Made by a program: the position numbers and the translations under genes. Below, one piece after another: positions 1-64,000 of a DNA stretch of 64,000 bases. Under the pieces are notes generated by a model. That model was not told where the DNA came from. It did not search any database and saw nothing but the letters and a program-made list of their open reading frames with translations. Where the stretch lies: assembly GCA_903813345.2 (NCBI GenBank), contig CAIIXF020000006.1, positions 3,865,096 through 3,929,095 on the forward strand, written 5' to 3'. Every line of letters begins with the position of its first letter. Position 1 is the first letter of the stretch. The DNA is from Owenia fusiformis (taxonomy: Eukaryota; Annelida; Polychaeta; Sabellida; Oweniidae).

Positions 1-1251
1 GATATCTACATCTCCAATGCTAATTTCCTCTGTGTATGGTAGATAAATGGGACCTATTGGCATTTTCTTTGACAGTATTGGGGGTTGCAGCTCTGTGCAT
101 TTCACTAGCTTGGACGTCAGCACTTTCTGGACGTAAAGCATATCTATTGGGGACCCCTTAAGTACATCGGATGTGAAGTTATACAGTGCTTCCATGTTGG
201 TTCGATGAATGCCAAGGTTGTCACGCTCAGCCTGGACAACTTGAATCTTGGGCTTGTATTCATTATCTAATTCACCTATAGCGTTTTTTTCTTGTTCTTT
301 TAGCTTGCGGATCATATCTGCAGTTTTCTGTTTAATAGCAGCCCGTGTGCTTGTATACGAGTAACAGAGATTTGTATGTATGTGCTCTAGCTCAGAGACC
401 CTATGACCAATTGAAACTAACTTTGAGTTCATCAGTTTTTGAACTGTCTCCAGTTTTGCTCTTTGTGGTTTGAGACCAGTGTCTAGATTCTTGATATTAT
501 GCTCATCATGGTGTTTCTTACAACAAATAGCACATACAGGTACTATACAATCAGCACAGTAGTGGGTAATGATACCCTTAGGATGTCTCCTACAAAATTC
601 AACTTTCTTTGCAGTTTTGGATTTAGGTATTTTCAAGGATGGTTTGATGTGTTCATTATTATTGTTTTGAATGTTTTCACTGTTGATGTTTTCTTTGTTC
701 TTGTTGATTGTCTCAGTTGATTCAGCAGGTGTCAGATTTTTGCTTGTGTCTGCGTCTTCATCATTTGGTTTTGTTGCTTCTGTGAAAAGAGAGCCTGCTA
801 ATGACTTTCTGGCCATTGAGAATAGTTTGCTATCAAGTGGGTTTGGCAGAACTGAACTTTCACTCTGCGAATTTTTCTCTACTTTCTCTTCCTTTTCCAC
901 CTTGACTGGAGTAGCAGGCTTTGGATTACGTTTAGCTATCTTTTCACTCAGTTCATCAAAGTTGAAGAAATCAGTGTTAAGAGCTAGGATGCCCTCAGGT
1001 TGAACAACTGTAGGCTCATCGCAGATTGGACACCTCATAGTAAAACATTGGATGCCATTTTGTTGGTAATCGGCAGCATCCAAGTAACCACTAAAACACT
1101 CAACACATATTCCATGAAGGCATCTCAATGTCTTCACATCTGCTGATGGTGTCAAACATTTCAGACATTTCATTTGGAGGTCTTTATAAGCTGGGACTGT
1201 TTTTGAAGCCTGTATGAGGTCAGAGTTACTGAGGTTGACTGATGACGTCAT
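1..1251 (-). CDS. TRIM/RBCC-family protein (RING, B-box, coiled coil), 3' incomplete
   Basis: One open frame runs from an ATG at 1251 to the window edge (417 codons, no stop), so the C-terminus lies outside. A C3HC4 RING is visible at residues 29-77 (C29, C32, C44, H46, C49, C52, C74, C77), then a Ser/Asn/Lys-rich linker, then a B-box 2 at 220-251 (C220, H223, C232, C235, C240, C243, His pair 247/248, H251), then a helical, charged stretch from about 260 to 360 suited to the TRIM coiled coil. The family acts as RING E3 ubiquitin ligases; the partner-binding C-terminal domain (NHL, filamin, B30.2) cannot be seen, so the subfamily is undecided. A TTTTCCAG acceptor ends at 1275, so the ATG exon is preceded by an intron and an upstream, probably noncoding, exon. 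The frame stays open from 1274 to the ATG, so a start further upstream is possible. Confidence 0.9.
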   Translation of the reverse strand, partial: MTSSVNLSNSDLIQASKTVPAYKDLQMKCLKCLTPSADVKTLRCLHGICVECFSGYLDAADYQQNGIQCFTMRCPICDEPTVVQPEGILALNTDFFNFDELSEKIAKRNPKPATPVKVEKEEKVEKNSQSESSVLPNPLDSKLFSMARKSLAGSLFTEATKPNDEDADTSKNLTPAESTETINKNKENINSENIQNNNNEHIKPSLKIPKSKTAKKVEFCRRHPKGIITHYCADCIVPVCAICCKKHHDEHNIKNLDTGLKPQRAKLETVQKLMNSKLVSIGHRVSELEHIHTNLCYSYTSTRAAIKQKTADMIRKLKEQEKNAIGELDNEYKPKIQVVQAERDNLGIHRTNMEALYNFTSDVLKGSPIDMLYVQKVLTSKLVKCTELQPPILSKKMPIGPIYLPYTEEISIGDVDI

Positions 1252-3738
1252 GATGTGGATTGGTTTATCAGCACCTGGAAAATAATATTTCAAATATGAG
1301 AACATGCAGCAAAATAATAGAAATGTTTATGATGTGTGTAATGATGATGAAGAAGAGTTGTACCCATGTTAGTATGGTTTGACAAGTTTTAATACAAAAC
1401 TCACTGTGTCCTTTAATTTTAATGTACATGTATGCAGTTACACGAGTTTACTGTGAGTTCAAATAATTGAAGCATGAAATAATAAAGTGAATAGATTAGT
1501 GAGTATGTGAGTATGTGCATATCAATGATCAGTGTTTTCTATATATCAGTGTTCTCTGAAGCCTGTAACAAGATGACATGCATTGCATATGCATATGAGT
1601 TAAACATTAGAAAATCAGGAGAAAACAGTGGTGATAGGCATTTTCCGATAAATCGTGCCATCATTTGATCCATCAGAGAAACTTCAACATATTGGCTAGA
1701 TTGATGATGTCATTGGTTGTAGGTAGCAATCTGTCCATGCAAAAAATTAGTATTAATTAACTTATTTTGCTAGTTTTGAAGAAGTACAACCAACAGGACA
1801 TCATCAATCTTGCCAATATATTGTAGTTTCTCTGATGGATCAAAAGATGGCACGATTTATCGGAAATCTCTGTTGGACCAGTTTGCAAAAATTTTAAGTC
1901 AGAATCTGTACATTTAAAATTTTGTGTTTTTATTTGGGTTAATAATTTTCAACCTGTACCCTTTTATAGTACAACATGTGTAGGTCACTAAATTTTCTTG
2001 TTTTATTTATTAAATCTCCTATTAAGTCATTTACCTATTAATCTGTTTAATTTATTCTATTAAAGCTAAAATATGTAAACCACATTCGGAATGAGTAATG
2101 TTTACCTGAAAGTAACATAGGACTCCAATGAAGAGCCATTCAAATATCTTAACACGCTAAACTACCTTGTGCAAAGGTTATAAAGGGTGTTGCCAAAAAT
2201 GATTTGTTCTTATGTGATTATTTTATAATCACTAGGTGAACTGGAAAGTGGATTTTTAGTATTCATCAGTTTAATCTGATTGCATGTCAGGCTTTATTCA
2301 AAATAATTCTTTTTGTGTTTTCAAAAATATATACACAATGTCATATTTAAGTATTTAGCTCAAGGCATTAAAAAGGTGAAACTTAACGATCCAGTGAACA
2401 GCACTTAATATGAAAATACAAATTGAGAATATAAGCTACAGTTTAGAAAAAAAACACTTTCCAAATGCAATTTGAGAATGCAAGTATGAATGAGAATACA
2501 CTGTGGAAACTGTGAGATTTTAGTCATTAAGTATAAAATTAAGAGAAATTAATAATGCTGCAAAATTATACCTGATATTTTCAAATATGGCAAACTATTT
2601 ACCTGATTGTGTTGCTTTTTGGCTTTCACTATTTATTCCCTAAATGCCAGTAGGAAACTATGCGTTTGAATATCCTTTAGACTGGACTTGTCAGTTATAT
2701 GTACAACAACATCAGGTTGTCTATACTATACAGTAGCTTATACCAAACATGTTTTTTATCCCATCTTCAAACATGCATTGCATATAAATATGTCCTCAAA
2801 GCTGGTGTGCAAACAGTGACTAGTAGAGCAAATAACCACATCAATGGGCAACTGGATCACATCTGTTTGCCCTTAATAAGGCTACTTATAAGATTTTATA
2901 TGCTATTTTGCTTACAATTTGATTGACTTAGTTTGGCACATATTGGATTGTACTGTGCATGTTCAGCACCATTGGCCATGTCCTTTCTATTTATAAGTGT
3001 AAAGGTTAAAATCATTTTCAGTTCAAATTCTATCACCATTAGATTATATATCTGTTTTAAATGGTAGACAGTCAAATTCAGTTTATATGTAACATCATAA
3101 TATTGCCAAGAGCAAATGTTATTTGGCAATAGTTTGTATTGAAACTATGCATTAGAAAGTGAATGATAAGAAGTGTGCTTGATTTTATTCAGTTCAAAAT
3201 GTAACAGTTTTGCAAATATTTTCTATGTTGAAATTGAATAAAAGTGAAAACTATTCTATATTTACAAAACAATTCATCCTACTGGATGAAGTAACATGTG
3301 CATCTTGTTTATATGAATATTGAGAAGTGAATGAACAACTAGTAATCTAGGTATTCACATCATGATATACCATGACATCTCATTTCTTCTCAGCCCTGAG
3401 ATGCCATGATATAATGAGCTTGATTTGGCGATCCAGGAGAGCCCGAAATTGAGGATTTTTGAGATCTTTCATCCCAGCTCATATTTCATTTAATTGGGGT
3501 CATTAAACTTGTGTACACATGCCTGTGCTAATATCTGCTGTTAAATACAATGCCTATTATGTAATGTATTGACATTAAGGTAAATGATTACATGATAACT
3601 ATCTCACTTATTGACGGTTATAACTCTTCCCATCTGATGTGCTCAGATCACAGAATATGCCTCATAATATCAGAGCATGTTTCAGGTGAAACAGAAAGAT
3701 GCTATGAGTATCAGAATGAGGTATTCATGATATTTAAG
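1252..3738. other. Gene-free interval, 5' side of the TRIM gene
   Basis: This A+T-rich stretch holds the upstream intron and presumably the promoter of the leftward TRIM gene plus one foldback element (listed separately). Short open frames at 2699-2926 and 2896-3129 have no recognisable domain, no splice context and no family resemblance. I see no other gene. Confidence 0.6.
1642..1867. mobile_element. Foldback (hairpin) MITE
   Basis: Two arms of about 80 bases, 1642-1722 and 1783-1867, are near-perfect reverse complements separated by about 60 A+T-rich bases. The left arm starts TTTCCGATAAATCGTGCC and the right arm ends GGCACGATTTATCGGAAA. There is no coding capacity. The structure is that of a non-autonomous foldback element; family not identified. 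Confidence 0.85.
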
Positions 3739-5672
3739 GGAAACCATATAGCTTGTTATCTGGATCTTGAATTTTAATTCAAGGGAAACCATGTCGAATA
3801 GCTTGTTATCTGGATCTTTAATTCAGGAAAATCATGTTGAATAGCTTGTTATCTGGATCTTGAATTTTAATTCAAGGGAAACCATGTCGAATAGCTTGTT
3901 ATCTGGATCTTTAATTCGAGGGAAACCATGTTGAATAGCTTGATATCTGGATCTTTAATTCAAGGGAAACCATGTCGAATAGCTTGTTATCTGGATCTTT
4001 AATTCGAGGGAAACCATGTTGAATAGCTTGTTATCTGGATCTTTAATTCGAGGGAAACCATGTCGAATAGCTTGTTATCTGGATCTTTAATTCAGGAAAA
4101 TCATGTTGAATAGCTTGTTATCTGGATCTTGAATTTTAATTCAAGGGAAACCATGTCGAATAGCTTGTTATCTGGATCTTTAATTCGAGGGAAACCATGT
4201 TGAATAGCTTGATATCTGGATCTTTAATTCAAGGGAAACCATGTCGAATAGCTCGTTATCTGGGTCTTCAATTTAAGGCATATGTACCATGTCGAATAGC
4301 TTGTTATATGAATCTTTAATTGAAGAGAAACCATGTTGAATAGCTTGTTATCTGGATCTTCAATTTAGGGCAAACCATGTCGAAAAGCTTGTTATTATCT
4401 GGATCTTTAATTCAAGGAAAACCATGTTGAATAACTTGTTATCTGGATCTTTAATTGAAGGGAAACCATGTTGAATAGCTTGTTATCTGGATCTTCAATT
4501 TGAGGCAAACCATGTTGAATAACTTGTTATCTGGATCTTTAATTCGAGGGAAACCATGTCAAATAGCTTGTTATCTGGATCTTTAATTCAGGAGAAATCA
4601 TGTCGAATAGCTTGTTATCTAGATCTTTAACCCTTTCCCGACGTGAATATAAGAGGAAAATGTTGGCCCTGGTGACGGATAAGTAAGAGCAGTTTTTAGG
4701 GGAAAACTGAAAATTACCTATGCCCAGGGACCTACACCTTGAATTTTATCACTGAAATACATTTTTTAGTAAGGACTATCGTATTAGAACAACTTGTCAA
4801 AATTTGGTGTAAAAATACTGAACAGAACTGGAGATACTATCATTTCATCGATGTATATAAATAAAAATTATGGTGCCAAAAGGAGCCTATCGTCCTGAAA
4901 GGTATTACATAATAGGGCTCCATATGGAGCCCATCGTCGTGAAAGGGTTAATTCAAGGGAAACCATGTTGAATAGCTTGTTATCTGGATCTTTCATTCAA
5001 GGGAAACCATGTTGAATAGCTTGTTATCTGGATCTTCAATTTAAGGCATACCATGTCGAATAGCTTGTTATCTGGATCTTTAATTCAAGGGAAACCATGT
5101 CGAATAGCTTGTTATCTGGATCTTTAATTCAAGAGAAACCATGTTGAATAGCTTGTTATCTGGATCTTTAATTCAAGGGAAACCATGTTGAATAGCTTGT
5201 TATCTGGATCTTCAATTAAGGGCAAACCATGTCGTAAAGCTTGTTATCTGGATCTTTAATTCAAGGGAAACCATGTTGAATAGCTTGATATCTGGATCTT
5301 TAATTCGAGGGAAGCCATGTTGAATAGCTTGTTATCTGGATCTTTAATTCAAGGGAAACCATGTTGAATAGCTTGTTATCTGGATCTTCAATTTAAGGCA
5401 AACCATGTTGAATAGCTTTTTATCTGGATCTTTAATTCAAGGGAAACCATGTTGAATAGCTTGTTATCTGGATCTTCAATTTAAGGCAAACCATGTTGAA
5501 TAGCTTGATATCTGGATCTTTAATTCAAGGGAAACCATGTTGAATAGCTTGTTATCTGGATCTTCAATTTAAGGCAAACCATGTTGAATAGCTTTTTATC
5601 TGGATCTTTAATTCAAGGGAAACCATGTTGAATAGCTTGTTATCTAGACCTTTAATTTAAGGGAAACCAATA
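3739..5672. repeat. Minisatellite array, ~44-bp unit
   Basis: About 35-40 tandem copies of a roughly 44-base unit with the core CCATGTTGAATAGCTTGTT followed by ATCTGGATCTT. Two unit types recur, one with TTTAATTCAAGGGAAACC and one with TTCAATTTAAGGCAAACC; they alternate in the 3' half, suggesting amplification of a dimer. A further substitution, GTTGAA versus GTCGAA, is scattered through the array. The array is broken once by a 317-bp MITE. The short open frame at 3592-3777 runs into the repeat and is not a gene. Confidence 0.95.
4631..4947. mobile_element. piggyBac-type MITE inserted in the minisatellite
   Basis: A 317-bp insertion interrupts one minisatellite unit and is flanked by TTAA on both sides (4627-4630 and 4948-4951). 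Its ends are inverted: CCCTTTCCCGACG on the left and CGTCGTGAAAGGG on the right, one mismatch in 13. TTAA target duplication with CCC-starting inverted ends is the signature of the piggyBac superfamily. It has no transposase frame. A subterminal direct repeat near the right end (GAGCCTATCGTCCTGAAAGG, then a near-copy ending the element) adds internal structure. Confidence 0.88.
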
Positions 5673-6238
5673 TATCAATTTGACATCAAGCTGCTGTTAA
5701 ATAAAATCAATAACACATAATGCTTTGTGGAATGTTTCATCGTTAAAAATATTGAATGTTTGCATACAGCTATAAGAAGTTACAGTTTTACAATACATAA
5801 AATAAGAAGTAAAGACATTGATAAGTCTAGTGAACTCTGAACAGCAATTATACAGCATGAATACAGAAGATATTCAATTTAGAAATAGATGATGCAAATG
5901 CATGTATTGTTATCAATGCTTGCAGTTATTAACAGTTAACCAGCATATTTAACATTGCAGCACAATATACATTCGGAAATATGTCTGAGTTGGCAGACTG
6001 AAAAGCATAAACAAATGCTGAACATAACACTGTTACTGTTTGGTAGTATATAGGAGGGACTTATATATATATACACAATCAGTGTAGATCCATCACATAG
6101 GTCTTTATGTACGCTGGCAGATGGGATTAAATGGGATTATCATTATGTGCCAGACGGATAGACTTTAAAAAATACATGTACATGTAAATGCTATAAGATA
6201 CATGTACATTATACATATGCAGAAAGCATAGTTTGTGA

Positions 6239-6308
6239 TACGATACAATACAATACAATACATCACATTACAATACAACACAATACAATAGAATACAATA
6301 CAATAGAC
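6239..6308. repeat. ACAAT pentanucleotide microsatellite
   Basis: Imperfect tandem copies of the pentamer ATACA/ACAAT run up to the base before the ATG at 6309, so the repeat would form the immediate 5' leader of the candidate GM130 first exon if that exon is real. Confidence 0.85.
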
Positions 6309-6651
6309 ATGTCATCTGAGGAATCAGGCAGTTCAAACAGTTCATTAGAATGGATATTTCTCCCAACTGAATCCTTGGAGGAAAATGATGAAAAGCCCAA
6401 TGATGTTGTGTCAGACAATGATGATGATAACATTGTGATGAATAAGGACAATGACAATGAGATTAACAATGATGACAATGATATTAACGATGATTACAAT
6501 GATATTGAGCTGCATAATGAGGAAGATGATATAGCTATACAGGTTGAGGAAAATGGTATTGTTGTTCAGACCAAGGAAGAAACTACAGATATGGATGTAG
6601 ATCATGTCCTTGGGGATGAAGGAGAGAATATGGAAATTAAACGCTTGAAAG
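6309..6651 (+). CDS. Candidate first coding exon of the GM130 gene: acidic, Asn/Asp-rich, with a LIR-like motif
   Basis: The open frame starts at ATG 6309 and can end at an AAAG|GTGTTC donor after 6651, giving 114 codons plus one base (phase 1). The next GM130 exon, at 7634, requires exactly a phase-1 donor; joining them makes an Asp codon and keeps the frame through every later exon. The peptide opens with Ser/Glu clusters followed by S-S-L-E-W-I-F-L, which matches the W-x-x-L core of an LC3/GABARAP-interacting region with acidic and Ser residues before it, then becomes a run rich in Asp, Asn and Glu. It does not resemble the basic p115-binding N-terminus of vertebrate GM130. The N-terminus recalls the LIR-bearing start of CCPG1 only in composition. 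It may be a lineage-specific first exon, an unrelated small gene, or a chance frame; the true GM130 N-terminal exons could lie left of the window with the TRIM gene nested in an intron. Confidence 0.45.
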
Positions 6652-6943
6652 GTGTTCAAAATATTTATATTAATCTTTTGCATTTGTAAAATCCATATCT
6701 TCAAATCCAATCGGCTCCAAAGGGTTGAATTCTGCTCCCAGTTTAGTCATATCAATTCAAATAGACCACTGACTTAAAGTAGATGAACACAATCATATTA
6801 TCTTTGTAGACTTTCTGACAGATGGCATACTTTATTGCAAGCGAGGCAACCTTTCGCTGACTTTAGTTCCACCTTGTTAAGATAGATGGCTTTCTTCCTG
6901 TTGAGCTTCATCTGTTTGTTTATTAATTTGAGGAGTAGCAGTA

Positions 6944-7117
6944 CAGTAAAACCTGTGTAAGGGGAACACGTTTGATACCTCTAAAAGGTGTTCCACTTGG
7001 GAGGTGTTCTACTGTAGGATTCATTTTGCATAAGTCAGTTGGTCTTGGGACTTTGAAAAGTGTTCCAGTACATAAGTGTTCCACTTCTAGAGGTGTTCCA
7101 CTTTACAGGTTTCAATG
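6944..7117. mobile_element. Tc1/mariner-pogo-like MITE
   Basis: A 174-bp segment flanked by TA on both sides. The ends are imperfect inverted repeats: CAGTAAAACCTGTGTAAGGG on the left, and CATTGAAACCTGTAAAGTGG read inward from the right. The inside consists of repeated GTGTTCCAC motifs. It lies in the intron between the candidate exon 1 and the next GM130 exon. Related, older copies lie at 7830-7985 and 27543-27715. Confidence 0.7.
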
Positions 7118-7633
7118 TATCTATAATTGCTACCAGTTGAACTATATAAACCCCTTATATTATATTATTTGACATTCATGCCAAAATCCTATATAGACAG
7201 AATTACATGTTCATGAACATTCAATTATATTCAATTTACTGTTTAATCAATAATTAATTGTTTTGTATGTCATAAAGGATTGATTATTCTTTGCACACTC
7301 CAAGATACATTTGAAATTTTCAAGAATCATAGCCAAATTTCAGATAGTCACAGGATATACTTGGTATAATAAACAATGAACAAAAAGAATTAGTGATTGG
7401 TGTTTCGCGTCAGCATCTATAACAATTGTTATTAAATAAATGTTTGTAATTGAAATCAGGTAATGACATATCGTCAGGTTAATGCAATCTTAACATTGCA
7501 TTTATTGTCTTCAGTCTTGTAAAAGTTAGTTAACATTAAGGCCTGATTACACACATTTTAAATCATAATCTGTGCAGATTTGATCAAATTTCCCATTCAA
7601 AATATTCATGTCTATTGTCCATTATATTTTCAG

Positions 7634-10600
7634 ATGAGATTGAGGAGCTATCAGGGCGACTAAAGGCTTCAAGACAGCGAGTTGTTGAGTTAGAACGTGA
7701 TGTATCCACAGCAAGCACATCTAGTCATTCATATGAAGAAACCAGTAGGGAGTTTTCCAAAGAAGTAGATCGATTAAAATTAGAAGTTTATCAACTAAAG
7801 TAAGCATGGATATTATTAATATATTACTGTGAGCTTGGATATCTGAACACCTCTCAACCTGAACACTTTTTTCCATTCCAATTTTTTTGTCTTCTATAGA
7901 CACACATTAAAAGTTTGAAATCGTAACTGCTAATCCAAACACTTTTGACCAGTCCAAGCGGCATTTGGATATTAGGTCTTTTGTACTTGGTTCTTTTTGG
8001 ATTATTGAATGCATTACTTTTATTGTGCAATTTTTTGATATTGGGAAACTGAACATTTTAGTTTATTAATATTTAAAAGTTTAAAAGCTATTGATTTTTC
8101 TCTATATGTTCTGCATACAAATTATTGATTTCAAAATAAAGGTCATATTTGAATTGTTGTTTTAAACATGCTATAGCAATTACCAAAACAGCATATCTTG
8201 ATATATTGCATTTAAGCTCAGATGTTGCAGACAGCTTATATAATTATCAATATTATCAAAGTCTGTTTCCCTGAATTGAGGGAGGGGGGATGGGTTGTTA
8301 ATCACTCTTTCTTTGTTTTTATTAGATTATTGTTTGAGATATATCAGAGGTTTATCGATTAAATTAAGGATAAATAATATAACAGTGAAGCTTGTATATT
8401 GTATCTATATGTGTATATTTTCCAGTAAAAGTACTGAAGAAGTTAAACAACAAAACTCTGAGCTCCAGGAGAAGCTACATGCAAAATCTAGTGAATGTAA
8501 TGGCCTGAATCAGTCTGTTACAGAACTGCAAAGTAGATTAGAGCTCTCTGATGTCCAAATACAACAGGTTAGTCTACTATATTGCCATTTGAGACAACAA
8601 TATACAAAACTGTAGACTACAGTTCAGAGAAAAATGTTAACCAATTATGATGCCGCTCAGTCTATTTAAATTACAATATTATTGTAATAAGAAATAAAAA
8701 GAATTTGCATTTATGAAGGAACATACATAAAGAAATGATTTCTATTTCAGTTATCTAACCAAAGTGGAGCAAACCTTGACAGTTCAAGTGTGGAGCAACT
8801 TCAGCAGCTGCAGTCAAATAATGCAGAATTACAGGCAAAAATAGATGAGGTTAGTGTGATGAATGTTCATTTATTATCCCTAGCAATGCATCAAATGCAT
8901 ATTGGTGTTGCACCCATTGGGAGCATTTCAAAAATATCCCACAAATTCAAACCCACTTTGAAATGAGAAAAAATCATGATAAACATTAATTTATCACCAG
9001 CTTATTTCAAAACTGTGAAATTCACTTCATGAGGAGCTTTTCATGTTATCCAATTGATCTGTGATGGAAAAATATCACAGTTGGATAACCTTTAACAAAA
9101 TTGTAACTATGGTTACATGGAAAAAACTTTAACATTTTAGGTTTATTTTGGCAGCTCATCCAATCTATTCACTTGTTGCCAGATAACTCGTAATGTTCTA
9201 TGTGAATATAAACACCTGTTGTCAAACCATGGGCCTTGTACTTGTAAGCTCGGAGTCATACTTTACATATACATTCAGTTCACTAGAGTTGGATCTCAAT
9301 GAGGATTATAAACTGCAGCTTAAATCTAAATGATTGAATATTTCAGTACAAGAATTCTTTCCAACAGCTGGTAACAGAAAGGGACCAGCTTGCAGAACAG
9401 TACCAGCAAGTTATACATCAGTTAAATGACCAGTCACAGCATCTCACATCTCAAGTAAGTATAAGTTTGATAACTGATTTAATGATGAGTCTCAAATGAA
9501 TGATTTATTCCATTATTCCTAGTTCTGGTTTGGATATTATTAAAAATGATCAAGCCTGAAATTATTTTTTTCTTTTACATGGAATTTTAAATGATAATAA
9601 CATTCAATTGTAATGTTTTGACACACTTAGAAGTACATTTGATCATGTACAGCACAGTACAGTGTTACTTCAACCTAAGTGTCACTTCTCAATGTAATTG
9701 GTGATATATTATTGTCACCATACTCATATGATTAGTATTCAGTGTTGATGTTAGCATTCTGTGTCTGTAACAAATTGTCACATTTTTGAAATTGTAGGTC
9801 CAGCAAATGAGTGTGGAGAGAGAGCAGTTAATCTCCAGGCAGACTGAACTAGAGGGACACATAAAAGACCTCCAAGCAGCTGCTGAATCTAATGGTAAAC
9901 ATCAAATTTTATTAACAGTAGAAACGCATTTAATCATTTCTATGATAGAAAGCTATCCTGAATAAGTGTAATGTTAAAAAAAGCATTAATTGGATTTTCA
10001 AGATTTTTTTTTCTAAAATTCAAAAGCTTATGTTTGCATCTTCAATATACCAATACGCGATAACATTTAGTTCTCGTTCAGTTTAGTTAACTCTCGTTTG
10101 AAGAGCTCTCATGTACAGTACAACTTCGTCTACATCCGGGTTCTTTCCCATTGGATTACACAGGGGTGTTATTTTCAATCCCTCACTGCGACTTTATTAA
10201 ACATTTATGTATAGTTGCATTTGCACAAATGATAGGTATGTATGTAATTAAGATATATAACAAGGCTTTTTGAACTGTAATCCCCAAATCCGAAGAAATC
10301 TGTAGTTGAAAATGCCGTCCAATTTCAGTGACGTCACTGATTTCCCAAATTGCTCAGACTTCATCGAAGATCGAAAAAATATCAATAATGTTACTTCGAA
10401 TCTCCGATTATCTTTCTGATTATTCAATAGATTGGATCATATAACTATGCTTGAGGGCTGATGGAAGACCAGAAGCTGAGAAACGTTCAGAGTATGATTC
10501 GTTCGGCGGGCCAATGAAAATTTGTCCCTTCCAAAGCGATGCATCATGGGAGATATTTATGTAAATTACCACCTGAACTCTTATCGCGAATAGGAGTATT

Positions 10601-13600
10601 GCTAGACATTATACCATGCTGGTTCTATGTAAAACAGTCATGATTCTATACTAAAACGTTAAATTGCAGCTAATGACACTAGCCAATCAGAGGCATTTAA
10701 TGCTCAAATTGAAGCCCTAAATGCACGACTGGCAGAGATCCAACAGGAGAATGAACTAACAATGGAGAGATACAAGAACCAAGTACAAGATAATGCACAA
10801 TTAAGCAGGTAGGCATCTTCATATGTAAAAATAAATAACAACAGTGGCACCTAGAAATAATGATCCATTTGTAGACATCTTCCACTTACAAAAATGTTTC
10901 ACTTTACAGGCTTTACTGAATATGCTAATTCTTTATGTTTCACTTAATATGCTAATATTCTTTATGTTTCTATATATGCTAATGGTCTTTAGGTTCGTTG
11001 AGGAGAAAGAAGCTAGAATAGATGAACTTGAAAGTACGTTGTCTAGGGTTGGAGAACAGTCTATAGACCATGATCTGCTACTGGAGAGTATGCAAGGAGA
11101 TAAGGCTGCCCTGAGTAGGGCACTCACTCAGAATAAAGAACTGAAGGTGCAGTTTGCAGAGTTGCAGAATGGTTTCGTCAAAATGGTGAGTGGGTTTTGC
11201 AGCGAGTATGTGCAGTAGGTTAAAAGGTTGTGAGTCTACTCTGTTGGAAATGCATAGTTTTTTGGGTAACTTCCATTTAATTTTTTGATCTCAGTGTAAA
11301 TGAACACCCCCTCGCTGCAAGTTTAAAATGAGAATCTCTCCTGTTGATTGAGCTCTCAGAAATTGACTTTTTTGAAATTTGGTATTTGTAACCTTAAGAT
11401 TTTTACAATTAACATTTAATTTATTATATGTTAAAGAGTTGCCCAGCAGAAATGCAGGATCCTACTTTATACCCCATCCAAGTACAGCCCATGATTTGGT
11501 TTATGCTAATGCAGTAATTTCCTATTCCCTTACAGAGCAATGAGAACATGGATTTGACCACCAGGTTACAGTCAGAGGACCATGTTTCAAAGGAACTAGC
11601 TGCCAGACTTGGTCAACAAGAAGATGAATTAAAAGAGCTCAGAGAAAAGGTTAGACTTAAATAGAGTATCAATTGTCCATTTGCATTAGTAAAAAACAAT
11701 GCATCTTATATGAATAATTACTGGTGTGGTTTGACATAATTTCCAGCATGGTTTTAGTTCGCCACAATATATAGCTGTTATTTATGATCTGTAAGTATAG
11801 ATATATAAGTATACTTTATTTCATATGCTGAGTAGAGTGAGTGACCTGGTATCCATGGACATTCTTTATGCAGAGTTGCTGATATGAATTTCATCCATGT
11901 CCTACCTAAAGTCACCTTAATGACGCATTTATGAAAAAATTATTATATTTAGCCACCTTAATGTTCCATTCTAGTTGGAGATGAAAGAGCGAGAGTTACA
12001 AGACATAGAGGCAAACAGCCACACATTGAATAAGCAGCTTTACCAACAAGATCAGATTGCTGATAGGATGAGGCATTATGAGGCACAGAGTCAACTTGTG
12101 GAAACATTACAGAGAGAATTAAATTCAGCTCAGGTAAATACATTATCAAGCATAGAAAAAATGAGAAATAGGGTGCTTCTACATGATTTTTTAAAAGTAG
12201 GTGTTTACTGTTTATTGATTGGGTTACCCTGTGATAAAGGTTCATTACAATCTCAAGCATAGAAAAGAAGCGATTGAGTATATGTGGGGTATTCCTACTG
12301 TAACTTTTATAGTACACATATTTTTGGGGACAACTATATGTAGTTGACTGAATGGCACTTTAACACAGATTCAGTTTGATCACCAAGGGAACCTGAAAGA
12401 AGTTACTTAGCCATGTACATTTTATTTTTGTATATCTATATTTGTTTTTGTTTCAGTGCGGCAATGCCGGCAAGTCCAGTATTCTTCATTTGGAAGATAA
12501 TATACTCATTTATAATGCTCACAATAACTTATTGCTTAAAGATGTATTCTAATGTGACATCTAGATTTGTCATTTGTTGTTTAAAATGTGATTTTTCTTC
12601 CAGGAGAACATAAACACATTGACCAATCAGAACACAGAGTTGCGGAAGCATGCAATTAATGCTGCAGAAGAGAAAGATGCTGATGATACGGATGGTGCTA
12701 AAAATGCTGATATGGTCAGTTATTTCTGTTCTTGTATGCTAGGGTTGTCTCAACAGTTTCACACTAAGTTCTACACATAATCAATTTTAGTTAGTCTTTA
12801 AGAACACCCACCCTTGCTAATGAAGTAATTTTAGTCCTGGACTAAATTTTTTTCCATCACAATAGCCATGGCTACAATAGTAATGACCTATGAATTTCAT
12901 CATTGAGCGTACTTACAGAAATGACCTGACACCTAAACCTTATTTGATGTTGTACTCATAAATTCCTTTATGGTTTTAGGTTGATGCCCTATCAGCTTCT
13001 GTACGTCAGTTAGAGATGGAGAGGAACCAGTTAATAGAACAATACCAGGAAGCGAAACAGCAGCAACAGGAGCTGAAACTCCTCAATGAAGAAATGGAGA
13101 AGTCTAGTAAAAGTATTACACCTTCCTTAACCCTTTTAGACAATGAGCTCAATATGGAGCATAGGCACTGTTGTCCTTTGTATGTTTTACATTCCTTTTA
13201 ATGGTATTGCCACATTAAAGGGCATAGCCTGGCCCATAGCCAGGATTTATCAAGGTTGAGGTCACTATTTAAGGAATTCCGGGGGGTTCATTTTTGACAG
13301 CTTTAACTCCAAAATGGCCAAAATCACTTGAAATGTCTTCAAAATGGTGAAAAGCTGCATGATTTTGAAAGAATTTTTAAGGCCAGGGGAGGATCCCAAA
13401 CCCCCTGAATAAGAGCTTGTAGCCTTGAATAATTATGATAATAATCCCATTCTATTTGTTCATTTCTTGTTCATTCCAGTGCCAGCAACTCTTAATGGTG
13501 AAGTAGTCAACAAATTGCAGTATGAAACTATTCGCACAGCTATGGAGCAGTTACAGGAAAAATACACCAAGTCTATGCGAGAGAAAGCTGAACTTTCAGA

Positions 13601-14808
13601 TAGGAATGACCAGTTGGAACATTTAACTATGCAACTGCAGGGAGAGACTGATACAATTGGAGAGTACATCACTCTGTACCACCATCAAAGATCTGTGCTA
13701 TATACCAGGCAGAAGGAGAAGGAGGAATATATCGCCAATATGGCCAGGGATAGAGAGGGCATGCAGGTTAGTCAGACTACAAAAATTCTATCTGATCGAA
13801 TCTTAATATTCGAATTTTGTCAGATGCAAGAATCTTAATTTTATTCTTTGACTAATCAGAGTTTTCTTGATAAGTTTCATAAGTTATCAAGCCCAGTTAT
13901 CAGATAAAGTTATTCCACTGTTCATGCCTTATCAAAATTTGATAATTTGATGTTTTAGGAGAAACTTGGCCAGCTGCAGGCATTAGTGATGCAGCTACTG
14001 CAAGAGCGTAATATGTTGCACAGCTATACACAACAGCAGGGTAACCATAGTAACAACTCAGCCATTCCAAACCATGTGCCTACACAAGCAGACATTGAGG
14101 CCTCCATGCAACAATCTAATAAACCATTCGGTGCCAATCTCAACAATCCACAGATTGATGGTAAGTGCATGGCAGGATTCAGTCATTAGCATGCTTATTA
14201 CTGGTCTTTTCATTGTTATAGTTGAAACAATTGCCATTTATATCTCTGCAGTTTCATCTCATGTTTCAAGCCTCAGTGCTCTAGAACACAAATATGATAC
14301 TATAATAACAGCATTTTACCTTGGAAACTTTAATCCTACTTAATATGCACTTTGTATAGATGGTTTAAATTTGATGATTTCCTGCATTTTTTTTGCCTAT
14401 GAATCCTCCTGATTTTGTAGTTGAATATACAAATGTTTGTTTAATTTTCAATTTGCAGATTGGCCAGATTATACATCCAGTTCCAGTGGTGATTCTGACG
14501 CTAGTGAAGTTGAGGCTATAATAGGTGGCAGTGCTCCAGATGCTGACACCCCTCCACCATCTAAAAATAAACACTCCCATCACCACCATCATCATCATGA
14601 CAACCACCAGCCTGACACCCCTCAACAAGGGACCATGTCTGAACATTCTGAACAATGGAATAGTCCACAACCAGATAATCATACAGCACAAAAGATTATG
14701 CATTTACTCAATGAAATTGGCAATGTGAACCAAGTGGATAGAACCGACTTTGATGAAAGGAACTTTATGCCATGTAAATGCTGTCAAGGCCGGCTACAAA
14801 TTGTGTAG
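7634..14808 (+). CDS. GOLGA2: Golgin subfamily A member 2 (GM130), cis-Golgi coiled-coil tether
   Basis: Fourteen exons, each with GT/AG borders and matching phases: 7634-7799, 8426-8567, 8751-8849, 9347-9454, 9798-9894, 10670-10808, 10993-11185, 11536-11649, 11975-12133, 12604-12714, 12980-13106, 13480-13766, 13959-14160, 14459-14808. With the candidate exon at 6309 the protein is 878 residues (human about 1000). It is coiled coil almost throughout. Recognisable GM130 blocks are S-R-x-R-V-x-E-L-E-R-x-x-S in the first exon, A-L-S-R-A-L-T-Q-N-K-E-L-K with F-A-E-L-Q-N-G-F-V-K at 11085-11185, and the signature G-E-T-D-T-I-G-E-Y-I-T-L-Y in the 13480 exon. The C-terminal exon keeps the T-A-Q-K-I-M-x-L-L helix and ends in L-Q-I-V, a hydrophobic C-terminus of the kind that binds the GRASP65 PDZ groove. 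GM130 tethers vesicles at the cis-Golgi with p115 and GRASP65. Odd: the last exon carries a histidine run (14569-14598), and the terminal region is Cys-rich (C-K-C-C). The N-terminal 200 or so residues of human GM130 have no counterpart in the window. Confidence 0.95.
7830..7985. mobile_element. Degenerate MITE copy (same family as 6944-7117 and 27543-27715)
   Basis: This intronic stretch contains ATCTGAACACCT, CTGAACACTTTTT and CCAGTCCAAGCGGCATT in the order also found at 27560-27715 (ATCTGAACACCT, GTGAACACTTTCT, CTGTCCAAGAGGCATT). Ends are eroded and boundaries approximate. Confidence 0.5.
13228..13410. mobile_element. GTAGCCAG/GGGGTTCA-family repeat copy
   Basis: The copy lies in the GM130 intron before the 13480 exon. 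It opens with CCCATAGCCAGG, contains CCGGGGGGTTCA and CTGCATGATTTTGAAAGAA, and ends with AACCCCCTGAAT. The same ordered motifs occur at 30716-31040 and 43303-43500, which defines a dispersed family of short non-coding elements. Boundaries are approximate. Confidence 0.65.
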
Positions 14809-15981
14809 CATAGATGTTGGAATCAGTTTGCTTCATTTGGGGTAAATGGAATCTTTAACTCAAAAATCTCAAATTCGAATTAACGAAGATGGATTCAGAT
14901 AACATGTTGCCATATTTCTGGGAAATCTTGCCACATTTTCAGGAAATATTGTCATATTCCGTGAAAGTGTGTATGTAATTGGATACCTTATTGTGCAATA
15001 ATATGTTACACAAGATTCAATGTAAGGCTGCTTGGCTTGTTTGCTCATAAGACAAAATGTGAATTAAGATATATCTGGTGATATGGCGCTGTGATAAGAG
15101 ATTTAATTCCAAGAGAACAATGCATGAAATATTCCACAAATAATGAAATTAGATTGTTCAGTTTTGTCGACTATAAAATAGAGTGGTAATTGTAACTTCG
15201 GAATGAGATGGAATACTATGATTTTTTTATACAATCTCAGAACAGAGGGGCAGGAACAGTTTGTCAAATACATGACATGTCAGGTTTATTGGACATGCTA
15301 CTAGTTTTTCCATCTTTTGTTTTTTATGGAAATTATGAATAAATGGTGTCACATGAATGCTAAACTGTTGGATAATGTCCATGTATTTTGCGAAAATAAT
15401 AGTAAACTGGTTTGTAATCCAATTACAGACCTGCAGACCTGAAATCCTTTCAAGCTATAATACATTCTAGAAGGCCCATGACAGCACCGTGTTAATTCTA
15501 GCAGTACCCTGCTATCGACAACTTTTGATTACTCGATTAATAACTGTATTATATTGGAGTGCTTCTAAGGAAAGTAGATTCTATGTTTAACCATTCAACA
15601 ACTGTATAGATTTTGGGATATTTAGGACATCCTTGAAAGGATCAAATTAAAAATGTATGATCTATGAGAACTACGATTAAGTAGGCCTTTTTATAGGCTT
15701 AATGGGTAAAACTTTCTATTTTGGAAATCATCAGTGTTTTGACTTATCAGATGCTATTTTCCATTTCTGGTACGTATGAAGAGAGTTAAAAGGAGACATG
15801 GCTTAGTTCCACATTGGAAAGCAAGCCAATCCTCAATCTATGAGCATGTTTCTGTAAATGTGAAAATGCAAGTTGAATCAGACATGAGATACATTTAATT
15901 AATGTTCACCTCTCTCTGTGTGAGCTAAAGGCTAAATATATAAAATTATAAGCTGAGATCTTCGTAAATAAGGGAGTATCT
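14809..15981 (+). other. GM130 3' untranslated region and flank
   Basis: No gene is seen after the GM130 stop. An AATAAA at 15338-15343 is a plausible polyadenylation signal, which would give a 3' UTR of about 0.55 kb. The rest is unremarkable A+T-rich sequence. Confidence 0.5.
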
Positions 15982-16406
15982 CGAACTCCCGTGCAGTGAT
16001 AATATCACTGCGGCGGGCAGGTATCTCATCGTAAGCATGGTAACTTCGTAATAAACAACTGACATGATTGGTTCTAGTCCCATGCTCAGGTCGCGTGATT
16101 GTAAAATTTAGACAATTTCATTGGTTGAATTACGCGTGTTAACTAATAAACAACACGTGCGGTAAACAGTTATCAACAAAACTTTTACTCAGAATTCCTT
16201 CCGTGGTGATTTCTTCTCATATTTCAATAATTTTGAAATATTTTGACAAAATAATGATTGGTGAACATAAAAGAACATATACTTTATAAGTTGTATGAAA
16301 ATCAAGTACATCTGTGACAAAAAGGGGGGACTATCTTCCCCAAATTTTGGGGATTCCATAATCTGCCCGCCGCAGTGTCTATACCGAGACACTGCATTGG
16401 AGTTCG
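15982..16406. mobile_element. MULE-like MITE with hairpin-bearing ends and a 9-bp target duplication
   Basis: The 425-bp element starts CGAACTCC and ends GGAGTTCG. GGAGTATCT flanks it directly on both sides (15973-15981 and 16407-16415), a 9-bp target-site duplication typical of Mutator-like elements. Each terminal repeat of about 45 bases contains its own small palindrome (CAGTGATAATATCACTG at left; CAGTGTC...GACACTG at right) before the shared CGGCGGGCAG. There is no transposase; the minus-strand open frame at 16189-16434 runs through the right end and is not a gene. Confidence 0.82.
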
Positions 16407-16415
16407 GGAGTATCT

Positions 16416-17950
16416 CTAAAGATCGATGTACCATATTTGAACAGTTATGGGGGAGGTGGTCATTAGCCTAAAAATTTAACATTCCGATATCGTTACTGGG
16501 GATTTTATTTGAGCAAATTTTTTTGGATACAAACTCAGGATTCTATAGTGATATACAATACAAGAGATACTCTTATGCCGATACTGTACAAAATACAGAT
16601 TGGAATGATCATAAAAATTGACTGTATTACATCTGTTAGATATAGTGTGACTTAACTCAATGACGCATATCAACATTTCCCAAACACAATTATGAGGGCT
16701 GAGGGAGGGGGTCACAGATTAACTGTTCAAATACAGTTAGTAATCCTACATTGAACTTTTGAGATGCTCCCTAATTAATCTACCATTGCCCAACCTTAGC
16801 ATGTCAACACATTGTGAAGTTTTGTAATAACATTATTTTTCTATTTATTAGTTTTTTCAGGATATATATATATGCCATGATGTGTTTGTGTTGCTGTGTA
16901 TAAAGCCATAGAGCTAAGCTTGTACATAATGTAAGTAATTATTTCGGAAAGGAATATTTCTATTATTATCTGTACATAAAAGGCAACAATTGTAAATGCT
17001 AGAGTTACATGTACATAAAGGTGAAAAGGTTTTTCAGTTATCCAAAAAGGTTCTCTATTACTGAAACAATGAAATAATTATAGGGTTCATCATTGGACAT
17101 TGGAGTCTTAATTTTTTTCAAAAATATGGGCCTTAATTATTGTGAATGAAAAATATATTGTATGGGGTAATTCATTTCTTAAAAACATGGTTAATTTGAA
17201 AAAAATATCCTTGCATTTGATAATATATTCATATTTATTTTGGGATTAAAATGTTAGGATCATGGAATCAAGGAACCCCTCTGAGAATGCAGTCATTCAG
17301 AAATTACTGTAGGTCAGAACACATCATTTTACTTTTTTAATTGTCATAATCACAATTTTATCATTCTTCATTAGATGATTGATTGATGGGCATAGATTTA
17401 TTTGTTTATGTGCAAACTACATATTAGCTCTTTATTTTATATTATATTGTTTCGAGAGTTGTACGAAATTGTTTTGAATTATGTGGTCATCATTTCAGAA
17501 ATTGTGTGGACTGATGCAATATACACTACTATATGCACAATACACTACTGTAATTCTATGCACAATTCTTGTTTGGTAGCAATTATAAAGAGTCATTTGA
17601 AAACATGAGAAGACGTAAAATGAGCCACGCACAGGAAAAGGGATCTTATCACAGATCTTTTTCAATATTTTGATTTTTTGTTCATCTTAAAAAGCACAAA
17701 GACACCTTTCAAATAAGCCATGGCTTAGTTTTAACAATGTTTCCTTGCAGATATAGACCAAAAAGAAGGATTTGAATTTTACACATTTTCCTCTTCATCT
17801 TGGGCACATTTTAGGCTTTGTAGCATGATTTTAATTTTTGTGATAAGACCGGTTTTCCTTTGTCAAGGCTCAAATATTAACAATTACGGTATACTGATAT
17901 ATGTTTTATTTATTTTGCTTTGTTAAGTTTTTGTGTAATGTTTATTATGT
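16416..17950. other. Gene-free A+T-rich interval
   Basis: Only short frames without recognisable features are present (for example 16476-16715 minus and 17402-17608 plus). I see no splice-bounded exon, no RNA gene and no clear repeat here. Confidence 0.55.
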
Positions 17951-19343
17951 CACCACCAAGAAGTGGTGACATATTGTTATGGTCTCTGTTTTTTGGCGGC
18001 GGTTGGCGATCGGCGGGTGGCGGTCGGCGTCTGTAACTGTAACAAATTCTTACAACTTCCAATAACTTAACATATACTGTTTAGACTGACTTTAATTTTT
18101 TCTAAATCGCCCGCAAGTTTTCAGAAGTTCAAATCTGACTTTACATTTTAGATTTGACCTTTAATGACCTTTTCAAGGTCAAAAAAGTTTAAAAAAGGTC
18201 AAAAAGGTCTTCCTTCAACTTGCCTCAAATTGACCAAATATTTTTGTCAAAATCATCTACAAGTTTTTTTTTTGTTTTTTTTTATAAAATCAAACTTTAT
18301 TAATAAACATATTTTACATTACATGCATACAATAAGATAAAATACAATTATAGAAATTTCAAGTTACATTACATCTTTCTGATCATTATTTCATTATCAA
18401 AAATAGCTTTTACATTACTAGCTGTATTGACCCTTTTTTTAAAATCATGTATAGCTTTTTTAATTACCAATGTTTTAAGTAAATCTTCTTTTTTAACAAT
18501 TGCATTTCCAATTTTTTGATCATTTGTAACTTTTACATCATCCCAAATTGATTTAATACAGTCACAATTGATAAAGAAGTGGTCAATGTCATCTTTTACA
18601 TGTGCGTTACAAAAATTACAGATGTCAGAGTTTTCAATGTTACATTTCTTCAAATAAATATTTTGAGGGTAAATACCATGTAAAATTTTCCATTGAATTA
18701 CCAAAAGGGTAGTATCGGTTGTACATTCAAAAAATTGAGACCAGACTTTATCGTTTAGAATCTCACCATTAAATTTTATGTCACATTTTCTCTCTAAAAC
18801 AACTTTTGTTCTCACAATTCTTGTGTTTAAAAGATGGCTCTCAATGCCTTTAAAAAATAATTTTGTACAAGGAGTTTCCATTTCATATTTTCATCATCTA
18901 CAAGTTATCAGAAAATCAAATTTGACTTTAGATTTAAGATTTGACCTTCAATGACCTTCTCAAGGTCTTCAAATCGACCAATTTGTTTTCAAAAACATCT
19001 ACAAGTTCTCAAAAGTTCAAATCTGGTATAGATTTGACCTTCAATGACATTCTCAAGGTCAAAAAAAGATTTGACCTTCAATGACCTTCTCAAGGTCAAA
19101 AAAGGTCTTTTTTCAACTTGCTTCAAATTGACCAATTTATTTTTTCAAAATCATCTGCAAGTTCTCAGAAAGTTCAAATCTGACTTTAGATTTGAGATTT
19201 CACCTTCAATGACCCCAGGGTCAAAAATTGACCAATTTATATTTTCAAAATCATCTACAGACTTTTCAGAAATTCAAATTAAATCTGACTCAAGATCAAA
19301 CTAATAATATTGTGAGCAACTAGGTGGTGACATTTTGTCATGT
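17951..19343. mobile_element. Repeat element with GGTGGTGACA-type ends and TGACCTT...CAAGGTCA tandem motifs
   Basis: The segment begins with CACCACCAAGAAGTGGTGAC followed by ATATTGTTATGG and closes with ACTAGGTGGTGACATTTTGT. Between these it carries degenerate tandem units with TTGACCTTCAATGACCTT, CTCAAGGTCAAAAAA and CATCTACAAGTT. A 5'-truncated LINE has inserted into one unit. A partial relative occurs near 43985-44150 (GTGACATATTGTTACAGCC). No transposase is recognisable; class unknown. Confidence 0.6.
18266..18892 (-). pseudogene. 5'-truncated LINE (non-LTR retrotransposon) ORF2 C-terminus
   Basis: Minus-strand frame 18369-18881 (170 residues) matches in pattern the zinc-binding module that follows reverse transcriptase in non-LTR elements (zf-RVT): W-K-I-L-H-G-I-Y-P then C-N-F-C...H-x3-H-F-F-x-x-C. 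The frame ends at 18369, followed by a short 3' UTR with AATAAA (18296-18301 read on the minus strand) and an A-rich tail (T-rich on plus, 18266-18290). A 14-bp target duplication, ATCATCTACAAGTT, flanks the insertion exactly (18252-18265 and 18893-18906). The reverse transcriptase and endonuclease parts are missing: a classic 5'-truncated, dead insertion. Confidence 0.88.
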
Positions 19344-20752
19344 TAAGGCATTGTTTTACTTGTTATTGCATATTTCTTCTCTGAGGAAAATGTTATTTTC
19401 ATTATAATTCAAAAATGTATTTTTGGTTTCATAACTGATGAAGACCTTCATTAAAATTAATTGAACACAAGAATAATATATTAGGAGTATCTAGTGATAT
19501 GTTATTGTGCAATATATTCATGCTTTTGTACATTTTCATCCAGTATCAGCTAGAGATGGGATTATTTATTCATCATACATCTTTATATCTGTAAACCATT
19601 ATATCATGGATGTAGCTATGAGCCAACTGAGGTCATTGTCTCACCAAAAAGGTGGTTTGCCTCGCCCATTTAAACTCAAGCCTCACCTGGCTAATCTCCT
19701 GATTCTTATGGTCATCAGGTGCAATATAAAGTTCACCTTAAGATATTTTGAATCCGTCTCAAAATTACCAAGCGTAGCGAGTCATCAGCTCATCTAAGAA
19801 TGTCCACATGCATGAGAGAGTAAATGGCACCCATATCTGAACACTGCATTATTGTATTTCTTCAGTGTTGCCCTGAGTCATTAATTGTTATGTTATGTAA
19901 ATTAAGGGGTTGGAACAAAATTGAAATAGAATATTGAATAAAAATTAATAATATATTTATCTATTGATTGATGTGTTTGTTAGATTCTAAAGGTGTAAAA
20001 CTTCATATAAGTACAATTACATCTTTCAATCAATGTTTTCTAGGTTGCTTGTATAAACTCATATCCAGACAGTCATGATACGAGTTCAATATGACTTTGC
20101 AAATAACCTGATGTTAACACTTATCACATGACTATCCATGAACCAACAGAAAGGATCAAGAATTTCTAGGACCTCTATCATTTGAAAAATAGGGCTATTT
20201 TGAAAGTAGTTTTGTTCATTCAGAAAATAGACCACAATCTATAAGGGCACAGGATTTAATCAACTTGAAAATGTGATTGATAAAAACAGCTTTAGTTAAT
20301 TGTCTGTTTTAAAGTCCATGATCTTTAAAATGCTGTCTGGATAGTACAATGGGCTTCATAATGAGGGCATATGATTGGTTGTTTTAATATAGTGATATTA
20401 AGGGTATGGTTCATATGTCAACCTTGAGAATGTGTTATGTAGTAGTTTAGAGTGGTAATACAAAAAACTAAGAAAACAATCTCAGATCTGGCTATATTTT
20501 GGGTTGTATTTATTGATTTATAATTTATTTCTAAAATTGTGAATTGGATTGCACTGGATTGGTCAGCCATGAAACCGGTATTTAATTTCTTGTTTTTAGT
20601 CCCCTTTAAATACATTTTGCACATAATGAGAACCATTAGCTTTCAGGGCAATGTTCTGCTTATGTATAAAACACACAATCAACGAGCTCTCTTGCCTCAT
20701 GTGAAACACACAATCAATCAGCTTTCTTGTTTAATCCAATATGCAATTGCTA
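19344..20752. other. Gene-free interval, 3' side of QTRT1
   Basis: No supported exon. For the leftward QTRT1 transcript, an AATAAA on the minus strand at 20509-20514 is a plausible polyadenylation signal about 240 bases after the stop. The frame at 20539-20835 is antisense to the last QTRT1 exon and its flank and is a shadow. Confidence 0.5.
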
Positions 20753-23700
20753 CTATAGTAACGTCACACCGACAGTACTCAATGCATCTACTGCCCATTG
20801 GGGGTATTGTTTATGTGGAAACTGCTCTAACATAAAGTTCTGTATAAACTTGGGAAGTGTATCCTCCATTATACTCTTTCTCACATACTTCATTAGGTTT
20901 AACTGAAAATATATACAAAACAACTACATTATAGAGTTTAAATCAAGTGTTTTCCTCAAATACTGTACTCCAGGTAAATTTCAACGCTATAAAATTTCGC
21001 AATTTTTCAAAATTGCAATTTCGTGGCTATTTAATTTTGCGGATTTGAGTTGATGACATTTCGCGAACTGCACAAGTTGAATTTTTTCCGATTACCGTGA
21101 ATCAATGCATATCTGGCTATTTTAGCCCGTTCAGAATCCGATTAATGTTTGTATTTCCCACGTTTAGGGCATTTATTTGAATATTCTTGAATGGCTTTTT
21201 CAACTTCAATTTGTAGGATATCATTGTTGTCAACAGTTCTTGACTTTGTTGGCCTAATAAGCCAATTCAAAATGTTAGACATTTTAGGCCTTTTTTGAAT
21301 TATCACCAAACAACACTAGACGAAACGTTTTACACCGAACGTAACATATCAAAAGTCCCGTTTCAAATCCCCGGGGATTTAAAAGACAAATTTCGCGACG
21401 ATAAATGTTCGCGATTTTACTATATTCGCGAACAAAGCGAAATTAAATCGCATGCGAACAATACCCGGAGTACAGTATATGCTTGAGTCAAGTCAGAACT
21501 AATTTTACATTGGGGATACAATTTTTCATGCAGCTTAATGACAAGGTGGGTAATTGATCCCAAAACATAACAAATTAGAATTCAGACCTCTTATCTCAAA
21601 AATGTTATCAAACATTTATTGATACTTTCAAATTGAAATGCATTTGCCCACTCGTACATATTTTCAAGATCAATATCCTATGCAAGCTAAAAATGTCCAA
21701 AAATTTAATGTCATACTTAAATCAAAAATAGCTACCTTAAAAACCCATAATTCCCAAAATATAATCAATTCTAGATTTTCAGATCGAGTCACTCGTTGAA
21801 AGGTACATTTCAAAATATGATTTGTTGAAAAGATGGGCTTCATTATTTCTTAACCAACAGTTAACCAAAACATGCAAGTCTTACCTGGTAAGCAACATTA
21901 TGAAGAGTCACTAGATGGCAGGCTATGGTTTCCTTAGTAACAATAGAATGTAAATAAGCTCTGGAATAGTTTCTGCATGTCAAACATTCACAGTTGTCAT
22001 CTATTGGTCGTGTATCATTGGCATAAACCTCCTTCTTTAGCTGAAGTTGACCACTTGGAACCAAAGCTGTGCCAAACCTCTGGAAAAATATATACCATTC
22101 AAAAGGAAATGTGAATGTTTCAGCATGATGGATTAAATATGGAATGTCATTCACCATCGCCAAAAAGGATCTTAAGAAACAAATTTTAGATATAAAAAAC
22201 AAAACATCAATCCTAACTTGCCATTTCACGAATTACTTACAGCAGTTCTTGTTGGAAAGACACAGTCAAACATATCACAGCCAAGAGCACTGCATACGAC
22301 AAGATCAACAGCATAACTGAAATTCAATATGTGCGGTATATGAATGGACTTTCATGAATAGGTTACAGGTAAGGATATTTGCCTACATTTTGTTCTCATA
22401 AGTAGTCTATTAAATACAAAAATTGAAATATTTCAAGCGATAAACTTGGAAATTGTTAAATGTTAATTACTGACCCAACTCCCATCAGGTATCTGGGTTT
22501 CTCTTTCGGCAAAGAGTCTGTTGAAATGTTCACCATTTTCCAAAAATGTTGTTTCTCCTCCCCTCCACTTAAGCCTCCTATTGCAAACCCAGGGACATCA
22601 CGTTTAGTCATCTCTACAACAAATGAAATTCAACATTTTAATTTATACCCTGATTTTATTCTATTCAGAATTGTGAACAGTATTCATAATGCATTTCTAT
22701 TTATACAAATAATCTCCATAGTGATAAGTCACTGTAAGTGAGTAATGTGCAGATTGAATAATTATATAAGCATGGCATTTCAGATTCAAAGAATATATTA
22801 ACACAGAACCATTTATTGGCTTGTCATGACGAGTTCAGTCCATACACCTTGCTTAAATTATTCACCTCTTTTCCAACCATTTCTGATTGTCTGCAAGCCT
22901 CTCACACCTACTTACCTTCTATGCACTGATTCCTAAGTGTCTCATCCAGACCTCCTTGTACAATAGCAAACAGGTTCTGCTTACTTGTGTTCTTGTGGGC
23001 CTTGATGCATCTGTCCAACCAACGGATTGACCTGCAAAATGTCTCATGTTAAGTTCAATAATCTGTTTACATGCATTGCATAGATCATTTAGATTTAAAA
23101 ATAAGTTACCCTTTGTCCATGTACGGTATATTTGGACTCCAGAAAATTAATATTCTTAGCAGCAAATGAACCTATTGTTTTTAAAAGTTTTGAATTAATA
23201 AAAATGATAACAAAATGAGCCATTAATTGAAATAAAAAGTTACAGGAGTGAAACGATTATTACAGCTGCTAATGTCAACTTCCATTGCTCAATGCTTGCC
23301 CTTAAAAGTAATGACTGTAACAATTTGCCACAACTTCCTAAATCTTGATGGTGACTTGTACCATAGTTGTATCTTGTATCATGGGCTTTCCATACTTGTA
23401 TTAAGTAAAATAAATACATTTAAATACTGAGACACTTTGAACCACTCCCTGAAGTTTTACTAGATTCTCTGATTAGTATAATTACTAAGAATCACTTTAT
23501 GTAAGAAAATGTAAGTAACAAAAAATTCTTAGAGTGAACATAGCTTTTATGTATTTATATAATCATAATAGTTCATATGCAAGCCTACCTGTGCATTGCC
23601 TCCTCTACTCTTGGTCCTGAGGTAGTACTGCTGACTACATCATCCAACTGCATCATGATGTCTGCCCCTGGAATACATTACAATCATGAAAATAAAGGAT

Positions 23701-24659
23701 ATGTCAAGATACACACTTTTAGATAAGATATTCCACATTTATCATTTAAAAAGTTATACAATCATTTTGAAAGATACTTATTGTATGTTTAAATAATTGT
23801 ACTTAGTACTATTGTAGAGTCACATGCACTGACCCAATGCTCAAGTTTGATTATAGGCAATTCTTTTCCTTAGGATGGCTTCATTCTGTTCTCACAAACT
23901 ATATTTATTCTTCTCATCCTATTTGTGAGTGATTTATAATTCTGTCTACTCACAAATATTCCATCTACTCACCAGTACTATTTCATCTACTCATCCATAT
24001 TATTCCATCTACTCACCAGTTATATTTCATCTACTCATCCATATTATTCCATCTACTCACCAGTACTATTTCATCTACTCATCCATATTATTCCATCGAC
24101 TCACCAATACTATTCTGTATTCTCATAGATTCCTCGGGGGTCAGCATCATCTCAGAACCATCATGTGGTGATTCAAACTTCACTCCTTGTTCTGTAATCT
24201 CTGCAAGTTTCAGTAACGAAACCATCTGGAATCCTCCACTGTCCTGGAACACACAATCTTTATCATAATCATAATGTTCTGCATTTAACTCAATCCGCTG
24301 AATACAAAGCTGACTTACATAAACATACAAACATACACGTGTCTTTAACATCTAGACAAGACAAGAAATCTTACTGTAAGTAGAGCTCGATTCCATCTCA
24401 TCCAATTATGTAGGCCTCCAGCTTGTGTTAATAACTCAGGCCCTGGCCTATGACCTAGGTGGTATGTATTAGACAGCATTATCTGACAACCTAAGTCTTC
24501 TAATTGCTCGGGTAGGATGCCTTTCAGTGTTCCCTGGGTACCAACTGGCATGAACACTGGAGTGTCTACGACCTGATGAGGGAGTGTCAGCTGACAGACA
24601 CGTGCCTTTGTAGTTGAGCATTCACCAAGAATCTTTAGGCTAAGAGCATGCTTTGCCAT
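20753..24659 (-). CDS. QTRT1: Queuine tRNA-ribosyltransferase catalytic subunit 1
   Basis: Eight exons on the minus strand: 24375-24659, 24105-24243, 23589-23667, 22916-23031, 22475-22613, 22241-22316, 21885-22079, 20753-20902. Together they give 392 residues (human 403) with every splice phase consistent. The enzyme, with QTRT2, swaps guanine-34 for queuine in the anticodon of tRNA Asp, Asn, His and Tyr. Hallmarks: P-V-F-M-P-V-G-T-Q near residue 34, D-S-G-G-F-Q-M from D96 (active-site Asp region), [23 protein letters not shown] with the nucleophilic Asp at about 270, and zinc ligands C308, C310, C313 and H338. The last exon, which is short, was found by translating 20753-20902 and matches the human C-terminus in pattern (K-x-V-R-K-S-I, then [10 protein letters not shown]). 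All catalytic and zinc residues are intact. Intron 7 carries a transposon remnant and intron 2 a minisatellite next to the splice donor. Confidence 0.97.
20961..21477. mobile_element. TACTGTACTCC-ended element, copy 1 (QTRT1 intron 7)
   Basis: The segment starts TACTGTACTCC and ends GGAGTACAGTA, inverted copies of each other. Inside are many TTCGCG/CGCGAA motifs arranged as longer inverted arms (AATTTCGCAATTTTTC... and ...GTTCGCGATTTTAC). A second copy lies at 33374-33734. The TA at both ends would suit a TA-targeting element. The frame at 21295-21486 lies wholly in it and is not a gene. Confidence 0.75.
23941..24112. repeat. ~43-bp minisatellite abutting the QTRT1 exon 2 splice donor
   Basis: About four copies of a unit containing CCATCTACTCACCAGTACTA and TTTCATCTACTCATCCATAT. 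Read on the minus strand, each unit contains TACTGGTGAGT. The unit nearest the exon is the real donor of QTRT1 exon 2 (ATTG|GTGAGT, boundary 24105), so the array repeats a donor-like sequence into the intron. Confidence 0.85.
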
Positions 24660-26667
24660 TGTCTGGATTTTACCAGCTGCCAGTGTTTGAGATTCCTAGA
24701 TGATGAGTGAGTGGAGTGTATTGGACTAACTCTCGCACTCAATAGTGTTGGTCAGTGAAAAGGTTTACAGTACATTGATGTAAGGTCAGAAATATACAGA
24801 ATAAGGTCAAACTGACTTCGTAGTCGTCTTTTCCCTGGAAAAATGAAACATTTGGGCGATAATATGTGAAATTTCATCAAAGTAACAATAAAAGCTACTT
24901 TTGTTTACATATCGGACCCAAATAACGTTTAAAACAAAAGACAAACTTTAGTTATTGTATAAAGAATCAGATTTTAGAGAATTAGACAAACATAAAGTTA
25001 TAATTACTTCTGAAATGTGATAAACGTGTCACCAAACCTACTTGTTTACTTCCGCATGCTATACGTTAAATTTCCGAACGATCAAATACAAGCTTTGAAA
25101 CGAACGTTCGCCTCATTGTAATTCGTGATACCTTTCAGTAAATGCAATCTGCAACTGGTTCGGTACAGAATACAGATTGCTCACAGTAGAAATGAATTTC
25201 GTAAAACTAAAGTAAAACTTTTCCAATTGGGAGCCCTAGAGGTGTTTTAGTTCGCAGAAATTCAGTCACACCACAGGATCTTGTAGCACGTTTATGATGA
25301 CTGATATGGGGCTGCCTGATATGGGAGACTGATATGCTTTATATATTTTTATATTATACTATAGGGCCTATCATAGTGCTCATCTCATATCATAGTGCTA
25401 CATGTCTCTGTGAGTCACACAGACACGGGAACAAGAGTTCATCCCCCTCCCACTCACTATGTAATACTTATTTTTTACATTATTCAGTGACGGGGGAGTG
25501 GGGATTTAAATCTTCTTCCTCGGCCTGTGTCCAGTCATGATGGTACTTACCTCAATGTGGAGTCGTTCTACTACAGGTTTTAAAGGGACTATTTTCCCAA
25601 AATATCCATTGCATGATTTATGAATCTCAAAATGGTAAATGGGTACAGTCTGAACAATAAATAATTGATTTGCTGAAGTGGGATTTCACATGTTTAAAAT
25701 TAGAGAATTTTCAAGAGGCCATACATGTACATCTCAGTGGATGAGAGCAGTATACAAAATGTGAAATAAACAAATTTTAGGGGATATGTACTTAGACAAT
25801 ATTGGAGACTATGGGCTTTCAAACCATGGTTTCCAATATGGTGGTTTGGAAGTGGTGATGGGAAATTGACTACTCATTTTTTCCTGTTCCTAGAAAGAAT
25901 ATGAAGGCAAAGGTCACACACCTTGGGGTTCGCTCTAAGGGCATTCTGTCAGCTAGTAATGATAACTACATGCCTGGGTAAATAAGGCATTTGCATAGCA
26001 ACATATCATCACTTGGTTGCAAACACAATTTGAGGGTGAAATGTTAAAAGTTGTTCACTTAACTACAGGCACCAACTTGGCAGATAAAAGAATAAAACAA
26101 TACATATAAACTTCAATTTGCTTCAATATTCAGGAAGCCTATTTTTATTTATGTACAGGTTCAGTATACATACCATAGAAAACACAAACATTATACAAAT
26201 CAAAATAAAAATGAATGATTGAAGCAGCCAATACATTAAGTTCTCAATATTCCAATATCATACTTCAAATTTCAAGACATTTACTTAAAGCATGCATGAA
26301 AAATGATTTGTTAATACTAAAGATTAGGAAAACTAATGGAATTCATTTATCTATTTCTTCATGTGAACTGTAAAACTGAAACATTCAAAATAAAATTGAT
26401 CATAAAAGAGTTCAAATCACACAGATACCAAATTAAAGTTATAATAGGAGCCAGGATCTAAGATGGATTAAAGCGGACTTCGCAATAGGCTAAAGTTGGC
26501 CTAGAAGCCTGTCTAGAGCTATAATGGGCTTAGGACAGGCCAATTTCATATTGGGCCTTGGAGCCATAACAGTTTCATAATAGGCCAATATGGTCAGAGT
26601 TTGGTCTCCAATCACTTATCACACAGTCAAATAAGATCAACACAAGAGTTCCTTTATGAGCATTGCG
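24660..26667. other. Interval between PFDN6 and QTRT1
   Basis: Holds the QTRT1 upstream region (right of 24659) and the PFDN6 3' flank, where an AATAAA on the minus strand at 26144-26149 is a possible polyadenylation signal. The frame at 25334-25540 lacks recognisable features. No further gene seen. Confidence 0.5.
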
Positions 26668-29482
26668 CTATGCTTTTGCAGCTGCTTTCACTTGTTGTTG
26701 TTGGAACTGTTGCTGCACTTTGTTCAGGTTTTCCCGATGTGTCTCTTGCTTACTCTCGAGATCTTTGATAATCGTTTCATGGCGTTTTCTGGAAATACAA
26801 AAATGAATAGCATCCGTTTAATTATTTTATGTGATTATGCAGTGAGCCCCAAATGAGTTATGCTCAACAATGTGCAAAATCCTATTTTACTATTTTGGTC
26901 AAAAATATGTAAATATTTCATCAATGCACACAGATTTTCAACAGAGTGGGATTTAAAGAAATATGTGACACATTTTGCCTTATAAGAAATACTTTACACA
27001 TTTGGCATACTGCTTTATAAAATTATAGTCGACTTACAATTCTCCATTTATATATTCTATTCTTTTCTGTACATTGGACTTAGCCTCTGTCTGGTCTTGC
27101 TTCACAAGGACAGGACCCATCATCTTGTATACATTTGCACCATCCTCCAGGTTATCTAATTCCTGAAAACATTTTACACAAGTGAGTAAATAAGATGACT
27201 GAAGTAGGCTCTTGCAATTCTTTGCATCAAGTATCTGCTTCACACTATGTGCAGATGGGTACATTCCTAACAGTGCCTAGGAAAATGATTATCAAAATGC
27301 AAGACAAAGGTATTGTTACAGTTTTGACATGTATGAGTAAGAAATGATTTCTTCTTATTCCTTCTGGACCACTTTTCTCACTTTTAGTGGTTAGTCTAGC
27401 AACAAGTCTTTGAAAGTTTTATCCCCCCCCCCCCCCATTACCCACCTCCCGATGTGTGAAGCGTGTGAGAAGTTTCTATACCTTTTCATAAGTTTCAGAG
27501 GTACTCATTTTATTTTACCAAGGATTCACATGTACATGAGAGTAAAACCCATACATCTGAACACCTGTATAATCTGAACACCTCCCAATGTGAACACTTT
27601 CTCTCAGTCCCGATTTCTTAATCTCCCAGTGACTCCCTTGTAAAGAAACCTTGTATGTTGTGAGCACCTGGAAAGTTTGGCCTGTCCAAGAGGCATTCCA
27701 ATCTATGTTACTATACTTGCTAGTCTCTTACCTCTTTTACTAAAGTATTCTCTTGAAGTTGTGCATCCAGCTGTTGTCTTGTGGTCACATATTTCTGATA
27801 ATCTGAATTCAAAAAGCAAAATGTTCTAATGATTCACTTGTCCAAGTATTGAAAACCATTGGAATGTATCTTTTTGGAACTGCAAAACATGGAAAATTCA
27901 CCAGTCTGAGACTAGTGTTTTATGCTGTTCTAATACACTAATACTGACATCTTATATCTTAAAGTAGTAGCAAAATACAATTTATTTTCTCTTGGATGGA
28001 GTACTTATACGCATACCTATTTCAACAAGTTCACTGGTTATCCGCTCGATTACGCTGCTTACCGAAACAAAATGTCGGAACATCGAAGGTACGAATTTTT
28101 TTTTTCCTTATTCCACGTGTTGTAGGCAGAATCTCCACGACGTTTTTTCTCACAAACATATATCATTGTAATATGATTTAGAAAATGTACATGTTTGCGA
28201 AAAAAATAGCTCAGAAGACAACAGAATTGTCGATTTAATTCTTCACTTTAGTTACATAAACGGTTTGGGTTAAAAGTGCAGATCTTAACTGTTTTTCGAA
28301 AAACCGTTTCTGTAACTTAAGTGAGGAATTAAATCCAGATTTTGTTGTCAACTGAACTATTTGTTTGCAAATATGTACATTTTCTTAAACATATGATACT
28401 GATACATGTTTGTCTTAAAAATATTGTGGGAATTCTGCCTACAACATGTGAAATAGAGGAAAAAGAGAAATCGTACCTTCGATGTTCCAACATTTTGTTA
28501 CCGAAACGAACCATTTCGGTAATCAGCGTAATCGAGTGGATCACCAGTGAAGTTAACCTAGTCCAGATCTTTTAACTTTCCACTATATAACCAATGACAA
28601 TTTACAAGTCATATGAAAGCAACAACATATATAGTTCAGCTTTGGAAAAATTTGGTTCAGACTACAGTAACATTGAAATGGCAAATCATGTCAATAAATA
28701 AACCATTGTTGATGGCACTGATTGAAATGCTGTTGACAAGTAGTTTATGAGTTGCATATTATTCTACCATTGGATCTATTCATTATCCTTGGGAATGCAT
28801 TATATTACCAATTTATTCCAACAATGCGAGAATGCATTTCAGAAATCGAGCAGAATCACCACATTTAACGCAAAATGTCAGCATACAGTCAAGAAGGTCT
28901 ATTGCATATTATCATGGGCTTTCAATTAGATGATATTATTGAGGAAATAGGTTTCAGCTAATCTGGAATTTGCGTTGCATGAATGCATAGCATTAAGTGA
29001 AGCCTAATATGGCAACAGGATTAATAATGATAGCCATATTGGGTTTAACTTATTGAACTAAAGAATAACATGTGGGATGCCATGCTTGGAACACCAACGC
29101 CTAACATCGATAATGTACGATTCAATAACAAACTTTGCTGATTGCATACCAAGCTTTTGTCTGATAAACACTATAAAGTGATAAAAGTTGTCTTCCCTAT
29201 TTGCTGGGATCCATAAATTTGCTCTATAGCAGATCCATAATTTATATTATCACCCCATTTTTTTCAAAACTGACAGATAAATTTCAATTTTTTCATGCCA
29301 TGTTCTGATCCAAATTTTACTAATTTTGACAATATTTAGGATCATTCATTTATAAGAATAACACGCCTCATAACCTGCTTAACATGTTACAAACTCAATA
29401 ATTAATACAAAATGTTACCTTTTTGTACAGATTTGAGTTTTTCATACTCGGTTTGTAATCGTTTTTGTAGTCCCTCTGCCAT
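26668..29482 (-). CDS. PFDN6: Prefoldin subunit 6
   Basis: Four minus-strand exons: 29419-29482, 27732-27802, 27038-27162, 26668-26788. They join in frame into 126 residues (human 129). Prefoldin is a cytosolic six-subunit jellyfish-shaped chaperone that hands nascent actin and tubulin to the CCT chaperonin; subunit 6 is a beta-type subunit. Seen in the sequence: an N-terminal helix starting M-A-E-G-L-Q-K-R-L-Q, the second-exon block R-Q-Q-L-D-A-Q-L-Q-E-N, the hairpin core V-Y-K-M-M-G-P-V-L-V-K-Q typical of beta subunits, and a Gln/Lys-rich C-terminal coiled coil. Start and stop match family length. Intron 1 (1.6 kb) contains a 522-bp palindrome and an older MITE. It lies in the same orientation as QTRT1 about 2 kb away; no functional link is implied. 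Confidence 0.97.
27543..27715. mobile_element. MITE copy in PFDN6 intron 1
   Basis: Begins near GTAAAACCCATACATC, carries several TGAACACCT motifs and ends near GGCATTCCAATC. Motif order agrees with the copies at 6944-7117 and 7830-7985. A 14-base run of C lies just before it (27423-27436). Confidence 0.55.
28030..28551. mobile_element. 522-bp palindromic foldback element in PFDN6 intron 1
   Basis: The left half (28030 to about 28290) and right half (about 28300-28551) are reverse complements over nearly their whole length, with moderate divergence: the left starts TTCACTGGTTATCCGCTCG and the right ends CGAGTGGATCACCAGTGAA. The middle joins at AAACGGTTTGGG...CGAAAAACCGTTT. Short opposite-strand frames at 28329-28544 and 28342-28575 are mirror images caused by the palindrome. 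Transcribed within the PFDN6 pre-mRNA it would fold into a long double-stranded hairpin. Confidence 0.88.
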
Positions 29483-29843
29483 GGCGATTAAATGTGAGGA
29501 GGAATAATCCTTACCGCCAAAATACTGAGATATTATTGCGTTATTATGTGAACATTTCGATATGCAAAATATATCTAAAAGAAAAAATAAAACATATATT
29601 TGATCAAAAATTCATTTTATTCATCTAAAATATAAAGTCTACTACTGACTTCGACGTCGCCAAAATTGATTAATGACCTTGACCTCGAAAACTTTCAAGT
29701 TTTGTAAGCTAGAAGTTTCACTTCCAACTTAGGACCTAACTGCTACATCAACAGGTAGGTGTCATAACTCGTGTACTCATGAACATTATTCGTAACGAGC
29801 TTGAGTTAGCTACAGTCAATTTACTTGGACCTCGTCCTTAGTT

Positions 29844-30613
29844 TAGACTAAGTTCTTCGCCAGCTAAAATGTCACTCGACTTTTTTGCAAAAAACCTTCC
29901 AAAAAGTAACAGTCGCATTAATTCACATTGTCGTACTTACAAAATGATCCACCGCCTAACTTATGCACCATCGAACTCGGTAATATTGTACACGTAACTG
30001 TTAATTACCGTAAATTCCCATAGAAAACTGGGTTTGCTTTTCAACATTTCAAGCGAAAATTCTCTACGGAGCTTTTGTTTTTCTGACGTAATTTCTTCTA
30101 AGAAATCGGTGCCGTGATAGGTTCAGTTCATCTTATTTCGCAAGGGGTGTCATCTATTTAGAATATTTATTTTCATCTTGTCCAGTCCTATATACAACCA
30201 TGGGCTCTAAAGCCCATGATACAACCTGCCCTTATCCTTTTCGCTTGTAAAACCGCGTAGTAATGTTGAAATTATGGTATAGATTCTCTGAGAGTGGCGA
30301 CATGTCTGCATCTCTACCATCTTGCGTTTGACACCCTTCGTTTTGGGCGAGTCCAAGTAAACCGCACATCCATGTGATTAGAAAATAGACATTTTTCAAG
30401 AAAATTCGAGCGGTGAGACAGATTACTCTGGTCAAACTGAGTTTTTGACGAAACTTATGAAAGAATCAATAAAAGGTAAGTGATATACATTAGGCAAATG
30501 CCAAAAATTAAACATGGCGCCAATTTGAAACTTCAGAATGCCTTCTGTGATTCAAAATCACAATAAAAGTCGAGTGACATTTTAGCTAGCGAAGAACTTA
30601 AAGACTAGTCTAT
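29844..30613. repeat. 44-bp inverted repeats flanking a 0.7 kb segment
   Basis: The sequence AGTTCTTCGCCAGCTAAAAT running on into GTCACTCGACTTTT at 29851-29887 recurs inverted at 30564-30600 with one or two changes (AAAAGTCGAGTGACATTTTA, then GCTAGCGAAGAACT). TAGACTA (29844) and TAGTCTA (30605) extend the ends. Either terminal repeats of an element or a duplicated promoter-proximal block. Confidence 0.7.
30199..30218. repeat. Short perfect palindrome CATGGGCT...AGCCCATG
   Basis: CATGGGCT and AGCCCATG are separated by four bases. A longer relative occurs at 52813-52839 (CCATGGGCTCT...AGAGCCCATGG). This may be a shared end motif of a repeat family, or a terminator-like hairpin. Confidence 0.6.
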
Positions 30614-30715
30614 ATGTTCGTTTTTTATTTATCGCTTTCAATATCGGTGATGATGTCCGACCGTCAACTCAAATCCATTAGGCTTACAGCCTGAGCAATA
30701 AATAAATGAGTAGGC

Positions 30716-31040
30716 AGGGACGTAGCCAGCAAAGGGGGTGCAATTGATCTTTGGGGTTTGCATTGATGCGAGCGAAACCAATCCCCGGGGGGTTCACTGT
30801 TACAAAATTCTGCGGGAGTCCTCAGCTGAGCCCTCAGATATCAAAGGCCCGTAGTCAGAGTTTTCCAAGGGGGGTTCACTTTTCAAAAAAATTCTAGGGG
30901 GGGTTCACTTTGGTAAATTTGACAAAAATCACCCAAAAATAGTCGGAATGGTGAAAAACTGCATGATTTTGAAAGAAATTTTGGCCAGGGGGGGGGGGGT
31001 TCGCCCGAATCCCCCTGAACTCCCCCTGGCTACGGGCCTG
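30716..31040. mobile_element. GTAGCCAG/GGGGTTCA-family repeat, composite copy
   Basis: Ends are inverted: GGCAGGGACGTAGCCAG on the left, CTGGCTACGGGCCTG on the right. The internal GGGGGGTTCACTTTTCAAAA and CTGCATGATTTTGAAAGAAA recur in the copies at 13228-13410 and 43303-43500. An internal GGCCCGTAGTCAG suggests one element inserted in another. Confidence 0.7.
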
Positions 31041-31097
31041 TATCAATATGTTCCCATAGGAATCTGTTAAATTTCAATGTGTTCCCTAACCAACCAT

Positions 31098-31203
31098 AAT
31101 AAGGACAAAGGCCATACCAAATGTCCAATTATAAGACCAATGCCACACCAAATGTCCAAATACAGGACCAATGCCATACCAAATATCCAAATATAAGACC
31201 ATG
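31098..31203. repeat. ~33-bp tandem repeat, about three copies
   Basis: Repeats of ACCAATGCCATACCAAATGT followed by CCAAATATAAG. The minus-strand frame at 31086-31271 is a by-product of it. Confidence 0.8.
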
Positions 31204-32101
31204 AGGTCTTGATTGAAAAAGATTTTGATCATGGAATATATGTTGACTCTCACTTGTAAGTTGTAAATCAAAAAGTGATTAATATTATTATGCTAACTCT
31301 GTTATCGCACATCAAAATAAAACAATTTTCTATCATTTTCTGAATGAAATAAAGTGTGAAATGCACGTTGATTCAATTTTAATCGACACATTGGCTTCTT
31401 TTTCAATTTTTATCCACCTGGTTTATTTTTCGTTTGAATGACGACCATTAGTGCTGATTAACCCTTGAAATTTGCCCAAATCACAGGTATTTATTCTTTC
31501 TAAATTCACAAAATTTAATCTCTGCCAATTTTCCAATTTTGCCCAATTCGCAATTAAATCACGCCAAGTTTAGTTGACTAACTGTATTTTATTTTAGAAA
31601 AATGTATGGGATCGATGCTAAAATTACTCCAATTACTTGATGGAGAAACGTTCTAAAGGTTCACTGCACTTCTTCTTCTATTACAGTACAGACTCCTCTT
31701 GAGGATATTTCGTACTATGTGTGCTTGCCTGTGGTGTATATACAATTGTAGTGTGAATGTGCATTAAAATTTCTAAAATCATTTTATTGTTTTCCCCTTA
31801 ATAACTGATGATATGTCTGCCGGGTGCAAGGTCAATACCTTGACTCTATTCTCTATATTTCAGGAAATTTAACCTCTCTAATTCAATAGGTTTAAACTTG
31901 ATGTCAAATTTGATGAATTCAAAAAAAATGGAAGAACCCATGTAAACCAATGGGAATTGCCTGGATTGTGATTATAAAAAGTGTGAAGTACATTTTACCT
32001 GTATTTTAGTTTGTGATTCTAATTTTATTTTTGATTCCAGTAAAAAACAATGAAAACAGGAAGATCATCAAAAAAATGAATCATTCAAAGAATTTGTAAT
32101 C

Positions 32102-33232
32102 ATGTATGGGAGTATAATCCAAATTTTATTAACGGGAGTCTTATTCTGTCTCACTGTATTCCCCATCAATGCAAACCACTTTGATCCACATGTGTACCCC
32201 AAGCACGGACCATTCTTTGAGGGATGGTATGTAAGAATCTCAGGGCTTAGGCAGAATAGATCTTTTGGAATTCTGTTCGGAAAAGTTTTACCAGATAGTC
32301 AAGAAAAGGCTAGGGATACCGCATTGGCCAGTGTTTTGATATATGATCCAAAGCACAGTGACAAGTTAGTGTCATATGATCTCTTTGCAAATGATACTGA
32401 TGTGAATGTCACAGTGAAAGGTGGCAGATCAGTGACTCATGACCCTGACTTTGAAAGCCCTGCAGATTTCAGATGGGAAATTAAAAACGCATGTTACTTG
32501 GAAGTAAAGCCAAATCGATCAAGGATTCATTTTGCTATTGGACCAATCATTGTAGATGTAGCTTTGGGCAGTCCTGTGCCATGGGGTCGTAAAGGTGTTG
32601 GACCTGAAGGTTGGCTCGAACATTTCCCCCTACCCCTACATTGGTTCGTCTTCAGCCTTCGATCACCTGTCATATCATATACAATAGAGAACAAGGACAC
32701 ACACATGATTTATAAAGGAGAAAATACAGGAGTTGCCCACATGGAAAAGAACTGGGGAAATAGTTTCCCTAAAGCTTGGATATGGAGTGAAGGAGTTGAT
32801 GTTAAGACAAACATCAGTTTCGCTCTTTCTGGTGGGCCTGTTAATTTCTATGATATCATCACCATACCTGGATATTTGATTGGCTATCGCAACCCTTTAA
32901 AAGGATTCGATCTTTCATTCAGACCCGTAGACAACTTGATTGAATTGATTCACAATGATGGATGCAATGGAGAAATAGCTGTAAAGGCAGTGGGAATTTA
33001 CTATAGTGTTCACTTTTATATCTCAGCCAAAATTGGAACATTCAGTGAGTGTTTATATGGGCCAGAGACAAATGGATTTAGGAAAGCCTGCACCGAGAGC
33101 TATAATGCTAAGGCTAACATATCTGTGTATAGACTAGGGACTCTGGTAGATACACACACCATACACAATTCAGCCCTAGAATTTGGTGGTGATTTTGTTT
33201 GTAGGAAAAGATGCAAACAGGCCTTCACTTAA
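32102..33232 (+). CDS. Secreted tocopherol-cyclase-like protein, intronless
   Basis: A single 376-codon frame without introns, in contrast to most neighbours. The first 24 residues form a signal peptide (hydrophobic I-I-Q-I-L-L-T-G-V-L-F-C-L then I-N-A-N), so the product should enter the secretory pathway. The body has the two best-known blocks of the tocopherol cyclase family: H-G-P-F-F-E-G-W-Y at 35-43 (plant VTE1 has F-F-E-G-W-Y-F-R) and M-E-K-N-W-G-N-S-F-P-K-A-W-I-W at 214-228 (VTE1 has A-E-K-N-W-G...F-P-x-K-W-x-W). Six N-glycosylation sequons are visible (N-R-S, N-D-T, N-V-T, N-R-S, N-I-S, N-I-S), which fits secretion. In plants and cyanobacteria this fold closes the chromanol ring of vitamin E; animals are not known to make tocopherol, so the substrate is unknown. 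Cysteines are concentrated near the C-terminus, with C-R-K-R-C close to the end. A candidate 5' UTR intron ends at 32040. Polyadenylation signal at 33961-33966. Confidence 0.9.
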   Translation: MYGSIIQILLTGVLFCLTVFPINANHFDPHVYPKHGPFFEGWYVRISGLRQNRSFGILFGKVLPDSQEKARDTALASVLIYDPKHSDKLVSYDLFANDTDVNVTVKGGRSVTHDPDFESPADFRWEIKNACYLEVKPNRSRIHFAIGPIIVDVALGSPVPWGRKGVGPEGWLEHFPLPLHWFVFSLRSPVISYTIENKDTHMIYKGENTGVAHMEKNWGNSFPKAWIWSEGVDVKTNISFALSGGPVNFYDIITIPGYLIGYRNPLKGFDLSFRPVDNLIELIHNDGCNGEIAVKAVGIYYSVHFYISAKIGTFSECLYGPETNGFRKACTESYNAKANISVYRLGTLVDTHTIHNSALEFGGDFVCRKRCKQAFT

Positions 33233-33373
33233 AAAAACTGATACTTTCCTTGTTGTTAAGCATCCTTCGATAGGATGGCTCAAAGATCCAGAATATCCAC
33301 AAGTTCTGTAGCTTTCTGTTTGGAGTATGATTGTTCAGACTCATTGCCTCTGGTTTTGAGGACTTGGTCAAAC

Positions 33374-33734
33374 TACTGTACTCCCAGTGGCTATTAAATT
33401 TCGCGAAATTCACTAAGTACACCTTCTACTATGTCATCTTGGTCAAGGACATGCTACACTGTAACCTCAATTACATGTACATCGTCATTTTTTGGTTTAT
33501 TGATCTAATAAGCCACTGTTATAAACAGTTACTTAGTATCCCATTTATCGCCTAATAACACTTGACAAAATTTTTTGACAAAACAGGAAATGCAATGGGG
33601 TCCCAGGTAATTAAAAATTTCACAAATACCCGTGGATTTAATTGACAATTTCGCGAAGATTAATTCCGCGATTTTACCACAATCGCGAAAAGCACGAAAC
33701 TGAATAGCACGCAAAAAATACAGGGAGTACAGTA
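33374..33734. mobile_element. TACTGTACTCC-ended element, copy 2
   Basis: Starts TACTGTACTCCC and ends GGGAGTACAGTA, with the same TTCGCGAAATTC / AATCGCGAAAA internal arms as 20961-21477 but about 150 bp shorter. It sits in the 3' flank or 3' UTR of the tocopherol-cyclase-like gene. Frames at 33331-33555 and 33529-33750 lie across it and are not genes. Confidence 0.75.
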
Positions 33735-33960
33735 TCTGTTTATGGTTCATTTTTTCTCTTATATATTGACTCTATTGACCAAAGTGCCATAAATACCCAT
33801 GTGCTTGTATTCATAGTAGAAGTTTGAAATTACATATTATGTGATAATAGTTTACATTTGTGTATGTATATGTTTTTGATAGAGGCATGTGAAGTATGTA
33901 CATGAGGCATGTGAAGTATGTAAATGATATATTTTTCTTGAACAGTGCAAAAAGAGTAGC

Positions 33961-33966
33961 AATAAA
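33961..33966 (+). terminator. Candidate polyadenylation signal for the 32102 gene
   Basis: AATAAA about 730 bases after the stop codon. If used, the 3' UTR would include the repeat at 33374-33734. Confidence 0.4.
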
Positions 33967-34322
33967 AAATCAATTTTTATACTGACATTTTGTGCTTTAG
34001 TAATTTCATAGTTACATAAAAATGAGTACTAGGTAGTATAGTATATGTATAAAGAATAACTTAACTTAAATATATATCCAAAATATTATTTCAAGTTTTA
34101 TAGAAAGTTCAAAACATTGCCTCATATTTCTTGTTCATATTTGATGCAACTTACATTTTTAATCCTTTTGTCAGTTTAACAAATGCTGAATCAGAATTTC
34201 ATCTATTCTTCTGAGATTTAAAGAATAAATGTAACCAATGGGGATTTATTTATTTATTATTAAATTTATCAAAAACAATAACATTTTGAATAACATACTC
34301 CATAAATAATAGCAAATATTTG

Positions 34323-37033
34323 ATGTGCTATAGAAGAGGAGCAGTTGTCATCTCCAGTGGGATGGCATCCCCAGCTTTACGCAGGTTAACTGGCCTACTT
34401 AGACCATGTAGCAGGTGTATGTCTGTCAGAGCTCTCCAAAACAAGGATAAAGGTGGCTTTAGAGAAAGTGGATACCTCTTATTGGTAAGCTATGCTTTTC
34501 ATAGTATCTTAAATGTATATAATATACATTTGTATTATATATACAAGTCACTGGATTCTTTCCTGATTTTGAAAAGAATACATTTTTCTTCTAATGCCTC
34601 ATTCCTGGTAGCCTGATCTCATTATTGATCAACTGCTAATGTTATTAGAATGCTTTCCTACAGGACGCGGGTTGCACATTAGTGTATCATCCTTGCATGC
34701 AATTCATGCCACATTGGTGTATCATCCTCTACATGTTACATTTTTCCCCATAGGTTCTACCTGCTGCTGCATTCGGTCTTGGCTGTTGGCAAGTAAAGAG
34801 AAGATATTGGAAGCTTGCACTCATCAGTGACTTGGAGGAGAGAACTCTAGCAGATCCTGTAGCTTTACCAGATGAGTGAGTAGTGTTTAATAAGCCATGA
34901 GAAGTCCATCAATATTATATTTGCACATAAAGAGATGGTGATACCATTCTTATTTCTCTCTTTAGATAGATTTTAGCACTTCTGTGTTATGCTGCTTTTT
35001 ATTATATATATTTTAAATCATGGCATGGAAGTATTATAGCGATCTGCATCTACATTAGGGCTATAGTAGATCATATATAACTTGGGCAGATTGGACAAAT
35101 AATTTGATGACATGATGCTTCCATTCTCTTTTAGCCTAGATGATCTGAAAGAGCTAGAGTACAGGAAGGTGTTGCTGAGGGGGGAGTTTGACCACAGCAA
35201 GGAAATCTACATGGTGCCTAGGTCCCTAATAGAGGAACAACCAAACAAGGGGTTCATGTCTGGGACAATGGCAGACACTGGCAAAACAGGAGTACATGTT
35301 GTCACTCCATTCAAGCTTTCCGACAGAGAGTAAGTTATACAGATTCCTCATGAATTGTTTCAACATAACCAATATGATTTGGAAAACATTTTTGTATTAG
35401 CTGACAGCTATTAATGTAATCCAATAAATATAGTATTACACAAAATACATGATTTACCTATTTTGCAAGGGCAGAAGAGATGGGTTATTTGTAAGAACAA
35501 ACAAATTTTGAACCAAAAAATGCATTAGGAAAAGGTGACATTTGTCCCAATACCATGGGAAAATATTAAATATATCACATACATTGTACATGTAATAGAG
35601 TCATTTTATATTCCACAGTTTGACTATCTTAGTAAATCGTGGCTGGGTCTCAAGGGAGAGAAATGACCCAAAGAAGCGTGCTGAAGGCCAGCCAGAGGGT
35701 GTGGTGGACCTGATAGGGGTTGTCCGCATGAATGAAAAGGTAGAAGACTTACTTGTTACATAAATTTTGTAATTTATTATCTATTAAATAATGAATGTTT
35801 GTCAAATTCTGAAATTGTCAGAGGTAGGCAAAGCTACAAAGCTACAAAGGCCATTCAACAAAATTATATCTTTGAGCAAATTATAAATATGTATAAAACA
35901 AGTAGGGGTATCTTACAACTGGAATACAGTATGTGTTTTATTTGCTTAAAATACAGTGAAAACTAAATGTTTTTCTTACAATATTCAACTGAGTTCCCAA
36001 CTTCCTAAACATTCAGGACTTATTTTTCAGAGACAACAATTTGCTCCAAAAAATCTTGATACAAAGAAAGGCCAGTGGTATCACAGAGACATCTATGGGA
36101 TGGCTGCCACACTAGAAACAGACCCAATATTTGTGGATGCTGACAGAAGTAAGTGAACCATGAGCTAAGGTGCAAATCTTTTGGGTTCAAATATTTTGGA
36201 TTGCAGATATTTTGAGTTGCAAGTTTTTGGGTTGCAAATATCTTGGCCTAAATAAGTTGTCAATAATGATACATCATGTATATTATTTAAAAAAAACTCT
36301 GATTGGGTATTTGTATTGTATTCCTGTTCACAGCTTTTAAAATGAATTATTGAAATGTTCCTTCAGGTTGTACAGTGAAAGGTGGTCCAATAGGAGGACA
36401 GACTAGAGTCACTTTAAGAAATGAACATTTATCTTACATATTTACATGGTAAGTTTATTATATCATTTCGTTTTACACTCAAATATAAAAAATATTATGC
36501 AATAGTGCCGAATTAACAGAATAGTTAAATGATAAAATTATAAAATCTCTGTTTTCTAAAGGAGTATTAAGAGTTTTATGACAAAGAAGCAGTGAGATAA
36601 TTGTTATAACTGCCATTGTTACAAGTTTCAGTGTTTTGGCAGAATGACATCTGTAGCAATTGTTACACTTTTCAACTTTTCAATTGGTGACATTTTGTCA
36701 ATTCAGTGTCTTGTTATTCCATAATTTTCGTTAAAATTGGTAAGGAACAAAATTCATTACACTATACATGACTACACATGACTATACATGACTACACGTG
36801 ACTATACATGACTATACATGACTACACATGACTACACATGTACCTACATGTACATGTATATCTTTTCAGGTATAGTATACACTGAACTAATATCTTTGGA
36901 GTTCTACTTTACACTTTACTTTTATGTTTGCAGGTATACCTTAGCAGCATTGATGTTCTACATGTGGTACAAACACTACTGGAAACCCCCTCCTGCCTCA
37001 ACTATAGCCACTTATATGAATAAGAAAAGATGA
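34323..37033 (+). CDS. SURF1: SURF1, mitochondrial cytochrome c oxidase assembly factor
   Basis: Seven exons: 34323-34484, 34754-34875, 35135-35329, 35619-35739, 36031-36148, 36367-36448, 36934-37033. The spliced frame is 900 nt, 299 residues, against 300 in human. SURF1 sits in the mitochondrial inner membrane and helps insert heme a into COX1 during complex IV assembly. The N-terminus is rich in Arg and Ser without acidic residues (import signal). The first membrane segment, about residues 50-65, ends in the conserved G-C-W-Q-V-K-R-R; then come [33 protein letters not shown] and [17 protein letters not shown]; the second segment is [12 protein letters not shown] near the C-terminus. An in-frame second ATG at 34362 could be the start instead; both leave a usable import signal. 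AATAAA at 37045-37050 lies only 12 bases after the stop. Confidence 0.97.
36767..36850. repeat. CATGACTACA microsatellite in SURF1 intron 6
   Basis: Roughly eight copies of a CATGACTATA/CATGACTACA decamer within the last 170 bases before the exon 7 acceptor. Confidence 0.8.
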
Positions 37034-37044
37034 CCTTGTGAAAT

Positions 37045-37050
37045 AATAAA
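37045..37050 (+). terminator. Polyadenylation signal of SURF1
   Basis: AATAAA in AAATAATAAAGACATG, 12 bases past the stop codon; an unusually short 3' UTR, with the minisatellite starting just beyond. Confidence 0.6.
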
Positions 37051-37109
37051 GACATGAAACTGGATACAATTACGTTATTTAAATATCAATTTGGGAATTG
37101 TCATCGATT

Positions 37110-38215
37110 ATGTATTTTGTGCAACACAAAGGATTATGTTCATATTGTATTAAGTACAGGGGATTATGTTCATTAATAATGTATTAAGAACAGATGATTA
37201 TGTTCATATTGTATTAAGTACAGATGATTATGTTCGTAATGTATTCAGTACAGAGGATTATCTTCATATTGTATGAAGGACAGAGGGTCGTGTCTATAAT
37301 GTATTAGGTACAGAAGTTTATGTTCATATTGTATTAAGTACAGAGGATTATCTTCATAATGTATTCAGTACAGAGGATTATCCTCATATTGTATTATGTA
37401 CAGAGGGTTGTGTACATAATGTATTAGGTACAGAAGTTTATGTTCATATTGTATTAAGTACAAAGGATTATGTTCATAATGTATTAAGTACAGAGGATTA
37501 TCTTTATATTGTATTAAGTACAGAGGATTATGTCCATAATGTATTAAGTACAAAGGATTATCTTCATATTGTATTAAGTACAAAGGATTATGTTCATGCT
37601 GTATTCAGTACAGAGGATTATCTTCGTATTGTATTAGGTACATAGGATTATGTTCAGAATGTATTCAGTACAGAGGACTGTCTTCATATTGTATTAAGTA
37701 CAGAGGATTATGTTCATTATGTATTCAGTACAGAGAATTATTTTCATAATGTATTAAGTACAAAGGATTATGTTCATAATGTATTCAGTACAGAGGATTA
37801 TTTTCATAATGTATTAAGTACAGAGGATTAAGTTCATAATGTATTAGGTACAGAGATTAATGTTCATAATGTATTAAGTACAGAGCATTATGTTCATATC
37901 AAATCCAGCACAGACAATTATGTTCATGATGTTTTGGTACATAGGATTATGCCCATGATGCATCTGGTACAAAGAATTATGTTCATGATGTTTTGTGTCC
38001 ATGATGTATCTGGTACAAAGGCTTATGTTAATATTTTAGCCAGTTCAGAGGATTGTGTTAATGATGTTTTGATACAAAGGATTATGTCCATGATGCATCT
38101 GGTACAAAGAATTATGTGAATATTTTATCCAGTTCAGAGGATTGTGTTAATGATGTTTTGATACAAAGGATTATGTCCATGATGTATCCAGTAAGAGGTC
38201 TGTATAGGCATGACA
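37110..38215. repeat. Minisatellite, 30-bp unit with 60-bp higher-order pattern
   Basis: About 36 tandem copies of GTATTAAGTACAGAGGATTA followed by TGTTCATAAT, beginning directly after SURF1. Units alternate between TGTTCATAAT and TCTTCATATT variants over much of the array, giving a 60-bp period; the last 300 bases are more diverged (CATGATGTATCTGGTACAAA). Open frames at 37365-37583 and 37934-38119 are repeat translations, not genes. Confidence 0.95.
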
Positions 38216-39970
38216 TGAAATTATGAGAGCAATAAATATTTTAAAATTGTGACAAATTATTTGAAACTTACTGTCAACCCGTCTAGTCCACGGTATGAAA
38301 TTTCGAGGACGTCTAATTAAGGAGTTGGTGGCACCATATCTGCATAATGATATTTGAGCTTATATTTAGATACCTACATGTGTCCCGCGTTTTATTTTTG
38401 TATAGCCGTGATAGATACGGCGGGCTTTTAGGCCGAATAATGCATGTCATTATCAGGGGTCAAAAAACGTGTAAAACGTTTTTTGTATTTTTTTCATAAT
38501 TTAAAGTACAAACATTAAAAGAAAATCACATGAAAATATTTTTAATATATACATCAAGTTTCTTGGCTATAATTTTGCGGTATGTGTTCCTTGAAATACC
38601 TTATATATTCAAAATCAAGGTTTCAACATTTTATGTCGTTTTGGAGATATTGGTGAAGCAATCAATATATTGGCACCTTTATTACCTGTGAATAACATAT
38701 GGTTATAATATGTCAGTTTTTTACTAAATTAGTTGTAATACATTTTGAGATATGGACAGCCGTATTCAGGGGTCAATTGCCAATAAAGGGAGACTCGTTG
38801 TTCTTCCTTGTGTAATACCGTCTGCGATTGAAAATTGTTGCATATGGTTGACCAGGAATTGGTTGCTTATATAAGGACCATATCTTCAACATTTGACTAC
38901 ATGGATCTTTGAGAAATGTCGGCAATAATGTAAAGATGAATCGATGTAATGCATCGCAGTGACAAATATAATTGTTGTTATATTATACTGTTTGTTACAC
39001 ATTAATAAAAAATCAGAATTCTGAAGTAACAAAACATGAACATGAACGCACAAGTGGAAATGGAAAAGGCACAGCAACAAATGGAATGTGTTCAAGAGTA
39101 TACTAATATAAAACATGCAAAATGCCAACGCATATTCGTTACATACACCGAACGCCGAATATGTACTGTCAATGGACTTTATGTTGGAAACTATAACAAT
39201 ATGTCATACCATTCTTGGTGGTGACATAAGAAACACTAGCAATCCCAAAGTCAAACGTCTATCAACCCCTCCCGACCCACGAGCTAAGTATAAACATCAT
39301 TCCCAGACCATTACACCAAGTAGCACCTTATTATACTCGAGTCATTACAACACAAATTGAATAAAAATACAAATTGTGAGCCAATACTCATAACAATACT
39401 AATAGTATATTAGATATACAATATTTAGAATTTGGTCTTAATGCTTTGAGATAGATATTATAATTCGTTTAACGTTTAAAAATGTCAGCATCCCACTGCA
39501 AACCTAAAGCCTTCAGTTTTAGCAATTTAATTGACAATGCCTAAAATAATCCCCACATCCTTCAGCATCTCGAGTACATAAACTTAAACGGTCGCAAAAT
39601 CCAGAAACTATTTTACAAAAAGGAACACTGTTCATTAAACAAAACAGAATACCTCAAATAAAAATCAGTGACTATAGCATTTGGATTCACTCGCATAAAC
39701 CAATCCTCTCATGAAAGCTCTTATATAGAACTAATAATTCGTTTATAAATCACAGGTAATATTGCCTAACATAATGCATTCGCAAAAAAGTAACATCTCA
39801 CATGAAAAATCAAAAACATAATAGCCTCATGAATATACTCACAAACACGAATACCTCACATATTAATCGTAACTGATATAACAACTTCTTCAGTATAGTA
39901 TATTCCTCGCTTATTATGTGGTACTGTTTAAAATGCACTCAAAAAACCTGATACTCCACATCACGCGGTA

Positions 39971-40360
39971 CTAACTTCGACCGTTAATTTGAATTTTTGA
40001 CCTACCAGGTGCTTGAAAATCAAGGATTGCGAGTCTCATACTGCACCGTTTTTCTTCAAACTTATACCATTAAAAGCAAAACAAAATTGCCTTTCTGTCG
40101 GTGCATTACTTGATTGTAAAGAGTCCCTCGTTCACGCAGCGTTTTGGTCCCCAGCTGTCGGAAGGCCTTCTTACAGCTGGGGACCAAAATGCCGCTGGAA
40201 GTAGGGTCTCTTATTAAGAGAATAATGTACCATCAGAAAGGGATTTTTGTTATGCTTTGAATGGAACAAGTTTGAAGAAAAACGGTGCAGAATGAGACTC
40301 ATAATCCTTGATTTTCAAACATCCGGTAGGTCAAAAATTCAAATTAACGGTCGAAGTTAG
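39971..40360. repeat. 390-bp palindrome inside the composite element
   Basis: Left arm starts CTAACTTCGACCGTTAATTT; right arm ends AAATTAACGGTCGAAGTTAG. The arms pair over about 190 bases, and the tip is itself a hairpin with TTTTGGTCCCCAGCTGT facing ACAGCTGGGGACCAAAA. The frame at 40013-40204 is a shadow. Confidence 0.88.
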
Positions 40361-40484
40361 GATCGTGTGCACATAAAAACTTGGATTAATCAAACGTTAT
40401 AGGATGCGCCTCATATAAAAAAACAATATAGCATCACAGAGTGCATTATTTGAAAGGAATACCTTTTATAAAATTTCAAATATT

Positions 40485-41028
40485 ATCACTACTACCCACC
40501 TAGTTACACAGACGTATCGTCAGTGTATCATGGCTGAACTACTTCCGGGATTTGAATTTGGTAAGATATTTTTATTTCTCGATTTACATCTACTTATAAG
40601 TCACGATGTGGATTATAATTTGGCTCGAAGTTATGGGAGATAATCTAGTTTGAGAATGTGTCGATGGTTTTAGGTTTGGTATGTTAACGAAGACGCATTT
40701 CACATATTTAGTCCCTCGCTTTTGTTACACTGACGACCGGCATCAATATTGCCAATATTACACTGATATTGGTCGTTCGTCAGTGTAACAAAAGCGAGGG
40801 ACTAAATACCTGAATTGTGCCTTTGTTAACATATAAAACCTAAAACCATCGACACATTCTCAAACAAGACTATCTTCCTTAACTTCGAGGCAAATTATTA
40901 TCCACAACGTGACTTATAAGTAGGTGTAAATCGGGAAATAAAAAAATCTTACCGAAACCTAGTCCCGGAAGTAGTTCCGCCATGATACACTGACGATACG
41001 TCTGTGTAACTAGGTGGGTAGCAGTGAT
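40485..41028. repeat. 544-bp palindrome inside the composite element, with promoter/exon-like arms
   Basis: Arms of about 250 bases start ATCACTACTACCCACC and end GGTGGGTAGCAGTGAT; the centre is GTCCCTCGCTTTTGTTACAC facing its complement. Each arm, read inward from its end, has CGTCAGTGTATCATGGC, then ACTTCCGGGA (an ETS-like site), then TTTGGTAAGAT or TTCGGTAAGAT, resembling a short first exon with a donor. The two arms differ at several sites, so they have diverged since duplication. Confidence 0.85.
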
Positions 41029-41936
41029 TACACAGAATATAGAATGAAGTTAAAAGAAACTTGTACTCCCCTAAAATAAAGTGTATGGATAGTACTCACA
41101 ATTAGCAACGACCCAGGGACAATGACTATACACTCCACATAAAACATTAACAATGATATTGAACTTCTTCATTACTTCTTCAGCATAGAATTTACTCAGA
41201 AATGAGTAATACATGTTATTCAAGTATAAATTAAATTACCTCCTTCATATGTGACATATAATTTCACCCAGAAACTAGTTTTTCTAGCAATACCCGATAT
41301 AAAGACAAAAGAGATATAGCCTGGGAGTAGCCATTTTGTCCCAAATTCTATCCAAAATGTCATGAATATGTACGCACGAGTGCCAAATGCGAAAGACCAA
41401 AAATGACAAAACATAGCAGGAAAATGAAATGTCTAAGATCTCATTGCCAAATGGAAAGAAAATCCAACTATCTCAAATCAATATACAACGTGAAAGGAAA
41501 ATGTATCTTAAAACACTCACAACAATTCGTAAAAGTGCAATTCGCATGGCTTTGGCGACATAGAGTTTGTGCACAAATGAATAATGCCTGATTTGATAAA
41601 AAGTCACAAATTATAAAATGAAGTATGGCTTCCTAAAACTCGAATGGAAAGATCGGAAACGAGAGATGTTGGATTGCTGAAAAAATTGCGAGAACCGGTC
41701 TTACAAAAAATTATTCGATGTCGTCTTTAAATATCGGAGGCTCGTCTGAAAGATTGGATGTGTGCAACATTATAAATTTCTCCCAATTCCAATCGGGACT
41801 TTGCACGCGATGGGTGAGTTGATATGATTGATAGGGTCACACCTTGGAACAACGATACATATCGTGAACACAGATGATAAAATATAGATAGTCAATGAAA
41901 TAAAATATAAATGAGTACCTTTAATTTAGTATAATT

Positions 41937-42262
41937 CACAATCTCGCCCTGATGAATGAAATCGTCTCTAACGGTGTCACTCATCCATCACGAAGGTTGG
42001 TTTCTGGTTCTTATTAATGACAGTATGGCTCTCACTTATAAATTTACATTTAGAATAGAACGAACATTTGTCAAGTTATGATCGAAACAAAAACTAAATC
42101 TTGTCTTCGCAAGGGACAGCTCAAAAAACTAAATTACTATCTTGAATTTCACAAATCTTGCTCTACTGCATCAAATCGTCCTGAATATAGTCACTCGTCA
42201 ACCACGAAAGTTGATTTCCGGTTTCTTAATAAATCATTCTAGCGTTCTCATTTATAAAACAA
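41937..42262. repeat. Two direct diverged copies of a ~110-bp block inside the composite element
   Basis: CACAATCTCGCCCTGATGAA...ATCACGAAGGTTGGTTTCTG...GGCTCTCACTTATAAA at 41938-42050 recurs as CACAAATCTTGCTCTACTGC...ACCACGAAAGTTGATTTCCG...GCGTTCTCATTTATAAA at 42158-42260. Spacing about 220 bases; no coding potential seen. Confidence 0.7.
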
Positions 42263-43302
42263 TCGATAATTAAAACTGAAATATATTATAATGCATTCAA
42301 TGTTTACTTTCTTACAACATTCCATGGTTATTTTATTGTGGGAGCACAGCATTGTGACACTATGATATTTGCGACGCATTTGACTGCGCCTTCTTTATTC
42401 CTCGATGCAAATCATCTAGTTTAAAAATGTAAACATTCCAATACTAAAATTAGATTAATTATTTAATTGATACATCCTTTATATTTTTATTTGATTACGT
42501 TTTGAATACCATTAACAATAATCCGTTGTTTGACCCTTGAAAACGCAAGAAATATTTCCGTGAATATATTGTTTCTATAAGTACAAAACTAATATGTTAC
42601 TAATTATAGATTTTCTGAATATTTCGCATAATTTGGTCACATCTGCTCTGTCTTATTTTTTTCTAAATAATAAAACGTTGAAAAGTACCCTAGTGCAATG
42701 CACTAATTGAAAAATGACATTTACGTTAAAATAGTATTATATTTCTATGTAATCCTAATCCTTTAAATTATATATAAGTTTCGATTTACAATTTGAGTCT
42801 CATAAAATGCACTAAAATGCTCATGAAAAGTTTCACGTTTTTTGACCTCTTGTGATGACAGACATAATGCGACCCGAAAGCCTTAATATTTTTTACCAAA
42901 TGGCATTTTAAAAGCATAAGGACATATGCCCCTCCCTAAATATCGGTTCAAATGTCGTTATGCATATATGGTGCCACGGGTTTGTAATATCTATGAGCTA
43001 TACCATGGACTAGTCCCTGTTCATTCTACTTCCTATATTGAACTTGTTCAAATTAGATTTGCCTCATCAGAGAATGTGAAATATAACACTGCCAAATGAA
43101 ACAAATGTTTTTGATGCATGGAAGCTGAACATGGAAAATGATTTTGACTGTAAATTTCACGATATACAAGCACTGTATAAAATAGAAGTTCTCCTATGGA
43201 GAGACAGCATTTCTAAGTTCATCCTCAAACAACCCCTGGTCCTTTAACACTTGGATGCATGGAAACACAGAATGCAGTAGTTTGTTGTATGAAATATAGA
43301 TG

Positions 43303-43500
43303 GCAGTTCAAAAATCGGGGGGGGGGGGGCTAGGGTGAACCCCTGCCGTATAAATTCTTTTAAAATCATAAATCATGCAGTTTTTCACCATTTTGAGTAC
43401 TTTAATTTCAAGCGACTTTGGGCCAAAATTGTCACAAAACCACCCTGGACTTTTTCTTAAAACTGGACTCTCCCACTGACAAAAGCTTGCTACGGGCCTG
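43303..43500. mobile_element. GTAGCCAG/GGGGTTCA-family repeat copy
   Basis: Runs from a G-run (43317-43330) to GCTACGGGCCTG. It contains AATCATGCAGTTTTTCACCA, the reverse complement of the internal block of the 30716-31040 copy, so it lies in the opposite orientation there. Confidence 0.65.
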
Positions 43501-45227
43501 CCTTGTTATTCGAGGTCTGTTTGGTTTCTCAAACTGAATAGCAATACAAACAAACTGACTGAAGTTCTCCATTCGGGTTTCTCTGTAAGATTGAGTAAGT
43601 GCTTAAGTAAGAGGGATTACCATCCTAAGTTTGATCACTGGCGTCTAGCTGACCAATTTTGGACGCCGGAAACATGCATATTGCATAAAGTTTTTAGGAG
43701 TGGACCCTTGTATTACCAATATTTTACAAATGAATAAACATTTGAAATCATCCAATAACGTTTCCAGAATATAATGTCTCTTATGAAACTCCTACTTTCC
43801 CATCTTAAGAAATCGATCCGATATTTTAGAAAAGCAAAAGTCTCAACTTAACTGCTCGTGTACGCTCTTAACATTAGTTTCTACGAAGTCGAATATATTG
43901 GTTTGCCGACACGATGATTCCCCTTCTCTTGTTCCGAGTCTTATACATGTATATATTTGTATGTTTAAAAATTTCAAGAATTTGTGACATATTGTTACAG
44001 CCACTGTTTGTATTGCGTTCGGTGTCGACGGTTGGTATCTGCTGAGACTAACATAAAATTTTATTAACATAACATTTTATGTTAGTCTCAGGTATCTGTA
44101 ACATATTGTCACCTTTTAGTAACAATTTTCAGTGATCATGACATTTAGCATATCGCAATGTATTGTTTTGTTCTATGTTTCAAATGTTGCCCCTTGTACG
44201 CCTTCATCAAAAATATCAGGAACTTAGACCTATTATGGCATGCGGTTTGTAAAACAATGATGGATTGCTAGGCCTATTTATTCAGTTTTTCGAACACCAT
44301 TCAGTGAATGTTCACAGTCCCAATTAATCATTGTCTTCGATGAATGTTTCAACAGTTCTCGATTAAATACACTTTTGCTCGTTTAAACATGTTATAAATT
44401 GGTTATTTTCTTGTTTTATATTCATTTGTGTCACAATGTTTTTCCTTCTAAACGACCCTAAAGGGTAGTATAAGCATATTATAATTTACACGTCCCTAGT
44501 CCTTATCTTACGCAAATGGCCCCCAAAGTTTCACAACTCTTGTCGCCTTAATCTTGTTAATGTGAAATTACAAATAGAATAGACTTAATGTACCAGTCCA
44601 GTTTTGTAAGACAATTTTAACACAGTTCTATTTGAAGATGGTTGAATACGGACGACTTAGAAAATACATTTCGTCCCCATATTCCCAGTTTCCTCTACAA
44701 GGAAATAAAGATTTACCCGAAAAGTATTCAATGACGCAAGACCATTCAAAATAAAAATAAAATTTCTGTTCCAGAGATGAAAATTAAAAAAGCATGAACC
44801 GTGATTGAAATGTAACGAAATATTGAATTAGCTAAATCGACATTTAATCCTTTCTATTAGTGTCCACTTAATATCAATTCTGAGGAAACGTCTGTCAGTT
44901 TGAATTGGGACTAAAACAAGCGAGGTAAATCAAAATGCGTGCTTGCTCAAAGTCTTAACCAAGATTACTGATTTGGACATTGTTTAATCGAATTTATGAT
45001 AAGCGTCTGCGGAACAGAAATGGGTTTACAAAACTTAAAGCCATAATGATCAGTTGTTAGATATAACTTTTAAATCAAGAATGCCGATACAGAACTAAAG
45101 TACAATCGTATATATAATTGCAAATTAGACAGACATATCTAGAATTTATGGTGACTGATGGTCAGAGGAAAAAGTTAAATAATCTACGAGTACATGTAAG
45201 TTAGAGGATAATAAATATAACTTCAAA
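43501..45227. other. Gene-free interval upstream of the RFX gene
   Basis: Contains a partial relative of the 17951 repeat near 43985-44150 and a small palindrome at 44043-44090. The last few hundred bases are the presumed RFX promoter and 5' leader; I see no diagnostic core element. The minus-strand frame at 43843-44070 is not supported. Confidence 0.5.
44043..44090. repeat. 48-bp palindrome inserted in a repeat remnant
   Basis: TGAGACTAACATAAAAT pairs perfectly with ATTTTATGTTAGTCTCA across a 14-base spacer. It sits inside the GTGACATATTG-type repeat remnant and splits it, as a tiny foldback insertion would. Confidence 0.8.
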
Positions 45228-48200
45228 ATGAATCCGTATGTTTCGCCAGGATTATACGACCCCGGAGTAATGCCCACTTATGATACATCGTTTGACCCCT
45301 GGGCCAGTCACTCAAGCTTCGGGGTAAAGCCTCAACGACCCCGACCCACCGTCGCATCTTGTAGGGGGTCGTCTGATGATTGGAGCATTGACCTTAAAGG
45401 TAAGCTATCCTTATTGAAAACAACAACTTATTAATGTTATTCAAAACATTTACAATTTGTCCTGCATCATCTCCAACGTCGGATGAAACAATTTTGAAAT
45501 AAAACAGAAGCATGGTGCTACTCTTAAATGTTCTGAGATCTGTATAAGCAGCACGTTGTCTGGATACCCCTAACAACCTACCTGGCAACACTGGTTGCTG
45601 GGTAACTATGGTGATAAATGTCCGTGTCCAGGGTAGCAATGCCTAGCAACAAAGCGCAATCTCAAGATTGTAATTGAATCGGTAAGTAACCCGGTGATGC
45701 TCTTTCTGCTAAACTATGAGCCGCTCACTTTTACAAATGGAGACGTATTGTCATCTAGAAAACACGGAAGTACTTACCTTTTGAGGAACTTCTTTCAGTG
45801 GATGATCTGGAGGCAAGGGATGTTTTTACACCAAAGAAGGGAGAGAATTCCCCGAAGCAGTCACAAATTGCAGCTACACTAAAATGGTAGGTGCAAGACA
45901 ATTATCATATATATTTTCATGGTTCCTTTTTTTAATGTTAAGTATATAAAAAATTAGGCCCAAGCCAAGGTGGAAAAGCAATACACAACACAGCAAGAAA
46001 TAATCAGATTAAGAATCATCAACGGGAAGAATCAGACGAGGATATAACAAACCCCCAGTATCCCAAACAACATATGTACTCAATGTTGTACGCTGATTCG
46101 GATCTTTCGGGAGATGGCATGATATGGATTATCCACAAAGCAGAACATGGAACGTGGACTTTTTAATACCTCGACCCTATTGAAAATATTAAATGATTAA
46201 ATGAATACTTTGTACTAGGTTGAACGAGAACTACGAGAGGGTGGACGGTGTCTGCCTCCCAAGATGCGTCTTGTATACGCATTACTTAGACTTCTGCAAA
46301 AAGAGGACCTTCTCCCCTGCAGGGGCGGCCACGTTCGGCAAGATCATCCGACAAAAGTTTCCAAAACTTACAACAAGACGACTTGGCACTCGAGGGCAGT
46401 CTAAATACCATTATTATGGCGTAGGAATAAAAGAAACCTCCATTTATTACCATTCAGTGTATGCAGGGAGGGGGCTGACAAGGTTAGTGAACTTTTTAGT
46501 GCGCCAAATCTGTCTGAGAATTGTTCAAAGAACATGTCTGTTCCACATGAAGCATTTTGATAATTGTATTAACACACAACAAATCCTCTTTATCGTTATT
46601 GCGACGCGATTACTACATTTACAGTACCTCTATACTTATCAGCCTTATTAGATAAAGACGTCATTGTTTATTTTAGATGTGTCACATGTTGATTTTGATT
46701 TAATATTTATCTTATTGCATTGCAACACAGACATGAACATTCAATTTCACAAATTATTAGACCCGATGATTTTCAGTAACATATACCATACCTTATTGTA
46801 TGACAGTATTGTTACGGTTCACTAGTATATATATGGACAAAAGTATGGGATGACACGAGTATGGAATGCATTTTAAGTACGAGGTGTCCCCTCCTTCGTA
46901 TCTTTGCAAAGATCTATTAAACACTAATTATTCATCTAAATAATACTATTCCATGATTTAGGGTGGGCAGTTTCCGAAAAATGATCAGAAATTTGGCACT
47001 TAGTAACCTAACCTTTTTATACAGAATTTAAATATCTTTCCGGTAATTTATCTCGTGTAAACTCAATACAGTGCACGAGAAGATGGGGTGGGGGAGGGCA
47101 GCGTGTGGCAAGACGCCATTTGGCATCATGTGTTTGTAGGCTATGTAGAATAGCAGAAACGCAATGTAATGGACATTTATGGTAAATCATCATTCATTTC
47201 TACTTTTCAGATTTTCTGGTGTAAAAGTTAAAACAGAGGTGAGTTACTTTTAATGTTCTGTCAAGTATTATCGAAAGGAGACGACATAGACTTACAGTTC
47301 TTCATAAATAAAAACTGTACTTTGGGCGAAATGTTACTGTTGTTCTTACTCTTGACATGTCACAGTATTGGCTTTTGCAAATACAACTGTTTCAAACAAT
47401 GTTTGATCACTTGTGAAAAGCAATCGGCCTTTCCTTTGTCTTTAACTAATTGAATATACGAATACGACAGTGCACACATTGAGTACTCTTACTTCTCGTG
47501 GTTCCAAATACGCGAGGTTTAATCTGTAAAGTTAACGTGTATTTAGATTAAAATATCCTCTCAGACTTAATATTAAAATGACATGGAAGTGGAGTTTACA
47601 AAAACTAGATAATCATTCTTTTGTTGGGATATCCGCAAGTAACACCGGGGGAGGTTGAGTTCTTATGTTCAAAGTTCTATCCAACATAGTTGTCAATTGT
47701 CAACTCAGTGGAAGTGTTTTTTACCCCCAACAAAATCAAGAAAAAACAGCGTAGTGTAGCCGTGGTCCGCAACGCTCATCACGCAATATTTACAAACCTG
47801 TAGCAATTTCTGACAAGAGACCCTCAGTATCATTTGACAGAAATATATAATTGATTTCGACTTTTAATTTAACCACCACCTTCATTACAAATTGGTTTAA
47901 TCTGATTGGCTTAAGGTTACACTACACACACGCTGATCTGTTAGCTGAAGAGATTTAACTCCACATGTCCACAAGCTATGACAATATTGAACGTAACATT
48001 CCTCTACAGTAGAATTGTTGCTATGCTTGGACAATGTTTTATATACTGTAGTCAGATCTACTATACTACAAATCTAGGTTGTCCAAATCGTTCACCTACC
48101 ACAATCTGTCCGAAGCCCGAAGCGTCAGGCAAGAGAACCTTAAAAACTAATAACTTACCTCAAGGGCTTGACATGTATAAAAATCCTTTGCTCTAAATTG

Positions 48201-51200
48201 ATATTAGAGATTTTCGGCCCCACTTTTTCAAAAAGCTAATCAAACCATCCGCATGTAATGTTTTCAATGTAGCACTATAAATATTTTGATAATCTGTTCA
48301 TGGGTTTTAGGGTTCCAGTCGGAAATATTCTTTGAGCTCCAAGACGGGTACGCTTCTTCCTGATTTTCCTGAAATCAACAATCTCATCATCCCAGAATCT
48401 GTGGACAAAGGGAAGGTGAGGAAGAACATTTAAAAAACGTTTAAGTTATGACAATCATTACAGGCACTGTTTCCAAGCAAAAGTGGAATTAGCTAATTTT
48501 CAAAAAGATTGAATTTTGTTTGTGTCATCACGTATCTTGTTAACATAGCCCGCCATTTTGTTTAATTTGGTGTTGCAAAGGGCGGAAGGGTTTATTAGAA
48601 AGATCTATTTCACCATTAACATATTGAATTGCATATGCTCGTGAGCAACAGTATATTTTATTTTAAGGTGGAAACGTTTCTAATGATGTACCGTACTCAT
48701 TGCCAACGTATACTCGACACAATCATCAGCGCCAACTTCGATGAGGTACCCGTATAATTCTGTATTATTCTTTATGACATGGATTTCGTTAAAATAAGAT
48801 ACTTGATTATTGTGGAAACTAGACCAGATTTGAGCATTCATGCTCAAGCGAGCGAGGGATCTGCATTTACCATTCGAGAAAACATCATAAACTACTCTAG
48901 CCATGTATTGTTATCTTTAAATTCACCTGAATACAATCATAGTCACTCTAAACTAGGTAAAATGAAAGGAATTCATGACAACGAGAAACGCAAACATACT
49001 GGCAGCTCCAGTGGAGAAACTGTATCCCTACCAATGTTTGACGCACAGTTAACGATTATTTGATTATCAACGTAAAAATAATCTATATCAAGGCACTGTC
49101 AAAAATATTTCACATATATGATTATTTTGCAGATCCAGAATTTCCTCCTACATTTCTGGCATGGTATGCCCGACCACTTGGTAGACATTCTGACAGCTGA
49201 TATTGTGACAGATATCGCTGGCTTCTGTGACTCTGTGCTTTATAAGGTAAAGAATTTAAGCACAAGCCTCATTGAACTGATTTAATGCACTCATATCTTG
49301 TATCCTAACTTTTGGATTCGGGGTCCTGCTCTCATTCAAAGTCTGATACATGACATTCGTGCTTTGAATCGTCCACAATTCAGTGGATTTAGGCATAAAT
49401 CTTTGGGTTTAATCGATAGAGTCGGTGATAAGAGAGAGGTGCAAATGTTTCTTCCTCCTAGTTCTTAGCACTCTCCGTGTCTTGAATTTACATAAGGGGA
49501 GGGCGCATTATTTTGTAGCTGAGACCATTTCATCATTTTCTATTTTGCTAAGGCCACAGAAAAGCGTGACATTTTTGGTAGGAATGCCTTTTCTTATTAT
49601 GATAGTCCAATCTAGTTATCAGCAAACTTCCAGAACGCTTTAAACTTGTTCAACTTGGATGCAAGAAGATACTTAGTAGTGCAAAGGTCCGATTAGGTTT
49701 TGGTCATGCTCGGTAAATCTCTTGGCGGCCATTTTAAAGATAGTAGAGAGGTTAAGCTACACGTATAAATGCAAACCGTGAACCTGAACGCGGAAGTCCA
49801 CGATCAAGTACACGTTTAAGAAAATTTTCTGTTAAGCTACACGTCTGAAACCATGCCAGTGGATGGGTTCGAATCTGGTCGCATCAAAACATTGTGTTTT
49901 TTATTTTTGCTTTATTTCATATTCAACCACAATTAAATGATCTCGGGCGCCCTCCATTATGATCTCCCCATGAACAAAATAAATTCATCTGATTTTTCAA
50001 AATAAATATACTGCTTTAATCATTACATTTATATGTACACTAGTATCTTGTTGACCTATATTCAGCACTGTATTGATGTATGGGCCACTTATTAGGGCCA
50101 ATGTTCAATCATAAAGTGTACAGGGGTAGAAATGCCAAACTAGGAAGTCTTTGTGTGTCCGTCAAAATCCATTTGCATCCTACACATCCCTACATCTTAT
50201 CCAAATATGTTATTAATTAATGAAACATAACAGTATAATCTTTAGATTTACAAAGTTGTATGGGATTTCATAAGTGTAAAAGTTGCTTTTGAAGCATTTT
50301 TCTATAGCCATTTTGTAGGAAAAAATGATGAAAAATGTATATTCTTTTAATTTGAAGTATGACCTGAATCGATTGCAAACTTTATATTTGCACATCTGAT
50401 GTGATATACCATTTGTGTCATATTAATTGTGAAATTATTTAATTTGCAACCAATTCAGGTCATTCAGTCATTCAGATTCAGGCAAATCAAATGTCGTGAT
50501 AAGGCAATCGTAGGCCCTGGTTGTCATTTCATTTCGTTTAGTATACCTATTGTACCAAGCCCCGGGTATCAAATTAGCCCTGCCTATTTATACTGTACGG
50601 AATGAACAATCGATCACATTTGAAGTTGTAATTTACTCATTAAAATGTATTATTATTTCCAATTAAGGATTAGGGTTTACCAATATAACAAGCAAGATTG
50701 TTTGTATCAAATATGGGCTCCTGGGCCATCCTAGAACATAGCTAAAATCAATCACGTAATGAGCGACGTGTAATCATTCATCTACATGTAAAAACCTGTA
50801 ACTTTCACGCTTACCTGTAGAAAGTAGACTAATCTGACGTCATTTTCCTGCGCGCGCATAAAAGTACACGTTCATGCTTTGTTGAATATGCGTCTGTAAA
50901 TTGCACGAATATGATAATCTCATGTATCACTCCACGATGGCCCACAGGAAATAAACAAATCTTACGTCATTTATCTGCGCGCGCATTGAAGTTCACGTTC
51001 AAGTTTTGTTAAATACGTGTAGCTTAACCTCTCTAGTGAAAAGTACGACATTCATCACTGTGCGTCCTGATAACAACTTTCCATGTACTTCCCAATCGAT
51101 TTCTGATTCACTGACAGTAGTACTTTTAAAGTAAATGGAATAGATAATGTTACGTATAATTGCTGCGTGATGAATATTTCCTGTTGAATCCCAAGTTATA

Positions 51201-54103
51201 AATTATGTACAGGTCACCTATACCATAATAAACTAATACAGTATTGGGTAAAGAAGGGTTCTGATAAATCACTGAAGGTTAACCCAATAACAGCATAAGC
51301 ATTTACCGGGGCATTCTCATCTTTGCCCGCCATCTTTCTGCTTGCGATTTGCAATAATTTCTAGAAATTAAACTTACAGAAGGACGCTGAGACCCGGGTG
51401 TAAAAGGGTAGGAGGTCCTATTAAATGATGGTCCTACTCTCCATTGATTTATATGGTGGCCTAAATAAAACTCTTTCCCTCATTATCTTATACACAATCG
51501 GGGCCAGTAAGGGCCGTTAAGAAAGGGGACCATATTCCCTGGGGTACCATCATTTCTTTCACACCGGGAATGCAACTTAGTAAAATATATAAAATGGCGT
51601 TCCTTATGAGATTCTGTCAATCAATAGTCCATCTCTTGCATTCTTACTAATGTGTACGTATGTGAAGATGTGGTTAGGTAATTGCGGGAAATGGTCCTAT
51701 CATCGCATGGGTACTCAGGAAAACTTCTGACAATTTCAAATATGATAACTTCAACTGACTCTGAGGGTATAACACGAAAAAGTCGTGTTTGACATTTCTC
51801 AATATCTGAATGCTAGTGGTCGTCCTAATTATCGCACAGTTGTGTTTCGATTGTCATTTCATGGTACCTTGTACATAAGTAATTTCCATTGTTTAAAACG
51901 GTTACGTCATCCTAACGCTATTATCATTTTTCTATCAGTTTTACTAAAAATATCAACAAAATATACATTATTCACTTACTTTTATGTCTTTACTTAGAGG
52001 GGGTCAAACTTTGTCAGACGAATTTAATTTTTTGCGCAATTTGCATTCATGACAACAGCGGAAGTAAACAATTTTTAAGATTGAAGAGATATGTATAAAT
52101 ATATTGGGATAAATCATGAAGATTGGGAGAAATAGCATCCTTGCTGCAAGGATATTTTACTGAATTTAAGCATAAATGAAGTCCTTTGAAGAAGGATGAG
52201 AAATGGTGTTAAGCTGGTGTTAGTAAAACTGGTTGATGTACATTTTAGGAATAGGACAATCGTGCGATAAGTCCATCTTTCGCGTGCAATAATTAGGATC
52301 ATTTCCAAGACCGCGATCTCTCTTGGTGTTGTCGGAGTGAGGTGATAATGGCCCGTACATCATGAATGTTATACGGATGCCTATATCTTCGGTGCTTATA
52401 TATCTTGTATTGTCTGTCTTTCCAGGTCCTGATTGATGTTCTAATTCCGTCCACGATCCAAGATCTACCAGACAGCCTGGGTATTGAAATAAAGATGTTT
52501 GTAAAACGCCTTCCAACTTGGCTTAGATGTGCCTTAGAGAACACACCAGAGACACTCAGGAATAAGAAATTAGAAGGTATAGTTGAACAAATGTATACAT
52601 GACAATGGCATAGAAGTTGAAACTTTTTTTTATAAACATTTATTTTGATTTATTTTGGATCAGAACCTGTACTATCTCTTGGCGCATTCGATAAAGATGG
52701 ATTCTTGTAAATCAGAATAACTCATTACGTACGAAAAAATAGAGACATATTAATCTAATGAGTCGTTTTTTGATTATATACATTTATGAACAGTCAAATA
52801 TGAAGAGTTTCACCATGGGCTCTCTGATAGAGCCCATGGTTTCACTAACCTTTTATATGTATACAATAATACGATAATGGTCAAATCAGTGTCAACTGTT
52901 AACGAAGTGTTAGTCAAAAAAATAATCCGAATTTTTTGGGACATAATATCTTTAAACAAGTTAGTCATTTTGTAGATTTGAACCTGTGTTCACACCATTA
53001 CTCGGACAGCAACTCCATCTATTGTTAACGTTAATGTTTATTTGCAGTTGCCAATCACTTCACCCAAAGTGTTAAACGACAAGTCTCATTTGTCCATCTT
53101 GCTCAGACAACAAGGAACGTTTTACTAAACAATGACACCATAAACCAGATGGTTGAGGACATTGATAAAATAGACCTCGCTAAAATTGGATCCCAAGTCA
53201 GTTTTGTTGATCCAGAATTCTTCCAGAACAATTGGAAACACATTGAAAATTGTAAGTGTATACTTGGAATTGTATTATCTCTGTTAGTGATTGCTTATCT
53301 TCTGCTGTCATTTTATAGTAAGTGCATTCTGATACTCATAGCATCTTTCTATGTTGCATCGCAGATCAGATGGAGAGGGTGTGGCTTACCAATGATTTAG
53401 TAAGTGGACCAGCCTCTCCTCCTGATTCCAAAACAAACGATCGATTTGTGATTTTAATTTGATGGACTTTTAAACATGAACGTTTGATACGAATTACTTA
53501 CCTGTCATAGTTGAGTGTTCGTTAGTTTTGATAGTCCTTGTCTCATAATAAACGGTCGTATTTTCATTTAGATTACGATGACTTTAAGGAGTTATTGAGG
53601 AAACAGTCTTCAATTGAAGGATTCACTGAATGGATGGATACCATCGTAGATAGATTTGTCTTGCAAGTGAGTATTCAAAATATAGAAGGATGAATTCCTC
53701 ATGTAGTTCTGCAAACCTGCTTCCATCCATTTGAAAATATTTTTTTAACAAATTCAACAAATGACCTTGGATGGTTTGTTGGTTATACAATGCAGTGCAG
53801 TTATATAGAGTACTGTGTTTGGATTGGTTGGAATCGGACACACCTTGACTTGCTATATGTGGGTTTTTAATAGTGACTGAAAAGGATTCACAATAAATCG
53901 ACAAATGATAAATACATACATCAAGCCATATATATTGGTTCCGTTTGAGGTATATCAGGTAATTTTAGGTGATTTTCAATTATAGGTATGCCAGGAAAAA
54001 TCGTTATCATTCGAGACACTTGCGTCCACGTTTCTATTGAGATGGTCAATATTCGGTTCGTTGGTTGTTCGAGATCTGACCCTCCATAGTGCCCCAAGCT
54101 TCG
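45228..54103 (+). CDS. RFX6: RFX6-type winged-helix transcription factor, 3' exons not found
   Basis: Eleven exons with consistent phases: 45228-45399, 45799-45886, 46219-46482, 47211-47238, 48311-48415, 48668-48745, 49133-49246, 52426-52576, 53048-53251, 53572-53666, 53986-54103 (472 codons so far). The RFX DNA-binding domain lies at about residues 84-165: T-L-K-W-L-N-E-N-Y...[10 protein letters not shown]...[20 protein letters not shown]6 rather than RFX4 is indicated by [23 protein letters not shown] and [14 protein letters not shown]. The extended B, C and dimerisation regions follow ([29 protein letters not shown]). RFX6 binds X-box DNA in the nucleus and in vertebrates directs endocrine gut and pancreas fate. 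The last exon seen ends at S-F-G with a good GTAAGT donor; the next conserved exon (S-F-H-L-I in relatives) was not found to 64000, so the gene may continue beyond, around the minus-strand GPCRs. Intron 7 is 3.2 kb and carries a transposon. Confidence 0.9.
49745..51034. mobile_element. 1.29 kb TIR element in RFX6 intron 7
   Basis: Starts AGAGAGGTTAAGCTACACGT and ends ACGTGTAGCTTAACCTCTCT, perfect inverted ends of 20 bases, flanked by AGT on both sides (49742-49744, 51035-51037). The end repeat is used again internally (GTTAAGCTACACGTCTG near 49832). Near the right end two direct subterminal copies of a block with TGCGCGCGCAT and GTTCACGTTCA-like motifs occur. No transposase frame. Confidence 0.82.
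52813..52839. repeat. Short palindrome CCATGGGCTCT...AGAGCCCATGG
   Basis: Eleven-base arms with a five-base loop in RFX6 intron 8. It shares its arm sequence with the palindrome at 30199-30218. Confidence 0.65.
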
Positions 54104-54923
54104 GTAAGTCATTTCTAAGATATAATGTGTACAGACAGGTTCAAAACAGTTAAATGGCTCCTTTTGTTCAAAACGTCTATTCATTCCAAGAGCATATTAT
54201 TGACCCATAAAAGTTGACTTTGACTTCAGGCCACCAGGGGTCACAGCAGCCATAATGCGACTCAAAATGCCAACTACTAAATGTATGTAGAACTTTGACC
54301 TTAGAATGACCTTGATCCATAAATGTTGACCTTGACCTCATGTCACCTAATCATGGGTCGCAAACGGTCACAGCAGCCAGCTCAAGGGACCGTAAAACGG
54401 CAAATACTTAGATATTGACCATCTTGTTATTATTCGTGACTACTCTCAAGTCTTTGAAGTTAGTTTATGTGATTGACTGAAAGCATACACAATAATTCAA
54501 TGGTTCACAATGGTGCACTTCATATATTTTATGAAATTAATTTCTATTTGAAGCGTTTGAAAATTAAACCGTCATACACAGATAAACCATGAATAATTAA
54601 ATCTGATGATGACACGATACCAATGGTTAGCACCCTTTGTAATCGTTCGACTTAACTTCTAAAAGAGACTAGACTCTACGTGCAGGGTACTTCAACAACA
54701 GTGTGTGACAGTTTGTGTCTTGATTGCCTCTCAAAACTCAACATTTCTACGCATTGATGTAATTCCTGGGTACCAATGCTACTCGTAAATATAAAAACTG
54801 TCTAGTTTGATCCAATTGTCTTATATAAAGCCAATGTTATCAACGGATCGACGTCAATGTGCTTCATTTGTAATGGGGGTGGCGGAGGGGAGGGGGAGTG
54901 TCAGCGTGGTAGTCTTACCCTAC

Positions 54924-55708
54924 TATCACACCAAACTAGTTCTCACTACGTTCTCAAAAACGGGCTTCAACTGTGTACGAACGGACTGGACCTACTAAGA
55001 ACCGTTTGGGATCTATTAACAAACTTCATCGAACGTACTCGAACGGGTAGGTCCTCTAGAACTTAGACAATGCTCAAAATGTTCTCGTGGTAGTCACGTT
55101 CTACAATTAGAACGAGTGACAACGTACTAACGACGAGCTGGACGTACTACGAACGGAACCGTCGTACTTCAACCCTACTAGGGACGTTTCAACAACGAGT
55201 TGAATTGTCTGAGGACGTGTTGAGAACGAGGTAGAACTAATTGCATACGGGTTTAAACTGATTGAGAACGTATTTAACACTGCTTATGAACGAGTTAGCA
55301 AAAATATAGCTATCACACCAAACAAGTTGCCACTGCGTTCTTCAAAACTGTGTGCGAACGGAATGAACGTAGCTGCAACTTTCTAAGGTCTATTTACGAA
55401 CTTTATGATCGTTCCCAGACGGGAATGTGATTTTATAATTTTGAATCGATTCAAAATTCGATGGCGACCATAACGTTCTGTAATCAGGTCATGTTGACCT
55501 TCTAGACTAAGGGACGCGTTCTACTACGTTGCACACCGACGTGGTGCGACCTGAACGAACTGCGAACGAGAAAGACGTATTGAAGACTGTTTAAGAACGA
55601 AGAAGCTAATTATTTCAGACATATTTCCCGACCACAGCCAGATTGAGCCCGTTTTACGACGTTTTCGTAGGACTGGCAAGAACGGGTAAGAACTAGTTTG
55701 GTGTGATA
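54924..55708. mobile_element. 785-bp TIR element rich in CGTTC/GAACG motifs
   Basis: Left end TATCACACCAAACTAGTTCT, right end AGAACTAGTTTGGTGTGATA: perfect 20-base inverted repeats. A further near-copy of the end (CTATCACACCAAACAAGTTG) lies at 55312, mid-element. The body carries dozens of GAACG/CGTTC pentamers on both strands, far above the surroundings. Frames at 54807-54998 and 54857-55066 overlap its left end and are not genes. Confidence 0.82.
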
Positions 55709-55930
55709 GGGGGGGTTACATAATTAAAATATCTAAATTGTCTATTTTGGAGTTTCCAAACTTAGATATCATGAGATGACTTCAAACAATTCCAAATGTT
55801 TAATTAATATAGAATGTCTATTCGGCCAATGCTGGGCTTGTGGTCGGACTCAACTCGCCGAATGGTTCAACCCAAATCGTTTCCAACGTTAAGTATGGCT
55901 ATAGCTACATTACAATGATGGGCACTGCAC

Positions 55931-58900
55931 TCATCTGGATGAAACATTTTCTTTTGCTGAAATCACAGTATTTGATTTCCTGCATGGCTTCACGAGGCAT
56001 CGCCTGCAGTATTTTCTATAATTTTTGTTAAATATGACATAAATGATTGGGTTGAGTAGCGGATTGAGCAGGACAAGCGACAGGGAAATAGTATGCCACA
56101 GTGAGTTGACAGTCTTTGCCTTGTTAGCTGTATCTATTAACAACCGCACCTGCAATCGGAAAATACAAAAAGTAGTGTTCTATGATCAGAAGAATCATAT
56201 TTTCCAATAGTTTCATTTTCTTCTTTGAAAGATAGCTTCAATTACTTGTGGGCTCGACGGCCTCTATTATATCCGAGAGCAGCTTCTGTTGGATAAAGAG
56301 GGACACATTCAAGCCTATATTCTATTCATTGGAATCATTTCGAATGCTTTAATTAAAGGATACAATACAATACAACAATTAGGTTAAGTCTATGATAAAC
56401 CCATATACTTCCTGGATATATGTCTTGCTTACCGAAAATGGTCCGTAGCATACCGTGTATCCAGCCGCAAGAACTATGGTAACTCTAGCGAACGTATTGT
56501 TTGGCTCTTTATTGGCGTTCGCATGTGTTATACCATCTTTTACATTGCGCGCATGGATCTTCTTTCTCTGTTGCATCTAAAAAAGCGAAGGCAAGTCGAT
56601 AAGAGTGAAAACGCATTTTTTAACTTTTTAAAAAATTTTGTCAAGTTCGTGAGCATGAAAATTTCATTATATATGAAACTGTACATTCTGGTACTCATCA
56701 CATTTTTCTGTTTTACGATCAGCTTAACATACTCTTATTATCTTTCTTGATTTGATGGCACGTGTTATGATCAGTACATTTGTCGTCGTCAATTATTCAT
56801 CATGGACAGCAAATGCTATTGTAAACTTATCAGACACAAAGGTAAAACCATCGTGAGATATCACAGCCTTCTCTCAGTTTCCTTTCTAGAATTCTTGTGC
56901 ATTGCAGAGATGGTCTGATTATCAGAATGAGGTAAAACATTTTATGATCCTACATTAGTTGAGATCTCAAATGCTGTGACGTGTCGCAAAAAGGTCGCGC
57001 ATGCATTGTTACACATTTTCGCTTTTTAACACCACAGAATGTGACGTTTTTTGAGAAAAATGTACATATATGGAAATCCTTTCGTCCTCCACATTTGCCT
57101 CTATATCTCAAAATATTTAAGGCGAATAACTCTGATATCGTATATGTATTAACAATGGGATAGGAGCATCATAAAACACGAATCAATTGATATTTTAGGT
57201 GAAATAAATATACGTGTTGCTTTGCTTGAAAATAATCAAGCAAGCAAAATAATCATGTATGATTTATTAAAAATTGATCTCGTGTTTTTTGTTTAATGTA
57301 CACCTGAAAAGTTGAAGGTAACAAAAAATGAGCAAAAAAGGTCGCTGTCAACAGATTCTATTTTTCAAACTCTATGACGTCACAATATGGGACGCTTATT
57401 GAAATTCATCCTTTGAAATAACACTTCCATCTACCTTTATCAAAACGAAAAATAAGTATAATAGTCATATACTGTTTGAGTTATGAGCGTTTAAAGACGG
57501 AAAATAATTCAAAATGTAACGTGTCAACAGGGGATATTTGCCAGATGTTTTGGTAAAAAACTCTTTTTTAAAAAATAACGCGCAAGAATCGTGAACGGAG
57601 TGTAGTTGATCTAAAAACTTCATCAAAACAGCTTTAAAATGATATATAACTTTAATTAGAATATTATCTTATAATCCGGGGAATCAAAGTTACATTCACG
57701 CGATACCCTTAAAAAACAAATGCGCCACCTTTTTGCGACACGTCTATATTTCGGTAATACTCATATTTAAACGAAAAAGCAGGTTAATCCGGTAGCCGAT
57801 GGGCGTTAGTTGCATTCGCGAATGCAAGGTAAGTCCCCGACTTAGTCGTAATATCGATGAATAGAGAGGCCTTTGTCCCAGAAGCAATTAGCAGCTCTTT
57901 ATATTATTAACGCCTAATGGATCGGAGAATCTTGTTAAGAGTTACATCAATAGTATAGCAGATTGTGTCAAAGGACACCATTCATTCAGTCAGCACCATT
58001 AGTGAAATGTTCAAGATTCATCTGCGATTTTAGGAAAATGGAATCGAATTCTTTAGCATTTGATATAGGTTATCTTTTATAATTGTAAGTAAATCAGAGT
58101 GTCCTATTTCTGATTTCAATAAAAAGGAACATATGATTAGAACCCTTTACTGTATATAATAAATGACCGTGCGATTTTTATAGTAAAATACTAATACAAT
58201 AGGGTGGGCCAAAAAAACGCCACTTTTTTTTCAAGACACTATAACTTTTTTATTTTCCAACCTACATACACCAAATTTTGCAGTTATATAGTGTCAAGGG
58301 TTCTTAGTAATAATATAATGTACCAAATCCTTCAACTTGGATTATATTTGATCTAAAAGAGGAGTTCAATTGATACGCCATCCTATTTGATGATAGATCT
58401 TAGTTTAAGTCGCCTTGCTGATATAGCAGTATCAATGAAATGTTAGCTACATTTCTTTCAACATGTCTTAATTGCCAGCTTTAGTTGAGCAATTTTTTAG
58501 ATTGGGTGCCTTCAAACCATCTCCTGGAGACCTCCCGGTACCCTATACTCACTGGGGTTTGCATCGGGGCTATTAACTTGGCGGTCATCAGGCCGTATCA
58601 GTTCAGGATTATTTTGCAAATTATGCTTATTTCTCATGGCACACCACATGTTTAAGTGAGACTCTGGTGACATATTTTATTCAAGTAAAAGTGTATAATT
58701 CATGATCCGTGGCTAGATAACAACCTCAAGTTTCATTTGGTATGCAAATTATGATTTTGTATCCAAATTAAAAAAGTTAAAGCATTTTGAAAAAAAGTGG
58801 CGTTTTTTTGGCCCACCCTGTACATGCTGATTCCTTTTGAATATGATTACCATCCATTTTCCTCGTGACTGTAAAATCGATTGTAACTTAATGCTTCGTG

Positions 58901-60052
58901 CTGTTAAATGATAAAATGGCAAGAATGAGTGGCTGTATTATCACGTTTTCATTCATTTTAACTGAATTGGGATATTTTCGTAAATAATTGATGTGTTGAT
59001 AAAAAATAAAACCTTACAACTATGACTTCAATTACGAAAAAATTAAACACACTTCGCTTGTCAGTATCAAGTGAACGACATCTATGTTCTTTTTAACAAT
59101 GGCAGAGAACGGGAAGCCAGAAAGGGGAGTGTCGATATCCGGCTTTGAATCGATCATAATAGGCTATAACAAGTGTGGACATCACGATCCAACACATTCT
59201 TCTCTCGCTTTAGGCAATATGAGGTGAATTGCATGTTACGAGAACATTCCTTTCATCTCCCATAACGTTATTGTACAAATCAGTAACATAACGCGTCTGT
59301 TAATCAGAATATTTAAAAAAATATCAGTCTTACTGAATTTTTATTAAATCATATTCCTATAATTTTTCGGTTCAATTCTTTCATTCAGAGAGGGGGAAGG
59401 GTGTGGTTCTCTTTGTTATCTTACTCACCTTTATTATGAGAACAGTGTTACAGTATATGACAAAGACCACTGTTAGCAGCCCAACCGACCCTATCATTGC
59501 AACTGTTACTGCATGGACATCGGTGAACCTTCCCGGAGCAAACTCATACGAACATATCTTATTCTCATCGTAGTATCTATACGGAGCGGCGGCTCCGAAC
59601 AATGGCAACGACAGCTGAGCAAGCGTCAGTGCCCATGTGAATCCTAGAATCCCCGCCACTTTGCTGATTGTAAATTTCTGTTGGTAAGTGATTGGGTATT
59701 TCACTGAGATGTACCTACAAAACGTCATAATCGTCACTATCCACGCTGACCATATCGTTGATGTTGTGCTCATCCAGCCCATGAGCATGCAACCATAGTA
59801 CCCTCCAACTGGCCCACACTGGATGCTCGACACCAGCCACATCGAAAATAACATCAACGTACTCACGAAGTCATTCCACGCTAACGTCTTCACCAAGAAA
59901 TGGTTCACACTCTGCTTCTTCCCCGGCATTTTATGAAGAATCGCCAAGGCTGTTAGGTCCATTATTAATGTCACCACAATGATAAATATAACTTCCTGTT
60001 CTGTAATATCAACCATACATTTATGTGTGGCATTCGTTGTTCCATTTGCCAT
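55931..60052 (-). CDS. Class A (rhodopsin-like) GPCR, paralogue A
   Basis: Three minus-strand exons: 59429-60052, 56433-56576, 55931-56149, giving 328 residues. Exon 1 covers an N-terminus with two sequons (N-G-T, N-A-T) and TM1-TM5; exon 2 the third loop and TM6; exon 3 TM7 and the tail. Seen: N-D at 60-61 in TM2 (Asp 2.50), C88 before TM3 and K-I-C-S-Y in loop 2 (disulfide pair), F-C-R-Y at the end of TM3 in place of D-R-Y, and N-P-L-L-N-P-I-I-Y in TM7. TM6 ends C-Y-G-P-F. The L-P-L-F-G...C-S-Y-E-F loop 2 and the intron at the end of TM6 recall prostanoid receptors, but the TM7 Arg those use for the ligand carboxylate is absent. Ligand unknown. Intron 1 is 2.85 kb and holds two MITEs. The gene lies on the opposite strand just past the last visible RFX6 exon. 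Confidence 0.9.
56978..57744. mobile_element. 767-bp TIR element in GPCR-A intron 1
   Basis: Left end GACGTGTCGCAAAAAGGT with CGCGCATGCATT, right end inverted as AATGCGCCACCTTTTTGCG followed by ACACGTC; about 30 bases of terminal repeat with few mismatches. No coding frame; the frame at 56981-57163 begins in the left end and is not a gene. Confidence 0.82.
58200..58820. mobile_element. Tc1/mariner-like MITE in GPCR-A intron 1
   Basis: Inverted ends of more than 30 bases: AGGGTGGGCCAAAAAAACGC on the left, GCGTTTTTTTGGCCCACCCT on the right, each continuing with CACTTTTTTT. TA follows the right end directly; the matching TA at the left end is not clean. About 620 bp without transposase. Confidence 0.85.
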
Positions 60053-61329
60053 ATTGACAGACTACTGTGCCTGCTCTTTCCAGGATCTCTACAGCTAATG
60101 TGCCGTATAATTAAGTACGAAAGTCGTTTGTTCAGATTCTCGAAATAATCCCCCGATGAGGAGTGAGCAATTGTTAGTTAATCTCTGCTTTATTCTGTTC
60201 AACCAGCATCCGCATTTAACTTCTTCGCTTCGTTTCCCATTAATGCCATTTGGCTTCAATCATTTTAAGTGACGAAACGAAAAAGAAAGATAGAAAAATC
60301 ATAAATGCCTGAAGTATGCCTCTCTCTTGTCCACGCTTTACAAAATTATTCCTAAAAGTACTATGGTACTTCTTTTCACCCATAGTCTATAAGTATTAAT
60401 GGTAGGCCTGATCATCATATTTAACAACGTATCTATGTGTTCTTTGTTTGTTCGTGCAAGCTGTATTGATATTTGATTGCTCGATGACATTTAGCGATGG
60501 ACTATTTTATTTATATATATTCATGAAGATTGCATGTGATATCCTTTCGTCATCTATCTTCTAGTATTTTGAATTTTTAGGGAATAACAACTTAATAAAA
60601 TTTTACAATGAAATTAAGTCTTAATGAATGCTAATTTTAGCATTCGTTTATTCAAAGATTTCAATTCATTATTTTTCTCCTGATAATACGTTATTCTATC
60701 ATTCTTCACTGTAAGTTAAGGGAAGCATTTGCATCAGCTAGTAGCTTTACCTTAATTAGGCACATCGCTGATTTTAAGAGGATTCAGAATCCGAATTATC
60801 AATGTTTCCCTTACAATTGCGATACCTGATCAAGCTAGTAAGCTCTCCATATTAGAAATATAATTATTCGTTTATGAACGGAAAAAGACACCGAGCCTTT
60901 TAAGATAAACAACAAAATAAAACTAATACTTTTTCTCTTTCATCAGTTCAGGTAGATTTATTAATAAAATTCTTTTTTTGCAAAATTACATACACAAACA
61001 AATGCAATGATAAATAAATACAATATAAAATAACCTAGGATCACGGAGTGTCATCAAAAGATTTGTCCACCGTTGGGAGCATGCTATTTTTCATAGAACA
61101 CAATAAGAAAACTTCACAAATTATTTTTAAGTTATATACAGTATTTAGTTTTTCCAAACTACATTTTGGAGGAGAGAAAATGTCAAACCCCCTTTCCAAA
61201 TTGACACGTTCAACAGCTTTATTTTTACTCCTAGCGTCCCCAACGGTGGACAAATCTTTCGATAATGCCCCATGAAGATAAATACATCCTTCATATCAAT
61301 TGCCAACTCTTTTTCACAGATGACGTTAG
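60053..61329. other. Interval between GPCR paralogues A and B
   Basis: Contains the upstream region of paralogue A and the 3' flank of paralogue B. The frames at 61041-61253 (minus) and 61048-61275 (plus) cover the same bases; both ends carry a short inverted repeat (TGTCATCAAAAGATTTGTCC near 61049 and GGACAAATCTTTCGATAATG near 61249), so this is a ~220-bp foldback-type segment rather than a gene. Confidence 0.55.
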
Positions 61330-62738
61330 TTACACCGTTTCACTATTTGTGTTCGTGGTAACATTCGTCATTGGTGTTACGTCATTTTTCTTTAAACAAC
61401 AACTGCATAACTTTGAGACGAGGTATTGTCTATATTGTTTATTGAAAAAAATATAAACGATTGGATTTACAAGCGGGTTGATGAAAACTAAAGCCGTTGA
61501 GATCGTGTCTTCAATCCCGGAGACGGTTTTCTCATTTATTATCGAATCAATCACCAATCGGACCTAGAAAGAAATTAAGGAAGTCATGTTGGAAACTGTA
61601 ATTATCCTGTACACTCTGAGTTAAAACAAAATTAAAGTGAATTATGGACATTTACAACAATTCTCAATCTTCTGTTATAATCAAGCCTTAGAATCGTAAA
61701 TAATTACACAAAGGAAGCTTCACTTTGCAATATAGCCTCGATTTGGATCGCTAATTGTTCAGGAAATTATGTGTTGTGAATTTGGTCAAGGATATTTAAG
61801 AGGGCAATGATCGATGTTACTTTAGTACACGCAACTTACTAAAAATGGTCCATAACATATTGTGTAAGCTCCTGCTACTGCTGCAGTTGTTCGAGAGACA
61901 GACGCAGTTTCATTTCTTTGAGAGCCCTGCGTTGCAGTTGTTGCTGGTTTATTATTCCGTTTACGCTGGTTGACCTGTAAATGAATGGCAAACTCGGAAA
62001 TGAGATTTACTTACATGTACTACTACGTTCTAGACTATCAACCAATGCTTTTTCTTACATGAGTTGTTGTATTCAAGAAGTACTTACTTGATATACTATG
62101 CTGATATTGCAGTATATGACTATAATGATAGTTCCAATGCCATATGCTCCTAGAAATCCAACCGTAACTCTATGAAACATTCCATAGTTTCCCGCAGAGA
62201 AGTCGTAAGAACAGATCTTATTTCCTGCATAAAACCGAAATGGACCTGCAATTCCATATAACGGTAGGGACATTTCGAATAATATCCACACAAAGCTTCC
62301 ACAGAGGCTTATCAAAATTTTCTTCTTCGTGACAGAGTGTCTGTAAAATATTGGTTTTGACACGGACATGTACCTACAAAGATTCATAGTTGTCACTACT
62401 GCAGCTGACCATATCACCAGTGTGCTTGTGATCCAGCCAGTAATGGTGCATCCGAGTTGACCTCCAAATACCCTACAATTACTGACATTGGCGACCCACT
62501 GTGCAAGTATAAATACAGTTGTGACCAGATCGCTTACAGCTAGAATCTTCACCATCATCTGGTTTATGGTACTCTCTTTAGTAGGCATATTGAATAATCC
62601 TAGAACTGACACTATATTTGCCATAAGTGTAATGATCAAAATGATCGGTAGTTCTTGCTCACGGAGGTCAAATTTGCAATCGATCGTATAAATTTGACCT
62701 CTCCTTATTTCGGCAATTGTCATATTGGATTCATCCAT
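61330..62738 (-). CDS. Class A (rhodopsin-like) GPCR, paralogue B
   Basis: Three minus-strand exons: 62088-62738, 61840-61974, 61330-61563, giving 339 residues. Intron positions and phases equal those of paralogue A: after TM5 (Q|V) and at the end of TM6 (G-P-F-L|V-R-L). Seen: sequon N-M-T at the N-terminus, A-V-S-D in TM2, Cys before TM3 (G-G-Q-L-G-C), L-C-R-Y in place of D-R-Y, loop 2 N-K-I-C-S-Y-D-F, TM6 ending I-C-Y-G-P-F, TM7 N-P-L-V-N-P-I-V-Y, then F-F-N-K-Q-Y-R-Q-Y as helix 8 and a Cys-rich segment (possible palmitoylation). Loop 2 L-P-L-Y-G-I-A-G-P-F-R-F-Y resembles the prostanoid loop pattern. Introns are short (113 and 276 bp), unlike paralogue A. Ligand unknown. Confidence 0.92.
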
Positions 62739-63295
62739 GTTTAAGTATAAACTTTACCTGCTGACCATTCGCTCCTTGCGTAGTTTGATAATTATACGTT
62801 ATCAAGAGCTATTTAAGACTGCTTTGGAAAGGATAATTGTCCTCATTGATCATGGTACCATTGTTGTTTCTGTTAAAAAATAATGCATTTAGCCTAATGG
62901 TCCTTTGTCTAAATACACAATAAGTGGTATGCCCTTTTGTCAAGTGAATCACAATATCATTTGATCAATTTGAGAGCCATTATCTTAAATGATCTGCTAA
63001 AAGAATTCCCTTTATTCCAATAATATAGACATTTTCTCCAATTACAATTCTGCTCAAGACAAACAACATTTAGAACGAGGATCCACCCCATATGAATATG
63101 TATTATTAATTGCCAACTTTTACTAAAAAAGAATATGTCTCAAATCTCAAGATATAGATAATTTGCATTAAATTTGAAATTATATTAAATTTTCAGCAAG
63201 ATGTTCTGATTTTAAAGATGTTTGAATATAGAATGTCAAATGTAAAATGTAAGTAAGGCTCTCTATATCACGAGGACAAATACATAGTAGAAGGA

Positions 63296-63634
63296 CTATG
63301 GAAGGAAGGCAGGTATGGTGCAGTGAAAAAAACAACTAAATCGTGCATGGTGTTGACCCCCAAATACCCTACAATTACTGACATTGGCGACCCATTGTGC
63401 TAGTATTGATACAGTCGTGACCAAATCATTTACAGCTAGAATCTTCACCATCATCTGGTTGATGGTTCTCTCTTTAGTAGGCATGTTGAATAATCCTAGA
63501 ACTGACACTATATTTGCCATAAGTGTAATGATCAAAATGATCGGTAGTTCCTGTTTCCGGAGGTCAAATTTGCAATCTATCGTATAGATCTGACTTCTCC
63601 TTATTTCGGCAATAGTCATATTGGATTCATCCAT
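63296..63634 (-). pseudogene. Truncated duplicate of GPCR-B exon 1
   Basis: The first 94 codons match GPCR-B with six amino-acid changes (for example S-D to N-D in TM2, S-T-I to R-T-I in loop 1), through N-C-R-V-F-G-G-Q. There the similarity stops abruptly at 63352 and 18 unrelated codons lead to a stop. Only TM1, TM2 and the start of loop 1/TM3 remain; no TM3-TM7 sequence lies between it and GPCR-B. Similarity starts only a few bases before the ATG, so the copy includes neither the upstream flank nor the rest of the gene. Not a functional receptor as it stands. Confidence 0.85.
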
Positions 63635-64000
63635 GTTTTAACACAACTACTATCTTCGTACTGTTGCTTTTAGTAAAAGAACTCTGTTTTTGTCATAAGA
63701 AATAAGATATTTTGATCACTTTTTCTAATATCACGTAATGTTCACGTTTCATAAGATGTAAGATGGCATGATATTTTGTTTATTTCAGTAATCAAACTAC
63801 ATTAGGAACAAATAAATCGATCTGATCATACCATTTCTTTGTTTGAAACACCCGTTAGTGGAGTGCACCTCTTGCAATTAATTTGAATCGAATCCCATTA
63901 CACATCAACGTTCACCCTTTCATCGACCATACCTATACATTAATGTCCATGTGGCTCTGATTTCAAAGTGCACATCAAATGATCAACCTAGGTCATACAT
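63635..64000. other. Right-edge flank
   Basis: Upstream flank of the truncated GPCR copy; no gene or repeat recognised. Confidence 0.5.

Follow-up and report, generated by a model that had tools for sequence, protein, structure and literature searches.

A probably secreted, His-type member of the tocopherol cyclase family in Owenia fusiformis, with exported relatives in scattered bacteria

The window, a 64,000-nucleotide stretch of an Owenia fusiformis contig, contains at 32102..33232 on the forward strand a single ATG-to-stop frame of 376 codons encoding a protein of the Tocopherol_cycl family, which we call P0001. The coding region is uninterrupted by introns and lies between multi-exon genes, as the earlier note on this DNA had described. 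For comparison, when the 64 kb were shuffled 30 times by mononucleotide and read in six frames, stop-free stretches reached at most 160 codons. The match of P0001 to the Pfam profile PF14249 spans profile positions 2–335 of 335, indicating that the coding region is complete and that no exon is missing. A GTAAGT donor and a TTTTTGATTCCAG acceptor delimit a possible intron in the 5′ untranslated region (30476..32040, +), and a candidate poly(A) signal, AATAAA, one among several, lies at 33961..33966 (+). The gene is present in one copy in the window. It is flanked by animal nuclear exons, identified by Pfam scan as GOLGA2/GM130, queuine tRNA-ribosyltransferase, RFX and class A GPCRs; a B-box match among the neighbours is weak and falls below its cut-off. 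An Rfam search of the window at gathering scores gave no match.

Several other features were observed in the window. At least three related GPCR-like exons lie at 59384–63637 (−), two of which were scanned against Pfam. The exons at 62076–62753 and 63299–63637 (−) are near-identical over approximately 95 residues, which points to a recent tandem duplication, and the latter diverges from the common sequence after that stretch. An open frame of VLSTEDYVHNV-like repeats at 37277–37642 (+) is probably a minisatellite read in frame. A stretch at 34362–34487 (+) that ends near a GTAAGC donor is a possible first exon of another gene; it has no Pfam match, and its putative product resembles a mitochondrial presequence by eye. 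A zf-RVT fragment (reverse transcriptase zinc-binding domain) at 18372–18890 (−) is the remnant of a retroelement.

In base composition the P0001 gene resembles part of its surroundings. Its GC content is like that of the adjacent animal exons, and its CpG observed/expected ratio is 0.32, compared with 0.12–0.28 for the exons of GOLGA2, QTRT1 and the B-box gene. The GPCR exons lie above P0001, at 0.65–0.80, and the two RFX stretches have ratios of 0.88 and 0.43. In invertebrates, CpG depletion is often a sign of methylated, broadly expressed genes. The depletion of the P0001 coding region thus suggests a gene that has long been resident and is in use, and it also argues against contamination. 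Along the window (1–64000), the ratio per 2 kb is mostly 0.1–0.5 over 1–28 kb and 32–38 kb and 0.6–1.1 over 28–32 and 38–64 kb, a mosaic such as invertebrate gene-body methylation is expected to give.

The N-terminus of P0001, MYGSIIQILLTGVLFCLTVFPINA, is hydrophobic, with a best 10-residue hydropathy of 2.81, and a helix is predicted at residues 2–19 of the structural model. Residues 1–24 (32102..32173, +) are a putative signal peptide with an estimated cleavage site after ...INA, and P0001 is probably a secreted protein. It contains six N-x-S/T sequons, at residues 52, 97, 102, 138, 237 and 339; shuffles of the mature protein give an expectation of 2.1, making this a modest excess (P = 0.012). 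P0001 is probably glycosylated. Both the signal peptide and the six sequons had been reported in the earlier note and hold up under these measures, and the two blocks it named, F-F-E-G-W-Y and E-K-N-W-G...F-P-K-A-W-I-W, are present. The FFEGWY block occupies residues 38–43 (32213..32230, +). The second block, HMEKNWGNSFPKAWIW, occupies residues 213–228 (32738..32785, +) and carries His213 where the published YxEKNWG motif, described as conserved in photosynthetic organisms (PMC4963081), has a tyrosine. An ALEFG block that includes Glu360 is recognized in the alignment at residues 358–362 (33173..33187, +). Two cysteines, Cys288 (32963..32965, +) and Cys367 (33200..33202, +), are likely partners, judged by their co-variation over 26 aligned sequences described below.

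Profile search assigns P0001 to the tocopherol cyclase family. Residues 37–363 match PF14249 (Tocopherol_cycl) with E = 2.2e-12 and 47.2 bits, above the cut-off of 26.6, and this is the sole Pfam-A match. The same profile matches all nine members of an alignment, A3, composed of P0001 and the eight closest bacterial proteins (L018–L025), at E ≤ 0.01. An NCBIfam search with P0001 gave no match, and sequence searches of the PDB gave a single chance match at E 0.26 and no sequence-profile match. The structure of P0001 was predicted with AlphaFold2 from 45 sequences, yielding a model composed mostly of beta strands with a mean pLDDT of 89.4 and a pTM of 0.88. Foldseek aligned this model to 18 PDB chains at E ≤ 0.001, all of one double lipocalin-like class: AttH NE1406, CghA, Fsa2, Phm7, the ‘two pericyclases’ entries, kievitone hydratase and 25-phosphosteroid lyase. 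The E-values range from 7e-12 to 8e-6 at 9–14% identity, and the TM-scores are moderate (0.39–0.60). As a control, we modelled a Planktothrix protein (L033) that scores 543 bits against PF14249; its model has a pLDDT of 93.9 and matches 22 PDB chains at E ≤ 0.001, representing the same proteins except CghA, which was found with P0001 only. P0001 thus belongs to the Tocopherol_cycl family and is predicted to have the double lipocalin-like fold of cyanobacterial tocopherol cyclase; in both respects the profile search and the models bear out what had been proposed from the conserved blocks. A fold match to P0001 was also observed for an uncharacterised Catovirus protein in BFVD (A0A1V0SB04, E 1.6e-10).

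Relatives of P0001 were sought in bacterial, viral and plasmid collections. Scans with the single P0001 sequence found no relative in viral contigs, plasmids, phages or bacterial genomes. The genome_contigs collection was scanned with the pattern EKNWGx[SG]FP, which returned 207 stretches, 102 of them encoding relatives of P0001, and the best 80 were kept. Eight of these, L018–L025, match P0001 almost end to end, with 27–31% identity and E-values of 9e-43 to 2e-25. They are followed by a gap, the rest of the best 80 of 102 starting at E 2e-10. This second tier consists mostly of cyanobacterial, clostridial, actinobacterial and similar proteins. One of its loci (L027), whose alignment is restricted to residues 147–228 of P0001, belongs to the first tier as a split copy: at 3863–4480 of a contig from Elusimicrobia UBA11697, the subfamily gene is divided over two frames, as a pseudogene or by a sequencing frameshift. 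In viral contigs, scans with the motif, with alignment A1 and with alignment A3 found no relative. The 17 viral stretches containing EKNWGxxFP look by eye like chance matches, many of them within long repetitive frames; the frames extracted from them do not match P0001 at E ≤ 10.

The eight closest relatives mark a subfamily that is scattered among bacteria. Using a profile built from A3, calling membership at E < 1e-40 and counting the seed genomes, we found the subfamily in 9 of 58 genomes of the phylum of L023, 9 of 290 (L025), 3 of 297 (L024), 3 of 247 (L021) and 1 of 282 (L019). It was found in none of 296 genomes of the phylum of L047 (Bacteroidota), none of 194 of that of L033 (Cyanobacteria) and none of 276 of that of L056 (Actinomycetota), the phyla being taken from titles. 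The lineages in which it was detected are Bdellovibrio-like bacteria, Desulfobacterota, Myxococcota and Elusimicrobia. Two source labels, Betaproteobacteria for L018 and Proteobacteria for L020, are doubtful, as both loci fall in the phylum of the Silvanigrella locus L023; the three have a common gene layout by size. For six of the eight loci (all but L020 and L023), we scanned 20 neighbouring proteins. They include CheW, MCP, HypD, NifU, peptidases and others, and three were assigned to no family. These are ordinary bacterial genes, so the loci they flank come from bacteria and are not animal DNA binned by mistake. The six neighbourhoods contain no operon that hints at a substrate.

To describe the subfamily we aligned 26 sequences, namely P0001, L018–L025 and 17 found with the profile, together with 75 other members of the family. 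One of the 17, L107, is counted in the subfamily despite a profile E-value of only 5e-26. Position 213 is histidine in all 26 subfamily sequences and tyrosine in 71 of the 75 others, and position 361 is phenylalanine in 26/26 versus 3/75. The four remaining His213 sequences (L026, L115, L116 and L118), predicted lipoproteins from the phylum of L019, have HxEKNWG without the cysteine pair and branch apart from the subfamily (100/99). Three glutamates are kept across the family: Glu215 and Glu360 in all 26 subfamily sequences, Glu360 also in 75/75 others, and Glu40 in 25 of 26 and 75 of 75. In sequences from the pattern scan, EKNWGx[SG]FP is fixed by the search pattern itself; this does not hold for the 17 found with the profile, to which no motif filter was applied. 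Among these 17, Glu215 and Glu360 are retained throughout, whereas Trp218 is replaced by Tyr in five, Gly219 by Gln in one, and Lys216 is altered in two, which shows that the motif can vary. Of the 26 sequences, 22 have both Cys288 and Cys367 and four (L025, L107, L124 and L133) have neither; none has only one of the two. We infer from this co-variation a disulphide that would be lost as one unit.

The subfamily is also distinguished by predicted export. With a hydropathy threshold of 1.8 at the N-terminus, 24 of the 26 sequences pass; L132 also passes when read in the correct frame (2.19), and L023 is just under the threshold at 1.79. Several bacterial members are predicted lipoproteins. Among the best 80 of 102 relatives in the pattern scan, 2 of the 72 other sequences pass the same rule, L065 and the predicted lipoprotein L026. 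Three Tyr-type proteins found with the profile (L119, L130 and L134) have hydrophobic, signal-like N-termini (2.65–3.14), suggesting that export arose or was retained outside the His type too. Thus every His-type sequence looks exported, and not every exported sequence is His-type. P0001 itself has the export signal, HxEKNWG, LEFG and the Cys288 and Cys367 pair. The earlier note had the protein moving to the secretory route in animals. Such a move need not have taken place: all 25 bacterial sequences have signal-like N-termini, counting L023 just below the threshold, so export appears ancestral to the subfamily and not an animal invention.

The relationship of P0001 to the bacterial proteins was analysed with trees confined to P0001 and bacterial sequences. 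L027, L060 and L079 were omitted, and 58 of 78 sequences remained after clustering at 80% identity. In the resulting tree, P0001 and L018–L025 form one clade (100/99), with P0001 sister to the eight (98/92). The cyanobacterial sequences form a clade of their own (100/100), separate from that of P0001. Two further trees sampled bacteria more widely. The exported clade is supported at 100/100 in both, with 26 members in one and 25 (P0001 and 24 bacterial sequences) in the other, from which L107, L119 and L130, present in the first, were left out as long branches. Three profile-found sequences, L111, L112 and L120, are not in the trees. With wider sampling P0001 falls inside the exported clade, beside the group of L018, L020 and L023 (83/81) in the 26-member clade, and with that group and L102–L106 (81/80) in the 25-member clade. 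Forcing the 24 bacterial sequences together without P0001 costs 13.9 log units and is not rejected (p-AU 0.078). The branch of P0001 is long, at 1.44, 1.92 and 2.02 in the three trees.

That P0001 nests within a bacterial subfamily speaks for its having been transferred from bacteria long ago. This is the simpler reading of the trees, though not a proven one, and it points to no particular donor; the long branch of P0001 and its position as sister to the eight in the 58-sequence tree count against it. The acquisition by transfer suggested in the earlier note is therefore favoured by the nesting, and the AU result of 0.078 leaves it short of proof. The alternative, that P0001 arose by retroposition from an animal family member with introns and did not arrive intron-free from bacteria, we consider unlikely. 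An intronless coding region between multi-exon genes and the plausible candidate intron in the 5′ untranslated region would suit a retrocopy, but an intron-free coding region is equally expected of a bacterial gene. An assembly artefact, in which bacterial DNA was joined into an animal contig, is nearly refuted: the best relatives of P0001 are indeed bacterial, though drawn from bacterial, viral and plasmid collections only, but animal exons flank the gene on both sides, its CpG depletion and GC content are those of the adjacent animal exons, and its identity to any bacterial protein found is only approximately 30%.

Comparison with known proteins places P0001 near, and apart from, the tocopherol cyclases. 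With VTE1/SXD1 of plants and cyanobacteria it has in common the full-length PF14249 match and the FEGWY, EKNWGxxFPxxWxW and LExG blocks, and its predicted fold is the same as that of the cyanobacterial enzyme. In contrast to the plastid or cytoplasmic VTE1/SXD1, P0001 is predicted from its N-terminal hydropathy to be secreted. It scores 47 bits against PF14249, where the Planktothrix protein scores 543, it has HxEKNWG in place of YxEKNWG, and it possesses an extra cysteine pair. The bacterial relatives of P0001 also differ in having no match to NF009525 (see below). Tocopherol cyclase-like proteins of non-photosynthetic bacteria have been described as a group of 19 sequences (PMC4963081), which, as presented there, have the EKNWG and FPxxWxW motifs in common with P0001. 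The clostridial and similar sequences in our alignment have Tyr and mostly no export signal, whereas the P0001 subfamily is a separate clade. A limited search of the literature found no description of the exported or His-type subfamily.

Other animals have the domain too. The entries for Acropora digitifera in PMC3750612 include tocopherol cyclase (K09834), and in Table 2 of PMC6214176 the Tocopherol_cycl domain appears in all the stony corals examined but in neither sea anemone. These coral proteins, known as table entries only, are likened to P0001 as animal proteins with the domain or the KEGG number. The patchy animal distribution fits transfer or loss.

What might a secreted protein of this family do? 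Based on the features above, our somewhat favoured proposal is that P0001 is a secreted, probably glycosylated His-type member of the Tocopherol_cycl family, derived from bacteria and acting on an extracellular lipid. An animal ancestor would have gained the gene from a bacterium whose protein was already exported. P0001 would fold in the secretory pathway, and its two halves would enclose a hydrophobic pocket. There, Glu40, Glu215 and Glu360, with His213 and the tryptophans, may catalyse an acid-base reaction, whether ring closure, hydration or elimination, whose substrate would be an extracellular isoprenoid or another hydrophobic lipid. The enzyme reading is preferred because the acidic residues are kept and the fold relatives are mostly enzymes. 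By title or review, all of them except AttH are enzymes of ring closure, hydration or group elimination. The lipocalin-like Diels-Alderases CghA, Fsa2 and Phm7, kievitone hydratase, 25-phosphosteroid lyase and AttH NE1406 have the fold class in common with P0001, but their reactions differ and they have no sequence-profile match to it. In the portions of the tocopherol cyclase literature consulted, we found no experimentally proven residue. The change from Tyr to His in a motif proposed as catalytic speaks for a reaction different from that of tocopherol cyclase, or for a different substrate.

An extracellular acid-base enzyme acting on an isoprenoid-like lipid is thus the function we judge most likely from the model and alignment, and a lipid carrier or scavenger is its main rival. 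Such a protein would bind a hydrophobic ligand in its double lipocalin-like barrel outside the cell, without catalysis. This is possible, if clearly the lesser prospect. Transport of bound hydrophobic compounds is given as a typical lipocalin function (PMC9055775), the fold class includes the uncharacterised AttH NE1406, and several bacterial members are predicted lipoproteins, as carriers often are. On the other hand, the three glutamates are retained in nearly every subfamily sequence (Glu215 and Glu360 in 26/26, Glu40 in 25/26) and likewise in nearly all 75 other members, and Fsa2 and CghA, at first thought to act by binding, are reported to have turned out to be enzymes (PMC9055775).

A second rival reading is that P0001 is a true chromanol-forming cyclase: from prenylated hydroquinones it would make vitamin E-like compounds or marine meroterpenoids by closing a chroman or chromene ring. 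Its family and fold speak for this. So does a review that lists chromanol-type compounds from sponges, ascidians, soft corals and nudibranchs and in which corals, sponges and tunicates are said to form chromanol rings (PMC9078042); these reports make the chromanol hypothesis worth testing. Yet histidine replaces the motif tyrosine throughout the subfamily, and the identity of P0001 is approximately 30% to its exported relatives and approximately 20% to the cyanobacterial enzymes. A further argument against it comes from the bacterial genomes that carry the exported gene. We searched them with NF009525, which we take to be homogentisate phytyltransferase of the tocopherol pathway. It was found in none of the eight, all of them MAGs by title and of unstated completeness. 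The one added cyanobacterial control genome was positive, but all 14 built-in control genomes fell below the cut-off, so the sensitivity of this search is gauged from a single genome. We therefore regard a chromanol-forming cyclase as improbable. Vitamin E synthesis in particular is made unlikely by the absence of an NF009525 match from eight genomes with the gene; together with the His-for-Tyr replacement this led us to set it aside, and P0001 is not expected to make vitamin E. A substrate different from that of the plant enzyme, as the earlier note had supposed, is probable.

These results show that one Pfam name covers both the tocopherol cyclases of Tyr type, with their kin, and a separate, exported subfamily of His type that scattered bacteria and an animal have in common. 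Animal genes of this kind should accordingly not be filed as vitamin E genes, and HxEKNWG, a signal peptide and paired cysteines are marks by which they can be sorted. Chromanol ring formation is reported for several invertebrates (PMC9078042), and P0001 is a concrete candidate protein for isoprenoid chemistry that invertebrates would carry out outside their cells. The most specific form of this idea, that a captured bacterial exported His-type enzyme now acts outside invertebrate cells on prenylated hydroquinones, closing their chroman or chromene rings, is a speculation that we rate as very unlikely to be correct. If it were true, animals would have a chromanol chemistry of their own without the plant vitamin E pathway.
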